64,000 nt of DNA from Eubacterium sp. Its GTDB lineage: Bacteria > Bacillota > Clostridia > Lachnospirales > Lachnospiraceae. This document shows, piece by piece, positions 1-64,000 of this stretch (position 1 is the stretch's first letter; each line of letters opens with the position of its first letter). The stretch lies in assembly GCA_022794015.1 (NCBI GenBank), contig JAAWDZ010000060.1, positions 31,009 through 95,008 on the forward strand, read 5' to 3'. A program made the position numbers and the translations under genes. Under the pieces are notes generated by a model. The model saw only the letters and a list, made by a program, of their open reading frames with translations. It did no database searches and was not told the origin of the DNA.

Positions 1-1
1 G

Positions 2-1477
2 CCGAATATGGTTTCGCTGATTACCTGTGAGAATGCCAAACAAGCCTCGCAGGTAAAAGAGCTTTTGGCCGGGGAGAATATCAACGCTCAGGTTTCGCCG
101 GACGGTCTTACGTTTATGGTGAATGCAAAGGATAAGGCGAACGCATCCATTTTACTTGGTTCCAATAGCATCCCGGCAGACGGGTATGGCATTGAAAATG
201 TGTTTGACGGAAGTTTTAGTACGACAGAGTCTGATAAGACCAAAAAATATCAGGTTTATCTGGAAAACAAATTTGAAGAGGATCTTGCGACGATTTCCAA
301 CATTGAAAGCGCATCCGTTTCCCTTTCCATTCCGGATGAGGACGGTACGATTATTTCCATGGGACAGGAAACTTATGCAAGCGTCATCTTAACTCTGAAT
401 GCGGAAATGAGTGAAGAGCAGGCGGCCGGAATCGCTGAGTTTGTGGCCACCGAAGTGGGGAATAAATCTACGGACAACATACGGATTCTGGATTCCGATG
501 GAAATATGCTCTTCTCAGGCGGGAATACGAACAGCGCAATCGGAACTGCAAATTCTCAGCTGTCTGTTAAAGGCAAAGCGGAGAATATGGTGAAAAAGGA
601 AGTCAGGGACGTTATGCTTGGTACCGATGTATACGACAATGTATCGGTTGGGCTGAATTTGTCCATGGACTTTAATACAGAAGAATATGTCAACCAGCGT
701 TATTATGTGGACGAGGGACGCGATCAGGGCTATTTAAATAACAGGAGTACTTTTGAATCAGAAGCAGAAGGTGGACGAGCTGATGTTCCTGGTACGGATA
801 CGAATGGACAGAATGGTGATACGACCTACACCCTTCCGGATTCGGAAGTGACGTCTTCTTCAACAAGCGAAGTGAAAGAAGATTACCTTACAAGCCAGGA
901 AATTACCAGAAGGAATAATAACGGAGGAATTGTCAATTACGAAAATTCATCGATTTCCGTCGTGGCGACATCTTATGTTGTTTATGATGAGAGAGCGCTT
1001 AAGGCGGACGGGACTTTGGATAATATGTCGTTTGACGAATTTGTGGCACAGAACAGTGATCGTATCAAGACGACGGTAGACGATGAGTTTTATGATATGG
1101 TGTCCAATGCAACCGGATTTTCAAGAGAGAATATTACAATTGTTGCATATGATGTTCCGTTTTTTAAATACGCTTCCGCAAGCGGAAGGGATATTGCAGA
1201 TTATCTGCAGATAGCGCTTGCAGTTTTGATTTTTGTCCTGCTTGGTTTTGTGGTATTTAGAAGTATGCGTAAACAGGAAGAACAAATACCCGTTCCGGAT
1301 GAGATTTCCGTTGAAACTCTGATGGATAAAACGAAAGAAACAGAAGAGGAAGGGCTTGAGAATATTGGGTTTTCGGAGAAATCAGAAACTCGTATTCTGA
1401 TAGAACAATTTGTAGAAAATAATCCGGAAGCGGCTGCGTCATTATTGCGCAATTGGCTGAATGAGGAGTGGGAATAG
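2..1477 (+). CDS. fliF: Flagellar M-ring protein FliF (5' end outside window)
   Basis: YscJ/FliF-type sequence (YLENKFEEDLATISNIESASVSLSIP), C-terminal TM then FliG-binding tail; directly followed by fliG; reading frame is open to the window edge. Confidence 0.93.
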   Translation, partial: PNMVSLITCENAKQASQVKELLAGENINAQVSPDGLTFMVNAKDKANASILLGSNSIPADGYGIENVFDGSFSTTESDKTKKYQVYLENKFEEDLATISNIESASVSLSIPDEDGTIISMGQETYASVILTLNAEMSEEQAAGIAEFVATEVGNKSTDNIRILDSDGNMLFSGGNTNSAIGTANSQLSVKGKAENMVKKEVRDVMLGTDVYDNVSVGLNLSMDFNTEEYVNQRYYVDEGRDQGYLNNRSTFESEAEGGRADVPGTDTNGQNGDTTYTLPDSEVTSSSTSEVKEDYLTSQEITRRNNNGGIVNYENSSISVVATSYVVYDERALKADGTLDNMSFDEFVAQNSDRIKTTVDDEFYDMVSNATGFSRENITIVAYDVPFFKYASASGRDIADYLQIALAVLIFVLLGFVVFRSMRKQEEQIPVPDEISVETLMDKTKETEEEGLENIGFSEKSETRILIEQFVENNPEAAASLLRNWLNEEWE

Positions 1478-1479
1478 AG

Positions 1480-2487
1480 ATGAGCAATGAAGAATTGACA
1501 GGAGTCCAGAAGGCTGCGGTACTCTTAATCGCTTTGGGACCAGAAAAATCAGCAGATATTTTTAAGCATTTGAAAGATGATGAGATAGAGGAACTGACTC
1601 TTGAGATTGCGAATACCCGAAGCGTTTCGCCACAGATGAAGGAAAAAGTATTAAACGAATTTTATCAGGTATGTCTGGCGCAGCAGTATATTGCGGAAGG
1701 TGGTATCGCATATGCCAAGGAGCTGTTAGACAAGGCGCTGGGCGGAGAACGTGCACAGGAGGTTATTTCCAAGCTTACGGCATCTCTGCAGGTACGTCCG
1801 TTTGAGTTTGTGCGCAAGACGGATCCAAGCCAGGTGCTGAACTTTATTCAGGAGGAGCATCCGCAGACCATTGCCATGATTCTGGCTTATCTGACGCCGG
1901 CGCAGGCGGCGATGATTATGGGAGCGCTTTCGCCGGAGGTACAGGCGGATGTTGCCAAGAGAATTGCAACGATGGATCGTACGTCTCCGGATGTTGTAAA
2001 AGAGGTGGAGCGTGTGCTTGAACGGAAATTGTCTTCGCTTATCAATCAGGATTACACAGTTGTGGGCGGTGTAGACGCAATCGTCAATATTTTAAATACG
2101 GTGGATCGTTCCACAGAGAAGCACATTATGGAGTCTCTGGAAATCGAAGAACCGGAGCTGGCAGACGAAATCCGCAAGAAGATGTTCGTATTCGAGGATA
2201 TTATGCTGCTTGATGACCGCGCAATTCAGCGTGTGCTTCGTGATGTGGACAATAACGATCTTGCGGTCGCATTAAAGGGTTCTGTGGAAGAAGTACAAAA
2301 TACAATTTTCAAGAATCTTTCAAAACGTCTTGCCTCTATGATTCGGGAGGATATGGAATTTATGGGTCCTGTCCGCATGAAAGATGTAGAAGAAGCGCAG
2401 CAGAAAATTGTTGGTGTTATCCGTAAGTTAGAAGAGTCTTCAGAGATTGTAATCTCCAGAGGCGGAGGTGACGAGATCGTTGTCTAA
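1480..2487 (+). CDS. fliG: Flagellar motor switch protein FliG
   Basis: QKAAVLLIALGPEKSADIFKHL; EEHPQTIAMILAYL; EHIMESLEIEEPELADEIRKKMFVFEDI; start chosen at ATG 1480. Confidence 0.98.
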   Translation: MSNEELTGVQKAAVLLIALGPEKSADIFKHLKDDEIEELTLEIANTRSVSPQMKEKVLNEFYQVCLAQQYIAEGGIAYAKELLDKALGGERAQEVISKLTASLQVRPFEFVRKTDPSQVLNFIQEEHPQTIAMILAYLTPAQAAMIMGALSPEVQADVAKRIATMDRTSPDVVKEVERVLERKLSSLINQDYTVVGGVDAIVNILNTVDRSTEKHIMESLEIEEPELADEIRKKMFVFEDIMLLDDRAIQRVLRDVDNNDLAVALKGSVEEVQNTIFKNLSKRLASMIREDMEFMGPVRMKDVEEAQQKIVGVIRKLEESSEIVISRGGGDEIVV

Positions 2488-3292
2488 TTTATATAAACAA
2501 TATAATACCGTTGAGCTGCAAAAGGATGCGCGTGTTATAGACTATAATGCCAGGGTGGAAGAAAAACTTGCTGAGCTGGCAAAGCAGCAAAACGGCGTGG
2601 AACTGACAGAAGAGGGCTTTCGTGAACTGAGCCTGGTGGCAGCGGATGGAGCAGATGAAATACCAAAGGAGGATTCGGCTGAAGCTGTAAAACGGCAGCT
2701 TCGGGAAGCAGAAGATACCTTAAATCAGGCCAGGGAAGAGGCGCGGGTTCTGATTGACCAGGCACAGGCGCAGGCTGAAGATATCCGGCAGCAGGCAGCA
2801 GAGGATGGCCACAGAGAAGGATATCAGGCAAGCTTTGAAGAGGTAAAGGCCAGTTTGGAAGCGGAGTATGGTCAGAAAAAAGAAGAATTAGAGCTGCTGG
2901 AATCAAAAAGGCAGGCGGAATATTTAAAACAGATGGAAGAACTGGAACCTAAATTACTGGATGTAATTCTTACGGTTGTAGAAAAGGTGTTCCATATTCA
3001 GTTTGACGACAAAAAAGAAATTTTATTATATCTGATTGGCAATACCATTGCAGGTGTTGAAGGATGTAAAAGCTTTCGTATCCGCGTGTGCAATGAACAA
3101 AAGAGTTTTTTAGAGGAACATAAGGATGAGATTGCAGAACGTATAGGAAGAGATATCGAAATTGAGATTTCGGCGGATCTTACAATGGAAGCAAATGAAT
3201 GTATAATTGAAACCGATACTGGTATATTTGACTGTGGTACAGATGTACAGTTAAGTAATTTAATAAAAGATTTAAGAGCATTAAGCTCGTGA
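2468..3292 (+). CDS. fliH: Flagellar assembly protein FliH
   Basis: Coiled-coil N-terminus plus FliH/V-ATPase E-like C-terminus, between fliG and fliI; start ambiguous (GTG 2468 or TTG 2480). Confidence 0.85.
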   Translation: MTRSLSNLYKQYNTVELQKDARVIDYNARVEEKLAELAKQQNGVELTEEGFRELSLVAADGADEIPKEDSAEAVKRQLREAEDTLNQAREEARVLIDQAQAQAEDIRQQAAEDGHREGYQASFEEVKASLEAEYGQKKEELELLESKRQAEYLKQMEELEPKLLDVILTVVEKVFHIQFDDKKEILLYLIGNTIAGVEGCKSFRIRVCNEQKSFLEEHKDEIAERIGRDIEIEISADLTMEANECIIETDTGIFDCGTDVQLSNLIKDLRALSS

Positions 3293-4614
3293 GGATGAGT
3301 AACGTGGCATATAATTTTGATAAATATTTACAATTGGCAGATCGTACATATTTTGACAGGCTTGGGAAGGTAGCGAAGGTTGTAGGACTTACAATTGAGT
3401 CTGTTGGACCGGAAGCAAAACTGAATGATTTATGCCGCATCATAATTGACAAGAATAAGGACATTTCCGTAATGGCAGAGGTAGTGGGGATACGGGATAA
3501 CCGTCTGCTGCTGATGCCTTACGAAAGTGTGGAAGGTTTGGGTGTTGGGTGTACTGTAGAAAATACGGGGCATCCTTTATCTGTGTGCGTAGGTGACGCT
3601 CTGCTTGGGCATATGGTGGATGGGATTGGAAGACCGGCAGAACCGATTGTGTTTTCAGACCGAAAGGAATATTCGGTGGAAGCTGCGCCGCCGGATCCTA
3701 TGGAAAGAAAAATTATTGACGAGATTCTCCCTCTGGGAGTAAAGGCGGTTGACGGACTGATTACAGTTGGCAAAGGACAGAGAATCGGAATATTCGCCGG
3801 ATCTGGCGTTGGCAAAAGTACTTTGCTTGGCATGTTTGCCAGAAATACCAGGGCTGATGTCAATGTGATAGCGCTGATCGGCGAGCGAGGAAGAGAAGTT
3901 CGTGAATTTATTGAGCGGGATTTGGGCGAAGAAGGCATGAAGCGATCTGTTGTGGTAGTAGCGACTTCTGACAGGCCGGCGCTCATTCGAAACAAGGCTG
4001 CCAAAACGGCTACGGCAATTGCTGAGTATTTCAGAGATCAGGGAAAAGATGTGCTGTTGATGATGGATTCGCTGACTCGTTTTTCCATGGCACAAAGAGA
4101 AATTGGCCTGGCATCCGGCGAACCTCCGGTGACAAGAGGTTATCCGCCCAGCGTATATTCGGAAATGCCGAAGCTTTTAGAGCGGGCAGGCAATTCCATG
4201 ACAGGTTCCATTACCGGGTTATATACGGTTCTGGTTGATGGGGATGATTTTAACGAGCCGATTACAGACACGGCGAGAAGTATATTGGATGGACATATTA
4301 TACTTTCGAGAAAGCTGGGACACAGAAACCATTATCCGGCTATTGATATTTTGCAGAGTATATCGAGGGTTATGAGTACGGTGGCTGCAAAAAGCCATAA
4401 AGATGCGGCCGGTAAGCTGAAAAATGTGCTGGCAACTTATCAGGAAGCAGAGGATTTGATAAATATCGGAGCGTATAAAAGGGGCTCGAATCCCGGAATA
4501 GATTACGCAATTTCGAAGATAGACGCAGTGAATGCATTTTTGATGCAGGATACAATGGAGAAATTTGAATTTGAAGAGGAAGAACAGATGTTAGAAGACC
4601 TCTTTGCTGAATAA
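3289..4614 (+). CDS. fliI: Flagellum-specific ATPase FliI
   Basis: Walker A GIFAGSGVGKSTLLGM, GERGREVREFIE, LLMMDSLTRFSMAQREIGLA. Confidence 0.98.
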   Translation: MRMSNVAYNFDKYLQLADRTYFDRLGKVAKVVGLTIESVGPEAKLNDLCRIIIDKNKDISVMAEVVGIRDNRLLLMPYESVEGLGVGCTVENTGHPLSVCVGDALLGHMVDGIGRPAEPIVFSDRKEYSVEAAPPDPMERKIIDEILPLGVKAVDGLITVGKGQRIGIFAGSGVGKSTLLGMFARNTRADVNVIALIGERGREVREFIERDLGEEGMKRSVVVVATSDRPALIRNKAAKTATAIAEYFRDQGKDVLLMMDSLTRFSMAQREIGLASGEPPVTRGYPPSVYSEMPKLLERAGNSMTGSITGLYTVLVDGDDFNEPITDTARSILDGHIILSRKLGHRNHYPAIDILQSISRVMSTVAAKSHKDAAGKLKNVLATYQEAEDLINIGAYKRGSNPGIDYAISKIDAVNAFLMQDTMEKFEFEEEEQMLEDLFAE

Positions 4615-4624
4615 GGTGAGTCGT

Positions 4625-5071
4625 ATGGCAGTATTTCGCTACAAATTGCAGAGTTTATTAGATATTAAGCAAAAACTGGAGGAACAGGAAAAAATTGCCT
4701 TTGCCGAGGCAAATGCCAGGCTGCTAAAGGAACAGGATTCACTGCAGAGGTTGATGATCCAGAAGGCAGGCTATGACAGGCAGGCGAGGAAACTGGTAGA
4801 GGGAACGATTCATATTATTGAGATCAATGCCTGCCGGAGTGCGATTGAGGTGATGAAAACCAGAATCCGTACGCAGATGCTAGAAGTTCATAAAGCGCAA
4901 CGGCAATTAGAGGTTGTACGTCAGAGGCTTAACGCTGTAATGGTAGAACGCAAGACTTATGAGAAGCTGAGAGAGAAGGAATTCGAAGAATTTAAACAGG
5001 AGTTATTAGACGAAGAGAAAAAAGAAGTGGACGAATTGGTCAGCTATACATATCATCAGAACAAAGAATAA
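4625..5071 (+). CDS. fliJ: Flagellar protein FliJ
   Basis: MAVFRYKLQSLLDIKQKLEEQEK, all-helical, follows fliI. Confidence 0.9.
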   Translation: MAVFRYKLQSLLDIKQKLEEQEKIAFAEANARLLKEQDSLQRLMIQKAGYDRQARKLVEGTIHIIEINACRSAIEVMKTRIRTQMLEVHKAQRQLEVVRQRLNAVMVERKTYEKLREKEFEEFKQELLDEEKKEVDELVSYTYHQNKE

Positions 5072-5086
5072 GAGGTGGTGGACGAC

Positions 5087-6007
5087 ATGGATAATCAAAA
5101 TGCAATGATGCCGGAAGAAGGATACGGAGATAAAAAAACAGACAAAAAAGCCGCAAAACTGGCAAAAAGGGAAGAAAAAGCAAGAAAAAGAGAAGAGAAA
5201 TTAAAACAGAGGCTGGAAAAGGCCGGCGCATCTCCGGAGGAAATTGAAAAGGCAATCGCAAACAGCGGGGATTATGAAGAGGAAGGCGGCAGCCGTCTGG
5301 CAGTATTCTTTGTGACTCTGGTCATTGTCGTAATATGGCTGGCGATTTTGGTGCTGTTAATCAAGATGGATGTCGGCGGCTTTGGATCTACCGTGATGCG
5401 GCCGCTGTTAAAGGATGTGCCCTATCTGAACCGTATTCTGCCGGAGGAAACGCCGGATTTGGCCAGTGTACAGAGTACGGAGAATACGGAATATCCTTAT
5501 ACGACTTTAGACGATGCAGTAGCAAGGATTAAAGAACTTGAGGTGGAGCTGCAGAATGCAAAGAATGAAGCAAAAAACAGCCAGAATCAGATGGAAGAGC
5601 TACAGGAGCAGTCCACACAGTTAGAACAGTACAAAGCAAATGAGGCGGCTTTTGAGGAACGCAGACAGAAGTTTGACGAAGAGGTTGTGTTTTCAGATCA
5701 GGCACCCGATATAAATGAATACAGAACCTTTTATGAGGGGATTGAACCTGCCAATGCAGAGGCAATCTATAAGCAGGTGATTGAGCAGCAGCAAGGCGAC
5801 GAAGAGCTGGAGCAGTATGTCAGTATGTACTCTTCTATGAAGCCGAAGCAGGCAGCAGCAATTTTTGATACAATGACGAATGATTTGAATCTGGTAGCTA
5901 AGATTTTGAAGGCCATGGATGCCGATGCAAGTTCAGGTATTCTGGGGGCGATGAATGCGGATACAGCTGCAAAGCTGACCAAAATCATGGAGCCCTCTGA
6001 ATCATAA
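5087..6007 (+). CDS. MotE-like / MgtE N-domain flagellar operon protein
   Basis: One TM, coiled coil, then C-terminal YSSMKPKQAAAIFDTMTNDLNLVAKILKAMDADASSGILGAMNADTAAKLTKIM (MgtE_N/MotE-like); between fliJ and fliK. Confidence 0.8.
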   Translation: MDNQNAMMPEEGYGDKKTDKKAAKLAKREEKARKREEKLKQRLEKAGASPEEIEKAIANSGDYEEEGGSRLAVFFVTLVIVVIWLAILVLLIKMDVGGFGSTVMRPLLKDVPYLNRILPEETPDLASVQSTENTEYPYTTLDDAVARIKELEVELQNAKNEAKNSQNQMEELQEQSTQLEQYKANEAAFEERRQKFDEEVVFSDQAPDINEYRTFYEGIEPANAEAIYKQVIEQQQGDEELEQYVSMYSSMKPKQAAAIFDTMTNDLNLVAKILKAMDADASSGILGAMNADTAAKLTKIMEPSES

Positions 6008-6056
6008 ATTTTTTATTCAATTTAATAATATTATTTAAGAAAGGAGGCGAGTAAAG

Positions 6057-7595
6057 ATGAAGACCGATATTACGGGAATTGCAAAAAGTATTATGCAGGT
6101 GAGAAGCAGCTTAAAAGCCGAAGCTTCAGGCAATTCGAAAGATCAGAATCTGTCCGTCAGTTTTTTTGAGCTGATGAGCCAGAACACGCTTTCATCGAAT
6201 GTGCGGACAGAGTCCGGTTCTGATGAACTGGTATACCGTGTAGAGTCCAGCAGTAACGACACCACGCAGAATGCATATGATACCTGTGCAAACCCTGTTA
6301 AAAATGTAGCTGTCAAAGAAGAGGCGCCACCGGAGGAAATTCTTTCGGAATCATCGGAGCTGTTAGAAGAGTACGAAGAGGAAATTCGGGCTGTTTTGAA
6401 AGAACAGTTTGGCATAACAGATGAAGAAATTGATGCGGTTTTAGACAGTCTGGGCATCAGTCTTTTTGATCTTGGAAACATACAGGATCTGACTGCTTTT
6501 GTACAGGAGCTGACAGGAGAAGATATCGGCGCGCTGTTTTTAAGTGAAGCTTTTCAGAATGTGAAAGATCAGGTGATGCAGGCAACGGAAACGCTGTGCG
6601 CAGAGCTTGGTATTACAAAGGAAGAGTGGGCGGCGCTTGCAGAATCTCTTTCACAGCAGATGCACCCGGCAGAAGAAGTTCCGGTATCTGCAGAAACCGT
6701 CGGTACGGAAGCAATATTGCAGACAGAAGGCTTCGATAAAACGGCGGGACAGACATCATCTGTTCAGGAGGATGTGTCACAGGGAACGGGCACAGAAATA
6801 TCAAAAGAGCAGACCATTACAGCTGTGGTACAAAATGCGGAAGAACCGCAAAAGGAAGTGCCGTCAGAGCAGAAATCCATGGAATCTGCAGAAGAAGCAG
6901 ATGCTGTCGTACAGAAAAATCCGGATGCCGGACAGGAGACAGCAGATTCTGGACAGGAGTCTGATTTGGGGCAGAAGAAACAGGAATTGCCGGAAGCAGT
7001 AAAAGCAGCAACGCCGGATATGGCGAATGAACACGCCGGAACCGTCGTTTTTTCCGAAAGTCAGAGCATTATGCCGCAAGAAGCTGCGATACCGCAGGAG
7101 GCGGCAGTGCCTTATGCCAGCCAGGTGGACGCCATTGAGCTGATTGAACAGATCGCAAGGCAGGTCAGAGTTACCATTACGTCTGAAGTTACTTCTATGG
7201 AGATGCAGCTGAATCCGGAGAATTTAGGTAAGATTTACCTGAATGTTACCGAGAAAGAAGGCGCGGTCCGTGCTCAGATTACGGCACAGAATCAGGTTGT
7301 AAAAGAAGCGCTCGAAACACAGGTTGCGGAGCTGAGGCAGACGTTAAACCAGCAGGGTATTAAGGTAGATGCCATTGAAGTTACAGTAGCGTCCCATGAG
7401 TTTGAGCAGAACTTAGAAGAAAATGCAAGACAGGAAGAACAGATGCGTCAGCAGATGGAAGAATCGCAGAAAAAAGCGAGAAGGAGTCTGAATTTAAGTG
7501 AACTGGACGGACTGTCAGGGCTGATGACTGAGGAAGAGCAGCTTGTAGCGCAGATTATGCGAGACAATGGCAATCAAGTGGATTTGACAGCATAA
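6057..7595 (+). CDS. fliK: Flagellar hook-length control protein FliK
   Basis: C-terminal VTSMEMQLNPENLGKIYLNVTEKEGAVRAQITAQNQVVKEALETQVAELRQTLNQQGIKVDAIEV (Flg_hook domain). Confidence 0.93.
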   Translation: MKTDITGIAKSIMQVRSSLKAEASGNSKDQNLSVSFFELMSQNTLSSNVRTESGSDELVYRVESSSNDTTQNAYDTCANPVKNVAVKEEAPPEEILSESSELLEEYEEEIRAVLKEQFGITDEEIDAVLDSLGISLFDLGNIQDLTAFVQELTGEDIGALFLSEAFQNVKDQVMQATETLCAELGITKEEWAALAESLSQQMHPAEEVPVSAETVGTEAILQTEGFDKTAGQTSSVQEDVSQGTGTEISKEQTITAVVQNAEEPQKEVPSEQKSMESAEEADAVVQKNPDAGQETADSGQESDLGQKKQELPEAVKAATPDMANEHAGTVVFSESQSIMPQEAAIPQEAAVPYASQVDAIELIEQIARQVRVTITSEVTSMEMQLNPENLGKIYLNVTEKEGAVRAQITAQNQVVKEALETQVAELRQTLNQQGIKVDAIEVTVASHEFEQNLEENARQEEQMRQQMEESQKKARRSLNLSELDGLSGLMTEEEQLVAQIMRDNGNQVDLTA

Positions 7596-7642
7596 AATGA
7601 AATGGAATATGGGAATAACCCAATAGAAAGGAGTGCATATTT

Positions 7643-8344
7643 ATGCCATTAATGGCACCAGTAGAAAATGGTAAAGTAGTAGAAACAGAAACATCTGCCT
7701 CTGCAAAATCCTCTAAAGCGAATTCCAGCAGCACGTCCGGTCTGGACAAAGAAGCGTTTTTACAGCTTCTGGTAGCGCAGATGCAGTATCAGGATCCGTT
7801 AGAGCCAATGGATAATACAGAGTATATCTCGCAGCTGGCGACATTCTCACAGCTGGAGGCAACGCAGAATATGGCAGATACAATAAGTCAGGGGATGGCA
7901 AACAGCCTTGTCGGAAAGTATGTTTTCCTGAATGTAACGGATAAGCTGGGCAATGTAAATACGGTTGCAGGCAAAGTAGATTATGTGATGTATGAAAACG
8001 GCGAGGTATATCTGGCTGTAAATGACGGAATTTATTCTCTGGCAGATCTGGATACGGTAGCTGACAGCGCTTATTATGAAGCGTTTGAAATGGCAGCTGC
8101 ATTTTCAGCAGCGATTGCCAAATTACCGACAGTGGGCACAGTATCGCTTTCAGACGCAAAGGCTGTAGAAGATGCAAGGGCTATGTATGATGCGATGAAT
8201 TCTTACCAGAAGGGATTTGTACCCCAGGAAGATCTTGCCAAGCTGACAGCATTGGAAGAAAAACTGAAAAAACTTAAGCCTTCCGGCGGAGACTCTTCCG
8301 ATGATAAGGAAGATAAGGAGGATACAGAAGTAAAAGACGGCTGA
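7643..8344 (+). CDS. flgD: Flagellar hook assembly protein FlgD with unusual C-terminal helical domain
   Basis: LDKEAFLQLLVAQMQYQDPLEPMDNTEYISQLATFSQLEATQNM is diagnostic of FlgD; see findings for the C-terminus. Confidence 0.93.
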   Translation: MPLMAPVENGKVVETETSASAKSSKANSSSTSGLDKEAFLQLLVAQMQYQDPLEPMDNTEYISQLATFSQLEATQNMADTISQGMANSLVGKYVFLNVTDKLGNVNTVAGKVDYVMYENGEVYLAVNDGIYSLADLDTVADSAYYEAFEMAAAFSAAIAKLPTVGTVSLSDAKAVEDARAMYDAMNSYQKGFVPQEDLAKLTALEEKLKKLKPSGGDSSDDKEDKEDTEVKDG

Positions 8345-8361
8345 TGGAGTGAGGTGGAAGC

Positions 8362-8760
8362 ATGGAAAAGATCACAAACCGGTTTACATCCATTGAACAG
8401 GTTACGGGCGAATTTTTAAAAAAAACCTCCGCAAATGCAAGGACGCTTGGAGAGGCCCCGGTTTCTTTTGGAGAAATCCTGTGCCAGAAACAGTCGGAAA
8501 CGGCATCTGAGCTGAAATTTTCCAAGCACGCTTCTATGAGATTGGAAAAGCGGAATATCAGCCTTACGAGAGAACAGAACGAGCGTTTGGAGAACGGCGT
8601 TCAAAAAGCCGGGGAAAAAGGAATCCGGGAGTCTCTTGTTATGGTAGATTCATTAGCATTTATTGTAAATGTTCCCAGTAAAACCGTTGTAACCGCAATG
8701 GATCAGGCGGAAACACAAAGTAACATATTTACCAATATTGACGGCGCGGTCATTATGTAG
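8362..8760 (+). CDS. TIGR02530-type flagellar operon protein
   Basis: FSKHASMRLEKRNISLTREQNERLENGVQKAGEKGIRESLVMVDSLAFIVNVPSKTVVTAMD; between flgD and flgE. Confidence 0.85.
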   Translation: MEKITNRFTSIEQVTGEFLKKTSANARTLGEAPVSFGEILCQKQSETASELKFSKHASMRLEKRNISLTREQNERLENGVQKAGEKGIRESLVMVDSLAFIVNVPSKTVVTAMDQAETQSNIFTNIDGAVIM

Positions 8761-8840
8761 CTGGGCCTTAGGGAAAGCCAATATGCCTTTGACTGACAGA
8801 GAAGGCAGACGCGCCATGAAAAATCAGGAGGTCATTCATT

Positions 8841-10589
8841 ATGATGAGATCATTATTTTCTGCTGTGACAGGACTTAAAACACATCAGACAAAAATGGAC
8901 GTAATTGGTAACAACGTATCAAACGTAAATACAGCAGCATTCAAATCTTCAAGGGTAGTTTTCAGCGATATTATGTATCAGACTACTTCCGCAGCATCTG
9001 CAGCAAATGGATTAACCGGCAAGGGCGGTGTCAATGCGAAGCAGATCGGGCTTGGTGTTACAACCGGTGCAACGAAGGTTACGATTACCTCTCCCGGTTC
9101 TGCCGAAACGACAGGAGATCCGTTCGACATCCGTCTGACGGATAAGGTATCTACGAATTTCTTTATTGTAAATAACGGTATGCAGAACGTATTTACAAGA
9201 GCGGGTTCGTTTTACATTGACGGAGCTGGTAACCTGGCCATGACTTCGACCGGTTATACGGTTATGGGCTGGCAGGTAGACCCGGCGACCGGGGATATCC
9301 GCAAGGATACCGTATCCGCATTGCGCGTGATGCAGGAGAAGAATCTTACATCCGCGCCGGAAGCAACATCAGCCGGAACGATAGGCGGCATTATAGACAA
9401 CAATGATGTCAATGTAACAAGCGATGAGGGTCACAAAATGAACTTAAGCTTCTTTGACAAATTGGGGTATCGGTATATTGCACAGTTTTCATTGAAACTG
9501 GTTGATGAAAAGACGGGAGATTATACCATAGAACTTACGGATATCCTGGATTCGGACAATAAATCCATTCTAACTGAATACTTAGAAGGCGGCGGAGATT
9601 TGGCGGCGGTATTCGGAAGGAATACAACAGCGAAGAAAACGTACCCGATTACGGATGACAAAATCAGTTATATGACAGACGGAGATTATAATCTGGGTTA
9701 TCAGGGAGAAGGTTATTATTACTCATATGCGACCTTTGATACGGCGGGAAATGCGATTACCGAGTACGTACAGGTAACAATGGATATTGCCAATAATACA
9801 TATACGGTTCCAAGTTATACCTATTACGCAGATGCACAAAGCGGTATCGATCAAACTGGAGGCATCACGACAAATGAGCAGACAGGTTCCGTTACGGAGC
9901 TGTTTGGAATTACACAGGCACAGCTGAACGCAAACGGCAGTGCGACCCCGCCGACAGGTTCTTTCAACACAACGACAGGCGCTTACGAATATACCGTACC
10001 TGCAGTAAACTACACGTTAAAAATCAATCCGGATAACGGAGAATTTTCCTATGTTGGTATGCAGGGTTCGGATCAGGTGACGTTAAATCTGGCAGACACC
10101 CTTGGCAATAAGTTTTTGGACATTGATATTGATTTTTCAACCTGTTTAAATTCAGATAACGGCGGAAAGAGTACAATTAGTGCGGAAGGAGGTTTTGAAA
10201 ACGGGACAATCGGCAAAGGAAAACCCCTCGGCGTAATGATTGGCATAAGCATAGACAATAACGGTAAGATTTTTGGCGCATACGACAACGGAAATACAAT
10301 CCTGCTTGGACAGATTGCCGTAGCACAGTTTGCAAATGCTTCCGGCCTTGAAAAAATAGGGGAAAACTGCTATAAGACGACATTAAACTCCGGCGATTTT
10401 GACGGAATCGGCGTGGAAGTCGGAGCAGATGGCAGCAGTATGACGTCCGGTGAGCTGGAAATGTCCAACGTTGATTTGTCAACAGAATTTACGCAAATGA
10501 TTATTACCCAGAGGGGATTCCAGTCAAATTCACGTATTATTACGGTATCTGACACACTTCTGGAAGAATTGATTAATTTGAAACGATAA
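8841..10589 (+). CDS. flgE: Flagellar hook protein FlgE
   Basis: MRSLFSAVTGLKTHQTKMDVIGNNVSNVNTAAFKSSRVVFSD; C-terminus NVDLSTEFTQMIITQRGFQSNSRIITVSDTLLEELINLKR. Confidence 0.97.
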   Translation: MMRSLFSAVTGLKTHQTKMDVIGNNVSNVNTAAFKSSRVVFSDIMYQTTSAASAANGLTGKGGVNAKQIGLGVTTGATKVTITSPGSAETTGDPFDIRLTDKVSTNFFIVNNGMQNVFTRAGSFYIDGAGNLAMTSTGYTVMGWQVDPATGDIRKDTVSALRVMQEKNLTSAPEATSAGTIGGIIDNNDVNVTSDEGHKMNLSFFDKLGYRYIAQFSLKLVDEKTGDYTIELTDILDSDNKSILTEYLEGGGDLAAVFGRNTTAKKTYPITDDKISYMTDGDYNLGYQGEGYYYSYATFDTAGNAITEYVQVTMDIANNTYTVPSYTYYADAQSGIDQTGGITTNEQTGSVTELFGITQAQLNANGSATPPTGSFNTTTGAYEYTVPAVNYTLKINPDNGEFSYVGMQGSDQVTLNLADTLGNKFLDIDIDFSTCLNSDNGGKSTISAEGGFENGTIGKGKPLGVMIGISIDNNGKIFGAYDNGNTILLGQIAVAQFANASGLEKIGENCYKTTLNSGDFDGIGVEVGADGSSMTSGELEMSNVDLSTEFTQMIITQRGFQSNSRIITVSDTLLEELINLKR

Positions 10590-10665
10590 GCAATAAATAA
10601 AGTATAAGTGTTCCATTTTAACGCAAGTTGTATCATACACATTTTACGGATGAAAAAATGTAGTT

Positions 10666-10812
10666 CGTAACAGTTCAGACGGCCACTATCCTGCGAGGTG
10701 TTTTTATGCAGTATGCATAAAAATCCCCAGGGTAGTCAGCGCTAAATCGCCAAACAGGCAATTTAAGCGCATTGCGGAGCGCGTAACAGGGCGGCTTGCC
10801 TGAACTGTTGCG
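10666..10812. repeat. Nested inverted-repeat element between flgE and motA (possible structured RNA or dispersed repeat)
   Basis: Outer arms CGTAACAGTTCAG (10666-10678) / CTGAACTGTTGCG (10800-10812); inner TTTTTATGCA-GTA-TGCATAAAAA (10701-10723) and GCGCTAAAT / ATTTAAGCGC (10739-10770). Confidence 0.65.
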
Positions 10813-10849
10813 TTCTCCCGGCTGTTTTAAAAAAAATTCACACAGCTAG

Positions 10850-10878
10850 TAGACAAGTGTGTTAAAATTTAGTACACT
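10850..10878 (+). promoter_or_regulatory. Candidate sigma-A promoter for motA onward
   Basis: TAGACA - 17 nt - TACACT, upstream of motA. Confidence 0.45.
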
Positions 10879-10935
10879 AGTACTGATAGGTTTTTACCGG
10901 GATATGATAAAAATAAAATGGGTAGGTGAGAATGA

Positions 10936-11718
10936 GTGGATATAACATCTTTATTGGGCATTGTTCTTGGAATGGTAATGGTCATCTTCGGTATTCTGTC
11001 GAACAAGGCAAATCTGTTAGGATACATAGATCTGGCATCTGTCATCATTACGATTGGTGGATCCATATCGGGTGTTTTGGGTTCGAATAAGTTAAATGAT
11101 TTTATTGGCGGTTTTAAGAGCATGGCGCTTGTCTTCCGGGAAGATGCAATGGATCCGAGTGAAGTGATTGGCAATGTAATCAATCTGGCTAATGTGGCCA
11201 GGAAGGAAGGTCTTTTGGCGTTGGAAGAAGCGTCGAATGACATTGATGATCCGTTCTTGAAGAAGGGGATTATGTTGGTTGTAGACGGTACGGATCCGGA
11301 ATTGGTCCGCGGAATACTGGAAACAGAGCTGACATGTTTGGAGGAACGGCACAAGAAAGTAATTGGCTTCTGGGACAAATGGGCTGAGTTAGGACCTGCC
11401 TGGGGTATGATTGGTACGCTGATTGGTCTGGTAAACATGTTGAATAACATGGAAGATGCAGCGGCAATCGGGCCTGCTATGGCGGTTGCATTGCTGACGA
11501 CATTGTATGGTTCTCTGATCGCAAACTGGTTGTGTGCTCCTGTTGCAGCCAAGATGAAAATTAACAACGATTTGGAAATTATAGTAAAAGATGTTATGGT
11601 GGAAGGTCTTCTCTCTATCCAGGCGGGAGAAAATCCGCGTGTTATTGAAGAGAAACTGAAATCCTTCCTGTCACCGGCTATCAGAGACAGCGTTGGCACC
11701 AGCGGAGGTGAGGAATAG
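10936..11718 (+). CDS. motA: Flagellar motor stator protein MotA
   Basis: MDITSLLGIVLGMVMVIFGI; ELGPAWGMIGTLIGLVNML; GTG start. Confidence 0.96.
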   Translation: MDITSLLGIVLGMVMVIFGILSNKANLLGYIDLASVIITIGGSISGVLGSNKLNDFIGGFKSMALVFREDAMDPSEVIGNVINLANVARKEGLLALEEASNDIDDPFLKKGIMLVVDGTDPELVRGILETELTCLEERHKKVIGFWDKWAELGPAWGMIGTLIGLVNMLNNMEDAAAIGPAMAVALLTTLYGSLIANWLCAPVAAKMKINNDLEIIVKDVMVEGLLSIQAGENPRVIEEKLKSFLSPAIRDSVGTSGGEE

Positions 11719-12533
11719 TGGCTAAAAAGAAACAGGAAGAAGCGCCAAAAGGCTCACCGGCATGGATGGCTACTTTTAGTGACTTGATGAATCTGTTGTT
11801 GTGTTTCTTCGTGTTGCTCTTTTCCATGTCAACGGTTGATGCGGCGAAGTTCGATATGGTGGTTGCTTCCCTGCAGAGTACGTTCAGTGTATTGCCGGCC
11901 GGCGGATCTTCCGTTGGGGAGGGAGAACTGATTTCCTCAGGTATCAGCCAGCTAAAAGATTTCAGCATGTATTTTGAACAGCTTTCCTCTGATGAATCAC
12001 AGGAGGTACAACAGGAGAATCAGGAAGAGCAGAGTGCAAAAGAAACATACCAGCAGGAAGCGTTAAAAGAATCTGAGGAGATGGCAGAGGAGATTAGCAG
12101 TCAGGTGGAGACAAATGGCATTCAGAATCAGGTGGAAGTTGATTTTAATGCACAGTATGTACTGCTGACTTTAAACGGTGCGCTTTTGTTTGATTCGGGA
12201 CGTTCCGAGATACGGCAAGATGCGTATCCGCTGATTGATAAGATAGGCGCAATTTTAAGTAATTACAGCAGCAATATTATAGAAATAGAGGGGCATACGG
12301 ATAATGTGCCGATTTCAAACAGCAAATACGAGAGCAATGACGTGCTTTCTATGTACCGTGCACTCAGTGTGGCTGATTACATCAGGAGCATTACGAATCT
12401 GGATGCAAGTCTCTTAAAATCTTCGGGAAGAGGAGAGTATGTTCCGATTGCAGATAATGCAACACCGGAAGGGAGAGCCCGTAACCGAAGGGTGGAAGTC
12501 AAGATTTATAACTCCTATAGTTCAGACAATTAA
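11718..12533 (+). CDS. motB: Flagellar motor protein MotB (OmpA-type peptidoglycan-binding domain)
   Basis: GSPAWMATFSDLMNLLLCFFVLLFSMSTVD; IEIEGHTDNVPI. Confidence 0.96.
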   Translation: MAKKKQEEAPKGSPAWMATFSDLMNLLLCFFVLLFSMSTVDAAKFDMVVASLQSTFSVLPAGGSSVGEGELISSGISQLKDFSMYFEQLSSDESQEVQQENQEEQSAKETYQQEALKESEEMAEEISSQVETNGIQNQVEVDFNAQYVLLTLNGALLFDSGRSEIRQDAYPLIDKIGAILSNYSSNIIEIEGHTDNVPISNSKYESNDVLSMYRALSVADYIRSITNLDASLLKSSGRGEYVPIADNATPEGRARNRRVEVKIYNSYSSDN

Positions 12534-12555
12534 AGCGTAAGAAAGGAACAGGAAT

Positions 12556-13071
12556 ATGAAAAAGAATTTGATGACAGTTGTTGTCCTGGCATTGGTTTTG
12601 GTAAATCTGGTTTTGACAGCTGTTTTGACAATTACGATTCTGCCGGAAACCAAGAAGGCAAATGAACTGATTACACGGGTATGCTCTGCAATTGATTTGG
12701 AATTGAGAAGCGGTGCAGTGACAGCAGATACGATGCATGTCCCGCTTGATAAGGTTTCTACTTATGACATCGAAGAGATGACAATCAATCTGAAAGACAG
12801 CGGAGATGGAAAGAAGCATTATGCGACAGTTGCGGTGTCACTTTCTATGAATACGGAAAGCGACGGTTACAAGGAATATGGCGGAGAAAAACTGGCGGAA
12901 CGTTTGAGCCTTATTAAAAATCAGATTAACTCCATTATTTCCGGATATACATATGAAGAGTTTACATCAGATCAGCAGGCGGTGCAGAATGCGATTCTGA
13001 CAGGACTGCAGCAGTTATTTGATTCTGATTTTATTGTAAGCGTAGGATTTTCTACAGTTACTTCACAATAA
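12556..13071 (+). CDS. fliL: Flagellar basal body-associated protein FliL
   Basis: Single N-terminal TM, FliL-like C-terminus, between motB and fliM. Confidence 0.88.
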   Translation: MKKNLMTVVVLALVLVNLVLTAVLTITILPETKKANELITRVCSAIDLELRSGAVTADTMHVPLDKVSTYDIEEMTINLKDSGDGKKHYATVAVSLSMNTESDGYKEYGGEKLAERLSLIKNQINSIISGYTYEEFTSDQQAVQNAILTGLQQLFDSDFIVSVGFSTVTSQ

Positions 13072-13104
13072 TGAAAAAGCGTATTAGGCGGGTGGTGAGA
13101 TTTC

Positions 13105-14085
13105 ATGAGTGATGTGTTGTCCCAGAACGAGATTGACAGTTTGCTGAGGGCATTAAATGAAGGTGAGCTTGACGTAGAGGAGATGAAAGATACTCCGGAT
13201 AAGCCGGTGAAGAATTATGACTTTGCAAGGCCTTCTAAATTCTCAAAGGAGCATTTGAGAACACTCGAAATTATATTCGAGAATTATGGAAGGTTATTGT
13301 CTACGAATCTTCCGGTATATTTGAGAAAAAACGTTCAGGTAGAGGTGATGGATTCCGAAGCCGTTACTTATTCAGAGTTTTCCAATGCATTGATCAATCC
13401 GGTTTTGCTTGGGATTGTGGACATGGAACCGTTAAGCGGCAATATTATTATAGGCCTGGCTGCAAAATTGGGATATTCCGTAGTGGATCGAATGTTGGGC
13501 GGCGTAGGTGAGCCGTTGGAGAAAAACCGTGATTTCTCAGAAATAGAGCTTCTGATTTTAGAGCGGATTATGGTTGTGTGTGTGGAGCTGCTCAGCGAAC
13601 CGTGGCAGAATGTGGTTGCGATTCATCCACGGTTGGAGCGGATAGAAACGAATTCACAGTTTGCTCAGATTATTTCTCCAAACGAAATGATTGCAATTGT
13701 AACGATCAATATTCGGATCGGAGATGTAGAGGGCCTGATGAATATCTGCCTGCCATTTATTACTTTGGAACCTGTTATGGATAAGCTGAATACGAAGTTC
13801 TGGTATTCAAGCATTAAAAAGAGTGATGAAGCGGAATATACAGAGGCGATTCAGGGGTTGATTTCCAGAGCGCCAGTGCCAATCAAAGCATACCTGGGTA
13901 GAAGTACGGTTTCCGTAAATGAATTCACGAATCTTGAGGTTGGAGACGTTATCCGTTTGGATTCAAAGGTGGATAGGGAATTGGATATATATGTTGGTAA
14001 TATACGTAAATTTACTGCATTGCCGGGAGCGTCCGGTAACCAGTATGCAGTGAGGATCACATCAGTAATCGGAGAGGAGCAGTAA
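13105..14085 (+). CDS. fliM: Flagellar motor switch protein FliM
   Basis: MSDVLSQNEIDSLLRALNEGE; YDFARPSKFSKEHLRTLEIIFENYGR. Confidence 0.98.
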   Translation: MSDVLSQNEIDSLLRALNEGELDVEEMKDTPDKPVKNYDFARPSKFSKEHLRTLEIIFENYGRLLSTNLPVYLRKNVQVEVMDSEAVTYSEFSNALINPVLLGIVDMEPLSGNIIIGLAAKLGYSVVDRMLGGVGEPLEKNRDFSEIELLILERIMVVCVELLSEPWQNVVAIHPRLERIETNSQFAQIISPNEMIAIVTINIRIGDVEGLMNICLPFITLEPVMDKLNTKFWYSSIKKSDEAEYTEAIQGLISRAPVPIKAYLGRSTVSVNEFTNLEVGDVIRLDSKVDRELDIYVGNIRKFTALPGASGNQYAVRITSVIGEEQ

Positions 14086-14089
14086 AACG

Positions 14090-15259
14090 ATGGATGGAAT
14101 GTTATCGCAGGAGGAAATAAATGCCCTGTTAAACGAAACAGGCGGTTCCGGTACCGCAGAACAACCGCTTTCTGATTCTGAAAAAGACGCAATCGGTGAA
14201 GTCGCCAATATTAGCATGGGAACAGCAGCAACAACACTGTTTTCGTTGGTGAACATGAAAGTGGATATTTCGACGCCGGTTGTATCTTCGGCTACCTGGG
14301 ATGATATTGTTGCAGCTTATGAAAGGCCCTGCGTATTTATTCGGATTGGGTATACGGTAGGGTTAGATGGAAGCAATGTACTGGTATTGAGAGAACATGA
14401 TGTAAAAGTGATCACCGATTTGATGATGGGAGGAGACGGAACCAATACATCGGAGCCGTTGGGCGAATTGCACTTAAGTGCCATTTGTGAAGCAATGAAC
14501 CAGATGATGGGTTCGGCAGCAACTTCTCTGTCATCTATGTTAAATAAAATGATTGATATCAGTCCGCCGGAGGCAGACGTGGTAGATGTAGCTGAGACCA
14601 TGGATGCGGCGGAAATTGACAACTTTCTGGCCGGAGAGTTTGTTATGATTTCATTCCGAATGGAAATCGGTGATTTGGTTAACAGCCAGATTATGCAATT
14701 GTATCCGTATTCTTTTGCAAGAGAGATGTGTTCAAGCATAACGAAGAATATGGAAAAGGATTCAGGTACGGCTACGAGCGGACAGGAACCTGTGAAAGCA
14801 GAAGAACCGCTGCCGCCTGTACAGCAAACCGTACAGCAGCCGGCGGCACAACAACAAATGGAGCAGCCTGTAATGCCGCAGCAGCCAATGATGGGGCAGC
14901 CAATGATGGGGCAGCCAATGATGGGAGGACAGCCAATGATGGGACAGCAGATAATGTCTCAACCGGCCAGCATACAGCCGGCACAATTTCAGACCTTTGC
15001 ACAGGGGATTAGTCCTGCATTACAGTCAGAGAATATTGACTTGATTATGGATGTGCCACTGGATGTGACCGTTGAATTGGGAAGAACAAGCAAATCTATT
15101 CAGGAGATACTGGATTTTACACCAGGGACAATTATTGAACTCAATAAAATTGCCGGGGAGCCGATTGATGTACTTGTGAATGGAAAGTATGTAGCAAAAG
15201 GGGAAGTAGTTGTAATTGAAGAGAATTTTGGTATTAGGATTACTGAAATCATAAAATAA
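14090..15259 (+). CDS. fliY: Flagellar motor switch phosphatase FliY/FliN
   Basis: MLSQEEINALL, CheC-like GEVANISMGTAATTLFSLVNMKVDISTP, C-terminal SpoA/FliN domain. Confidence 0.95.
   Translation: MDGMLSQEEINALLNETGGSGTAEQPLSDSEKDAIGEVANISMGTAATTLFSLVNMKVDISTPVVSSATWDDIVAAYERPCVFIRIGYTVGLDGSNVLVLREHDVKVITDLMMGGDGTNTSEPLGELHLSAICEAMNQMMGSAATSLSSMLNKMIDISPPEADVVDVAETMDAAEIDNFLAGEFVMISFRMEIGDLVNSQIMQLYPYSFAREMCSSITKNMEKDSGTATSGQEPVKAEEPLPPVQQTVQQPAAQQQMEQPVMPQQPMMGQPMMGQPMMGGQPMMGQQIMSQPASIQPAQFQTFAQGISPALQSENIDLIMDVPLDVTVELGRTSKSIQEILDFTPGTIIELNKIAGEPIDVLVNGKYVAKGEVVVIEENFGIRITEIIK
14882..14944 (+). repeat. In-frame ~15-bp tandem repeats encoding QPMMG in the FliY linker
   Basis: cagccaatgatgggg x3 plus a degenerate copy; encodes QPMMGQPMMGQPMMGGQPMMG. 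Confidence 0.9.
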
Positions 15260-15280
15260 TCAGGATGGGAGATTAAAAAA

Positions 15281-15643
15281 ATGGCAAAAAATATTTTAGT
15301 TTGTGATGATGCAGCATTTATGCGAATGATGATTAAAGATATTTTAACAAAGAACGGTTACAATGTTGTCGGTGAAGCAGAGAATGGTTTAAAAGCGGTT
15401 GAGAAGTACAATGAAACGAAACCGGATTTGGTATTGATGGATATTACCATGCCGGAGATGGACGGTATACAGGCAGTGAAGAAAATCAAGGAAATGGATC
15501 CGAATGCAAAGATTGTCATGTGTTCCGCAATGGGCCAGCAGGCTATGGTTATTGAAGCAATCCAGTCGGGTGCCAAGGACTTTATTGTAAAGCCATTCCA
15601 GGCAGAACGTGTATTGGAAGCAGTGAAAAAAGTAGTGGGTTAA
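15281..15643 (+). CDS. cheY: Chemotaxis response regulator CheY
   Basis: ILVCDDAAFMRMMIKDIL; PDLVLMDITMPEMDGI; IVMCSAMGQQAMV; KDFIVKPF. Confidence 0.96.
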   Translation: MAKNILVCDDAAFMRMMIKDILTKNGYNVVGEAENGLKAVEKYNETKPDLVLMDITMPEMDGIQAVKKIKEMDPNAKIVMCSAMGQQAMVIEAIQSGAKDFIVKPFQAERVLEAVKKVVG

Positions 15644-15644
15644 T

Positions 15645-16025
15645 ATGTATATGATAGCGGTGCGTGCTTCTTCTTTTGACAGCTTTATACAGCTGTTGGG
15701 TGTACTGTTGATTTTTATCTTTGTTCTTGGGCTTACCTATGTGACGACACGTTGGGTCGCGGGTTACCAGAAGGCACACAGCTTTAACAGGAATCTGAGA
15801 GTGATAGAAACATTAAGGCTTACAACAAATAAGTATATTCAGATCGTAGAAGCAGGGGATGAATATCTGGTGATAGCGCTTGGGAAAGATGAGGTGCGTC
15901 TGCTGACCAAACTGACAGAAGAACAGTTAAAAGAAATACCGTCTGAGAATCTGCCGGACGGCTTTACAAAAGAAAGTTTTTCAGAAATATTTGACAGAAT
16001 AAAAAAACATATACCGAAGAAGTAG
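15645..16025 (+). CDS. fliO: Flagellar biosynthetic protein FliO (FliZ)
   Basis: N-terminal TM then VIETLRLTTNKYIQIVEAGDEYLVIALGKDEVRLLTKL; between cheY and fliP. Confidence 0.85.
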   Translation: MYMIAVRASSFDSFIQLLGVLLIFIFVLGLTYVTTRWVAGYQKAHSFNRNLRVIETLRLTTNKYIQIVEAGDEYLVIALGKDEVRLLTKLTEEQLKEIPSENLPDGFTKESFSEIFDRIKKHIPKK

Positions 16026-16038
16026 ACGGGAATAAATT

Positions 16039-16935
16039 ATGGATAAATTTAAGAAAGCGTATTGTAAGATATCTGTATTTTTTGCAGTGGCTGCAATGGT
16101 AATTTCCATTGTATTGCTCTGTTGGCAGAATGTCTATGCAACCGGAACAGAGAACAATCCGCCCTTGGATTATGACGAAGCAGTAAACGACATAGACGTG
16201 CCTTCGGTTGACGATATTGAGGATCCAGAAGATCAAAGGGGACAGGTTACAGGAAGCGCTACTTCTGACAGTACAAACGGAGTCACATTTAGTTATAACA
16301 ACGAAGAGGGGACGCTTTCCGGTTCCATCCGGATTTTACTGACACTGACTATTATTTCACTGTTGCCGTCCATATTAATTATGGTGACGTCCTTTACGCG
16401 GATTGTAGTAGTTTTGCATTTTTTGAGGGCTGCAGTCGGTACACAGTCGTCTCCACCCAATCAGGTACTGGTGGGACTGGCGTTGTTTCTGACATTTTTT
16501 ATTATGCAGCCGGTATTTGCCAATATCAATGAAAATGCAATCCAGCCTTTTGATGCAGGACAGATTACACAGGAAGAAGCAATTGAAATTGGAAGCGTGC
16601 CGCTGCGCGAATTTATGAACGGGCAGGCACAGACCAAGGATATTGATTTGTTTATCCAGATTTCAGGGGAAACCTATGACAGCTATGAGGAAGTTCCGTT
16701 TTCCATTTTAATTCCAAGCTTTATTATCAGTGAGCTCCGTACAGCTTTTATTATCGGGTTTCTGGTTTATATTCCATTCATTGTTATTGATATGGTGGTG
16801 GCTTCTGTACTTATGTCTATGGGTATGATGATGCTCCCGCCAACGACAATATCACTGCCGTTTAAAATTTTATTATTTGTTCTGGCAGATGGATGGAATC
16901 TGATAATTGGAGGTTTGGTAAGAACATTTTATTAG
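16039..16935 (+). CDS. fliP: Flagellar export protein FliP
   Basis: LPSILIMVTSFTRIVVVLHFLRAAVGTQSSPPNQVLVGLALFLTFFIMQPVF; ISELRTAFIIGFLVYIPFIVIDMVVASVLMSMGMMMLPP. Confidence 0.97.
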   Translation: MDKFKKAYCKISVFFAVAAMVISIVLLCWQNVYATGTENNPPLDYDEAVNDIDVPSVDDIEDPEDQRGQVTGSATSDSTNGVTFSYNNEEGTLSGSIRILLTLTIISLLPSILIMVTSFTRIVVVLHFLRAAVGTQSSPPNQVLVGLALFLTFFIMQPVFANINENAIQPFDAGQITQEEAIEIGSVPLREFMNGQAQTKDIDLFIQISGETYDSYEEVPFSILIPSFIISELRTAFIIGFLVYIPFIVIDMVVASVLMSMGMMMLPPTTISLPFKILLFVLADGWNLIIGGLVRTFY

Positions 16936-16971
16936 AAGCGTCCATGTGATACAGGATGGGAGGAAAGAGAA

Positions 16972-17244
16972 ATGATTACACAGGGAGATGTCATTGTAAT
17001 TGCAAAAGAAGCCATCTATTCTATTATTGTGGCGTCAGCTCCTTTGCTGCTGATTTCCTTGGTGATAGGGCTTGTTATCAGTATTTTCCAGACTGTAACA
17101 TCTATTCAGGAACAGACACTTACATTTGTACCGAAGATACTGGCAGTATTCTGTGGGATTATGCTGCTTGGTTCCTGGATGTTAGATATTCTGTCTAATT
17201 ATATGGTACGTCTCTGGACTGATTTTAGTGTATATTTAAGCTAG
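16972..17244 (+). CDS. fliQ: Flagellar export protein FliQ
   Basis: MITQGDVIVIAKEAIYSIIVASAPLLLISLVIGLVISIFQTVTSIQEQTLTFVPKI. Confidence 0.96.
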   Translation: MITQGDVIVIAKEAIYSIIVASAPLLLISLVIGLVISIFQTVTSIQEQTLTFVPKILAVFCGIMLLGSWMLDILSNYMVRLWTDFSVYLS

Positions 17245-17252
17245 GTTAAATT

Positions 17253-18038
17253 ATGATAGATTATAGCTTTTCCTTGCTTTCATTTGAATATTTTTTGTTG
17301 ATTTTGGTTCGCATATCCTGTTTTGTTTCGGTAGCTCCTTTTTTTGGAATGCAGAATACGCCGACGAGGCTGAAAGTGGGAATTTCTGTATTTATTTCTC
17401 TGATTTTATTCCAGATTGTTCCGAAAGAAAGTCTTGGGTATACCGGGATTGTAGGGTATTCCATTATCGTCATAAAAGAAGGAATTACTGGATTGCTCAT
17501 TGGGTTTGCAGCAAATATCTGTAATTCCATTATTTTATTAGCGGGAAATTTACTGGATATTAATATTGGTTTCTCCATGGCGACAGAATATAATCCGCAA
17601 ATGCGAACGCAGGCGAGTGTCAGCGCCAACTTATACAGTTATCTGGTAACACTGCTTTTAATCATAACGGATATGCACCATTACATCCTGCGTGCTGTGG
17701 CGGATTCCTATCAGCTGATACCGGTGAACGGTCAGGTTTTTCAATGGGACTATCTGATGCAGGGAATGGTGACGTATATGACAGATTCTTTTGTAATTGC
17801 TTTTCGTATCATACTCCCTGTGTTTGCCTGTATTATGATTTTGAACTGTATTCTGGGAATCATGGCAAAAGTATCGCCACAGATGAATATGTTTGCGGTA
17901 GGTATGCAGCTGAAAGTTTTGCTGGGTCTGCTTGTCATGTTTCTGACAATAGATTTGTTTATCAATGTATCAGACCTTATATTTGATGAAATGAGAAAAA
18001 TAATCGTATACATGATCAAAGGTATGTATACATCTTGA
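17253..18038 (+). CDS. fliR: Flagellar export protein FliR
   Basis: ILVRISCFVSVAPFFGMQNTPTRLKVGISVFISLILF; follows fliQ. Confidence 0.95.
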   Translation: MIDYSFSLLSFEYFLLILVRISCFVSVAPFFGMQNTPTRLKVGISVFISLILFQIVPKESLGYTGIVGYSIIVIKEGITGLLIGFAANICNSIILLAGNLLDINIGFSMATEYNPQMRTQASVSANLYSYLVTLLLIITDMHHYILRAVADSYQLIPVNGQVFQWDYLMQGMVTYMTDSFVIAFRIILPVFACIMILNCILGIMAKVSPQMNMFAVGMQLKVLLGLLVMFLTIDLFINVSDLIFDEMRKIIVYMIKGMYTS

Positions 18039-18060
18039 AACGGCCTCAGGGCCAGGGTAG

Positions 18061-18121
18061 GATGCCCGTCAGGGTATACTTTAATCGGCCGGCCGGTCAT
18101 ACTGAGATGCCCGCGAGGGTA
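18061..18121. repeat. Pair of 16-bp near-identical repeats flanking a GC palindrome in the fliR-flhB spacer
   Basis: GATGCCCGTCAGGGTA (18061-18076) and GATGCCCGCGAGGGTA (18106-18121), each with a CCC-N4-GGG hairpin core; CGGCCGGCCGG at 18086-18096. Confidence 0.6.
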
Positions 18122-18145
18122 ATGTAAACCTGGAGGGTGTGTGAA

Positions 18146-19273
18146 TTGACAGAATGGGAGAATCTGCGCCTTCCCTATCAATTGCAGTGGTTCGCAAAAG
18201 ATGGGCCTGGCGGAGAGAAAACAGAGGAGCCTACGGCTAAGAAACTGCAGGACGCCAGGAATGACGGCAAAGTTTCCAAAAGCAGAGAGCTGGGTTTTGC
18301 GATTGATTTGATTGTATTATTTCTACTATTGAAAATATTGATTGCATTTGTGTATAATGGTTTCCACAATGTGTTTTTATTTGTATATGGCCGCATACCG
18401 GAATTTGTAAAAATCAATGCGAAAGAAATTACCGGGCAAAGCACGAATTCGCTTTTGTATGTTGTGCTGCTAGAATCGTTAACAATTATGCTGCCTTTTT
18501 TTATCGTAGGTTTTGCGGTATGTTTTCTGGTAAATCTTCTTCAGGTGGGTTGGAAAGTTACGACGAAGCCGATGCAGCCAAAATTTGATAAGTTTAATCC
18601 GATCAATGGATTTAAGCGGATTCTGTCAAAAGATTCTTTGTTCGAATTAGCTAAATCTATTGTTAAATTAATAATGATTGCTTATGTGGCTTATACTTCA
18701 ATTAAGGGAAATACGGAGGATTTGTTTATTCTGTACGACATTCCACTGATACAGGCAATTCTTCTGTGCGGCCAGATTATTTTAGATACCGGACTGAAGA
18801 TAGGACTGGTTTATCTGATTATTGGCGTTGCTGACTGGCTTTACCAGAAACACAAGTTCCACGAAGAAATGAAAATGACCAAACAGGAAGTAAAAGACGA
18901 GTATAAGAACACAGAAGGAAATCCCGAAATTAAGGGAAAACAGCGCCAGAGGATGCAGGAAGCTTCCAGACGGCGTATGATGCAGGACATTCCTAAAGCG
19001 GATGTCATTATTACAAACCCTACGCATATTTCAGTGGCGCTGAAATACGATGCCGAGGAAGCTAAGGCGCCGGTTGTTCTTGCAAAAGGCGAAGATTATC
19101 TGGCGCTGAAAATTCGTGAAGTGGCAAAGGAAAATCAGATTGAAATCGTAGAGAACAAGCCGCTTGCACGTATGCTTTACACAAATGTGGATATTGGGCA
19201 GGAAATTCCGCCGGAGCTTTATCAGGCAGTAGCTGAAGTTCTGGCGATGGTATATAATATAAAAAATAGTTAG
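18146..19273 (+). CDS. flhB: Flagellar export switch protein FlhB
   Basis: GGEKTEEPTAKKLQDARNDGKVSKSRE; autocleavage motif NPTH (ITNPTHISVALKY); TTG 18146 start favoured by GGAGGG spacing (GTG 18137 is the alternative). Confidence 0.95.
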   Translation: MTEWENLRLPYQLQWFAKDGPGGEKTEEPTAKKLQDARNDGKVSKSRELGFAIDLIVLFLLLKILIAFVYNGFHNVFLFVYGRIPEFVKINAKEITGQSTNSLLYVVLLESLTIMLPFFIVGFAVCFLVNLLQVGWKVTTKPMQPKFDKFNPINGFKRILSKDSLFELAKSIVKLIMIAYVAYTSIKGNTEDLFILYDIPLIQAILLCGQIILDTGLKIGLVYLIIGVADWLYQKHKFHEEMKMTKQEVKDEYKNTEGNPEIKGKQRQRMQEASRRRMMQDIPKADVIITNPTHISVALKYDAEEAKAPVVLAKGEDYLALKIREVAKENQIEIVENKPLARMLYTNVDIGQEIPPELYQAVAEVLAMVYNIKNS

Positions 19274-19287
19274 GAGGAGGAAACGAA

Positions 19288-21321
19288 ATGAAAAAAGCAG
19301 ACGTTGGCGTGGCACTGTATTTACTCGCAGCAGTAATCTTTTTCATTGTACCGATTCCCCCTTTATTACTGTCTGCTATGCAGGCAGTCAATATCGCTCT
19401 TGGACTGATTATTATGTTTAACGCACTGTTTGCGAGGGAAGTGCTGGATATGTCATTTTTCCCTACGCTGCTGCTGTTCACGACGATTTTTCGTATCTCT
19501 TTAAACGTTTCTTCTACGCGCGCTATATTAACTTCCGGTGATCCGGGTAATGTAGTAAGAGTATTCGGTTCTTTTGTGGGCGGCAATGATCTGATTATTG
19601 GTGCGATAGTATTTATTATTCTGGTTATTATTCAGTTTGTCGTTATTAATAAAGGTTCGGAACGTGTTGCAGAAGTAACTGCAAGGTTTACTTTAGATGC
19701 AATGCCCGGCAAACAGATGGCGATTGATGCAGATTTAAATACAGGAACTATTTCAGAAAAAGAGGCCAGGGAACGTCGTAATAAAATTCAGGCGGAATCA
19801 AGTTTCTTTGGTAATATGGACGGTGCTACAAAATACGTAAAAGGAGACGCTACGGCAGGATTGATTATTACGTTTGTCAATCTGATTGGTGGAACTGCAA
19901 TGGGAATGCTGCGTCAGGAACTTGCATTTGGCGATGCAATTTCGCAGTTTGGCCTTCTGACTATCGGAGATGGGCTCTGCAGTCAGATTCCGTCTCTTTT
20001 GATTTCTCTTGCAACAGGTATTCTGGTTACAAAAGCATCGAACGAGGCAGATGTTGGCTCAATTCTTGTCAAACAGCTTTTTGGGATACCGAAGGTACTT
20101 TATATTGTGGGCGCTACTATGTGCTTTTTGGGGCTGGCCACCCCGTTCGAGTGGTATTTATTTGTAGGCCTGGGCACAGCGTTTCTGCTTGCCGGAAGGA
20201 GCATATCCAAGCATATCGGCATAGAACAGATTGAAGATGAAGCAGGTATGGAAGAGGTGGAAGCAGAAGAAATCCGCAAACCGGAGAATGTGGTATCGCT
20301 GTTGCAGGTAGATCCGATTGAACTGGAATTTGGCTACGGAATTATTCCGCTTGCAGATGTAAACCAGGGAGGCGATTTGCTTGACCGTGTCGTTATGATT
20401 CGAAGACAGATAGCATTAGAGCTGGGAACGGTAGTTCCAATCATTCGTCTGCGAGATAATATTCAGCTTAATCCAAATCAGTACATAATTAAAATCAAAG
20501 GAATACAGATTACGGAAGGGGAAATCCTTTTCGATCATTATATGGCAATGAATCCGGGCTATGTGGAAGAAGAAATTACCGGAATACCGACATTTGAACC
20601 TTCTTTCCATCTGCCGGCTATCTGGATTACAGAAGGACAGAGAGAACGTGCGGAGAGCCTGGGATATACGGTTGTAGATCCGCCGTCTATTATTGCAACC
20701 CATCTGACTGAAATGATACGTACGCATATTGACGAGCTTTTGACAAGGCAGGACGTACAGAATCTGGTGAACAATTTAAAAGAAACCAATCCGGTATTGG
20801 TAGAGGAGCTGGTACCAAAGCTGCTTGGTCTGGGAGAGATTCAGAAAGTGCTGCAAAATCTTTTAAAAGAGGGTATTTCTATTCGGGATTTGCTTTCTAT
20901 ATTTGAAACACTGGCAGATCATGCTGCAACAACGAGAGATACAGACGTGCTGACAGAATATGTAAGGCAGAGCTTAAAACGTGCAATTTCAGGCAAATAT
21001 TTTGCTCCTGGCGAGGTGACCAGCGTGATTACGCTGGATCCCAAGACGGAACAGGATATTATGGCCTCTATTAAGCAGACGGAACAGGGAGCATACCTGA
21101 CGTTAGATCCGGAGCGCACAAAGGCCATTATAGCTTCTGTGGAAACGGAAGTGGCAAAGCTTGAAAATCTGGGCAAAAATGCCATTATAATAACATCTCC
21201 GATCGTGAGAATGTATTTTAAGAAGCTTACGTCGGATTATTTCAGGGATTTGATTGTAATTTCGTATAATGAAGTCGAATCGAATATTGAATTACAATCG
21301 GTTGGGATGGTGACAGGATAA
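19288..21321 (+). CDS. flhA: Flagellar biosynthesis protein FlhA
   Basis: FPTLLLFTTIFRISLNVSSTRAIL; KGSERVAEVTARFTLDAMPGKQMAIDADLNTG. Confidence 0.98.
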   Translation: MKKADVGVALYLLAAVIFFIVPIPPLLLSAMQAVNIALGLIIMFNALFAREVLDMSFFPTLLLFTTIFRISLNVSSTRAILTSGDPGNVVRVFGSFVGGNDLIIGAIVFIILVIIQFVVINKGSERVAEVTARFTLDAMPGKQMAIDADLNTGTISEKEARERRNKIQAESSFFGNMDGATKYVKGDATAGLIITFVNLIGGTAMGMLRQELAFGDAISQFGLLTIGDGLCSQIPSLLISLATGILVTKASNEADVGSILVKQLFGIPKVLYIVGATMCFLGLATPFEWYLFVGLGTAFLLAGRSISKHIGIEQIEDEAGMEEVEAEEIRKPENVVSLLQVDPIELEFGYGIIPLADVNQGGDLLDRVVMIRRQIALELGTVVPIIRLRDNIQLNPNQYIIKIKGIQITEGEILFDHYMAMNPGYVEEEITGIPTFEPSFHLPAIWITEGQRERAESLGYTVVDPPSIIATHLTEMIRTHIDELLTRQDVQNLVNNLKETNPVLVEELVPKLLGLGEIQKVLQNLLKEGISIRDLLSIFETLADHAATTRDTDVLTEYVRQSLKRAISGKYFAPGEVTSVITLDPKTEQDIMASIKQTEQGAYLTLDPERTKAIIASVETEVAKLENLGKNAIIITSPIVRMYFKKLTSDYFRDLIVISYNEVESNIELQSVGMVTG

Positions 21322-22643
21322 TGACAATTAAGAAATTTCAGGGAAAAACGCAGGAAGAGGCCATTGCAAAAGCAAAAGCAGAACTGGGTGAAGATGCGGT
21401 AGTGATGAATGTAAAGGAAGTCAGGCCCAAGGGAATTTTCCAGTCGTTTAAGAGGCCTTCGTTTGAGGTTACGGCAGCAACGGAGGAAAAAGAAAAGCGT
21501 GTAGATTCCGGTGTGGCTTTAAAAAATTTACAGAAGATGCACGAAACCATAAACATGGCAGCTGATGAACCGATTCAGCTGCCTCCGCCGGTATCACAGC
21601 CAGGGCATACTGTGGAAACCATGCAGCCTCCTCGGTCCCCGGAAGATCAGGAAAAGGCCGCAGAGCAGAGCGCAATTGAATTTTTAAAGCGCAATGCAGG
21701 TCTTCTGAAAAAGGAAGATTCCGATGAGCGGGAGCGGATAGAGGAAAAGTTGGAGAATTTACAGAGTATACTGGAAAAACAACTTGCATCCGGCGCCGGA
21801 AAAAGTGCGGAGGAAAAAGAGTTTGCGAAAACGGATTCCAAAAAGAAAGAAAATCTGGCATTTATCAAAGTTTTGTATGAAACCCTGATTAATAACGGGG
21901 TAAATGAGAAATATGTCAATCAGATTATGGATGAGCTGGAAAAGGTGAACTGGAACGGCAACAGTGTGGATCAGATTCTTTCCAATGTTTATCAGAAAAT
22001 GATTCTCAAATTCGGGCGTCCCCGTGGCATTGATTTTTCCGGAAAGAGGCCAAAGGTTATTTTCTTTGTAGGCCCTACCGGAGTGGGTAAGACGACTACG
22101 GTTGCGAAGGTGGCTTCAAAATTAAAAGTGGAGCAGGGAAGGAGAATTGCTTTTCTTACAGCGGATACCTATCGGATTGCTGCTGCAGAGCAGCTTCGTA
22201 CGTATGCGAATATTCTGGACATTCCACTGACAATTATATATTCTGCGGGAGAATTAAATCAGAGTATTGAGCAGTTGGAAGATTATGATGCTATTTTGGT
22301 GGATACGGCTGGATTTTCCCATAAAAGCTCAAATCAGAAAGAGGATGTCAAATCCCTGATTCAGAATTTGGACAGTCATTACAACAGTGAAGTTTATCTG
22401 GTATTAAGCGCAACTACAAAATACAGGGATTTAATCGAAATATCGGATGTTTACAAAGAAATATCGGATTATAAAATTATTTTTACCAAATTGGATGAAA
22501 CGACAACCTATGGAAACATCCTGAATATTAAGCTGTATTCAGGAGCAGAAGTTTCATATATTACAAATGGACAAAATGTACCTGATGACCTTGAAATTTT
22601 CAATTCACAGAAGATGGTCAAGAGGTTGCTGGGAGGAAGTTAG
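21321..22643 (+). CDS. flhF: Flagellar SRP-like GTPase FlhF
   Basis: SRP-type GTPase: VIFFVGPTGVGKTTTVAKVASKL; FLTADTYRIAAAEQL; DAILVDTAGFSHKS. Confidence 0.96.
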   Translation: MTIKKFQGKTQEEAIAKAKAELGEDAVVMNVKEVRPKGIFQSFKRPSFEVTAATEEKEKRVDSGVALKNLQKMHETINMAADEPIQLPPPVSQPGHTVETMQPPRSPEDQEKAAEQSAIEFLKRNAGLLKKEDSDERERIEEKLENLQSILEKQLASGAGKSAEEKEFAKTDSKKKENLAFIKVLYETLINNGVNEKYVNQIMDELEKVNWNGNSVDQILSNVYQKMILKFGRPRGIDFSGKRPKVIFFVGPTGVGKTTTVAKVASKLKVEQGRRIAFLTADTYRIAAAEQLRTYANILDIPLTIIYSAGELNQSIEQLEDYDAILVDTAGFSHKSSNQKEDVKSLIQNLDSHYNSEVYLVLSATTKYRDLIEISDVYKEISDYKIIFTKLDETTTYGNILNIKLYSGAEVSYITNGQNVPDDLEIFNSQKMVKRLLGGS

Positions 22644-22646
22644 CCT

Positions 22647-23531
22647 ATGGATCAGGCAGAACGGCTTAGGAATGTAATTAAGCAAAAGAGCAAGGAAGCA
22701 CCACCGGAAAATGCCAGGGTTGTTACCGTTACCAGTGGAAAAGGCGGCGTCGGAAAGTCAAATGTAGCAGTGAATATGGCGGTCTGGCTTCAGAAAATGG
22801 GCAAGAGGGTAATTATTTTTGATGCTGATCTTGGGCTGGCGAATGTTGAGGTTATGCTGGGAATCGTCCCGCAATATAATTTAAGTGATTTGATATACAG
22901 AGGTAAAAGCATAAGGGAAATTATTACGCCGGGGCCAATGGATATCGGTTTGATATCCGGTGGTTTGGGGATCCCCGGTCTGAATAATCTTACCAGGGAT
23001 CAGATTGTTTATCTGGCGCACAGCCTTTCAGAGCTGAATGAACTGGCCGATGTTATCATTATTGATACAGGCGCAGGCATTTCGGACAGCGTCCTGGAGT
23101 TTGTTATGGCAAGTCCGGAGGTTTTAATTATCAGTACGCCGGAACCAAGCTCGCTTACGGATTCTTATTCTCTTGTGAAAGCGCTTTACCGAAATCCGAT
23201 TTTTTTGAAGGACAGTGTAAAAATTAATATAGTTGCTAATAAGGTAAACAGTGTAGAAGAAGGAAATGCGGTGTTTTCAAAACTGGATTCTGTCGTTTCA
23301 CAGTTTCTGAAGGGAAACATCTATTTTTTGGGGATGATACCGCAGGACAGGGAGATGGAAAATGCAGTCCGCGGTCAGAAGGTTATTTCCATAGAAAAAC
23401 CAAATGCCGCATCTTCCAAAGCGTTTAAGGTGCTGACAAATAATTATTTCAATCATAAGAATGAGACGGTATCCATACACGGGGGAATAACCCAGATGAT
23501 CATTAATTTTTTGTCAAAATTAGGAAGTTAA
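22647..23531 (+). CDS. flhG: MinD/ParA-like ATPase FlhG (YlxH)
   Basis: VVTVTSGKGGVGKSNVAVNMAVWL; FDADLGLANVEVMLGI. Confidence 0.95.
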   Translation: MDQAERLRNVIKQKSKEAPPENARVVTVTSGKGGVGKSNVAVNMAVWLQKMGKRVIIFDADLGLANVEVMLGIVPQYNLSDLIYRGKSIREIITPGPMDIGLISGGLGIPGLNNLTRDQIVYLAHSLSELNELADVIIIDTGAGISDSVLEFVMASPEVLIISTPEPSSLTDSYSLVKALYRNPIFLKDSVKINIVANKVNSVEEGNAVFSKLDSVVSQFLKGNIYFLGMIPQDREMENAVRGQKVISIEKPNAASSKAFKVLTNNYFNHKNETVSIHGGITQMIINFLSKLGS

Positions 23532-23544
23532 GGAGGAGAAAGTA

Positions 23545-24282
23545 ATGGTTGCAAATGTACTTCATTTGGGCGACAAGACAGATATCCGCATGGTACAGCA
23601 GGCGGAGCGGGAAACGCAGACAGGGCTTTCGGCTCATATATACAAAAGCCAGGTACACGATATTACGCCGGACGGAGGAATAGAGGTTACCATGCCGATC
23701 GAGCAGGGGAAGGTTGTTCTGCTTTCCTTAGGCCTTCGATATGAATTTGTTTTTTATACGAATGCCGGGCTGTATCACGCAACGGGACGTATTAAAGAGC
23801 GTTACAAGAAAGATAATATCTATGTATTTTTGATAGAACTGCAGTCTCAGATGGAAAAATTCCAGCGAAGGGAATATTATCGCTATCCATGCTTAATTGA
23901 CGTCAAGTTTTATCCGATTTCCGCACAGGACGCTAAAATGATGCCGTCGGATCGGATTTTACAGATGTTTAGGGAGAGCGGGGAAGCGAAAAACGCCCAG
24001 AAGGATGCTATGCTTTTAGATTTAAGCGGCGGCGGCGCCAGGTTTATCGGAAAGGAAAAACTGGAAACAGACAGTTATATTCTTATGGTAATCCGTCTGA
24101 CCAGCAGCAGTATGGATAAACAGTATTTTATCAAATGTCATGTATTGGCGTCTGAGGAAGCTGAAAACCGCTGGGGCAAGATTGAAACGCGTGTGCAGTT
24201 TATTTTCCATGATAACCGGATGCAGGAAGAAATTATCCGCTATATATTTGAAGAAGAAAGAAAAGTACGCAAGAAGAGCTGA
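23545..24282 (+). CDS. PilZ-domain flagellar brake protein (YcgR-like)
   Basis: N-terminal YcgR-like half, FQRREYYRYPCLIDVKF (RxxxR) then DLSGGGARF, a PilZ c-di-GMP motif. Confidence 0.88.
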   Translation: MVANVLHLGDKTDIRMVQQAERETQTGLSAHIYKSQVHDITPDGGIEVTMPIEQGKVVLLSLGLRYEFVFYTNAGLYHATGRIKERYKKDNIYVFLIELQSQMEKFQRREYYRYPCLIDVKFYPISAQDAKMMPSDRILQMFRESGEAKNAQKDAMLLDLSGGGARFIGKEKLETDSYILMVIRLTSSSMDKQYFIKCHVLASEEAENRWGKIETRVQFIFHDNRMQEEIIRYIFEEERKVRKKS

Positions 24283-24316
24283 TAGTTTTTGCATAAGACA
24301 GGAGATGGAGGGAAGA

Positions 24317-24937
24317 ATGGGTAAATTTACATTGCAGGAAGTCAACACAATGTATGTTGACGTTTTAAAAGAAATTGGAAATATCGGGGCAGGAAACGCG
24401 ACCACGGCAATTGCGTCTATGCTGGGAATAAGACTTGATATGAGCGTACCGAAAGTGGAATTGCTTGAAGTTTCTCAGCTGGGTTCTGCAATCTGTCCGG
24501 AGGACGAAACAATTGTCGGTATTTTTCTGGAAGTCCAGTCAGACATAGAAGGCAGCATGATGTTTTTGCTGAAAATGGATTCCGCGCAGTTTTTGGTTAA
24601 CAAACTGATGGGAAGGGATGGAGATTTCAAGAAGGAATTTGATGAAATGGATTTATCTGCCTTAAAAGAGATTGGCAATATCATCGCCGCATCTTACCTG
24701 AATGCATTGTCAAGTCTGACAAATCTGGTTATTACACCGTCGATTCCTTATATTGCGGTAGATATGGCGGCGTCTATTTTAAGTGTGCCGGCAATTCAGT
24801 TTGGACAGTTTGGGGATCATGCTCTTTTGATTCAGACAGAGTTTGGGGATGATATTATGATTAACGGGTACTTTATTTTAATGCCCGAAGAGGATTCTTA
24901 TGATAAAATATTAACAGCGCTTGGTTTATCATTATAA
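24317..24937 (+). CDS. cheC: Chemotaxis phosphatase CheC
   Basis: LKEIGNIGAGNATTAIASML and LKEIGNIIAASYLNALSSL; start trimmed to ATG 24317 after GGAGGGAAGA. Confidence 0.93.
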   Translation: MGKFTLQEVNTMYVDVLKEIGNIGAGNATTAIASMLGIRLDMSVPKVELLEVSQLGSAICPEDETIVGIFLEVQSDIEGSMMFLLKMDSAQFLVNKLMGRDGDFKKEFDEMDLSALKEIGNIIAASYLNALSSLTNLVITPSIPYIAVDMAASILSVPAIQFGQFGDHALLIQTEFGDDIMINGYFILMPEEDSYDKILTALGLSL

Positions 24938-24947
24938 GGAGAGGAAA

Positions 24948-25433
24948 ATGAGCAAGGTTATAAAAGTAGGTATGGCGGATCTGAATATTTGTAAGTCGCC
25001 TGATATTATAACAACGCTGGGACTTGGTTCTTGCATAGGACTGACTTTATATGATCCGGTTACAAAAATCGGCGGTATGGTGCATTATATGCTGCCGGAC
25101 AGCACACAGATGAGAAACAACAGTAATATTGCAAAATTTGCAGATACAGGGATTGATGAGCTCTTAAAACAGGTATTGCGCGCAGGGGCAAACCGAACCC
25201 GTCTGGTTGCTAAGATAGCCGGCGGGGCTAAAATGTTTTCCGTCAGCGGCAGCTCAAATGTCAGCAATATTGGAGAGCGTAACGCACTTGCGGCGAAAGC
25301 AAAGTTAAGACAGTTAAGAATTCGGCTGATTGCTGAGGATACGGGCCTGAATTATGGACGTACGGTGGAATTGCATTGTGAAACAGGGGATTTTTATATT
25401 AAGGCAATCGGCAAGCCGCTGAAAAAAATATAA
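24948..25433 (+). CDS. cheD: Chemoreceptor glutamine deamidase CheD
   Basis: TLGLGSCIGLTLYDPVTKIGGMVHYMLP; KIAGGAKMF; start trimmed to ATG 24948. Confidence 0.95.
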   Translation: MSKVIKVGMADLNICKSPDIITTLGLGSCIGLTLYDPVTKIGGMVHYMLPDSTQMRNNSNIAKFADTGIDELLKQVLRAGANRTRLVAKIAGGAKMFSVSGSSNVSNIGERNALAAKAKLRQLRIRLIAEDTGLNYGRTVELHCETGDFYIKAIGKPLKKI

Positions 25434-25459
25434 AACCTCTGGTACTGGAGGAAGCAGGG

Positions 25460-25744
25460 ATGAATACAAAATCAATACCGGCATGTCTGGCGCTGGTTGG
25501 CGGGTTTGTGACATGTATTATATCGTTTATGCAGCATGTGGATACCGTAGTTTTTGCAAAGAGGTTTATCATTGTATGTATAATCTTTTTTGTAATTGGT
25601 ACAGTAGCGAGTGTAATTATTAATATGAATTTTAATGAAATGGCAGCAGAAGAGGAGGCAGATTCCAAGGAGGGAGATGCTTCTTTGGAAGATGACCAGA
25701 ATGAACCTGAGAGCGGTGACACCATCGAAGAAGAAGTACATTAA
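25460..25744 (+). CDS. Small two-TM protein of the flagellar operon, function unknown
   Basis: Two hydrophobic segments and an acidic tail, good RBS, between cheD and fliA. Confidence 0.75.
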   Translation: MNTKSIPACLALVGGFVTCIISFMQHVDTVVFAKRFIIVCIIFFVIGTVASVIINMNFNEMAAEEEADSKEGDASLEDDQNEPESGDTIEEEVH

Positions 25745-25771
25745 TATGGCATTTGGTAATGGGGGCTTGGA

Positions 25772-26536
25772 ATGAAGACAACGGAACGGGAAAAGTTATG
25801 GGAAACTTATCAGAAAAATCCGTCGCCGGAAATACGCGAGCAGATTATTTTAGAATATGCGCCATTGGTAAAAATCGTAGCGGGCAGGCTGAGTATGTAT
25901 CTGGGCTACAATGTGGAATATGATGATTTGGTGGGATATGGCATATTCGGGCTGATTGATGCGATCGATAAGTTTAATTCCCAAAAGGATGTAAAGTTTG
26001 AAACGTATGCAAGCCTCCGTATTCGTGGATCGATTCTGGATCAGATCCGGAAAATGGACTGGATTCCCAGGACAGTCAGGCAGAAACAAAAGAAACTGGA
26101 TGAAGCTGTGAAACGGATTGAGATGAGGACTGGCAAAAATGCCAGTGACGGGGATATTGCACAGGAACTGGACATATCGGAGGAAGAGCTTCTGGTATGG
26201 CAGTCGCAGCTGAAAATTACCAATGTCGTTTCTCTGAATGAATTTGTGGAACAGGGAAGCGAACCTGTGATGGATGCTCACAATAATTCCCATTTTATCC
26301 AGCCGGAGGAGAAAATCCAGGAAAACGAATTAAAAGAAGTTTTAACAGATACCCTGGAGACACTGACGGAAAAAGAACGAAGAGTGATTGAGCTTTATTA
26401 TTATGAAGAGCTGACATTAAAGGAGATCAGTAAAATTCTTGGGGTTTCTGAATCCAGAATTTCTCAGCTCCATACAAAGGCACTGATGAAGATGCGCAAG
26501 AAGATGGGGAATTATATGGATATTATAGTAGATTAG
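25772..26536 (+). CDS. fliA: RNA polymerase sigma-28 factor FliA/SigD
   Basis: LGYNVEYDDLVGYGIFGLIDAIDKF; RGSILDQIRKMDWIPRTVR; LKEISKILGVSESRISQLHTKAL. Confidence 0.96.
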   Translation: MKTTEREKLWETYQKNPSPEIREQIILEYAPLVKIVAGRLSMYLGYNVEYDDLVGYGIFGLIDAIDKFNSQKDVKFETYASLRIRGSILDQIRKMDWIPRTVRQKQKKLDEAVKRIEMRTGKNASDGDIAQELDISEEELLVWQSQLKITNVVSLNEFVEQGSEPVMDAHNNSHFIQPEEKIQENELKEVLTDTLETLTEKERRVIELYYYEELTLKEISKILGVSESRISQLHTKALMKMRKKMGNYMDIIVD

Positions 26537-26567
26537 AAGACTTGCCAGAGGAGAGGAGAGGGGAGGT

Positions 26568-28172
26568 TTGCATATGGAAAACAGAAACGGTTATTTCAGA
26601 CCAATGATAGAAGGTGACAGGCTGTGTCTTGAGATTTTTCCGGCAGAGGAAGGCGGGAAGGCGCTTGATGTCAGAGAAGTTGTTTCTTATCTGACCAGTG
26701 AGGGATATCATGAATATGATACAAAGTCAATCAGTCAGGCGGTTACGTCATCCGTACCGGAGCAGGTTTATGTCGGTAAAGCCAAAACAAAAGCCATCAA
26801 TGAGAAAGTGCTGATTGACTTGTCTTTGGATGCCATGCTGGTTCGCTGTACATTTTATCCGGCATCCATGGGCGGGCGTGCAATCACCAGAGAAGACATA
26901 CAGGATGCCTTACAGCACCAAAAGATCGTATACGGCATAGATGAGAATATGGTGGGACGTCTGCTGCAGTACAGGGAGTACTGTACGGAGTACCTGATTG
27001 GGAAAGGAACGCCACCGACGCTTGGCAGGGATGCCAAAATTGAGTATTATTTTTCCACCAGCAAGAGCTTAAAACCCAAACACAATGATGACGGTTCCGT
27101 GAATTATCATGATTTGAATGTGATCAGTAAGGTAGAAGCGGATCAGATGATTGCAAAGCTGATACCTGCAGTACCTGGCAAGGCGGGAAGGGATGTGCTG
27201 GGCGGTGAATTAAGGCCGAGGGATGTGAAAGAACTCAAATTTTCCTTTGCGAACAATATCCGGATATCGGAAGATGGAACCGAGCTGTATTCCGAAGTGA
27301 CCGGGCATGCATCTTTGGTACAGGGAAAGGTATTTGTTTCCAGTGTTTACGAAGTTCCGGCAGATGTAGACAATTCCGTCGGTGATATCAATTATCCGGG
27401 CAACGTATCCGTAAAAGGAAATGTGAAGAGCGGTTTTGTTATTTATGCGGATGGCGATATTCTGGTGGAAGGCGTTGTGGAAGGCGCAAAGCTTTATGCG
27501 GGCGGCCAGATTATCGTACAGCATGGAATTCATGGTATGGGCAAGGGAGTGCTTTCCGCCAAAGGAAATGTGATTGCCAAATTTATCGAAGGCGCAACAG
27601 TGAAATCCGGCGGCTATGTAGAAACAGAATCCATTATTCAGAGCAAGGTTTCCGCCAATACGGAGGTAAACGTCAGCGGCGGGAAAGGTTTTATCCGGGG
27701 CGGAAGTGTAAGGGCAGGCAATAAGGTGTCTGCGCGGATCATCGGTTCTGAAATGGGAACGGCTACGAGCGTAGAGGTTGGCGTAGAACCCGAAAAGCTG
27801 GAGCACTATCAGAATTTGCAGGAGCAGGCAAAGGAAATTGCAAAAAAAATCGAGCAGATCCGTCCGGTTCTGATCAATTACAGTGAAAAGCTAAAGGCAG
27901 GCGTAAAGCTGCCTCCGGATAAAGCACATTTTATGAAGACACAGGTGATGGCGCTTAAGACACTGCAGGGGCAGCTTGCGCCGCTCAATGAAGAAATAAA
28001 TTCCCTGCGTATGAATTTTGTAAGCGCAGTAAGGGCAAAAATAGAAGTACAAAGTGTAATCTATCCCGGAGTAAACATCAAGATTTCAGAACTGTCCATG
28101 ACAACGAAAACCGACAGGAAGTTTTGTCAGTTTTATAAAGCAGACGGAGAAATTAAAGTGGCAAATCTCTGA
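26568..28172 (+). CDS. FapA family protein (DUF342)
   Basis: Polymer-like central region GDINYPGNVSVKGNVKSGFVIYADGDILVEGVVEGAKLYAGGQIIV. Confidence 0.9.
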   Translation: MHMENRNGYFRPMIEGDRLCLEIFPAEEGGKALDVREVVSYLTSEGYHEYDTKSISQAVTSSVPEQVYVGKAKTKAINEKVLIDLSLDAMLVRCTFYPASMGGRAITREDIQDALQHQKIVYGIDENMVGRLLQYREYCTEYLIGKGTPPTLGRDAKIEYYFSTSKSLKPKHNDDGSVNYHDLNVISKVEADQMIAKLIPAVPGKAGRDVLGGELRPRDVKELKFSFANNIRISEDGTELYSEVTGHASLVQGKVFVSSVYEVPADVDNSVGDINYPGNVSVKGNVKSGFVIYADGDILVEGVVEGAKLYAGGQIIVQHGIHGMGKGVLSAKGNVIAKFIEGATVKSGGYVETESIIQSKVSANTEVNVSGGKGFIRGGSVRAGNKVSARIIGSEMGTATSVEVGVEPEKLEHYQNLQEQAKEIAKKIEQIRPVLINYSEKLKAGVKLPPDKAHFMKTQVMALKTLQGQLAPLNEEINSLRMNFVSAVRAKIEVQSVIYPGVNIKISELSMTTKTDRKFCQFYKADGEIKVANL

Positions 28173-28194
28173 GAAATGGTAAGGGGTGGTAAAA

Positions 28195-28512
28195 ATGGCA
28201 GTAGGACCGGTGACATTAAACGGGATGATTCCAAGGACGCAGGATATTGGAATGTTAAAGCAGCAGGAAGACAGCAAGCCCATGATAGATCAGCAGAATA
28301 TTCAGGCGCAGATTAAGACGCAGGAACACAGGCAGTTAAAGCAGGTCCATCAGGCAGACGACGCCGAGCAGCATGAGAAGCGGTACGATGCAAAGGAAAA
28401 AGGCAGCAATGAGTATAAAGGCCAGCAGAATAAAAAGAAAAAGCAGGAAGAGCAAAAGGACAATCAGGCCAGTTATACATGGGAAGGCGGCCGTTTTGAC
28501 ATGAAAATATAG
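28195..28512 (+). CDS. Small charged hypothetical protein of the flagellar operon
   Basis: MAVGPVTLNGMIPRTQDIGMLKQQEDSKP..., Q/K/E-rich; RBS aaggggtgg; start trimmed to 28195. Confidence 0.75.
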   Translation: MAVGPVTLNGMIPRTQDIGMLKQQEDSKPMIDQQNIQAQIKTQEHRQLKQVHQADDAEQHEKRYDAKEKGSNEYKGQQNKKKKQEEQKDNQASYTWEGGRFDMKI

Positions 28513-28524
28513 AGGAGATTAGAC

Positions 28525-29220
28525 ATGACAGGAATAGAGATTCTATTACTGGTAATCGGAGTAGTATTTTATGTTGCCAGTTTCTTTATTACGGAAAAAT
28601 TAGGTCCTGGTGAGCTAAATAAAATTGGAGAACTGAGTAATGATGAAATCCAGAAGGTAATGGAGCGTGAGCTTGAAAAGGCCGTCGGGGAAATTGAAGG
28701 TAAGGTAGAGGAAAAGGTAGAAGAGGCTCTTTTAAATTCCGAGCGCTCCATGGAAAAAGAATGTAATGAGAAAATAATGGCAATCAGTGAATTTTCGGAT
28801 ACTGTTTTAGAATCCATGAATAAAACGCATAATGAAATTATGTTTCTTTACAGTATGTTAAATGACAAACATACGGAACTGACAAAGCTTTCGGTGGAAA
28901 TGCAGGAGCTTTCAGTGGAGCTGGAAAGAAAAGATGAGAAAATCGCAACCCATCTGACCCAGAATGTACCTGTGAATAACGTAAAGATGGATTTCGTACA
29001 GGAAGAAGAAGAGCGGCCGATATTTAAGGAAGGGCTGGATGCTGAAATTTTGTCCGAAGCAGATTTTCCGGCAGATCCGGAAGAGGGCAATCACAATGCG
29101 GCAATTCTGGCATTGTATAAAGAAGGCAAGTCCAGCATTGATATTGCAAGAGAACTGGCCCTGGGACTTGGAGAAGTGCAATTGGTAATCGGACTGTATG
29201 AAGGGAAAAGGAAAAAGTGA
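28525..29220 (+). CDS. DUF6115-like membrane-anchored coiled-coil protein
   Basis: N-terminal TM, long coiled coil, C-terminal ILALYKEGKSSIDIARELALGLGEVQLVIGLY helix-turn-helix-like segment. Confidence 0.75.
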   Translation: MTGIEILLLVIGVVFYVASFFITEKLGPGELNKIGELSNDEIQKVMERELEKAVGEIEGKVEEKVEEALLNSERSMEKECNEKIMAISEFSDTVLESMNKTHNEIMFLYSMLNDKHTELTKLSVEMQELSVELERKDEKIATHLTQNVPVNNVKMDFVQEEEERPIFKEGLDAEILSEADFPADPEEGNHNAAILALYKEGKSSIDIARELALGLGEVQLVIGLYEGKRKK

Positions 29221-29843
29221 AATTAAAATATTATCTTAGAGGAATGGGAATAGGAATTGTTATTACTACACTTCTTTTTATGATATTTATTTCCATACAC
29301 AAAAATGACGGAACAGGGCAGAGCGTGGGTGAACCGCAGCAGAATACGGAATCGAAAACTGTCGCGCAGTTACAGGAAAGTACGCAGGAAGCTCTTGTAG
29401 AAACCGAAACAGCTCAGCCTGTTCTGGAGAAAAATCAGAAGCCGTCCGACGTGTCCGGACAGAAGGATAAGAATACAGAGACGAATTTAGCTCCGGATAA
29501 AACGGCGCCAGCAGATACGGCAAAGGGCGAAAAGCCCGAAACACCCGAAACACCAAAACCTGAAAAAAAACCGGAGCCGGAATCCGAAACGCAGCCGCAG
29601 CCGCCAAAACAGCAGGAGCCACAGAAAGAGGAAAAGGTGCGGATTGAAATCAGCGGAGGGCAGTATTCCGACACGGTGTGCAAAAAGCTTGCGGAAGCAG
29701 GGCTGGTGGACGATGCAAAAGCGTTTAATGATTATCTGGTGCAGAAAGATTACGATAACTCTATTTTGCCGGGAGTATATGAAATACCGAAGGGCGCTAC
29801 TTATGAAGAAATTGCAGTACTGCTGACAACCAAGGTAAGATGA
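29217..29843 (+). CDS. Membrane-anchored protein with a YceG/MltG-type LysM-like domain only
   Basis: N-terminal TM, Pro/Glu-rich linker, then VRIEISGGQYSDTVCKKLAEAGLVDDAKAFNDYLVQKDYDNSILPGVYEIPKGATYEEIAVLL. Confidence 0.75.
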   Translation: MKLKYYLRGMGIGIVITTLLFMIFISIHKNDGTGQSVGEPQQNTESKTVAQLQESTQEALVETETAQPVLEKNQKPSDVSGQKDKNTETNLAPDKTAPADTAKGEKPETPETPKPEKKPEPESETQPQPPKQQEPQKEEKVRIEISGGQYSDTVCKKLAEAGLVDDAKAFNDYLVQKDYDNSILPGVYEIPKGATYEEIAVLLTTKVR

Positions 29844-29851
29844 AAAAATAC

Positions 29852-29880
29852 TTGACACTTCATGGCTTCTGTGTTAAATT
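29852..29880 (+). promoter_or_regulatory. Candidate sigma-A promoter for infC-rpmI-rplT
   Basis: TTGACA - 17 nt - TAAATT (a TATAAT at 29880-29885 would leave a 22-nt spacer). Confidence 0.5.
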
Positions 29881-29885
29881 ATAAT

Positions 29886-30140
29886 AGTTGTTGAAAGCAA
29901 GCAGAGTATCCACTCTCACCTAAGCGCAATTGGGCGACTTATGGTTTATAGTTTAGGCAGCATTTTGCTGTTTATAGAATTTTGTAGTGGATAGAATTTT
30001 TCTGTCCGCTTTTTTATTCTAATAGGAAATATGGTTGCAATAGCAACCGCGCTCCGGCGCGAGTCCGTCAGGTTGGACTCTTTGTTCTGATTGCCCAAAC
30101 AGCCGGATGGCAGTCAGTGTTTGAATATTTATTTTGGAGG
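29886..30140 (+). promoter_or_regulatory. infC/L20-type leader with attenuator
   Basis: Long 5' leader; TATCCACT (29907-29914) can pair with AGTGGATA (29986-29993), which also forms the terminator 5' arm; three hairpins follow before the infC RBS. Confidence 0.7.
29987..30016 (+). terminator. Attenuator terminator in the infC leader
   Basis: GTGGATAGAA / TTCTGTCCGC stem followed by TTTTTT. Confidence 0.75.
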
Positions 30141-30149
30141 TGCACAACC

Positions 30150-30656
30150 ATTAGCGATTTAATGATTAATGAACAGATCAGGGACAGAGAAGTACGCCTG
30201 ATTGGGGTAAACGGGGAACAGCTTGGTATTATGCCGACGAGGGAAGCCATGAAGCTTGCCGAAGAAGCGGAGCTTGATTTGGTGAAGATAGCGCCTACGG
30301 CAAAACCGCCTGTATGCAAGATTATTGATTACGGCAAGTACAGGTATGAGCTGGCAAGGAAAGAAAAGGAAGCTAAGAAGAAGCAGAAGGTTGTTGAAGT
30401 TAAGGAAATTCGTATGTCACCGAATATAGAATCCAATGATTTGCAGACCAAAATGAATGCGGCTAAGAAATTCCTTACAAAAGGTAACAAAGTAAAAGTC
30501 ACACTGCGTTTTCGAGGACGTGAGATGACTCACATGCAGAGCAGCAGGCATATCTTAGATGATTTTGCAGAAAGCCTTGCAGACGTAGCAGTTATAGAGA
30601 AGGCGCCAAAGGTAGAAGGCAGAAGTATCAGCATGGTGCTTTCAGAGAAAAAATAG
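30150..30656 (+). CDS. infC: Translation initiation factor IF-3, AUU start
   Basis: [33 protein letters not shown] at 30136-30140, then ATT AGC GAT TTA ATG; the longer ORF-track start (ATG 30117) lies upstream of that RBS. Confidence 0.93.
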
Positions 30657-30678
30657 TATATTTAAGGAGGAAACGACT

Positions 30679-30876
30679 ATGCCCAAAATGAAAACCAGCA
30701 GAGCAGCTGCAAAACGCTTTAAAGCTACAGGAACAGGAAAGTTAAAAAGGAATAAAGCTTATAAGAGCCATATTTTGACGAAGAAAAGTCCTAAGAGGAA
30801 GAGAAATCTCAGAAAGTCTGCAATTGTAGATTCGTCAAATGTTAAGTCAATGAAGAAGATTTTACCGTATTTATAG
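30679..30876 (+). CDS. rpmI: 50S ribosomal protein L35
   Basis: [46 protein letters not shown]. Confidence 0.98.
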
Positions 30877-30900
30877 GATTGATATAAGGAGGGACAGACA

Positions 30901-31257
30901 ATGGCAAGAGTAAAAGGCGGTATGAATGCCAGGAAAAAACACAATAGAGTTTTAAAATTGGCGAAAGGATACAGAGGAGCCAGATCCAAACAGTACAGGA
31001 TTGCAAAGCAGTCTGTTATGAGAGCATTAGCTACTGCATATGCCGGAAGGAAAGAAAGGAAACGGCAGTTCCGTAATCTTTGGATTGCACGTATTAATGC
31101 GGCTGCAAGGATAAACGGGATTTCTTACAGCAAATTTATGTATGGACTGAAGCTGGCAGGTGTGGATATTAACCGTAAAATGCTGGCTGAGATGGCAGTA
31201 AATGATGCCGAAGGATTTGCAGAGCTGGCAGAGCTTGCGAAGAGCAAGGTAGCTTAA
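30901..31257 (+). CDS. rplT: 50S ribosomal protein L20
   Basis: [43 protein letters not shown]. Confidence 0.99.
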
Positions 31258-31281
31258 TTTAAGTAAATATGGGACAGGCAG

Positions 31282-31312
31282 AGGATCTCGCGGATGCGGG
31301 ATCCTTTTTTTG
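31282..31312 (+). terminator. Intrinsic terminator after rplT
   Basis: AGGATCTCGC-ggat-GCGGGATCCT followed by a T-tract. Confidence 0.88.
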
Positions 31313-31391
31313 GAAGGAATGTTAATTTTAACTAGGAATCATATGGAAAAAGTGGTATGATAATAATAACATGATAAAGGAGGATGATTTT

Positions 31392-32408
31392 ATGGCAATT
31401 TTAGTAACAGGCGGCGCCGGATATATTGGCAGCCATACATGTGTAGAGTTGTTAAATGCAGGCTATGAGGTAGTAGTACTGGACAATTTGTGCAATTCCA
31501 GTGAGAAATCCTTAGACCGTGTAAAACAGATTACCGGCAAGGATGTAAAATTTTACAAAGGCGATATATTAGATCGCGATATTTTGCAGAAGCTGTTGGA
31601 AACAGAAGAGATTGAGAGCTGTATTCATTTTGCAGGACTGAAGGCGGTTGGTGAATCTGTAGCGAAGCCATGGGAATATTACAGCAATAATATTTCCGGG
31701 ACACTGACGCTGGTAGACGAGATGCGTAAACATGGATGCAAAAATATTATTTTCTCATCCTCTGCAACGGTTTATGGGGATCCTGCTATGATTCCGATTA
31801 CCGAGGAGTGCCCGAAGGGTACCTGCACGAATCCATACGGTTGGTCGAAGTCTATGTTAGAGCAGATCTTAAGCGATATGCAGAAAGCAGATCCGGAGTG
31901 GAATGTAATACTTCTGCGTTACTTTAATCCGATTGGCGCGCATAAGAGCGGTTTAATCGGTGAGAATCCAAACGGTATCCCAAATAATCTGATGCCTTAT
32001 ATTACACAGGTTGCCGTTGGCAAATTAAAGGAACTGGGTGTATTTGGCAACGATTACGATACACCGGACGGAACCGGCGTAAGAGATTATATCCACGTAG
32101 TAGACCTGGCAGTAGGCCATGTAAAAGCCATTGACAAGCTGAAAGAAAACGTGGGACTTGGCATTTATAACCTGGGTACGGGAGTTGGATACAGCGTGCT
32201 GGATATTGTAAAGAACTTTGAAGAGGCAACTGGTGTGGATATACCTTATTCTATTAAGCCAAGAAGGCCTGGCGATATCGCAACCTGTTATTCCGACGCC
32301 ACGAAGGCAAAAGAAGAGATGGGATGGACCGCACAGTATGGCATCAAAGAGATGTGCGCAGATTCCTGGAACTGGCAGAAAAATAATCCAAACGGATATG
32401 ATGAATAA
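31392..32408 (+). CDS. galE: UDP-glucose 4-epimerase
   Basis: [45 protein letters not shown]; start trimmed to ATG 31392. Confidence 0.97.
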
Positions 32409-32423
32409 AAAATAAAAAAACGC

Positions 32424-32452
32424 TTGCAATTTATAAAATAATGTGCTATAGT
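32424..32452 (+). promoter_or_regulatory. Sigma-A promoter of the tRNA-Glu gene
   Basis: TTGCAA - 17 nt - TATAGT with a TGn extended -10, 14 nt before the tRNA. Confidence 0.75.
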
Positions 32453-32466
32453 AATAAACGGTTCAT

Positions 32467-32538
32467 GGTTCGTTGGTCAAGCGGTTAAGACGCCGCCCTC
32501 TCACGGCGGAAACAGGGGTTCGATTCCCCTACGAACTG
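32467..32538 (+). tRNA. tRNA-Glu (anticodon CTC), no encoded CCA
   Basis: GGTTCGT...CCGCC-CTCTCAC-GGCGG...GGGGTTCGATTCCCC-ACGAACT-G; loop position 33 = T, anticodon CTC; followed by TTCTG. Confidence 0.93.
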
Positions 32539-32566
32539 TTCTGTTTATTATAAACAGCCCAACCCG

Positions 32567-32605
32567 AAAGTTCTGATGCCTGATTACTGGTTTCAGAACT
32601 TTTTC
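32567..32605 (+). terminator. Intrinsic terminator after tRNA-Glu
   Basis: AAAGTTCTGA ... TCAGAACTTT then TT; overlaps the ORF-track start of the next gene, which supports a later start for it. Confidence 0.8.
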
Positions 32606-32623
32606 AATAGAAGGAGTGCGCAT

Positions 32624-33124
32624 ATGGCATTATTAGAGAACTGGCAGAAAGTTGCCTATAATGAGAAAACAGACAAGCAGGAACTTCAGAGATTCTGGCA
32701 GAGATATTTTCTTCTGGAAAAGGGCGTGTATGAAAAGCTGCTTACGAATCCGGACGAAAAGGTAGAGGGTACGGTAAAAGAGCTGGCAGAGAAGTATGGT
32801 TTGAGTATTATGGATATGACAGGTTTTCTGGATGGCATCAACGACAGCCTGATCGAGCCGAATCCGATTGATACGATGGAAGAAGACACAAAAGTAAGTC
32901 TGGCATTTGACAAAGAAAAGCTGTATAAGAATATGGTGGATGCAAAGGCAGACTGGCTATATGAGCTGCCGATGTGGGATGAGATCTACGATCCGGAGAC
33001 CAAAAAGAGACTGTACCTGGAGCAGAAGAAGTCAGGCACAGTCATTGTCGGTAAGAAGGTCGGACGCAACGATCCCTGCCCCTGCGGAAGCGGCAAGAAG
33101 TACAAACACTGCTGCGGAAGATAA
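32624..33124 (+). CDS. SEC-C metal-binding domain protein
   Basis: C-terminal [24 protein letters not shown] aaggag before ATG 32624. Confidence 0.9.
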
Positions 33125-33244
33125 AGCGGAAACAGCCAGACAGTCGCTATCCCAGGGATGGTCAAATTGTTGAACCGCGATTTGTGTGTATCGTGAAGCA
33201 TGTAACAGAGCAGCTTGTCGGAGCTGTTACAATAAAGCCGGTTT

Positions 33245-33585
33245 ATAACTGAAAGTATACAGATAATACGTAGAAGAGAAGAGTAAGCTGTGGCAATGCA
33301 GCAGAGAGAGATGCCCGCAAAAGAGGCATATGCCATTTTTGTGAGTGCTGGAAGCATCTTTGCAGGAAGCAGCCGAAGACTACCTCTGAGTGGCCCCAAT
33401 CCGGCCCGGTGATTCCGTTATCGTCAAAATGAGAATATTTTCCCGGAATGTATCTGAAATCAGGAATGTATTTCAGATCTGTGTATGGGTGTAACAGTTT
33501 GGACAGGGAAAATAAAATCTGGGTGGAACCGCGGTAAATGCCGCCCCTGATGCATGTTATGTGTATCAGGGGCGGCATTTTACAT
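33245..33585 (+). promoter_or_regulatory. T-box riboswitch leader of thrS
   Basis: T-box core GGGTGGAACCGCGG (33521-33534), then a perfect 15-bp terminator stem AAATGCCGCCCCTGA / TCAGGGGCGGCATTT; AGAGAG motif upstream; candidate specifier ACC (Thr) at 33382-33384. Confidence 0.92.
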
Positions 33586-33755
33586 TTCGTTCTGGCCGTT
33601 GCCGAACAGGCGTCAATCCGGCGAAGAAAGGATACTGCGCATATAAGGAATATGGCTGCTGTTGTGGCTGTAAGATTGTGCGGGCGTGCATCTGGCGGAA
33701 AGTCAGGTGCAGGATAGATTCTGGGAGCAGTAAATAAAGAAAGGATGGAATGAAA

Positions 33756-35723
33756 ATGAAAATTACGTTAAAAGACGGCTCCATAAAGGAGTACGCAGAA
33801 GCAAAATCAGTCTATGAGATTGCAAAAGATATCAGTGAAGGACTGGCAAGAGTTGCCTGTGCCGGAGAGGTGAATGGAGAAATTGTGGATTTGCGGACAC
33901 AAATTTGTAAAGATGTCGAATTGAATATCGTTACTGCAAGCGATGAGGAGGGTTTAAAGGTTATCCGGCATACAGCAGCGCATGTAATGGCAGAAGCTGT
34001 AAAACGCCTGTATCCGAATGTGAAGGTGACGATTGGGCCTGCGATTGAGGACGGATTTTACTATGATTTTGACGCCCAGCCTTTTTCCAGGGAAGATTTG
34101 GACAAAATTGAAGCGGAGATGAAAAATATTATCAAAGAAGGACATGAAATTACCCGTTTTACCCTGTCAAGGGAAGAAGCGATCCGGTTTATGCAGGAAA
34201 AAGACGAGCCGTTTAAGGTAGAATTGATTGAGGACTTACCGGAAGATGCCGTAATTTCATTTTATGATCAGGGAGGTTTTGTGGATTTGTGCGCAGGGCC
34301 GCATCTGATGAGCACGAAAGGGATTAAAGCCTACAAATTAATTTCATCTTCTATGGCATATTGGAGAGGCAATTCCGAAAAGGCGCGTTTGCAGCGTATT
34401 TACGGAACTGCATTTTATAAAAAAGAAGATTTAAAGGCGCATCTGGAGAAATTAGAGGATGCCAGGAAACGGGATCACAACAAACTGGGCCGGGAGATGG
34501 GATTGTTTACGACAGTAGATGTGATTGGACAGGGGCTGCCGTTATTTACGCCGAAGGGCACAAAGATGATTATGAAGCTGCAGCGCTGGATTGAAGATCT
34601 GGAAGAAAAAGAATGGGGTTATGTCCGTACCAGGACGCCACTGATGGCGAAATCGGATTTGTATAAGCTTTCAGGCCACTGGGATCACTATAAAGACGGT
34701 ATGTTTGTATTAGGAGACGAAGAGGTGGACAAAGAAGTATTTGCTCTGCGACCAATGACATGTCCATTCCAGTATTATGTATATAAAAATGAGCAGCATT
34801 CTTACCGCGACCTGCCGTACCGTATGGGCGAAACGTCTACTTTATTCCGTGCGGAGGATTCCGGAGAAATGCATGGGTTAACCCGTGTGCGCCAGTTTAC
34901 TATTTCCGAGGGGCACCTGATTGTACGTCCGGATCAGATGGTAGATGAGTTCAAAGGCTGTCTTGCCCTTGCGAAATACTGTCTGCAGACATTGGGTGTG
35001 GAAGAAGACGTGACATATCATCTGTCCAAATGGGATCCAAACAACAGGGAAAAATACATCGGTGAACCTGAGGTATGGGAAGAAACAGAACAGCATATGC
35101 GCAATATTTTAAATGAACTGAATATTGACTTCGTAGAAGATATCGGAGAGGCTGCTTTTTATGGCCCCAAAGTGGATATCAATGCCCGGAACGTATACGG
35201 CAAGGATGATACGATGATTACGGTTCAGTGGGACGCGCTGCTTGCGGAGCAGTTTGACATGTACTATATCGATCAGAACGGCGAAAAGGTTCGTCCATAT
35301 ATTATTCACAGAACCTCACTGGGATGCTATGAAAGGACTCTGGCATGGCTGATTGAAAAATATGCCGGTAAATTCCCGACCTGGCTTTGTGCCGAACAGG
35401 TACGCGTACTTCCAATTTCTGAGAAATATGAAAATTATGCCGAGACTGTCCGTAAAGAACTGGCAAAAAATGGAATTGACGCTACTGTAGATAACCGTTC
35501 CGAAAAAATTGGTTTTAAAATCCGTGAAGCAAGGCTTGACAAATTGCCTTATATGCTCGTAGTCGGGCAAAAAGAAGAAGAAGACGCCACAGTATCCGTG
35601 CGCAGCCGTTTTGCAGGAGATGAAGGCAGCAAGCCTTTGTCAGAGTTTATAGAGGCGATAAAAAAGGAAATTAATTCCAAGGAAATTCGAAAAGAAGAGG
35701 CAACAGAGGAAAAGAAATCATAG
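33756..35723 (+). CDS. thrS: Threonine-tRNA ligase
   Basis: TGS domain, HTAAHVMAEAVKRLYP, RPMTCPFQYYVYKNEQHSYRDLPYRMGE, HRTSLGCYERTLAWLIEKYAGKFPTWLCAEQVRVLP. Confidence 0.98.
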   Translation: MKITLKDGSIKEYAEAKSVYEIAKDISEGLARVACAGEVNGEIVDLRTQICKDVELNIVTASDEEGLKVIRHTAAHVMAEAVKRLYPNVKVTIGPAIEDGFYYDFDAQPFSREDLDKIEAEMKNIIKEGHEITRFTLSREEAIRFMQEKDEPFKVELIEDLPEDAVISFYDQGGFVDLCAGPHLMSTKGIKAYKLISSSMAYWRGNSEKARLQRIYGTAFYKKEDLKAHLEKLEDARKRDHNKLGREMGLFTTVDVIGQGLPLFTPKGTKMIMKLQRWIEDLEEKEWGYVRTRTPLMAKSDLYKLSGHWDHYKDGMFVLGDEEVDKEVFALRPMTCPFQYYVYKNEQHSYRDLPYRMGETSTLFRAEDSGEMHGLTRVRQFTISEGHLIVRPDQMVDEFKGCLALAKYCLQTLGVEEDVTYHLSKWDPNNREKYIGEPEVWEETEQHMRNILNELNIDFVEDIGEAAFYGPKVDINARNVYGKDDTMITVQWDALLAEQFDMYYIDQNGEKVRPYIIHRTSLGCYERTLAWLIEKYAGKFPTWLCAEQVRVLPISEKYENYAETVRKELAKNGIDATVDNRSEKIGFKIREARLDKLPYMLVVGQKEEEDATVSVRSRFAGDEGSKPLSEFIEAIKKEINSKEIRKEEATEEKKS

Positions 35724-35754
35724 AATATTTTTTATCGAACGTCCAAATACTAAG

Positions 35755-35783
35755 TCCGGTCAGTAATATCTGGCCGGATTTTT
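35755..35783 (+). terminator. Intrinsic terminator after thrS
   Basis: TCCGGTCAG-taatat-CTGGCCGGA followed by TTTTT. Confidence 0.85.
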
Positions 35784-35804
35784 AATAGAAAGGAATGGAT
35801 GTTT

Positions 35805-36119
35805 ATGACAAAATTACAATGTTCTGCAGTGAATTGTTACTACAATGATGACAGGTACTGCTGCAAAGGAGACATTATGGTAGAAGGCAGGGATGCCAGG
35901 AATGCAAAAGAAACCTGCTGCTCCAGTTTCCGGGAGCGTAAAGGAGATTCTGCTAGGAATTCGGTGAGCAGCCCGAAGCAAAAGATTGATGTAGACTGCC
36001 ATGCATGTAACTGCGTTCACAATGATGACCGCAAATGCTGTGCAGATCAGATTGGAATCGGCGGAGGACATGCATGTGAATGCCGTGAAACAGAATGTAC
36101 GAGTTTCTGCTGTAAGTAG
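35805..36119 (+). CDS. DUF1540-type protein with two Cys-rich repeats
   Basis: CSAVNCYYNDDRYCCKGDIMVEGRDARNAKETCCSSF and CHACNCVHNDDRKCCADQIGIGGGHACECRETECTSF. Confidence 0.9.
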   Translation: MTKLQCSAVNCYYNDDRYCCKGDIMVEGRDARNAKETCCSSFRERKGDSARNSVSSPKQKIDVDCHACNCVHNDDRKCCADQIGIGGGHACECRETECTSFCCK

Positions 36120-36199
36120 CAGGATTTTTATGGAGAAGATTTTTTGTCTTCAGAAAAACTCTTCTTTGATTTGAATATGAATCTGAGCTGAAGTCTGAC

Positions 36200-36354
36200 G
36201 GTTACATTTCACACCCGCACCGCGCACTCCGATGCACGGCGGCAGAGGATGCACATTCCAGCCGTGAGGAAGGCGGTTCCTTGCAAAATGGCAACTTTCA
36301 CATCAAATAGCATGAAAGAGTCGTGGTTTACTGATATGGGTGTGAAATGTAATC
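36200..36354. repeat. Long-arm inverted-repeat element with internal hairpins (possible ncRNA or MITE-like)
   Basis: GGTTACATTTCACACCC (36200-36216) vs GGGTGTGAAATGTAATC (36338-36354): 17-bp arms with one G-T; internal CCGcGCA/TGCaCGG, AGGAA/TTCCT and CTTTCA/TGAAAG. Confidence 0.65.
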
Positions 36355-36557
36355 ATTTGTCGAAATCAGTGGAAAAATGTCACATAATTCTATTTGATTT
36401 TTGTTGGATTACAGGGTAAAATGTCTAAGAAGGGAGAAAAGAGGGGAATTCGGTAGGAAATTCAATTTACTGTTAACAGCTAATATTCCGAATGTATGTC
36501 AGAAAAAGGAGACAGACGGGAAGGTTGTCTGGATAAAGCATCAGATGGAGAACAGGT

Positions 36558-36749
36558 ATGAGAGAAATATTGGAATTACAGGAGGCTATTGAACGGCAGA
36601 GAAGCCTGGTAAACGCAATGATTGAGTATGGAACAGATGATGAGAATTTTATCAGAGAGAATCATAAACTGGATCGGTTAATTGAAATGTACTACATAGC
36701 ATTAGAGGAGGTTCAGGAAGGCAGGGTGTTAGCATATCAGGAGGACTAA
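36558..36749 (+). CDS. Spo0E-like aspartyl-phosphate phosphatase family protein
   Basis: Short protein with ENHKLDRLIEMYY (Spo0E-like SxxLDxLI..Y signature). Confidence 0.75.
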   Translation: MREILELQEAIERQRSLVNAMIEYGTDDENFIRENHKLDRLIEMYYIALEEVQEGRVLAYQED

Positions 36750-36765
36750 ACAAAGGGAGTTGATA

Positions 36766-36794
36766 CATCAGCTTGGAGGAGCTGGTGTTTTTTT
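36766..36794 (+). terminator. Intrinsic terminator after the Spo0E-like gene
   Basis: CATCAGCT-tggagg-AGCTGGTG followed by a T-tract. Confidence 0.85.
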
Positions 36795-37075
36795 CTGTAA
36801 AAGACAGATTGATGCTGTCAGAAACAGACTTTCTTTGCCGCCGGGATATTTGGAGTGTTAGGTCACAAGATCTATAAAATGAAAACAAAAAATATAGAAT
36901 TTGTTCTTGTAAACTTTATAGGATTTTATAAACTAAAATAGAATGAGTTTATCCATGCGGTTTGTGGAATGAAAATCGAAAGGAGGATAAAACAGAACAG
37001 AATAAGCAGCCGGTTTTGGGACGTGCATGCAGTCCTGGAAACGGAAAACGTGCATGCAGGAAAAGGAGGATGAAG

Positions 37076-40000
37076 ATGAAGAAAGCAGTGAAACGACTGG
37101 TGTTGACAACTTTGATACTTTTTACAGCGCTTGGTATTACAGGTGGAAAAGCATCAAAAGTCAATGCAGAAACAGTGACTGGCCAGGAATGGACGACACC
37201 GGAAAAGGTCCGGGTCAACCAGACGGATGCCAGGTCGGCAATTATTCCATTTAATGATGTGGAATCAGCAAAACAAAATCCGACGTTACGCTCAGGGAAG
37301 AGTTCGCCGAATTACATTGATTTGAATGGTACATGGAAATTTAACTGGGTATCCAAACCGGCAGAAAAGCCGGATATCACAGATGTGACCAGTATACCCG
37401 AAAATTATTTTGATATTACCGTTCCTTCCAGCTGGCAGACCAATATGCAGTATGCCGGATGGAAGGGCGATGAGATTGACTGGCCGATATACAATAACCA
37501 GGAGTATCCCTGGCAGGCGTCCAGTAAAAGCATACCGGGACAGCCTATGGGCAACGGCTCCGCGGCGCCGACAGCTTATAACCCGGTCGGTACGTATATG
37601 AGGACGGTTACGATAGATGAAAAGGATATGGGAAACCGCTTCATCATTACGTTTAACGGTGTGGAAGCAGGTTTTTACCTGTATGTCAACGGCCAGGCGG
37701 TCGGATACGACGAGGACAGTTTTACAACAGCAGAGTTTGATATTACAGATTACCTGCACGCAGGGGAAAATCTGATTGCTGCTCAGGTGTATCATTATAC
37801 GACAGGCAGTTACATAGAAAACCAGGATATGATTTATTATGCGGGAATTCACCGTGACGTTTATATTACAAAACAGCCAAAGGTGTCGATTTTCGATTAT
37901 AACGTAGAGACAACTTTTGACAATCACAATTACGAAAAGGCAAACCTGGAATTAAAGGTAGACGTTGCCAATATCACGGATGCGGCAGCGGCGCGCAAGG
38001 TACGTGTTTATCTGTATGATGATAAGGGAACGGTTGTTTCGGCAGTAGACGGACTGGAGCAGAATGTAAATCCCACGGCAGGCGGTGAAGGCACTGCTGT
38101 GTTTACGGCGCAGGTTTCCAACCCGAAGCTGTGGTCTGCAGAAATTCCAAACCTCTATACACTTGTTATAGCTTTATGCGATAATGACGGCAATATTATT
38201 CAGACAGTCGGAAAGAGGATTGGCTTCCGCGAGTTTTATGTGGAGGGCGACAGTAAAAATTCCGAGATGCGCATCAACGGGCAGAATATTGAATTTTATG
38301 GCGTGTGCAGGGGTGAAGCAGATCCTGCGGGCGGACATCATGTTCCTTACGAGACAATTGTCAAGGATGTGCAGAACGCCAAGCAGTTAAATATCAACGC
38401 AATCCGTACGAGCCATTTTCCGCCGGATCCCAATCTGATCGAGCTGGCGGACGAGTACGGGCTTTACATTATGGACGAGGTTAATGTGGAGTCCCACAAT
38501 GCGCGTACCATGGGCATTCCGGCGGACGCACAGTATGAAAGCGAAAGCGGGAGGGTTTTCCCAGGTAATGACAGACGTTACCAGAATGCAATGGTAGATC
38601 GTATGACCAGCATGGTAATGCGGGATAAGAACAATGCGTCCGTTATCATTTATTCCCTTGGAAACGAAGCGGGTACGGATGTTTCCGACAAGCTTGCGCC
38701 GGATCCGCAGGAAGGAAACTTCAACCGCATGATCGATGTGATCAAGGCGTTAGACAGTGAAAAACTGATTCATTATCAGGGTTGGGTCGGCAATCAGCGT
38801 GTGGATATAGAAGGGACGATGTATCCGGCTCACAATAAGTTAAATCCTGGGGATAAGCCGTTTATTATGATGGAATACCAGCACTCTATGGGAAATACGG
38901 GCGGTGACTTTGAAAAATACACGGATGTGTTTGAGGCATCTCCGCGTTTCCAGGGCGGTTTTATCTGGGATTATGTCGATCAGTCCGCTTATACGCCGAA
39001 AGATGGCAAGGGCGGTTCTGGACTGACAAGGGATGATTTGTTCTTTGGATTTGACCACAGCTGGAAACAGAACAGTGACGATTACAATTTCTGTGTCAAC
39101 GGATTTATTTTTCCGGATCGTACGTGGTCGCCGCAGGCATATGAAATCAAGTACTATTATCAGGATTTGAAATTTACGCAGACTGCGGCGCAGGCAGCGG
39201 AAAACAAATTTACGATGAAAAACTTTAACCGTTTTCAGAATGCAAATTTCTATGAACTGACATGGTCTGTTCTGGAAAATGGAAAAGTTTTGGAAACGGG
39301 GATATTTACAGACGAAGAAGCCGATTTGCTTCCGCGACAGGGCAGTATCGGAGCACCGTCTGTACGGGAACTGACTGTACCGTTTACGGTGACAGAGCCA
39401 AAAGCAGGAGCGGAATATATCCTTCAGATTGATTATAAGCTGAAAGAAGATCTGGTCTATGCCCCAAAAGGGTATGTTCAGGGCAGCGAGCAGTTTGTAA
39501 TGGATATAAAAACAGAAGAGAAGATGGTAGAACTGGATACGTTGCCAGAGCTTACTACGGTAAATGGGGACAAAGAAGTTACCGTTACAGGTACGGCGGA
39601 CGGCAAAGCGTTTACCGTTGCTTTTGACAAAGAAACGGGACTTATGAGCACTTATCAGGTGGACGGCAAGAACTTGATTTCGAAAGCGCCGGTCGGGTCG
39701 TTTTTCAGGCCAGAGCCGGATCAGAATGCCGCAGTTGGCGGAACCGGATGGAAAGACGGAGGGGAAGCCTATGATAAATGGTATGGCCAGGGCGAAAATA
39801 TGAAAGACGTTACGGTCCACGTAACCTCTGTGATTCCAGAGGCAACTACAATCAGCGTTAAAGCCAGACTGCAGAATGACAGCGAATATGCTACTGAGTA
39901 TACGGTATACGGTAATGGCTTTGTAATGGTAAATGCCAAATTGACGCCGTCGGAATCTGCGCCTTCCCAATTGGGTGAATTTGGTATGTGGATGCAGGTG

Positions 40001-43000
40001 CCGGGTGAATATGAGAATATGACCTGGTATGGAAGAGGGCCGAGCGAGACTTACTGGAACCGGAAAGCCGGAAATATGGCAGGTGTATGGAGCGGAAGCG
40101 TAACCGATCAGTTTGTGCCGTATGTCAGGATTCAGGAGAACGGCAATAAGACGGATGTGCGCTGGCTGGCACTGCAAAATGAGGAAGGAGAAGGCCTACT
40201 GGCCAGCATGGTTTACGGCAGCGGATATACGGGAGATATGCTCGAAGCGGTTGCGCTGCATTATACGCCGGGCGAACTTTCTACGCATCAGTCCGGCAAT
40301 TGGTATCCATATCAGGCAGAAGCAACGGAAGATGTGAATCTGCGTCTGCTGCTGCACCAGAAGGGTGTCGGGAATGTAACCTGGGCAACAGAGCCCGTCA
40401 GCGCGGTAATCAATAAGTCGAATTCTAAGCTGCTGGAATATTCCTATATGCTGATGCCGCTGTCAAAGGACGACGATCCGATGGAGAAATCCAAAGTGGT
40501 GATGGGAGAACTTCCAGAGCTTCCGGCTATTACTTCTATCAAGGTTGACGGCAAGGTACTGTCGGATTTTGATCCAAACCAGATGGAATATACGGTTGTG
40601 CTTCCATCCGGCTATACAGGAATTCCGGATGTAACTGCGACAGGGCCGTCCACGCTTGATATTTCATGTGCGCAGGCAGAGGCGCTTCCGGGTACGGCGG
40701 TAGTGACGGTGGCATATACTTCCCCGGATACGGGTATGGTAACAAAAACTGAATATAAAGTTATATTTGATCCGGGTACCAGAGAGATAGAGCGTCCGCT
40801 GAGCAATCTTGTAACGGTTCCGTCGATTCAGGCGGAGACGCCGATGATCCATCCGGGTGGAAGGCTGTTGTTTGCATATTCCGGATATAACGGAATTTAT
40901 CAGAATACTTCGGAAAAAGGCGCATTGCTGACTACAGGTCCCTCCGGTGGTGAGAAGACCTATGAAACCGGTTTTGCCGGGAATGCGGAACAGATTCTGG
41001 ATATTGATATCTCTTCTTTGGATGCAATGACATTTTCGGGCGTAGGCGGAATCGACTGGGCTTTAAAAGCAAATAACTCTAAATCTACTATTATATTTGA
41101 GGTATGGGCGCATAAGGATGTCAGTGCGCTGACAGAGGAGTATTATAAAAACCCAGACAATATCAACAATGATAAAAACGGAAATGGTACGGCAGATTGG
41201 ACGGCGTCCGGCTGGACAAAGGTGGCATCGTCTGCGTTAATTACCGGAAATGCAAAAGAACCCAAACACATATTTGACAAAATACCAATGACATATGAGG
41301 ATGGAGATGCCGTAAAATCTTATGAAGCAATCCGCCTCGTTATGAATGCAAATGGCAATAACGGCCACGATCAGGGAGTATGGGGAGATCCAAGGATTCA
41401 GTGCATTACAGAGGAATGGCCCGGCAGCGGTTTTGAAGAACCGAAAGAAGATACCGTAGAGATCAAGGTCAATGGTGTTGCTTTGGAGAATTTTGATCCT
41501 GCTGTCAAAGAATATAATGTAAAATTAAGCTATGGAATGGAACTGCCAGTGGTGACAGCCTTTGTACGGGATCAGGGCGGCGTTGTTCCGGTTAAAATTT
41601 CTGAAATTACACAGGTGCCGGGTGATGTGACATTATCTTATGACAATGGGGTACCGACAGAATATACGATTCATTTTACAAAAGATGCGGCGATCGAAGG
41701 AGAAACAGCTTATCTGTCAGATGTGGTTGAGATTCCAAAGCTGAACGGGCCGGCTTCTGTCAGAAATGGAAATCTCCTGTATGCATACTCTGGCGCAGGG
41801 GCGATTTATACAGACAGAAGCGAAGGAAACGGAACGGATACGGCGCTTAAGCTGCAGAATGGCGATACAGCAGAAACTTATGAGCATGGTTTTGCCGGAA
41901 AGGCACAGCAGGTCATTGATATTGATATTTCGAGCCAGAGGGCCGGAACTTTCCGGGCTAAGGCAGGTATTGACGCGGCAATGAAACCGGCTGGCAGTAC
42001 GCAGGGTTCTGAAGGGCCGACCGTACAGTTTGAAGTATGGGGACATAAAAATATTACCCGTCTGGATTACAGCAATACAAATCTGACTGCAGATGGAACG
42101 GATCAGGAAGATTTTGAAACAGAAGGCTGGGTGAAGTTAGCGGTATCTCCGGTGATGTCCAATGGAGATTATAACGGTACGTTAGAAGTACAGAGCGGTA
42201 CCTGTACATTTAATGTTGATCTGACATATCTTGACGGCAGAAACGCAAAGAGCTACGAAGCGCTGCGTCTTGTTATGAATCCGGTCAACGGCAGCAATGC
42301 AGACGATCAGGGCGTCTGGGCGGATGCCAGAGTAGATTTTGTGAAAGAAGAAACTCCGATCATGTCTATGCCGGTATTGGATGATGCGAAGATTGTAGCA
42401 GATGAAAACGGAGTCAGCCTGCCGATCTTAATTTCTGGTATTGACACAGGCACGGATCGTATGTTTGACATTATGTTTGCAGCGTATGATGCAGACGGCC
42501 GTATGGTTGGCTTTACAAAAGAGCATTTTAATGCAAAAGATACCGGGGCGAATATTGATGAAACAATACGCGTGAATTATGATGTGGCAGCAGCTTCGGA
42601 TGCGAAGCTGGCATTTATGGTATGGATGGATGAAGATGCGGTATCTCCTGTATACGGAGTCTTTACCGGAACCAAAGAGGGCGGATTTGCAGCTGCAAAC
42701 CTCCCATATATCAATACAATTGCCGAAAATCCACAGGCTTCTTTAAGCATTGATCCGGAAAAGAATACGGTAACAGTACAGGGCAGCGGCTTTACGCCGA
42801 ACAGTACGCTGACGCTTTATGCGGTATATGAAAATGAAGACATTGCGTCAGTACGCGCAGCTGCCGGAAGGGGGCCGGACTATGTAGCACAGACAACATG
42901 TGATTCCGCAGGTAAATTCAGCTATACATATCTGTCTAACTATGATTTAGAGGAAACTTCTATCGTGGAAGCAACTGTTGGAGGACAGGGATTGCAGTCC

Positions 43001-46000
43001 GTTGTAAAAGCGGTAAATGAAACGGCAGCGGAACAGCCCAAGCTTTCCGTAACGAATCTTGCAGGAGAAGCAACGGTAACTACATCCGTGATGGATTTGT
43101 CTGCCGTAGAAGGCCTGTTTATACTGGATGAGAATGCCGGTACGCCCATATACAGCATTGTACCCGGAGGAACAGGAACGGCATCCCTGGGCGAAGACGG
43201 GAAGACATTAACTGCGACAAAATCCGGCACGATCCGGATTGGTATGATGACATCACCGACAGCGACACATGCATCCGGTGCAAGAATCATTGCCACGCTG
43301 ACCGTTGAGATTCCGAAAGCAGACAAAACGGCGCTGCTTGAGGCAATTGCGTCAGCAGAAGGTAAGGAAGAGGCAATATATACACCAGAGAGCTGGGAGG
43401 CTTTACAGGAAGCTCTTTTAAATGCAAAACAGGCAGCAGCCAAAGAAGAACCGTCACAGGAAGAAGTAAATGCTGCAACGGCATTGTTAGAAGCGGCGCT
43501 TGACGGTTTGGAGGAAGAAAAAATCAAATCATACTACTATCTGACTGCAAAGGTAGATGAAGCAAACAAAATTTATGGCACGAATACGCCAAAGGCAGAA
43601 GAATATGGCCTGATTTATCTGGACGCTGCAAATTCAAGCTCCGCATGGGGAGGTATTCATGTCAATGAATATGACGGCGGTGAAAAAACAATGGGTGCGG
43701 ACGCGCCGATCAGCATGAACGTAGACGGTGCGCGTAAGGTATTTCCACAGGGGTTAAGCGGCAATGCAAATGCTACGATGGTATTTCATCTGAACAATAT
43801 CCCGGCAGATCGCTTTGAGGGTTATGTTGGAATTGATTATACCAAATCTACGAAGCCCGGAAGAGACGGCGCGCGCTTCTATTTCTACAAAGACAGTGTC
43901 AGTGAAGAAAACCTGCTGGCGGACAGCGGCGTGATTAATCAGCCGGATGATGCAAAATTTATGAAGGTAGATTTGACGGGCGTACAGAAGCTGGTGATTT
44001 ATGTAGATAACAATGGTACGCAAAATGACGACTGCATTGATATTGCAGATGCAAAAATTTTTGTAAAAGTTGATAAGACCGCATTAAATGAAGCAATTGC
44101 TCTGGCTGAAAGCAAAAAAGAGAAAGACTATACACCGGAGAGCTGGGAAGTATTTGAGGCTGCCCTTGCTGCAGCAAAGGAGATTGCAGCGAAAGAAAAT
44201 GCATTGCTGGATGAAGTGGAAGAAGCAAAAGCTTCTCTGCAGCAGGCTATGGACGGGCTGGCAGAAAAGACGCCGGAGCGTGTGAAGACATATTATTACC
44301 TGACGGCAAAAGTCGATGAGCCAGGTAAAATATTTGGAACGGATATGCCGGAGTCAGATGAATATGGCCTGATTTATATGGATACTGCTGTTTCCAGTTC
44401 CGGATGGGGCGGATTCCACGTGAATGAATACAATGGCGGCGAAAAGACGATGGGAGCGGACGCCCCAATCAGTATGAATGTAGACGGTGCGCGTAAAGTA
44501 TTTGAACAGGGGATCAGCGGTAATACGGATGCCACTTTGGTATTCGATTTAAGCAGTATTCCGGCAGAGCGCTTTGAAGGTTATGTAGGAGTTGATTATA
44601 TAAAAGCTGGAAAAAACAAGGACGGCGTACGTTTCTACTTCTATAAGGACAGTGTCAGCGAAGAAAACCTGCTTGCGGACAGCGGTATTATCAAACAGCC
44701 GGATAATGCGAAACTTATGATGGTAGATTTGACAGGCGTACAGAAGCTGGTTATCTATGTGGATAAAGTGAGTTCAAACAGCGACGACTGCATTGATATT
44801 GCAGATGCAAAAATCTATTTAAATACGCTGGATTTGATGCAGGATATTCTGAACAAGGCGAATGAGGCGCAGATTTTAGCCGAAGATGCACAGACGGCGG
44901 CCGAAGATGCAGCCGAGGCAGCGGATAAAGCAAAGGGAGAGGCTATCACAGCACAGACCAATGCGGCTACAGCAGCCAGAGATGCAGCAGGGGCAAAAGA
45001 TGAAGCAGAACGCGCCAGAAATGACGCGCTGGATGCCCAGAGCAAGGCAGAAAGTGCCCGTGGTGAGGCGGATAAGGCCAAAATAGCAGCAGATATGGCT
45101 CAGCAGAAGGCCGAGGATGCGCAGGCAGCAGCCGAGGCAGCTCAGAAGCTGGCAGCTGCGAACCAGTCAGAGGCCAAAAACGCGCAGAAAGCAGCCGAAG
45201 AAGCCCAGGCAGCAGCCGAGCTTGCACTGGAGAATGCAGCAAAGGCTGAGAGCAACGCAAAAATAGCAGAAACAAATGCGCAGACAGCGGCAGGCAATGC
45301 AAAAACAGCGGAACAAAATGCGAAAGCAGCAGAATTAAATGCCCTGACAGCAAAAGAAGCAGCAGAAGATGCAGTACGCAATGCACAGACATCCGAAACC
45401 AACGCATCTGTATCTGCAAGCGCAGCACAGACCGCAAAGGAAGCAGCCGAAGCTGCAAGAAATGCGGCAGAGGGTTATAATGACGACGCCCAGGCAGCAG
45501 CCGCTGCAGCAGCAGAGGCACTGGCAGATGCGAAGACTGCAAAACAGCAGGCAAATGCGGCAAAAGAAGAAGCTGTATCTGCAAAAGATGCAGCAGAAAA
45601 AGCAAGAGATGATGCTGAAACTGCAAGGCAGGAGGCCCTGGAGGCAAAGAATAATGCAGCATTAAGCGCCACTGCAGCCGCAAATGCAAAAGATATTGCG
45701 CTGGCAGCGCAGGCTAAGGCAGACGCAGCAAGCAAGCTGGCAGAAACATATAAAGACGGAGCCGAAGCAGCACAGAACCTGGCAAAAGCATACAGGGACG
45801 GTGCACTGGAAGCGCAGAGGCTTGCAATAGAAGCTCAGAAGAAGGCAGAGCAGGCTGCAAAAGAAGCAGAGGAAATATGGAAGAAAGTGCAGCAGGAGAC
45901 GGCAGAAAAACTGGCCCAGGCAGACCGGAATCTGCAAAAGTCAAAGAATCTTGTAGCAAAACAGAAATTCCGGGCACGCAAGGCAGCTATCCTCTCTATA

Positions 46001-46267
46001 AAGAGCACAAAGAAAAAACAGGCAAAATTAAACTGGAAAATTGTAAAAGATGCAGAAGGATATGTAATCCAGTACATTGCAGAAAAGAAGTTCAGCAGTC
46101 CGAAGACGGTTGAAGTAGAAGTAAAGGGCGGAACTACACAGACGAAAGCCATCAAAAAATTAAAGAGTGGGAAAACCTATTATTTCCGCGTACGTGCTTA
46201 CAGAACTATAAATGGAAAGAGAATTTATTCTAAGTACAGCGCGAAAAAATCGTTGAAGATTAAATAA
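37076..46267 (+). CDS. Giant secreted GH2 beta-galactosidase-like multidomain protein
   Basis: Signal peptide MKKAVKRLVLTTLILFTALGITGGKASKVNAE; GH2 motifs NGTWKFNW, INAIRTSHFPPDPNLIELADEYGLYIMDEVNVESH, SVIIYSLGNEAG, PFIMMEYQHSMGNTGG; duplicated modules, coiled-coil stalk, Fn3-like end. Confidence 0.93.
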   Translation: MKKAVKRLVLTTLILFTALGITGGKASKVNAETVTGQEWTTPEKVRVNQTDARSAIIPFNDVESAKQNPTLRSGKSSPNYIDLNGTWKFNWVSKPAEKPDITDVTSIPENYFDITVPSSWQTNMQYAGWKGDEIDWPIYNNQEYPWQASSKSIPGQPMGNGSAAPTAYNPVGTYMRTVTIDEKDMGNRFIITFNGVEAGFYLYVNGQAVGYDEDSFTTAEFDITDYLHAGENLIAAQVYHYTTGSYIENQDMIYYAGIHRDVYITKQPKVSIFDYNVETTFDNHNYEKANLELKVDVANITDAAAARKVRVYLYDDKGTVVSAVDGLEQNVNPTAGGEGTAVFTAQVSNPKLWSAEIPNLYTLVIALCDNDGNIIQTVGKRIGFREFYVEGDSKNSEMRINGQNIEFYGVCRGEADPAGGHHVPYETIVKDVQNAKQLNINAIRTSHFPPDPNLIELADEYGLYIMDEVNVESHNARTMGIPADAQYESESGRVFPGNDRRYQNAMVDRMTSMVMRDKNNASVIIYSLGNEAGTDVSDKLAPDPQEGNFNRMIDVIKALDSEKLIHYQGWVGNQRVDIEGTMYPAHNKLNPGDKPFIMMEYQHSMGNTGGDFEKYTDVFEASPRFQGGFIWDYVDQSAYTPKDGKGGSGLTRDDLFFGFDHSWKQNSDDYNFCVNGFIFPDRTWSPQAYEIKYYYQDLKFTQTAAQAAENKFTMKNFNRFQNANFYELTWSVLENGKVLETGIFTDEEADLLPRQGSIGAPSVRELTVPFTVTEPKAGAEYILQIDYKLKEDLVYAPKGYVQGSEQFVMDIKTEEKMVELDTLPELTTVNGDKEVTVTGTADGKAFTVAFDKETGLMSTYQVDGKNLISKAPVGSFFRPEPDQNAAVGGTGWKDGGEAYDKWYGQGENMKDVTVHVTSVIPEATTISVKARLQNDSEYATEYTVYGNGFVMVNAKLTPSESAPSQLGEFGMWMQVPGEYENMTWYGRGPSETYWNRKAGNMAGVWSGSVTDQFVPYVRIQENGNKTDVRWLALQNEEGEGLLASMVYGSGYTGDMLEAVALHYTPGELSTHQSGNWYPYQAEATEDVNLRLLLHQKGVGNVTWATEPVSAVINKSNSKLLEYSYMLMPLSKDDDPMEKSKVVMGELPELPAITSIKVDGKVLSDFDPNQMEYTVVLPSGYTGIPDVTATGPSTLDISCAQAEALPGTAVVTVAYTSPDTGMVTKTEYKVIFDPGTREIERPLSNLVTVPSIQAETPMIHPGGRLLFAYSGYNGIYQNTSEKGALLTTGPSGGEKTYETGFAGNAEQILDIDISSLDAMTFSGVGGIDWALKANNSKSTIIFEVWAHKDVSALTEEYYKNPDNINNDKNGNGTADWTASGWTKVASSALITGNAKEPKHIFDKIPMTYEDGDAVKSYEAIRLVMNANGNNGHDQGVWGDPRIQCITEEWPGSGFEEPKEDTVEIKVNGVALENFDPAVKEYNVKLSYGMELPVVTAFVRDQGGVVPVKISEITQVPGDVTLSYDNGVPTEYTIHFTKDAAIEGETAYLSDVVEIPKLNGPASVRNGNLLYAYSGAGAIYTDRSEGNGTDTALKLQNGDTAETYEHGFAGKAQQVIDIDISSQRAGTFRAKAGIDAAMKPAGSTQGSEGPTVQFEVWGHKNITRLDYSNTNLTADGTDQEDFETEGWVKLAVSPVMSNGDYNGTLEVQSGTCTFNVDLTYLDGRNAKSYEALRLVMNPVNGSNADDQGVWADARVDFVKEETPIMSMPVLDDAKIVADENGVSLPILISGIDTGTDRMFDIMFAAYDADGRMVGFTKEHFNAKDTGANIDETIRVNYDVAAASDAKLAFMVWMDEDAVSPVYGVFTGTKEGGFAAANLPYINTIAENPQASLSIDPEKNTVTVQGSGFTPNSTLTLYAVYENEDIASVRAAAGRGPDYVAQTTCDSAGKFSYTYLSNYDLEETSIVEATVGGQGLQSVVKAVNETAAEQPKLSVTNLAGEATVTTSVMDLSAVEGLFILDENAGTPIYSIVPGGTGTASLGEDGKTLTATKSGTIRIGMMTSPTATHASGARIIATLTVEIPKADKTALLEAIASAEGKEEAIYTPESWEALQEALLNAKQAAAKEEPSQEEVNAATALLEAALDGLEEEKIKSYYYLTAKVDEANKIYGTNTPKAEEYGLIYLDAANSSSAWGGIHVNEYDGGEKTMGADAPISMNVDGARKVFPQGLSGNANATMVFHLNNIPADRFEGYVGIDYTKSTKPGRDGARFYFYKDSVSEENLLADSGVINQPDDAKFMKVDLTGVQKLVIYVDNNGTQNDDCIDIADAKIFVKVDKTALNEAIALAESKKEKDYTPESWEVFEAALAAAKEIAAKENALLDEVEEAKASLQQAMDGLAEKTPERVKTYYYLTAKVDEPGKIFGTDMPESDEYGLIYMDTAVSSSGWGGFHVNEYNGGEKTMGADAPISMNVDGARKVFEQGISGNTDATLVFDLSSIPAERFEGYVGVDYIKAGKNKDGVRFYFYKDSVSEENLLADSGIIKQPDNAKLMMVDLTGVQKLVIYVDKVSSNSDDCIDIADAKIYLNTLDLMQDILNKANEAQILAEDAQTAAEDAAEAADKAKGEAITAQTNAATAARDAAGAKDEAERARNDALDAQSKAESARGEADKAKIAADMAQQKAEDAQAAAEAAQKLAAANQSEAKNAQKAAEEAQAAAELALENAAKAESNAKIAETNAQTAAGNAKTAEQNAKAAELNALTAKEAAEDAVRNAQTSETNASVSASAAQTAKEAAEAARNAAEGYNDDAQAAAAAAAEALADAKTAKQQANAAKEEAVSAKDAAEKARDDAETARQEALEAKNNAALSATAAANAKDIALAAQAKADAASKLAETYKDGAEAAQNLAKAYRDGALEAQRLAIEAQKKAEQAAKEAEEIWKKVQQETAEKLAQADRNLQKSKNLVAKQKFRARKAAILSIKSTKKKQAKLNWKIVKDAEGYVIQYIAEKKFSSPKTVEVEVKGGTTQTKAIKKLKSGKTYYFRVRAYRTINGKRIYSKYSAKKSLKIK
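43322..44822 (+). repeat. Two adjacent ~750-bp units (FIVAR-like helical + NPCBM-like module) in the GH2 gene
   Basis: Unit 1 DKTALLEAIASAEGKEEAIYTPESWEAL...YYYLTAKVDEANKIYGTNTPKAEEYGLIYLD...ADAPISMNVDGARKVF; unit 2 DKTALNEAIALAESKKEKDYTPESWEVF...YYYLTAKVDEPGKIFGTDMPESDEYGLIYMD...ADAPISMNVDGARKVF. Confidence 0.92.
44823..45984 (+). repeat. Ala-rich heptad-like coiled-coil stalk coding region
   Basis: About 380 residues of AEDAQTAAEDAAEAADKAKGEAITAQTNAATAARDAA...-type sequence. Confidence 0.9.
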
Positions 46268-46279
46268 GAAGTATTGCAG

Positions 46280-46312
46280 GGGCTGCCGCATTTTGCGGCG
46301 GCCCGTTGCATT
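46280..46312 (+). terminator. Intrinsic terminator after the GH2 gene
   Basis: GGGCTGCCGCA-ttt-TGCGGCGGCCC, weak T-tract. Confidence 0.65.
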
Positions 46313-46370
46313 TCACAGATCATTTTACAAATTCTTTAGAAAAAAACAAGAAAAGTTCACGATCTCCGTA

Positions 46371-46399
46371 TTGCTTTTAAATCCCCTAACACATATAAT
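46371..46399 (+). promoter_or_regulatory. Candidate sigma-A promoter of ftsH
   Basis: TTGCTT - 17 nt - TATAAT, 81 nt before the ftsH start. Confidence 0.65.
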
Positions 46400-46480
46400 A
46401 TACAGTAACGGCATTTTCATTTGCCGTTTTTAATACGCAGTACAGGGCATATAAACCTGCGCTGTCATACGGAGGAAATT

Positions 46481-48430
46481 ATGGACAATCAGGAACCAAA
46501 TAAACAAAGCAACAATAACCGCAATAATAAAAATGGGCAGGTGATCATGACATTTATCATGGTATCCCTTTTTGCCCTGTTTATTATGAGCATCGTGTCA
46601 AACAAAGTAGGACAGCAGTTCAATCAGGAAATTTCCTATACGGAGTTCTTAGAAAAAGTAGAAGCCGGGGAAGTCGAGAGCATCAAGTATACCGGAACAC
46701 AGATTAACATTGTGCAGAAGGCCAAAAAGGACGCGTCCCATAAGCCTACGTTTTATACCGGAATGGTCAGTGACGAAGCTTTGATTCCGCTTTTAAAAGA
46801 GCATGACGTAGAGATTTTCGGTTACATTCCGGACAATACCTCTACCTGGATCTACAATATTTTAAGTTTTGTTATTCCGCTTGCCCTGGTGTGGATCCTG
46901 CTTGCATTTCTGATGCGGCGTATGGGCGGAGGCGGCGGCATGATGGGTGTCGGCAAGAGTACGGCCAAGGTTTATGTGGAGAAATCCACAGGCGTCACAT
47001 TTAAGGACGTTGCGGGGCAGGACGAGGCAAAGGAAAGCCTGCAAGAGGTTGTGGATTTTCTGCATAACCCCAGGAAATATCTGGATATCGGAGCCAAGCT
47101 GCCAAAGGGAGCGCTTTTAGTAGGTCCTCCGGGAACCGGTAAGACGCTTCTGGCGAAGGCAGTAGCGGGCGAGGCGAAGGTGCCGTTTTTCTCACTGGCC
47201 GGTTCGGACTTTGTGGAAATGTTTGTCGGCGTGGGTGCGTCGAGAGTGCGCGATTTGTTTAAAGAGGCGCAGAAGCAGGCGCCGTGCATTATTTTCATAG
47301 ACGAGATTGATGCGATTGGCAAAAGCCGCGATTCGAGATATGGCGGAGGCAATGATGAGCGTGAGCAGACGTTGAATCAGCTTCTGGCGGAGATGGACGG
47401 ATTTGATACGTCTAAAGGTCTGTTAATTTTGGCTGCTACGAATCGGCCGGAGGTACTGGATAAGGCACTGCTGCGTCCGGGGCGTTTTGACAGACGGATT
47501 ATTGTAGACCGTCCGGATCAAAAGGGGCGGCTTGAGACTTTAAAGGTACATGCCAAGGATGTTATGATGGATGAAACGGTAGATCTGGAGGCGCTTGCGC
47601 TTGCAACGGCGGGACTGGTCGGTTCGGATCTTGCGAATATGATCAATGAAGCGGCAATTATTGCGGTTAAGGGCGGGCGTAAGTTTGTCAATCAGTCTGA
47701 TTTGTTTGAAGCATTTGAACTGGTGGCGGTCGGCGGCAAGGAAAAAAAGGACCGTGTGATGAGCGACAAGGAGAAGCGGATTGTATCCTATCACGAGGTG
47801 GGTCATGCCATGGCGACTGCATTGCAGAAGAATACAGAGCCGGTGCAGAAGATTACGATTGTGCCGCGTACGATGGGCGCATTGGGGTACACTCTGCAGA
47901 CGCCGGAAGAAGAGAAGTTTTTGGATACCAAAGAAGAGCTTTTAGCTAAGATTACAACTTTTATGGCAGGACGCGCGGCGGAGGAGATTGTGTTCCACTC
48001 TGTCACAAGCGGCGCAGCCAATGATATTGAACAGGCGACGAATATTGCCAAATCCATGATTACCCGTTTTGGTATGTCAGAGAAATTTGGTATGATGAGT
48101 CTGGTGACAGTAGAAAGTCAGTATCTGGACGGCCGTGCAGCGATGAATTGTGCTGAGAAGACAGCGGCGCAGGTGGATAAAGAGGTTTTGAAAGTCATCA
48201 ATTCCTGCTATGCCAAAGCCGTGCAGCTCTTGACGGAGAACAGAGAGGTGCTGGATCAGATTTCCGATTATCTTTATCAGCATGAAACCATCACCGGCAA
48301 GGAGTTTATGAAAATTTTCCGCCGGTTAAAAGGTCTGCCGGAACCAAAGGAAGAGAATGAGAGCAAAGAGGCAGGAAAAGGCAGGCAGATTGATATTACG
48401 ATAGACAGCGATAAGGATGGACAGTCATGA
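46481..48430 (+). CDS. ftsH: ATP-dependent zinc metalloprotease FtsH
   Basis: [36 protein letters not shown] zinc site; start trimmed to ATG 46481. Confidence 0.98.
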
Positions 48431-50310
48431 TATTTCACTTAGAAGAAGAATTGAAAAAACTCCCGGATTTGCCGGGAGTTTATATTATGCATGACAAAAA
48501 GGATGCGATTATTTACATAGGAAAGGCCGTATCATTGACAAAGCGGGTACATCAGTATTTTCAGGCCAGCCACAATGAAGGGCTTAAGAAAGCGCAGATG
48601 GTGAAACAGATTGCGCGTTTTGAGTATATTGTGACAGATTCGGAGCTGGAAGCGCTGGTTCTGGAATGTAATCTGATCAAAGAGCACAGGCCGAAGTACA
48701 ATACCATGCTGCGGGATGATAAAACTTATCCGTATATCAAAGTGACTCTGGGGGAAGAATTTCCAAGAGTCCTTTTTGCACGTCATATGAAAAAAGACAA
48801 ATCCAGGTATTTTGGCCCGTATACCAGCGGTTCGGCTGTAAAAGATACGATTGATTTATTGAACAAGCTTTATGGGCTGCGTACCTGCAGCCGCGTGCTT
48901 CCAAGGGATATGGGGAAGGAGAGGCCCTGCCTGAATTACCATATCAAGCAGTGCCTGGCCCCCTGCCAGGGGTATATTTCCAAAGAAGAATATGCAAAGC
49001 GCATTGAAAGCGCAGTACGGTTTTTAAATGGGGAATTTGAGGCGATTATGCAGGAGCTTGAGGAGAAAATGACGGCTGCATCCCAGGCGCTGGAATTTGA
49101 AAAGGCGATGGAATACCGGGATTTGTTAAACAGTGTAAAGCAGATTGCCCAGAAGCAGAAAATTACGGATGCCAACGACGAAGACAGGGACGTAATCGGA
49201 GTGGCAAAGGACGGCGGGGATGCGGTAGTCCAGGTATTTTTTATCCGGGGCGGAAAACTGATTGGCAGGGAGCATTTTTATCTGCGAATTGCCGCAGAGG
49301 ATACAAGGGCACAGATTTTAACTGTTTTTTTAAAGCAGTATTACGCGGGAACGCCATATATTCCCAGACGGATTATGCTGCCCTGTGCCATTGAGGAAAA
49401 GGACGTGATAGAAGAATGGCTGGGCGGCAGACGTGGTGCGCGGGCCTACGTCCAGGTTCCGAGGAAAGGAATGAAGGAAAAGCTGGTGGAGCTGGCTTCT
49501 AAAAATGCTAAAATGGTATTGGATCAGGACAAAGAACGTTTAAAACGCGAAGAGGGCCGCACGATTGGAGCGATGAAGGAGATTGCCGGACTATTGGGTT
49601 TGTCTCAGGTTGTGCGCGTGGAAGCGTTTGACATTTCCAATATCAGCGGGTTTCAGTCCGTCGGATCTATGGTAGTTTATGAAAAAGGAAAGCCCTGCCG
49701 CAGCGATTACCGGAAGTTTCGCCTCAAAAGCGTATCCGGACCTGACGATTATGCGTCGATGTATGAGGTTCTGACCAGGCGGTTTGAACATGGAAAGGCG
49801 GAGCAAAGGGAGCTTTTGGAAAAAGGGATGGAAAATACCTATGGTAGTTTTACCAAATTTCCGGATCTGATTATGATGGATGGCGGAAAGGGACAGGTCA
49901 ATATTGCGCTTCGGGTGATTGAGGAGCTGCACCTGGATATCCCGGTCTGCGGCATGGTAAAAGATGATAATCACAGGACGCGCGGGTTATACTATAATGA
50001 TGCCGAAATCCCGATTGAAAAAGACAGCGAAGGCTTTAAACTGATTACCCGTATCCAGGATGAAGCGCACAGATTTGCCATTGAATACCACCGGTCGCTG
50101 CGCAGCAAGGGGCAGGTACATTCCGTATTGGACGAAATACCAGGTATTGGCCCGTCGCGCCGGAAAGCCCTGATGATACGTTATCCTTCCCTGGACGCGA
50201 TACGGGCGGCGGATGTGGAGGAGCTTGCACAAACTCCGTCTATGAATTTACAGGCTGCAAAAGCAGTATATCAGTATTTTCATTCGGTTGATGAAGAAAA
50301 AGAAGTATGA
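48427..50310 (+). CDS. uvrC: Excinuclease ABC subunit UvrC
   Basis: [38 protein letters not shown] overlap with ftsH. Confidence 0.98.
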
Positions 50311-50350
50311 TATACTGATTGGTATAAAATTACAGTAAAGGAGAAAATTT

Positions 50351-51286
50351 ATGGATGGAGTAAGTGTAGCAAAAATTGCCAAAAAGATGGAGCTCAAAAA
50401 CTTTATCGAAGAAATTGATTTAAAAGAAAAGCGCATTCTCCTCTCCGACGTCAATCGGCCGGCGCTGCAGCTGAGCGGATATTTTGAGTATTTCGATCCG
50501 TCCCGTGTAGAGATCATTGGAATGGTAGAATACGCGTATCTGCAGAAAAAAACAGAAGAGGAACGCCAGAAGATTTACGACGAGTTTCTTTCCTACGATA
50601 TTCCCTGCGTGATTTTCTGCCGCGAGTTTGAACCGGACGCTAAGTTTTTGGAAACGGCTAAAAACAACGGTGTGCCGGTACTTGGTACGGAACAGGCGAC
50701 GTCTGAATTTATGGCGGGGATTATCAATATTCTTACAGAAGAGCTTGCGCCCTGTGTGACAATCCATGGGGTTCTGGTGGATGTATACGGGGAGGGCCTG
50801 TTGATTATGGGCGAGAGCGGCATCGGTAAGAGCGAAGCTGCTTTAGAGCTTGTGAAGAGGGGACACCGTCTGGTTACGGATGATGTGGTGGAAATCCGCA
50901 AAATCAATGATCATACGCTGATCGGCACTTCACCGGATATCACAAGATATTTTATTGAGTTGAGGGGAATCGGCATCATTGACGTCAAGACACTGTTTGG
51001 CGTGGAATGTGTCAAAGAAAAACAGAACATTGACCTTGTTATCAAGTTAGAAGACTGGAAGAAGGATAACGATTACGATCGTCTGGGATTGGAGGAAGAA
51101 TACACCGAGATACTGGGCAATCAGGTGGTATGCCATTCGCTGCCGATTCGTCCGGGGCGTAACCTTGCCGTAATCTGCGAAGCAGCCGCGGTCAACCACC
51201 GTCAGAAGAAGATGGGCTACAACGCCGCACAGGAGCTGTATCGCCGCGTACAGGCCAACCTCACCAAAAGCAGTAATGAGGAATAA
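50351..51286 (+). CDS. hprK: HPr kinase/phosphorylase
   Basis: GLLIMGESGIGKSEAALELVKRGHRLVTDDVVEI. Confidence 0.97.
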   Translation: MDGVSVAKIAKKMELKNFIEEIDLKEKRILLSDVNRPALQLSGYFEYFDPSRVEIIGMVEYAYLQKKTEEERQKIYDEFLSYDIPCVIFCREFEPDAKFLETAKNNGVPVLGTEQATSEFMAGIINILTEELAPCVTIHGVLVDVYGEGLLIMGESGIGKSEAALELVKRGHRLVTDDVVEIRKINDHTLIGTSPDITRYFIELRGIGIIDVKTLFGVECVKEKQNIDLVIKLEDWKKDNDYDRLGLEEEYTEILGNQVVCHSLPIRPGRNLAVICEAAAVNHRQKKMGYNAAQELYRRVQANLTKSSNEE

Positions 51287-51315
51287 AAATAAATCATAGA
51301 AAGAAGAGCAAAAAA

Positions 51316-52713
51316 ATGGAAAACAAAAATGCATGGGAAAAATATCCCGAAGGAGAAGCAAAACAGCAGATTATGGATTTTGCGGAAAACTATCGCAGGT
51401 TTATTTCAGAGTGCAAGACAGAACGGGAATGTGTCAGGGAGTTTGAAAAAAGAGCCCGTAAGGCGGGCTTTGCAGAGCTGAAAGATTTGATTGCAGAGGG
51501 CAGGCAGCTTTCGGCTGGAGATAAGATCTATGTCAACAACATGGGAAAGGCCATGGCGCTTTTTATCATAGGCAGGGAGGATTTGGAGACGGGTATGAAT
51601 ATCCTTGGGGCGCATATTGATTCTCCGAGGCTGGATATCAAGCAGGTACCGCTTTATGAAGATACGGAGATGGCCATGTTAGACACCCATTATTACGGCG
51701 GTGTCAAGAAATACCAGTGGGTTGCGCTTCCGCTGGCGCTGCACGGCGTTTTTGCAAAGACAGATGGAACGGTTGTTCCGGTAAACATTGGCGACAAGCC
51801 AAACGATCCGGTTTTTGGCGTCAGCGATCTTTTGATTCACCTTGCGAACGATCAGATGGAGAAAAAAGCATCAAAAGCAATTGACGGTGAGAAGTTAGAC
51901 GTTTTGATCGGCAGTATTCCTTTTAAAACAGAGGATGAGAAGGAGTCGGCAAAAGAAACGGTCAAGAAAAATATCCTTCGGATTTTGAAAGAAACTTACG
52001 GTGTGGAGGAAGAGGATTTTCTTTCGGCCGAAATTGAGGTTGTTCCGGCAGGAGAAGCCAGGGACTACGGCTTTGACCGCAGTATGGTTATGGGCTATGG
52101 GCATGACGATCGGGTATGCGCTTATCCGTCCTTTGAAGCCATGCTTAAGGTCAGCAATCCAAAGAAGACCTGTGTCTGCCTTTTGGTGGACAAAGAAGAA
52201 ATCGGAAGTGTCGGGGCAACCGGCATGCATTCGAGGTTCTTTGAGGATTCCGTTGCAGAGCTGCTTTATCTTATGGGCAGAGACTCCGATCTTGCAGTGC
52301 GCCGGGCAATGCGAAATTCCAAGGTGCTTTCTTCCGATGTCAGCGCGGCATATGATCCGAATTATCCGGAAGTAATGGAGAAACGGAACGCGGCTTATTT
52401 TGGCAAGGGACTGGTGTTTAACAAATACACAGGTTCAAGGGGAAAGAGCGGATCGAATGATGCCAACGCGGAATATATGGCTGCGATCCGTCATATACTG
52501 GATGAACGGCATGTCACTTATCAGACGTCGGAGCTTGGGAAGGTAGATCAGGGCGGCGGCGGCACAATCGCTTATATTCTGGCCAATTATGGGATGCAGG
52601 TGATTGACAGCGGCGTTGCGGTGCTGAATATGCATGCGCCATGGGAGATTATCAGCAAGGTGGATTTATATGAAGCGTTGCAGGGGTATGTTGCATTTTT
52701 AGAGGAGATTTAA
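51316..52713 (+). CDS. M18 family aminopeptidase
   Basis: GAHIDSPRLDIKQVPLYED; DKEEIGSVGATGMHSRFFE. Confidence 0.93.
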   Translation: MENKNAWEKYPEGEAKQQIMDFAENYRRFISECKTERECVREFEKRARKAGFAELKDLIAEGRQLSAGDKIYVNNMGKAMALFIIGREDLETGMNILGAHIDSPRLDIKQVPLYEDTEMAMLDTHYYGGVKKYQWVALPLALHGVFAKTDGTVVPVNIGDKPNDPVFGVSDLLIHLANDQMEKKASKAIDGEKLDVLIGSIPFKTEDEKESAKETVKKNILRILKETYGVEEEDFLSAEIEVVPAGEARDYGFDRSMVMGYGHDDRVCAYPSFEAMLKVSNPKKTCVCLLVDKEEIGSVGATGMHSRFFEDSVAELLYLMGRDSDLAVRRAMRNSKVLSSDVSAAYDPNYPEVMEKRNAAYFGKGLVFNKYTGSRGKSGSNDANAEYMAAIRHILDERHVTYQTSELGKVDQGGGGTIAYILANYGMQVIDSGVAVLNMHAPWEIISKVDLYEALQGYVAFLEEI

Positions 52714-52877
52714 GGCAGCAGTTTTGCCTGCAACAGGCGAATTCCGTAACAGTGGAGCCGATAGGCAATACAGTTGCGATTTAAGCAGACATTAGGGCTG
52801 CTGTACTGGAATATAAAAGTTTTCATGCAGCAGCCTGAAGAAATATAATTACATGAAAAGAAGAGGGAAGGGCGGGC

Positions 52878-53783
52878 GTGGAACACTTACGAAAAGAATT
52901 GGAATCGGTATTAGGAGAAGGGCAGGTTTTACAGAATGAGCCGCTTGGCCGTCATACAACATTTCGCGTGGGCGGTTCTGCAGACTTATTTGTTTCACCG
53001 GATATTTTGCAGCTTCCTAAGGTAATGGAAATCGTATCGGCATACAATGTTCCGGTGACAGTCATTGGCAACGGCAGCAATCTTTTGGTCGGAGATCGGG
53101 GAATTCGGGGCGTCGTGATTGAAATCGGCAGGCGGATGGGGGCTATTTCCGTTGACGGGGAATCTGTAACGGCGCAGGCAGGCGCATTGCTTTCCAGAGT
53201 GGCAGGCGAGGCATACAAAAATGGTCTTTCCGGATTGGAATTTGCTGCCGGGATTCCGGGAAGTACAGGCGGCGCAATGGTGATGAACGCCGGAGCGTAT
53301 GGCGGAGAGATGAAAGACGTTACTGTCAGAGTGAAAGCGCTTTCCGGTGACGGAAACATATTAAATCTGGACGCGGCGCAGATGGACTTTTCCTACCGTC
53401 ACAGCTGTGTGGCAGAGAGAGGATATCTGGTATTGGAAGCGGTTTTTCTGCTGCAGAAAGCAGATCCTGAGCGTATTTTGAGCAGGATGGAGGAGTTAAA
53501 GGAGCAGCGCGTCAGTAAACAGCCGTTAGAATATCCGAGCGCGGGCAGTACATTTAAGCGTCCGCAGGGGTATTTTGCAGGGAAACTGATTATGGATGCA
53601 GGTCTTGCCGGTTTTACCATTGGAGGCGCGCAGGTATCCCCAAAGCACTGTGGTTTTGTCATTAACAGGGGAAATGCCAAAGCTGCAGATGTTTTGGCGG
53701 TGATACGCCATGTGCAGAAAACGGTGCGGGCGCAGTTTGGGGTAGAATTGGAACCGGAAGTAAGGATGTTAGGAGAGTTTTAG
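52878..53783 (+). CDS. murB: UDP-N-acetylmuramate dehydrogenase
   Basis: HTTFRVGGSADLFV; GNGSNLLVGDRGIRGVVI; PSAGSTFKRP. Confidence 0.97.
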   Translation: MEHLRKELESVLGEGQVLQNEPLGRHTTFRVGGSADLFVSPDILQLPKVMEIVSAYNVPVTVIGNGSNLLVGDRGIRGVVIEIGRRMGAISVDGESVTAQAGALLSRVAGEAYKNGLSGLEFAAGIPGSTGGAMVMNAGAYGGEMKDVTVRVKALSGDGNILNLDAAQMDFSYRHSCVAERGYLVLEAVFLLQKADPERILSRMEELKEQRVSKQPLEYPSAGSTFKRPQGYFAGKLIMDAGLAGFTIGGAQVSPKHCGFVINRGNAKAADVLAVIRHVQKTVRAQFGVELEPEVRMLGEF

Positions 53784-53817
53784 AAAACAGTTTGAATTGT
53801 CAGGAGGGGGATATGGT

Positions 53818-54693
53818 ATGAAATTAGTGATTTTAACCGGAATGTCGGGAGCCGGGAAGAGTACGGCCCTTAAGATGATGGAGGATATTGGTTTTTACTG
53901 TGTAGATAATTTGCCGGTTCCGCTCGTTGAAAAATTTGTAGAGCTTTCGGAAACCAGCCAGGATGAGCTGCAGAAGTTTGCGATTGGAATTGACGTACGC
54001 AGCGGCGGTTCTCTCTCCGAGCTGCATGCGATCTTAAACCATCTGATTGAAAAAGGAAAAGCGCCGGAGATTTTGTATCTGGATGCGGAAGATGCCGTAC
54101 TGGTCAAGCGTTATAAGGAAACAAGACGCAATCATCCTCTTTCCGGAAAGGAACGCGTGGAGGCCGGCATTGCAAGAGAGCGGGACAGGCTCAGCTTCCT
54201 GCGCAAGAGGGCGGATTACATCATTGATACCAGCAGAATGCTCACCCGCGAACTATGGGCCGAGCTGGATAAAATATTTGTAAAGCAGCAGGATTATAAA
54301 AACCTGTTTATCACAATTTTGTCATTCGGGTTTAAATACGGAATTCCTGCCGACTGCGATCTGGTATTCGACGTACGCTTTCTGCCCAACCCCTTTTATG
54401 TAGAGGGCTTACGGAACAAAAACGGCAATGATAAAGAAATTCAGGAATATGTTTTGCAATTTAAAGAAGCACATACATTTTTGGAAAAACTGACCGATAT
54501 GGTAAATTTTCTGATTCCCAATTATATTATTGAAGGCAAAAACCAGCTAGTCATTGGTATTGGCTGTACCGGAGGCAAGCACCGCTCCGTTACACTGGCA
54601 AACGAGCTGTATAAACAGCTCAGTGTCCGCAGAGAGTACGGACTGAAAATAGAACACAGGGATATTGAAAAAGATCCGTTGAGGAAACTTTAA
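53818..54693 (+). CDS. rapZ: RNase adapter RapZ (YvcJ)
   Basis: MKLVILTGMSGAGKSTALKMMEDIGFYCVDNLP; IGIGCTGGKHRSVTLANEL. Confidence 0.97.
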   Translation: MKLVILTGMSGAGKSTALKMMEDIGFYCVDNLPVPLVEKFVELSETSQDELQKFAIGIDVRSGGSLSELHAILNHLIEKGKAPEILYLDAEDAVLVKRYKETRRNHPLSGKERVEAGIARERDRLSFLRKRADYIIDTSRMLTRELWAELDKIFVKQQDYKNLFITILSFGFKYGIPADCDLVFDVRFLPNPFYVEGLRNKNGNDKEIQEYVLQFKEAHTFLEKLTDMVNFLIPNYIIEGKNQLVIGIGCTGGKHRSVTLANELYKQLSVRREYGLKIEHRDIEKDPLRKL

Positions 54694-54760
54694 GTTTGGA
54701 AAGCATATGTGGCAGGCAAATGGCTTCCTTAACATTGCCGGATGGCATGGAGGTAATTAA

Positions 54761-55678
54761 ATGTCATTTTCAAGTGAGATAAAAAAGGAGCTTGCGGAAC
54801 GGATAGGTACAGGCAGACACTGTCAGCTTGCAGAACTTTCCGCTGTTATCAGTTTTACCGGCAATATAAGCCTTTGGGGCGGCAGTTTACAGCTTAAGGC
54901 GGATACGGAAAACGAGATGCTGAAAAAAAAATACCGGCTGCTGTTATCACAGCTTTTTCAGATAAAAGAGTCAAAAGAAGTGATTTGTGGCGAGGATGTA
55001 TTAAAAGTCCTGGAGAGTATCAAAATGTGGGACAAAAAGAATGACTGTTTTGGAAATGCAGAAACCGTAGACGGACTTTTGATTCAGCAGAGCTGCTGTA
55101 AGCGAGCATTTATACGCGGCGCGTTTTTGGCATCGGGTTCTATCAGTAATCCCAGTAAAGCATATCATTTTGAAATTGTCTGCCGGACTGTGCCGCAGGC
55201 TATGCAGCTAAGAAACACGATAAACAGCTTTAATATGGATGCCAAAATCGTAGCCCGGAAGAAAAATCAGGTGGTCTATGTCAAAGAAGGGGCTAATATC
55301 GTAGATTTGCTGAACATAATGGAAGCCCATGAAGCGTTAATGAACCTGGAAAACGTCCGTATTGTCAAGGAAATGCGAAATTCTGTAAACCGTCAGGTCA
55401 ATTGTGAAACCGCCAATATCAGCAAAACCGTAAATGCAGCTGTCCGCCAGATTGAAGACATCCGCTATATTCAAAGTAAGAAAGGACTGGAGAGCCTTCC
55501 GGACAATTTAAAGGAAATTGCGGTACTGCGTCTGGAATACCCGGACGCTCCTCTAAAAGAGCTGGGTACTTACTTAAATCCGCCGGTAGGTAAATCCGGC
55601 GTCAACCACAGGCTGCGGCGGATTTCTGAAATTGCGGCAGAGCTTGGGGCTAAATTCAAAGGGGAGGGGATTTTGTGA
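54761..55678 (+). CDS. whiA: DNA-binding protein WhiA
   Basis: N-terminal LAGLIDADG-like region; C-terminal YPDAPLKELGTYLNPPVGKSGVNHRLRRISEIAAEL. Confidence 0.97.
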   Translation: MSFSSEIKKELAERIGTGRHCQLAELSAVISFTGNISLWGGSLQLKADTENEMLKKKYRLLLSQLFQIKESKEVICGEDVLKVLESIKMWDKKNDCFGNAETVDGLLIQQSCCKRAFIRGAFLASGSISNPSKAYHFEIVCRTVPQAMQLRNTINSFNMDAKIVARKKNQVVYVKEGANIVDLLNIMEAHEALMNLENVRIVKEMRNSVNRQVNCETANISKTVNAAVRQIEDIRYIQSKKGLESLPDNLKEIAVLRLEYPDAPLKELGTYLNPPVGKSGVNHRLRRISEIAAELGAKFKGEGIL

Positions 55679-56565
55679 AAAAACTGCTGTTTATATTTAA
55701 CCCTCAGGCGGGGAAAGCACAGATTAAGAGCAGGCTTTTGCAGATTTTAGACATTATGGTACAGGAATCCTACGAAGTTACCATATATCCCACTCGCGGA
55801 AGAGAAGACGCGTTGAATATTGTGCAGGAGCGGGCAAAGGATTTTGAGCTAATCGTGTGCAGCGGCGGAGACGGCACATTGGATGAAGCGGTCAGCGGTA
55901 TTATGCGCTCTGGCCAGCACATCCCTTTGGGTTATATCCCGGCCGGAAGCACAAATGATTTTGCCAACTCCTTAAAAATTCCAAGAGATATGATAAAAGC
56001 AGCCCAGATAGCCGTCTGTGGCCGGAAATTTGCCTGTGATGTGGGGGCTTTCAACGAAAAATATTTTATTTACGTAGCGGCATTCGGCATCTTTACGGAA
56101 GTTTCCTACCGTACCAGACAGGAATGGAAAAATATTCTGGGCCATGCGGCCTATATTCTGGAAGGAGTAAAAAGCCTGCCGGAAATCACCTCCTATTATA
56201 TGCGTGTGGAATATGATGACGTCGTAATTGAAGATGAATTTATCTACGGCATGATTACCAATTCCAATTCCGTAGGCGGATTTAAAAACATGACAGGAAA
56301 GAATATTCTGTTAGATGATGGAAAATTCGAGGTTACGTTGATCCGCTGTCCAAAGAACTTTGCGGAGCTGAACGAAATACTGGCTTCGCTTACAAACCTG
56401 ATTGATAATACGGATTTGATTTATTCCACAAAGAGCGATCATGTGAAAATACTGTCAGAGGAAGAAATTTCTTGGACTTTGGACGGAGAGTTTGGCGGTA
56501 AGGTGCGGGAAGTAGATATATGCAATATACATCAGGCGTTAGAGATTATGGTAAAGAAGAGGTGA
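55675..56565 (+). CDS. Diacylglycerol kinase family lipid kinase
   Basis: LFIFNPQAGKAQIKSRL; VCSGGDGTLDEAVSGIM; PLGYIPAGSTNDFANSL. Confidence 0.94.
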   Translation: MKKLLFIFNPQAGKAQIKSRLLQILDIMVQESYEVTIYPTRGREDALNIVQERAKDFELIVCSGGDGTLDEAVSGIMRSGQHIPLGYIPAGSTNDFANSLKIPRDMIKAAQIAVCGRKFACDVGAFNEKYFIYVAAFGIFTEVSYRTRQEWKNILGHAAYILEGVKSLPEITSYYMRVEYDDVVIEDEFIYGMITNSNSVGGFKNMTGKNILLDDGKFEVTLIRCPKNFAELNEILASLTNLIDNTDLIYSTKSDHVKILSEEEISWTLDGEFGGKVREVDICNIHQALEIMVKKR

Positions 56566-56605
56566 TGCGTGGGAGTGGAGATAGAGAAGCACATTGGAGC
56601 CAGAT

Positions 56606-56638
56606 AAAAACGCGGTCATATGACCGCGTTTTTGTTGA
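56606..56638. terminator. Perfect 28-nt palindromic, probably bidirectional terminator
   Basis: AAAAACGCGGTCATATGACCGCGTTTTT (56606-56633). Confidence 0.85.
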
Positions 56639-56662
56639 CGAGAGCGTATTTTTGAGTATAAT
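56635..56662 (+). promoter_or_regulatory. Near-consensus promoter of the MqsR-like TA operon
   Basis: TTGACG - 16 nt - TATAAT, then RBS GGAGGTG before GTG 56686. Confidence 0.8.
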
Positions 56663-56685
56663 ATAAAGTACGCGGAGGTGATTGG

Positions 56686-57030
56686 GTGAGTAATCAGATA
56701 AATACGTCGGACGTGGCGGCTTATCTTTCCGAAGTTAAGAAGCTGCTGTCCATGGGAAAATATGATTTTGTTCCAAGAAGGAAAAATATGCAGGCATTGG
56801 CGAAAAATGGTCTTACAATCACTGATGCCAAAAATGAGATTTTAGGGTTAGTTGTGGGTGATTATTACAAAGGCCCCAAGCAGGATCTGGATTCGAACCG
56901 CCCAGGAGATATATGGGAATTTAAGAAGAATATTGATGGGATGCAGTTTTATGTAAAGGTTAAGATTGTGAAGGAAAACGGAGAAAATATTCTAAAGTGT
57001 CTTAGTTTTCATAAGGATGATTTTGTTTAG
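56686..57030 (+). CDS. MqsR-like type II toxin
   Basis: DVAAYLSEVKKLLSMGKYDFVPRRKNMQALAKNGLTITDAKNEILGLVVGDYYKGPKQD...GDIWEFKKNIDGMQFYVKVKI; paired with an MqsA-like antitoxin. Confidence 0.8.
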   Translation: MSNQINTSDVAAYLSEVKKLLSMGKYDFVPRRKNMQALAKNGLTITDAKNEILGLVVGDYYKGPKQDLDSNRPGDIWEFKKNIDGMQFYVKVKIVKENGENILKCLSFHKDDFV

Positions 57031-57047
57031 AAAAGGAGGCGGCGTTG

Positions 57048-58049
57048 ATGAGGAAGTATTGTGAAGAATGTGGAAAAGAAGCTGAAACGAAGATGATAAC
57101 AAAAAAGGAAGCATATGATGTATGCGGAGAGACTATTGAGGTTGATGCGCAGGTATTGACATGTGCGGATTGTGGAGAAGAGCTTTATTCTGAAGAATTG
57201 GACAACGTCACACTGGTTCGGGTTTATAATGAATACCGCAGAAGGCACAAATTGCTTCTTCCGGAGGAGATTAAGAAAATAAGAGAGCAGTATGGGCTTA
57301 GTCAGAGAAGCTTCGCCAAATTGCTGAATTGGGGCGACAAGACAATCTGTAGATATGAGAATGGCTCAATCCAGGATAAAGCGCATAATAGTTTGCTGCT
57401 TTTCTTAAGGGAGCCGGATAATATGAGGACTTATCTTACTGAGAATGAGGTTGCTCTTAACGAAAGGCAGAAAGATAAACTGCTTTTGATGGTTGATAAA
57501 CTTAAGCAGAATGAAGAACGTCGCGTGGGAAGGTTCTTTCATCTTTTCTTTACAAAAACGCCATGTGAAGAAAACGGATACAGGGCGTTTGATTATGATA
57601 AGTTCTGTGCGATGGTTCTCTTTTTTGCGAACAAAAGTTCAGAACTGCTAAAGACGAAGCTGATGAAGCTCTTGAATTATTCTGATATGATCTTTTACAA
57701 GGAAAATGGGATATCAATATCCGGCGTGAGGTATGCCCATTTGCCTTACGGTCCAGTGCCTGAGAATTTTGATATTCTTCTTGGTACAATGGCGGCAGAT
57801 CATATTGCCCATATTGAAGTGTTCTACGATAATGGATACGAAAAACATCAGGTAATTCCCGATAAAGAGATGACGGAAGGTATTCTCTCTGAAGATGAAT
57901 TGGCAGTATTAGAGCGGATCTACAATAAGTTTGCAAGCTTTGGATCGGTGGATATTTCCAATTACTCACATAAGGAAAAAGGCTATATGGAAACCAAGAA
58001 AGGTGAGATTATTTCTTACGCATATGCAAAGGATATTGAATTGAGCTGA
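57048..58049 (+). CDS. MqsA-like zinc-ribbon/HTH antitoxin fused to a Panacea (DUF4065/SocA-like) domain
   Basis: CEECGK...CADCGEEL; HTH YGLSQRSFAKLLNWGDKTICRYENGSIQDKAHNSLL; LLKTKLMKLLNYSDMIFYKENGISISGVRYAHLPYGPVPENFDILL. Confidence 0.85.
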   Translation: MRKYCEECGKEAETKMITKKEAYDVCGETIEVDAQVLTCADCGEELYSEELDNVTLVRVYNEYRRRHKLLLPEEIKKIREQYGLSQRSFAKLLNWGDKTICRYENGSIQDKAHNSLLLFLREPDNMRTYLTENEVALNERQKDKLLLMVDKLKQNEERRVGRFFHLFFTKTPCEENGYRAFDYDKFCAMVLFFANKSSELLKTKLMKLLNYSDMIFYKENGISISGVRYAHLPYGPVPENFDILLGTMAADHIAHIEVFYDNGYEKHQVIPDKEMTEGILSEDELAVLERIYNKFASFGSVDISNYSHKEKGYMETKKGEIISYAYAKDIELS

Positions 58050-58196
58050 AAATGGCATTTGAAAAATTTTCTGTATTGTGAAACCACAGATTCTATTACC
58101 CCAGGTTTGGAAAAACTTCATAAAAACCCCTTTATTTTTGGTAGAAATTAGGATATACTATAAGAAGTCAAAAAAAAGAAAAGGAGAGATAAAATT

Positions 58197-59060
58197 ATGT
58201 TAGTTTCTGCAAAAGAGATGCTTGACAAAGCAAAAGCAGGCCACTATGCAGTAGGCCAGTTTAACATCAACAACTTAGAGTGGACAAAGTCCATCCTTGC
58301 AACCGCACAGGAGTTAAACTCCCCGGTTATCTTAGGCGTATCTGAAGGCGCCGGCAAGTATATGACAGGTTATAAGACCGTTGTCGGCATGGTTAAGGGA
58401 ATGATCGAAGAGATGAATATCACTGTTCCGGTAGCGCTGCATTTGGATCACGGCTCCTATGAAGGATGTCTCAAGTGCGTGGAAGCAGGATTTTCATCCA
58501 TCATGTTCGACGGCTCTCATTATCCAATCGACGAGAACGTTGCAAAGACAACAGAGCTTGTTAAGATCGCACATGACAACAACATGTCTATTGAGGCAGA
58601 GGTTGGTGCAATCGGCGGCGAAGAAGACGGTGTAGTAGGCAAGGGCGAGTGCGCGGATCCGCAGGAGTGCAAGTCTATTGCAGACCTTGGCATTGATATG
58701 CTTGCAGCAGGTATCGGCAATATCCACGGCAAATATCCGGAAAACTGGGAAGGATTAAGCTTTGAGACTTTAGACGCAATCCAGCAGCTTACAGGGGACA
58801 TGCCGTTAGTTCTTCACGGCGGTACCGGTATCCCGGAAGATATGATCAAAAAAGCGATTTCTCTTGGCGTTGCAAAGATCAATGTAAATACAGAGTGTCA
58901 GTTATCCTTCGCAGCAGCTACCCGCGAGTACATCGAAGCAGGCAAGGATCAGCAGGGCAAGGGCTTTGATCCTCGTAAATTATTAGCGCCGGGCGCAGAA
59001 GCCATCAAAGCAACTGTAAAAGAGAAAATGGAATTATTCGGTTCCGTAGGCAAAGCTTAA
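58197..59060 (+). CDS. fba: Class II fructose-1,6-bisphosphate aldolase
   Basis: VPVALHLDHGSYEGCLKCVEAGFSSIMFDGSHYPIDENV; VLHGGTGIPEDMIKKAISLGVAKINVNTE. Confidence 0.97.
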   Translation: MLVSAKEMLDKAKAGHYAVGQFNINNLEWTKSILATAQELNSPVILGVSEGAGKYMTGYKTVVGMVKGMIEEMNITVPVALHLDHGSYEGCLKCVEAGFSSIMFDGSHYPIDENVAKTTELVKIAHDNNMSIEAEVGAIGGEEDGVVGKGECADPQECKSIADLGIDMLAAGIGNIHGKYPENWEGLSFETLDAIQQLTGDMPLVLHGGTGIPEDMIKKAISLGVAKINVNTECQLSFAAATREYIEAGKDQQGKGFDPRKLLAPGAEAIKATVKEKMELFGSVGKA

Positions 59061-59192
59061 ATTGTAAAAATAGCTAAAAAACTTTTACGAAACAAATAAA
59101 AGTTGTAAAAAACAGAAAAAGTGAAAAAATGCTATTGCATTTTAATTCGGTTTCGTGTATCTTATTAGCAAATGAAACGGATATACAAAGAC

Positions 59193-59229
59193 GAACAAGG
59201 GTGTTCCACTGGTTGGGATGCCCTTTTTT
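59193..59229 (+). promoter_or_regulatory. glnA leader attenuator with A1/G4 hexaloop (ANTAR-like)
   Basis: GAAC-AAGGGT-GTTC (59193-59206) overlaps the 5' arm of terminator AAGGGTGTTCC (59197-59207) / GGGATGCCCTT (59215-59225) + TTTTTT. Confidence 0.7.
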
Positions 59230-59256
59230 GTATGAACCGTGGTTAGGAGGAATGAT

Positions 59257-61380
59257 ATGGACAAATGCAGTGGATATTATAATGCAGCGGAAATTTTCGG
59301 AGAAAACGTATTTAACGATTCCGTAATGCAGGAGCGTCTCCCCAAGAAGGTGTACCAGAGGTTAAAGGAGATTATCCGCGGTGGCAAGGAGCTAGATCTG
59401 GCAACAGCCGATGTCATTGCACATGAGATGAAAGAGTGGGCCATTGAAAAAGGCGCGACGCATTATACACACTGGTTTCAGCCGTTAACTGGCGTTACAG
59501 CCGAGAAGCATGATGCGTTTATTACGGCTCCTATGGAGAATGGAAAGGTTTTGATGAGCTTTTCCGGAAAAGAACTGATTAAGGGAGAGCCGGATGCGTC
59601 TTCCTTTCCGTCCGGGGGATTGCGGGCAACGTTTGAGGCGAGGGGCTATACGGCATGGGATTGTACTTCTCCGGCATTTGTAAGGCAGGATGCGGCAGGA
59701 GCCACGCTTTGTATCCCGACGGCGTTTTGTTCCTACACAGGGGAAGCGCTCGATCAGAAGACGCCGCTGCTTCGTTCCATGGAAGCAGTCAATGAGCAGG
59801 CAATGCGTCTGATTCGCCTGTTTGGAAACAAGACGTCGCGGAAGGTGACAGCATCCGTCGGACCGGAGCAGGAATATTTCATTGTGGACAGAGAGAAGTA
59901 TTTAAAGAGAAAGGATTTGATTTTTACCGGACGTACCTTATTTGGCGCAATGCCGCCGAAGGGACAGGAAATGGATGATCATTACTTCGGTACGATAAGA
60001 GAGCGGATTGCCGCTTACATGAGGGATGTCAATGTGGAGCTCTGGAGACTGGGCGTATCCGCCAAGACGCAGCATAACGAGGTTGCTCCGGCGCAGCATG
60101 AGCTGGCTCCGATTTATGCATCTGCAAATGTAGCGGTAGACCACAACCAGCTGGTCATGGAAACCCTGAAAAAGGTAGCGGGCCGTCATGGTTTGCAGTG
60201 TCTGCTGCATGAGAAGCCGTTTGCGGGGGTAAACGGTTCCGGTAAGCATAACAACTGGTCCATTACGACAGACGACGGAATTAACCTTTTAGATCCGGGC
60301 GTAACGCCGCACGAGAATTTCCAGTTTCTGCTCGTTTTGACCTGTATCTTAAAAGCGGTTGATATCCATGCGGATTTGCTGCGCGAGGCGGCAGCCGATG
60401 TGGGAAACGATCACAGGCTTGGCGCAAACGAAGCGCCGCCAGCCATTATTTCCGTTTATTTAGGCGAACAGCTGGAGGACGTGATAAAACAGCTCATCAG
60501 TACCGGTGAAGCCACCCACAGCATTTCCGGGAGCAAGCTTGAAACAGGCGTAAAGACGCTGCCGGATTTTATGAAAGACGCGACAGACCGAAACCGTACG
60601 TCTCCGTTTGCATTTACCGGCAACAAATTTGAGTTCCGTATGATTGGTTCTCAGGATTCTATCGCCCAGGCAAATATCGTACTGAATACCATCGTCGCAG
60701 AGGCGTTTTCGGAGGCTTGTGACGTATTGGAAAACAGCAGCGATTTTGAACAGGCGCTGCATGATCTGATTAAGAAGAATGCGACGGATCATCGAAGGAT
60801 TGTATTCAATGGAAACGGTTATTCCGAGGAATGGGTAGAGGAGGCATTAAGACGCGGACTGCCAAATATTACCTCTATGGTAGATGCGATTCCTTCTCTC
60901 AATACAGAGAAATCAGTTCGCCTGTTTGAAAAATTCGGCGTATTTACCAGAGCAGAGCTGAATTCCCGTGTTGAGGTTGAGTATGAAACTTATGCGAAGA
61001 AAATCAACATTGAAGCCAGGTCTATGATTGATATTGCAGGAAAACAGATTATCCCGTCGGTGATTAAGTACACTACTGTGCTGGCCAATTCGGTGGCTGC
61101 GGTTCAAAGTGTCTGTGATGCTGATATAAGCGTGCAGCAGGGGCTGCTTTCTGAAGTATCTGCACTGCTTGCCGAAACAAAAAGCGCGCTGTCCAAATTA
61201 GAGAAGCTTGCTGGCCAGGGTATTGTCATGGAGGAAGGCAGAGAGCAGGCTGTATTCTACAGGGATAAAGTAATGTCTGCTATGGCAGAGCTCAGAAGTC
61301 CGGTGGATAAGCTGGAAATGATTGTAGATAAGGATATGTGGCCGATGCCGTCGTACGGCGATTTGATTTTTGAGGTTTGA
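59257..61380 (+). CDS. glnA: Type III glutamine synthetase
   Basis: [71 protein letters not shown]; start trimmed to ATG 59257 behind GGAGG. Confidence 0.97.
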
Positions 61381-61410
61381 TCCGAAAAACTTCCCCATAA
61401 AAGGGAGGAA

Positions 61411-61434
61411 GCCAGGCAACATATGTTGCCTGGC
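61411..61434. repeat. Perfect 24-nt palindrome downstream of glnA
   Basis: GCCAGGCAACATATGTTGCCTGGC, no adjacent T-tract. Confidence 0.85.
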
Positions 61435-61591
61435 AGAAAGATTATGAAAAATTGTATCTGGTTTTTATGACCATCTTTAATATAAATGTCAGAAGTGAAG
61501 AAATCGTGTTCACTGGATGAAATTTTTTTAAAGGTTAGATGAATAAAATGTGAACAATGGATAATATTGGGAAAGAAGGAGGACATTTTTT

Positions 61592-61930
61592 ATGAAGAAA
61601 CTGGAAATTATCATTAAACCGGAAAAACTGGAGGATTTGAAGGAAGTGCTTTCCACCTGTGAGGTCAGCGGCCTGAATATTGTAAACAGCATGGGCTACG
61701 GCAACCAGAAGGGTGTCATTAAAACCTATCGGGGCGCATCTTACAATGTGACGCTGCTGCCTAAAATCAAGGTGGAAACAGTTGTTTCGGATGATGCGGC
61801 ACAGGGGCTGATTGACAAAATCGTAGACGAAATCAATACCGGAAACTTTGGCGACGGTAAAATATTCGTATACGACGTACAGGATGCCGTCCGGATCCGA
61901 ACGGGAGAGCATGGAGAAGAGGCTTTGTAG
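61592..61930 (+). CDS. glnB: P-II family nitrogen regulatory protein
   Basis: MKKLEIIIKPEKLEDLKEVL; T-loop YRGASYNVTLLPKIKVETVVSD; GDGKIFVYDVQDAVRIRTGE. Confidence 0.95.
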   Translation: MKKLEIIIKPEKLEDLKEVLSTCEVSGLNIVNSMGYGNQKGVIKTYRGASYNVTLLPKIKVETVVSDDAAQGLIDKIVDEINTGNFGDGKIFVYDVQDAVRIRTGEHGEEAL

Positions 61931-61981
61931 GATTTTTTTGAGGAACGCCGGTTTTATAGGCGATAGGAATACGCAAGTGAC

Positions 61982-62040
61982 GTTATCAATGGGGATAACA
62001 GGCGAAGGCAGAAGTGTTTTTGCGCGTTACCCTGTTTTTT
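61982..62040 (+). promoter_or_regulatory. amtB leader attenuator with A1/G4 hexaloop (ANTAR-like)
   Basis: GTTATC-AATGGG-GATAAC (61982-61999); AACAGG (61997-62002) / CCTGTT (62031-62036) + T-run terminator overlapping the 3' arm. Confidence 0.7.
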
Positions 62041-62112
62041 TATGCTCAAAATCCCTGTTGACCGGGTAAAAAGCCAAAAATTTATCCGGAAGAAAAAAAG
62101 GAGGAAAAAATT

Positions 62113-63309
62113 ATGGATATGAAAGTCTGGTTTTTGATGGGAGCAGCGTTAGTGTTTTTTATGCAGTGTGGATTTGCCATGGTGGAGGCTGGATTTACCA
62201 GGGCAAAAAACGTGGGCAATATTACGATGAAGAATTTAATGGATTTCTGCATCGGTACGGTTGCGTTTTATTTGTTGGGATATAATCTTCTCTGCGGGGA
62301 AGGAACATTATTTGGGTGGGGCTTAAACCCATTTGCTGATTTTGCTGTGACGGACTGGTCGAACTTCGTATTTAACCTGGTGTTCTGTGCAACGGCGGCG
62401 ACGATTGTGTCCGGAGCAATGGCAGAGCGGACAAAATTTGCGACATATTGTGTGTACAGCTTTATTATCAGTTTGATTGTTTATCCGGTAGAAGCCCACT
62501 GGGTATGGGGCGCGACGCCATGGCTTACGGATATTGGTTTTACGGATTTTGCGGGATCGGCATGTATCCATACGGTTGGAGGCGTAACGGCTTTGATTGG
62601 CGCGGCCATGCTTGGGCCGCGGATTGGTAAATATACCAAAGACGGTAAGTCGCGTCCGATTCTGGGGCATAACCTTTTAGTTGGAGCATTGGGCGTATTT
62701 ATACTGTGGTTTGGATGGTATGGATTTAATGGAGCGGCTGCAAGTGACACGCTGCAGCTTTCACAGATTTTTGCAACAACAACGATTGCGCCGGCGGCAG
62801 CAACCTGTACGGCGATGATTTATACCTGGATCAGGAACGGAAAGCCGGATGTGACGATGTCATTGAATGGATCGCTTGCAGGATTGGTTGCAATTACGGC
62901 AGGATGTGCAAATGTGGATGCGGCAGGCGCGTTTATTATTGGCGCGGTTGCAGGAGTGCTTTGTACAGCATCCGTTTATATTGTGGAGGATAAGTTAAAA
63001 GTAGATGACCCGGTGGGCGCTGTTTCGGTACATGGCGTATGCGGAATTTTCGGTACGGTTGCAGTAGGATTGTTTGATTATACGGATGGATTGTTTTACG
63101 GAGGCGGTTTTCGTCATCTGGGAATTCAGCTCTTAGGACTGGGATGTATCATTGCCTGGGTTGCAGTGACGATGTCGATTGTATTTGTGGTATTGAAAAA
63201 GACAATTGGGCTTCGGGTTACGGCACAGGAGGAGATAGAAGGACTGGATTCTACGGAGCATGGACTGGAATCCGGATATGCAGATTTCCTGCTGAGGGAA
63301 TTGCATTAG
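62113..63309 (+). CDS. amtB: Ammonium transporter
   Basis: FFMQCGFAMVEAGFTRAKNVGNITMKNLMDFCIG; VHTVGG-type and DDPVGAVSVHGVCGIFGTVAVGLF motifs. Confidence 0.98.
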   Translation: MDMKVWFLMGAALVFFMQCGFAMVEAGFTRAKNVGNITMKNLMDFCIGTVAFYLLGYNLLCGEGTLFGWGLNPFADFAVTDWSNFVFNLVFCATAATIVSGAMAERTKFATYCVYSFIISLIVYPVEAHWVWGATPWLTDIGFTDFAGSACIHTVGGVTALIGAAMLGPRIGKYTKDGKSRPILGHNLLVGALGVFILWFGWYGFNGAAASDTLQLSQIFATTTIAPAAATCTAMIYTWIRNGKPDVTMSLNGSLAGLVAITAGCANVDAAGAFIIGAVAGVLCTASVYIVEDKLKVDDPVGAVSVHGVCGIFGTVAVGLFDYTDGLFYGGGFRHLGIQLLGLGCIIAWVAVTMSIVFVVLKKTIGLRVTAQEEIEGLDSTEHGLESGYADFLLRELH

Positions 63310-63357
63310 AAATGCAGCTGCGCAGTCGGCAGTCAGTAAAACAGCAGAACACAATCA

Positions 63358-63407
63358 TTAAAAAGGGCGGCATCAGACCTGTGAACATGGGTCTGTGCCG
63401 CTTTTTG
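63358..63407 (+). terminator. Intrinsic terminator after amtB
   Basis: AAAAAGGGCGGCATCAGACC...GGGTCTGTGCCGCTTTTT. Confidence 0.85.
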
Positions 63408-63419
63408 ATCGTATACCTC

Positions 63420-63782
63420 TTATTCTGTCAGATACTTCCTGTCCAAATGGTTATGATAGGCAATCATCCCAAGCAATCCTGCGAAAACCTCTGCCATAAC
63501 CAGAACGGCCGATACATATCCCCACGCATCTCCTAAAAAATTACGTAAGAAATAGCCTGACAGAAAGCAGAGATCCATTCCGGTTCCATATAAAATCCAC
63601 ATGATGCCATGCCTGCGGTTATAACCCCTTACATCTATGATCTGTTCCTTTTTGGGCGGTTCTTTTCCCGACCAGAATCCAACGGGATTTTTACTGTTGA
63701 ATTGTACGATTCCAATAATAACGACAGGGGCTGTGCAGATAATCAGGATAAAAAGGCCTCCGATCATTTCTCCGATATTCAT
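63420..63782 (-). CDS. Small integral membrane protein, function unknown
   Basis: Several hydrophobic segments; minus-strand RBS GAGGTG before ATG at 63782; promoter/operator overlaps the longer ORF-track start. Confidence 0.8.
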   Translation of the reverse strand: MNIGEMIGGLFILIICTAPVVIIGIVQFNSKNPVGFWSGKEPPKKEQIIDVRGYNRRHGIMWILYGTGMDLCFLSGYFLRNFLGDAWGYVSAVLVMAEVFAGLLGMIAYHNHLDRKYLTE

Positions 63783-63800
63783 ATTGTCACCTCTTTCAAA

Positions 63801-63851
63801 TGTACTTTGTAATGCTAAGTACATTATAAGAGGGTTGGATATGAATGTCAA
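63801..63851 (-). promoter_or_regulatory. Consensus sigma-A promoter with palindromic operator at the start site
   Basis: Minus strand TTGACA (63851-63846) - 17 nt - TATAAT (63828-63823); operator TGTACTT-N9-AAGTACA (63801-63823). Confidence 0.85.
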
Positions 63852-63952
63852 CAGAAATTTGGTTCTTTCCAAAGTTAGTTGAAAACAGATGATTTTTCTG
63901 GATAAATGTGGTATACTGAAAACAGATTATTTATGTCATGGAGGTACCGCAT

Positions 63953-64000
63953 ATGGATGAATTCATTAAGCTTTTGGATCCAAGCCTGGATTATGTCAGC
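63953..64000 (+). CDS. Unknown protein, 3' end outside window
   Basis: RBS GGAGG then MDEFIKLLDPSLDYVS..., too short to assign. Confidence 0.45.
   Translation, partial: MDEFIKLLDPSLDYVS

Follow-up and report, generated by a model that had tools for sequence, protein, structure and literature searches.

A helical module of surface-protein type at the C-terminus of the flagellar hook cap protein FlgD in Lachnospiraceae

Why should a flagellar hook cap protein end in a module of the kind seen in surface proteins, and what might such a module do at the tip of a growing hook? The question is raised by an open reading frame at positions 7643..8344 (+) of the window, the stretch of 64,000 nucleotides from Eubacterium sp. 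contig JAAWDZ010000060.1 that was analysed. An earlier note, made from the sequence alone, had proposed that this frame encodes FlgD fused to a helical module of surface-protein type; the translation matches the sequence quoted there, and the homology of the module is borne out by profile searches in both directions (see below). In the open-access literature searched, we found no description of a FlgD with this architecture.

Layout of FlgD and its locus

The frame is identified as flgD, encoding a hook-cap protein of 233 aa, by Pfam PF03963 (E 2.3e-24, 85.8 bits against a cut-off of 27, residues 14-82) and by its position between fliK and flgE. The hook-operon setting consists, in order, of fliK for hook-length control (6057..7595, +; PF02120), flgD, a small gene for a PF12611 'Flagellar_put' protein (8362..8760, +) and flgE (8841..10589, +), which encodes the hook protein of 582 aa, the partner that we propose for the module.

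In an AlphaFold model built with 41 relatives, the N-terminal end of FlgD comprises a disordered start and then a weakly predicted region. The N-terminal hook-cap domain occupies residues 14-82 (7682..7888, +) and a stalk-type long helix residues 59-88, followed by a five-stranded tudor/SH3-like barrel at residues 93-140 (7919..8062, +; pLDDT 92-97). Directly after the barrel comes the appended helical module at residues 142-211 (8066..8275, +), with helices at 142-159, 169-184, 187-190 and 195-211 (pLDDT 97-98). The module is also predicted to fold in isolation (mean pLDDT 97 when modelled alone), while residues 214-233 (8282..8341, +) form a disordered acidic tail of low pLDDT that evolves fast. 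The earlier note had located the module correctly but drawn it slightly too narrow, since it runs from residue 142 to the close of its last helix at residue 211.

The same note had contrasted the module with the canonical C-terminal domain of FlgD, a contrast that needs one correction. The Fn3/Ig part of that domain is indeed missing, with neither a Pfam match nor such a fold in the model; the tudor-like barrel, on the other hand, has not been replaced, and the module follows it. Foldseek matches of the barrel were to tudor barrels, Hfq barrels and H. pylori FlgD (4zzf), all of them weak. The short FlgDs of Bacillota likewise have no room for an Fn3/Ig part, which is not essential to the FlgD class. 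Compared with the Salmonella-type FlgD (PF03963; pentamer structure, PMC8595650), the window protein has in common the cap domain, the stalk-type helix, the tudor-like barrel and the location of its gene between fliK and flgE, but it lacks the Fn3/Ig part and has the helical module after the barrel instead. The window FlgD is thus an ordinary hook-cap protein, with cap domain and tudor-like barrel, extended by a helical module that folds on its own.

Kinship of the module with repeats of surface proteins

The helical module belongs to no named family: there is none for it in Pfam or NCBIfam, a Pfam scan of the module up to E 10 was empty, including for FIVAR (PF07554), the GA module, S-layer homology and cell-wall-binding domains, and neither an SLH or CWB2-type match nor a match in PHROGs was found. 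Searches of solved structures by protein sequence and by module profile returned only chance-level matches to the module, among them an S-layer protein at E 0.43; in fold searches of solved structures the module alone gave a best E of 2.9, and the matches of the whole FlgD model were dominated by the barrel.

A profile of the module was made from 34 FlgDs of different genera, aligned in 73 columns to a 73-residue query with zero internal gaps. In the same genome this profile matched two further proteins, a 3325-aa frame (38.7 bits, E 2.9e-9), the part read of which has a beta-galactosidase small chain and Laminin_G_3, and a 1556-aa frame (37.2 bits, E 8.4e-9) that contains CBM_6 and Big_2; both are large proteins of carbohydrate-active or surface type. 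Elsewhere in Clostridia the module is widespread in large proteins of surface type, and is found mainly in large frames and frequently in tandem. Four such proteins (L133 in G027, L120 in G571, L124 in G440 and L125 in G474) have 3-8 copies each. In one surface protein, three copies give way to an acidic stretch, then a membrane segment and positive charges, and the protein barely meets the model of a sortase B sorting signal. Lying in tandem arrays between other domains, for example before a sortase-type anchor, the module of the surface proteins looks like a structural spacer.

Profile-profile comparison of the FlgD modules with the surface copies gave E 6.9e-16. The reverse search, with a profile of surface copies mostly collected with the FlgD profile, some of which were also reached independently from a single surface sequence, found the window FlgD at E 3.9e-15, compared with E 0.68 for the best of 1800 shuffled FlgDs. 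On the strength of these reciprocal and profile-profile matches the C-terminal module of FlgD is, at the level of sequence, homologous to the tandem-repeat module of secreted or wall-anchored-type proteins of Clostridia, and the unnamed module is a candidate new Pfam family. It is hardly conceivable that the likeness arose by chance, from helical composition alone and with independent origins. Short helical repeats do easily yield weak matches and the module has no match among solved structures, but the E-values are far from those of shuffled sequences, and the L-P, T-L-x-D, Y-D-x-L/M and Q-K positions of FlgD and surface modules are in register.

The two kinds of copy can nevertheless be told apart. 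While FlgD and the unnamed surface repeat (e.g. L002, L003, L120, L124, L125, L133) have the same 70-residue module, the FlgD copy is usually single and sometimes double, and has residues of its own between Y188 and F192 (8204..8218, +) as well as a YxxA motif conserved at the junction where the module joins the barrel. When 114 FlgD modules were aligned to 29 surface repeats, the core was common to both, but position 188 was Tyr in 96% of the FlgD modules and mainly T, E, D or I in the surface copies, and position 192 was Phe in 90% of the FlgD modules, unlike the surface copies. Position 185 is mostly Met in FlgD modules, and Y144 and A147 of the junction, ahead of the common core, are nearly invariant. 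Seven FlgDs (L013, L029, L129, L132, L250, L263, L298) have tandem helical modules. In these, F192 is Phe in 7/7 first copies as against 1/7 second copies, and the second copies are without most of the FlgD-specific residues. This pattern, as far as sequence conservation can tell, points to a contact made by the copy adjacent to the barrel.

Distribution and history of the module

We surveyed 200 Lachnospiraceae genomes, nearly all of different genera, and obtained a FlgD match in 107 of them. The helical module was present in 46 of the 90 FlgDs extracted (a few of them, e.g. L087, assigned from alignment alone), so that the recurrence in related species, which the earlier note would count as support, is found; nearly all of the 46 belong to a single clade. 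Another 17 (L051, L059, L066, L068, L069, L071, L073, L075, L077-L081, L083-L086) have a different module of surface-protein type at this position behind the barrel, resembling CBM_X2 (PF03442) or the Shr-like Hb-interacting domain (PF07550), which is all-beta and has no kinship with the helical one; three of these were scanned with Pfam and the rest assigned by alignment, and the best scores were E 4e-5 to 1e-4, most matches lying under the curated cut-off. The remaining 27 have neither module, and module-less FlgDs are still located in flagellar loci. A fusion that the earlier note had called unexpected is so only in part: the module on FlgD is an old trait of about half of the sampled FlgDs of the family, not a peculiarity of one strain.

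Within the genus, this FlgD is present in 15/15 genomes. In one of these (G668) FlgD terminates inside the module, and in another (L005, G143) the flgD match runs over two frames and through stops, indicating a frameshifted gene or an assembly error. All of the 80 nearest matches from named genomes have the module, which is not a frequency because these were picked by similarity; they are mostly labelled Lachnospiraceae or assigned to Roseburia, Acetatifactor, Agathobacter and Acetitomaculum ruminis, with a few other or vague labels. Across the phylum, a FlgD match was obtained in 234 of 300 genomes, and nearly all of the listed alignments from outside the family end at the end of the barrel, the longer ones mostly crossing stop codons. 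Among 291 genomes of the class, no FlgD was found among the module matches read outside Lachnospiraceae, where the listed places of FlgD and of the module never coincide. In the FlgDs examined, then, no module-bearing FlgD was seen outside Lachnospiraceae.

A tree of FlgE plus the core columns of FlgD places 35 helical FlgDs and three without the module on one branch (SH-aLRT 99). The trait marks one large clade of Lachnospiraceae and is most simply explained by a single gain, although the tree is unrooted and leaves gain and loss indistinguishable. In a tree of FlgD only, some module-less FlgDs are nested within the helical clade; since most of these shift out of it once the FlgE columns are added, we do not claim repeated losses of the module.

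Possible roles of the module in the hook cap

What does the module do for FlgD? In the Salmonella structure, the C-terminal petals of FlgD help efficient hook assembly in a manner described as unclear (PMC8595650), and in C. jejuni extra FlgD sequence has been suggested to meet additional domains in a larger FlgE (PMC8595650). With these precedents, we tentatively put forward, at somewhat less than even likelihood, that a helical module was recruited to a normal hook cap, where it enlarges the petals and serves as a guide or spacer for an enlarged FlgE. We infer the following mechanism. Since it follows the barrel directly, the module would enlarge the petals of a multi-subunit cap around the hook tip. 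There it could structurally guide or space the large outer domains of FlgE subunits as they arrive, and these domains appear to be enlarged in the same clade as the helical FlgDs. Y188 and F192 would be the likeliest contact residues, be it to the barrel, to a neighbouring petal or to FlgE. From its ancestry in surface proteins the module would have brought stability as a helical building block, and no function in wall binding.

Another reading, doubtful but the most serious of the alternatives, is that of an inert spacer: a helical unit, stable and easy to export, would lend FlgD bulk or solubility, have no specific partner, and be kept as it is harmless and its fold needs maintenance. About half of the FlgDs of the family do without the module in flagellar loci, its relatives in surface proteins resemble tandem spacers, and it evolves faster than the barrel and the cap domain, with a median dN/dS within the genus of ~0.19 compared with ~0.11 and ~0.05, values that are rough because synonymous changes are close to saturation. 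The tail, however, stands at ~0.69, and the module is under purifying selection; moreover, its near-invariant FlgD-specific residues are less kept in second copies, and it has remained a single gapless domain over dozens of genera, all of which argues against inertness. Docking to the wall, as suggested in the earlier note, drew support from none of our tests, and we consider it improbable that the module binds a wall or surface glycan or the S-layer, and in this way keeps the cap tethered or docked to the cell surface, or FlgD on the hook. Homologous modules do occur in wall-anchored-type and carbohydrate-active proteins, and the unrelated CBM_X2-like module takes the same place in other FlgDs. 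The module itself, though, has no known binding function, Pfam family or SLH or CWB2-type match, and in surface proteins it forms tandem, spacer-like arrays between other domains. The hook, besides, is built beyond the wall under a cap that serves as a temporary scaffold, and its tip recedes from the wall as it lengthens. Between wall docking and a match of larger cap petals to larger hook subunits, we prefer the latter. Least probable of the functional readings, and very unlikely in our view, is that the helical end helps FlgD to reach the export gate or to unfold for export. Other early flagellar subunits do have a C-terminal helical export signal, but Salmonella FlgD without residues 191-232 is exported normally (PMC10936197), a result that disfavours such a signal in FlgD, and module-less FlgDs exist within the same family.

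Matching of petals to hook subunits receives some support from the lengths of FlgE. The median is 564 aa for the 35 genomes with the helical module, 486 aa for the 13 with the beta module and 457 aa for the 21 with neither. FlgE is longer alongside the helical module (Mann-Whitney p 8e-7; PGLS for length versus module, p 0.003), but the tree leaves only ~1 well-supported independent contrast behind this association, which is for that reason only suggestive and could be accounted for by shared history; we have set aside the Mann-Whitney value as independent proof. Some genomes with the module have a short FlgE (442-491 aa). The source of the extra length is a central insertion, which in the window FlgE comprises 139 residues (249-387; 9585..10001, +). 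This insertion varies between genera and is longest in the clade of helical FlgDs, where FlgE reaches up to 770 aa.

A bolder extension of the petal reading, which we regard as unlikely though worth stating, is that FlgD offers an exchangeable socket at its C-terminus, to which lineages of Lachnospiraceae add a helical repeat, a CBM_X2-like beta domain or nothing, tuned to the outer-domain size of their own FlgE. If true, the hook cap would be a lineage-specific assembly jig and not a uniform part. Petals with either of two unrelated modules or none, beside FlgEs of differing size, in any case constitute a natural set of swaps, which would make the role of petals in folding and joining FlgE, called unclear in PMC8595650, accessible to testing. 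Other Clostridia have FlgDs that, like that of the window, are extended past the first barrel. Of 30 FlgDs read, the helical module was found only in the window's own and in 0/29 of the others. The FlgDs of other Clostridia (L155-L184) and L064, of ~280-350 aa, read as 2-3 tandem barrel-like repeats, not as a barrel plus Fn3.
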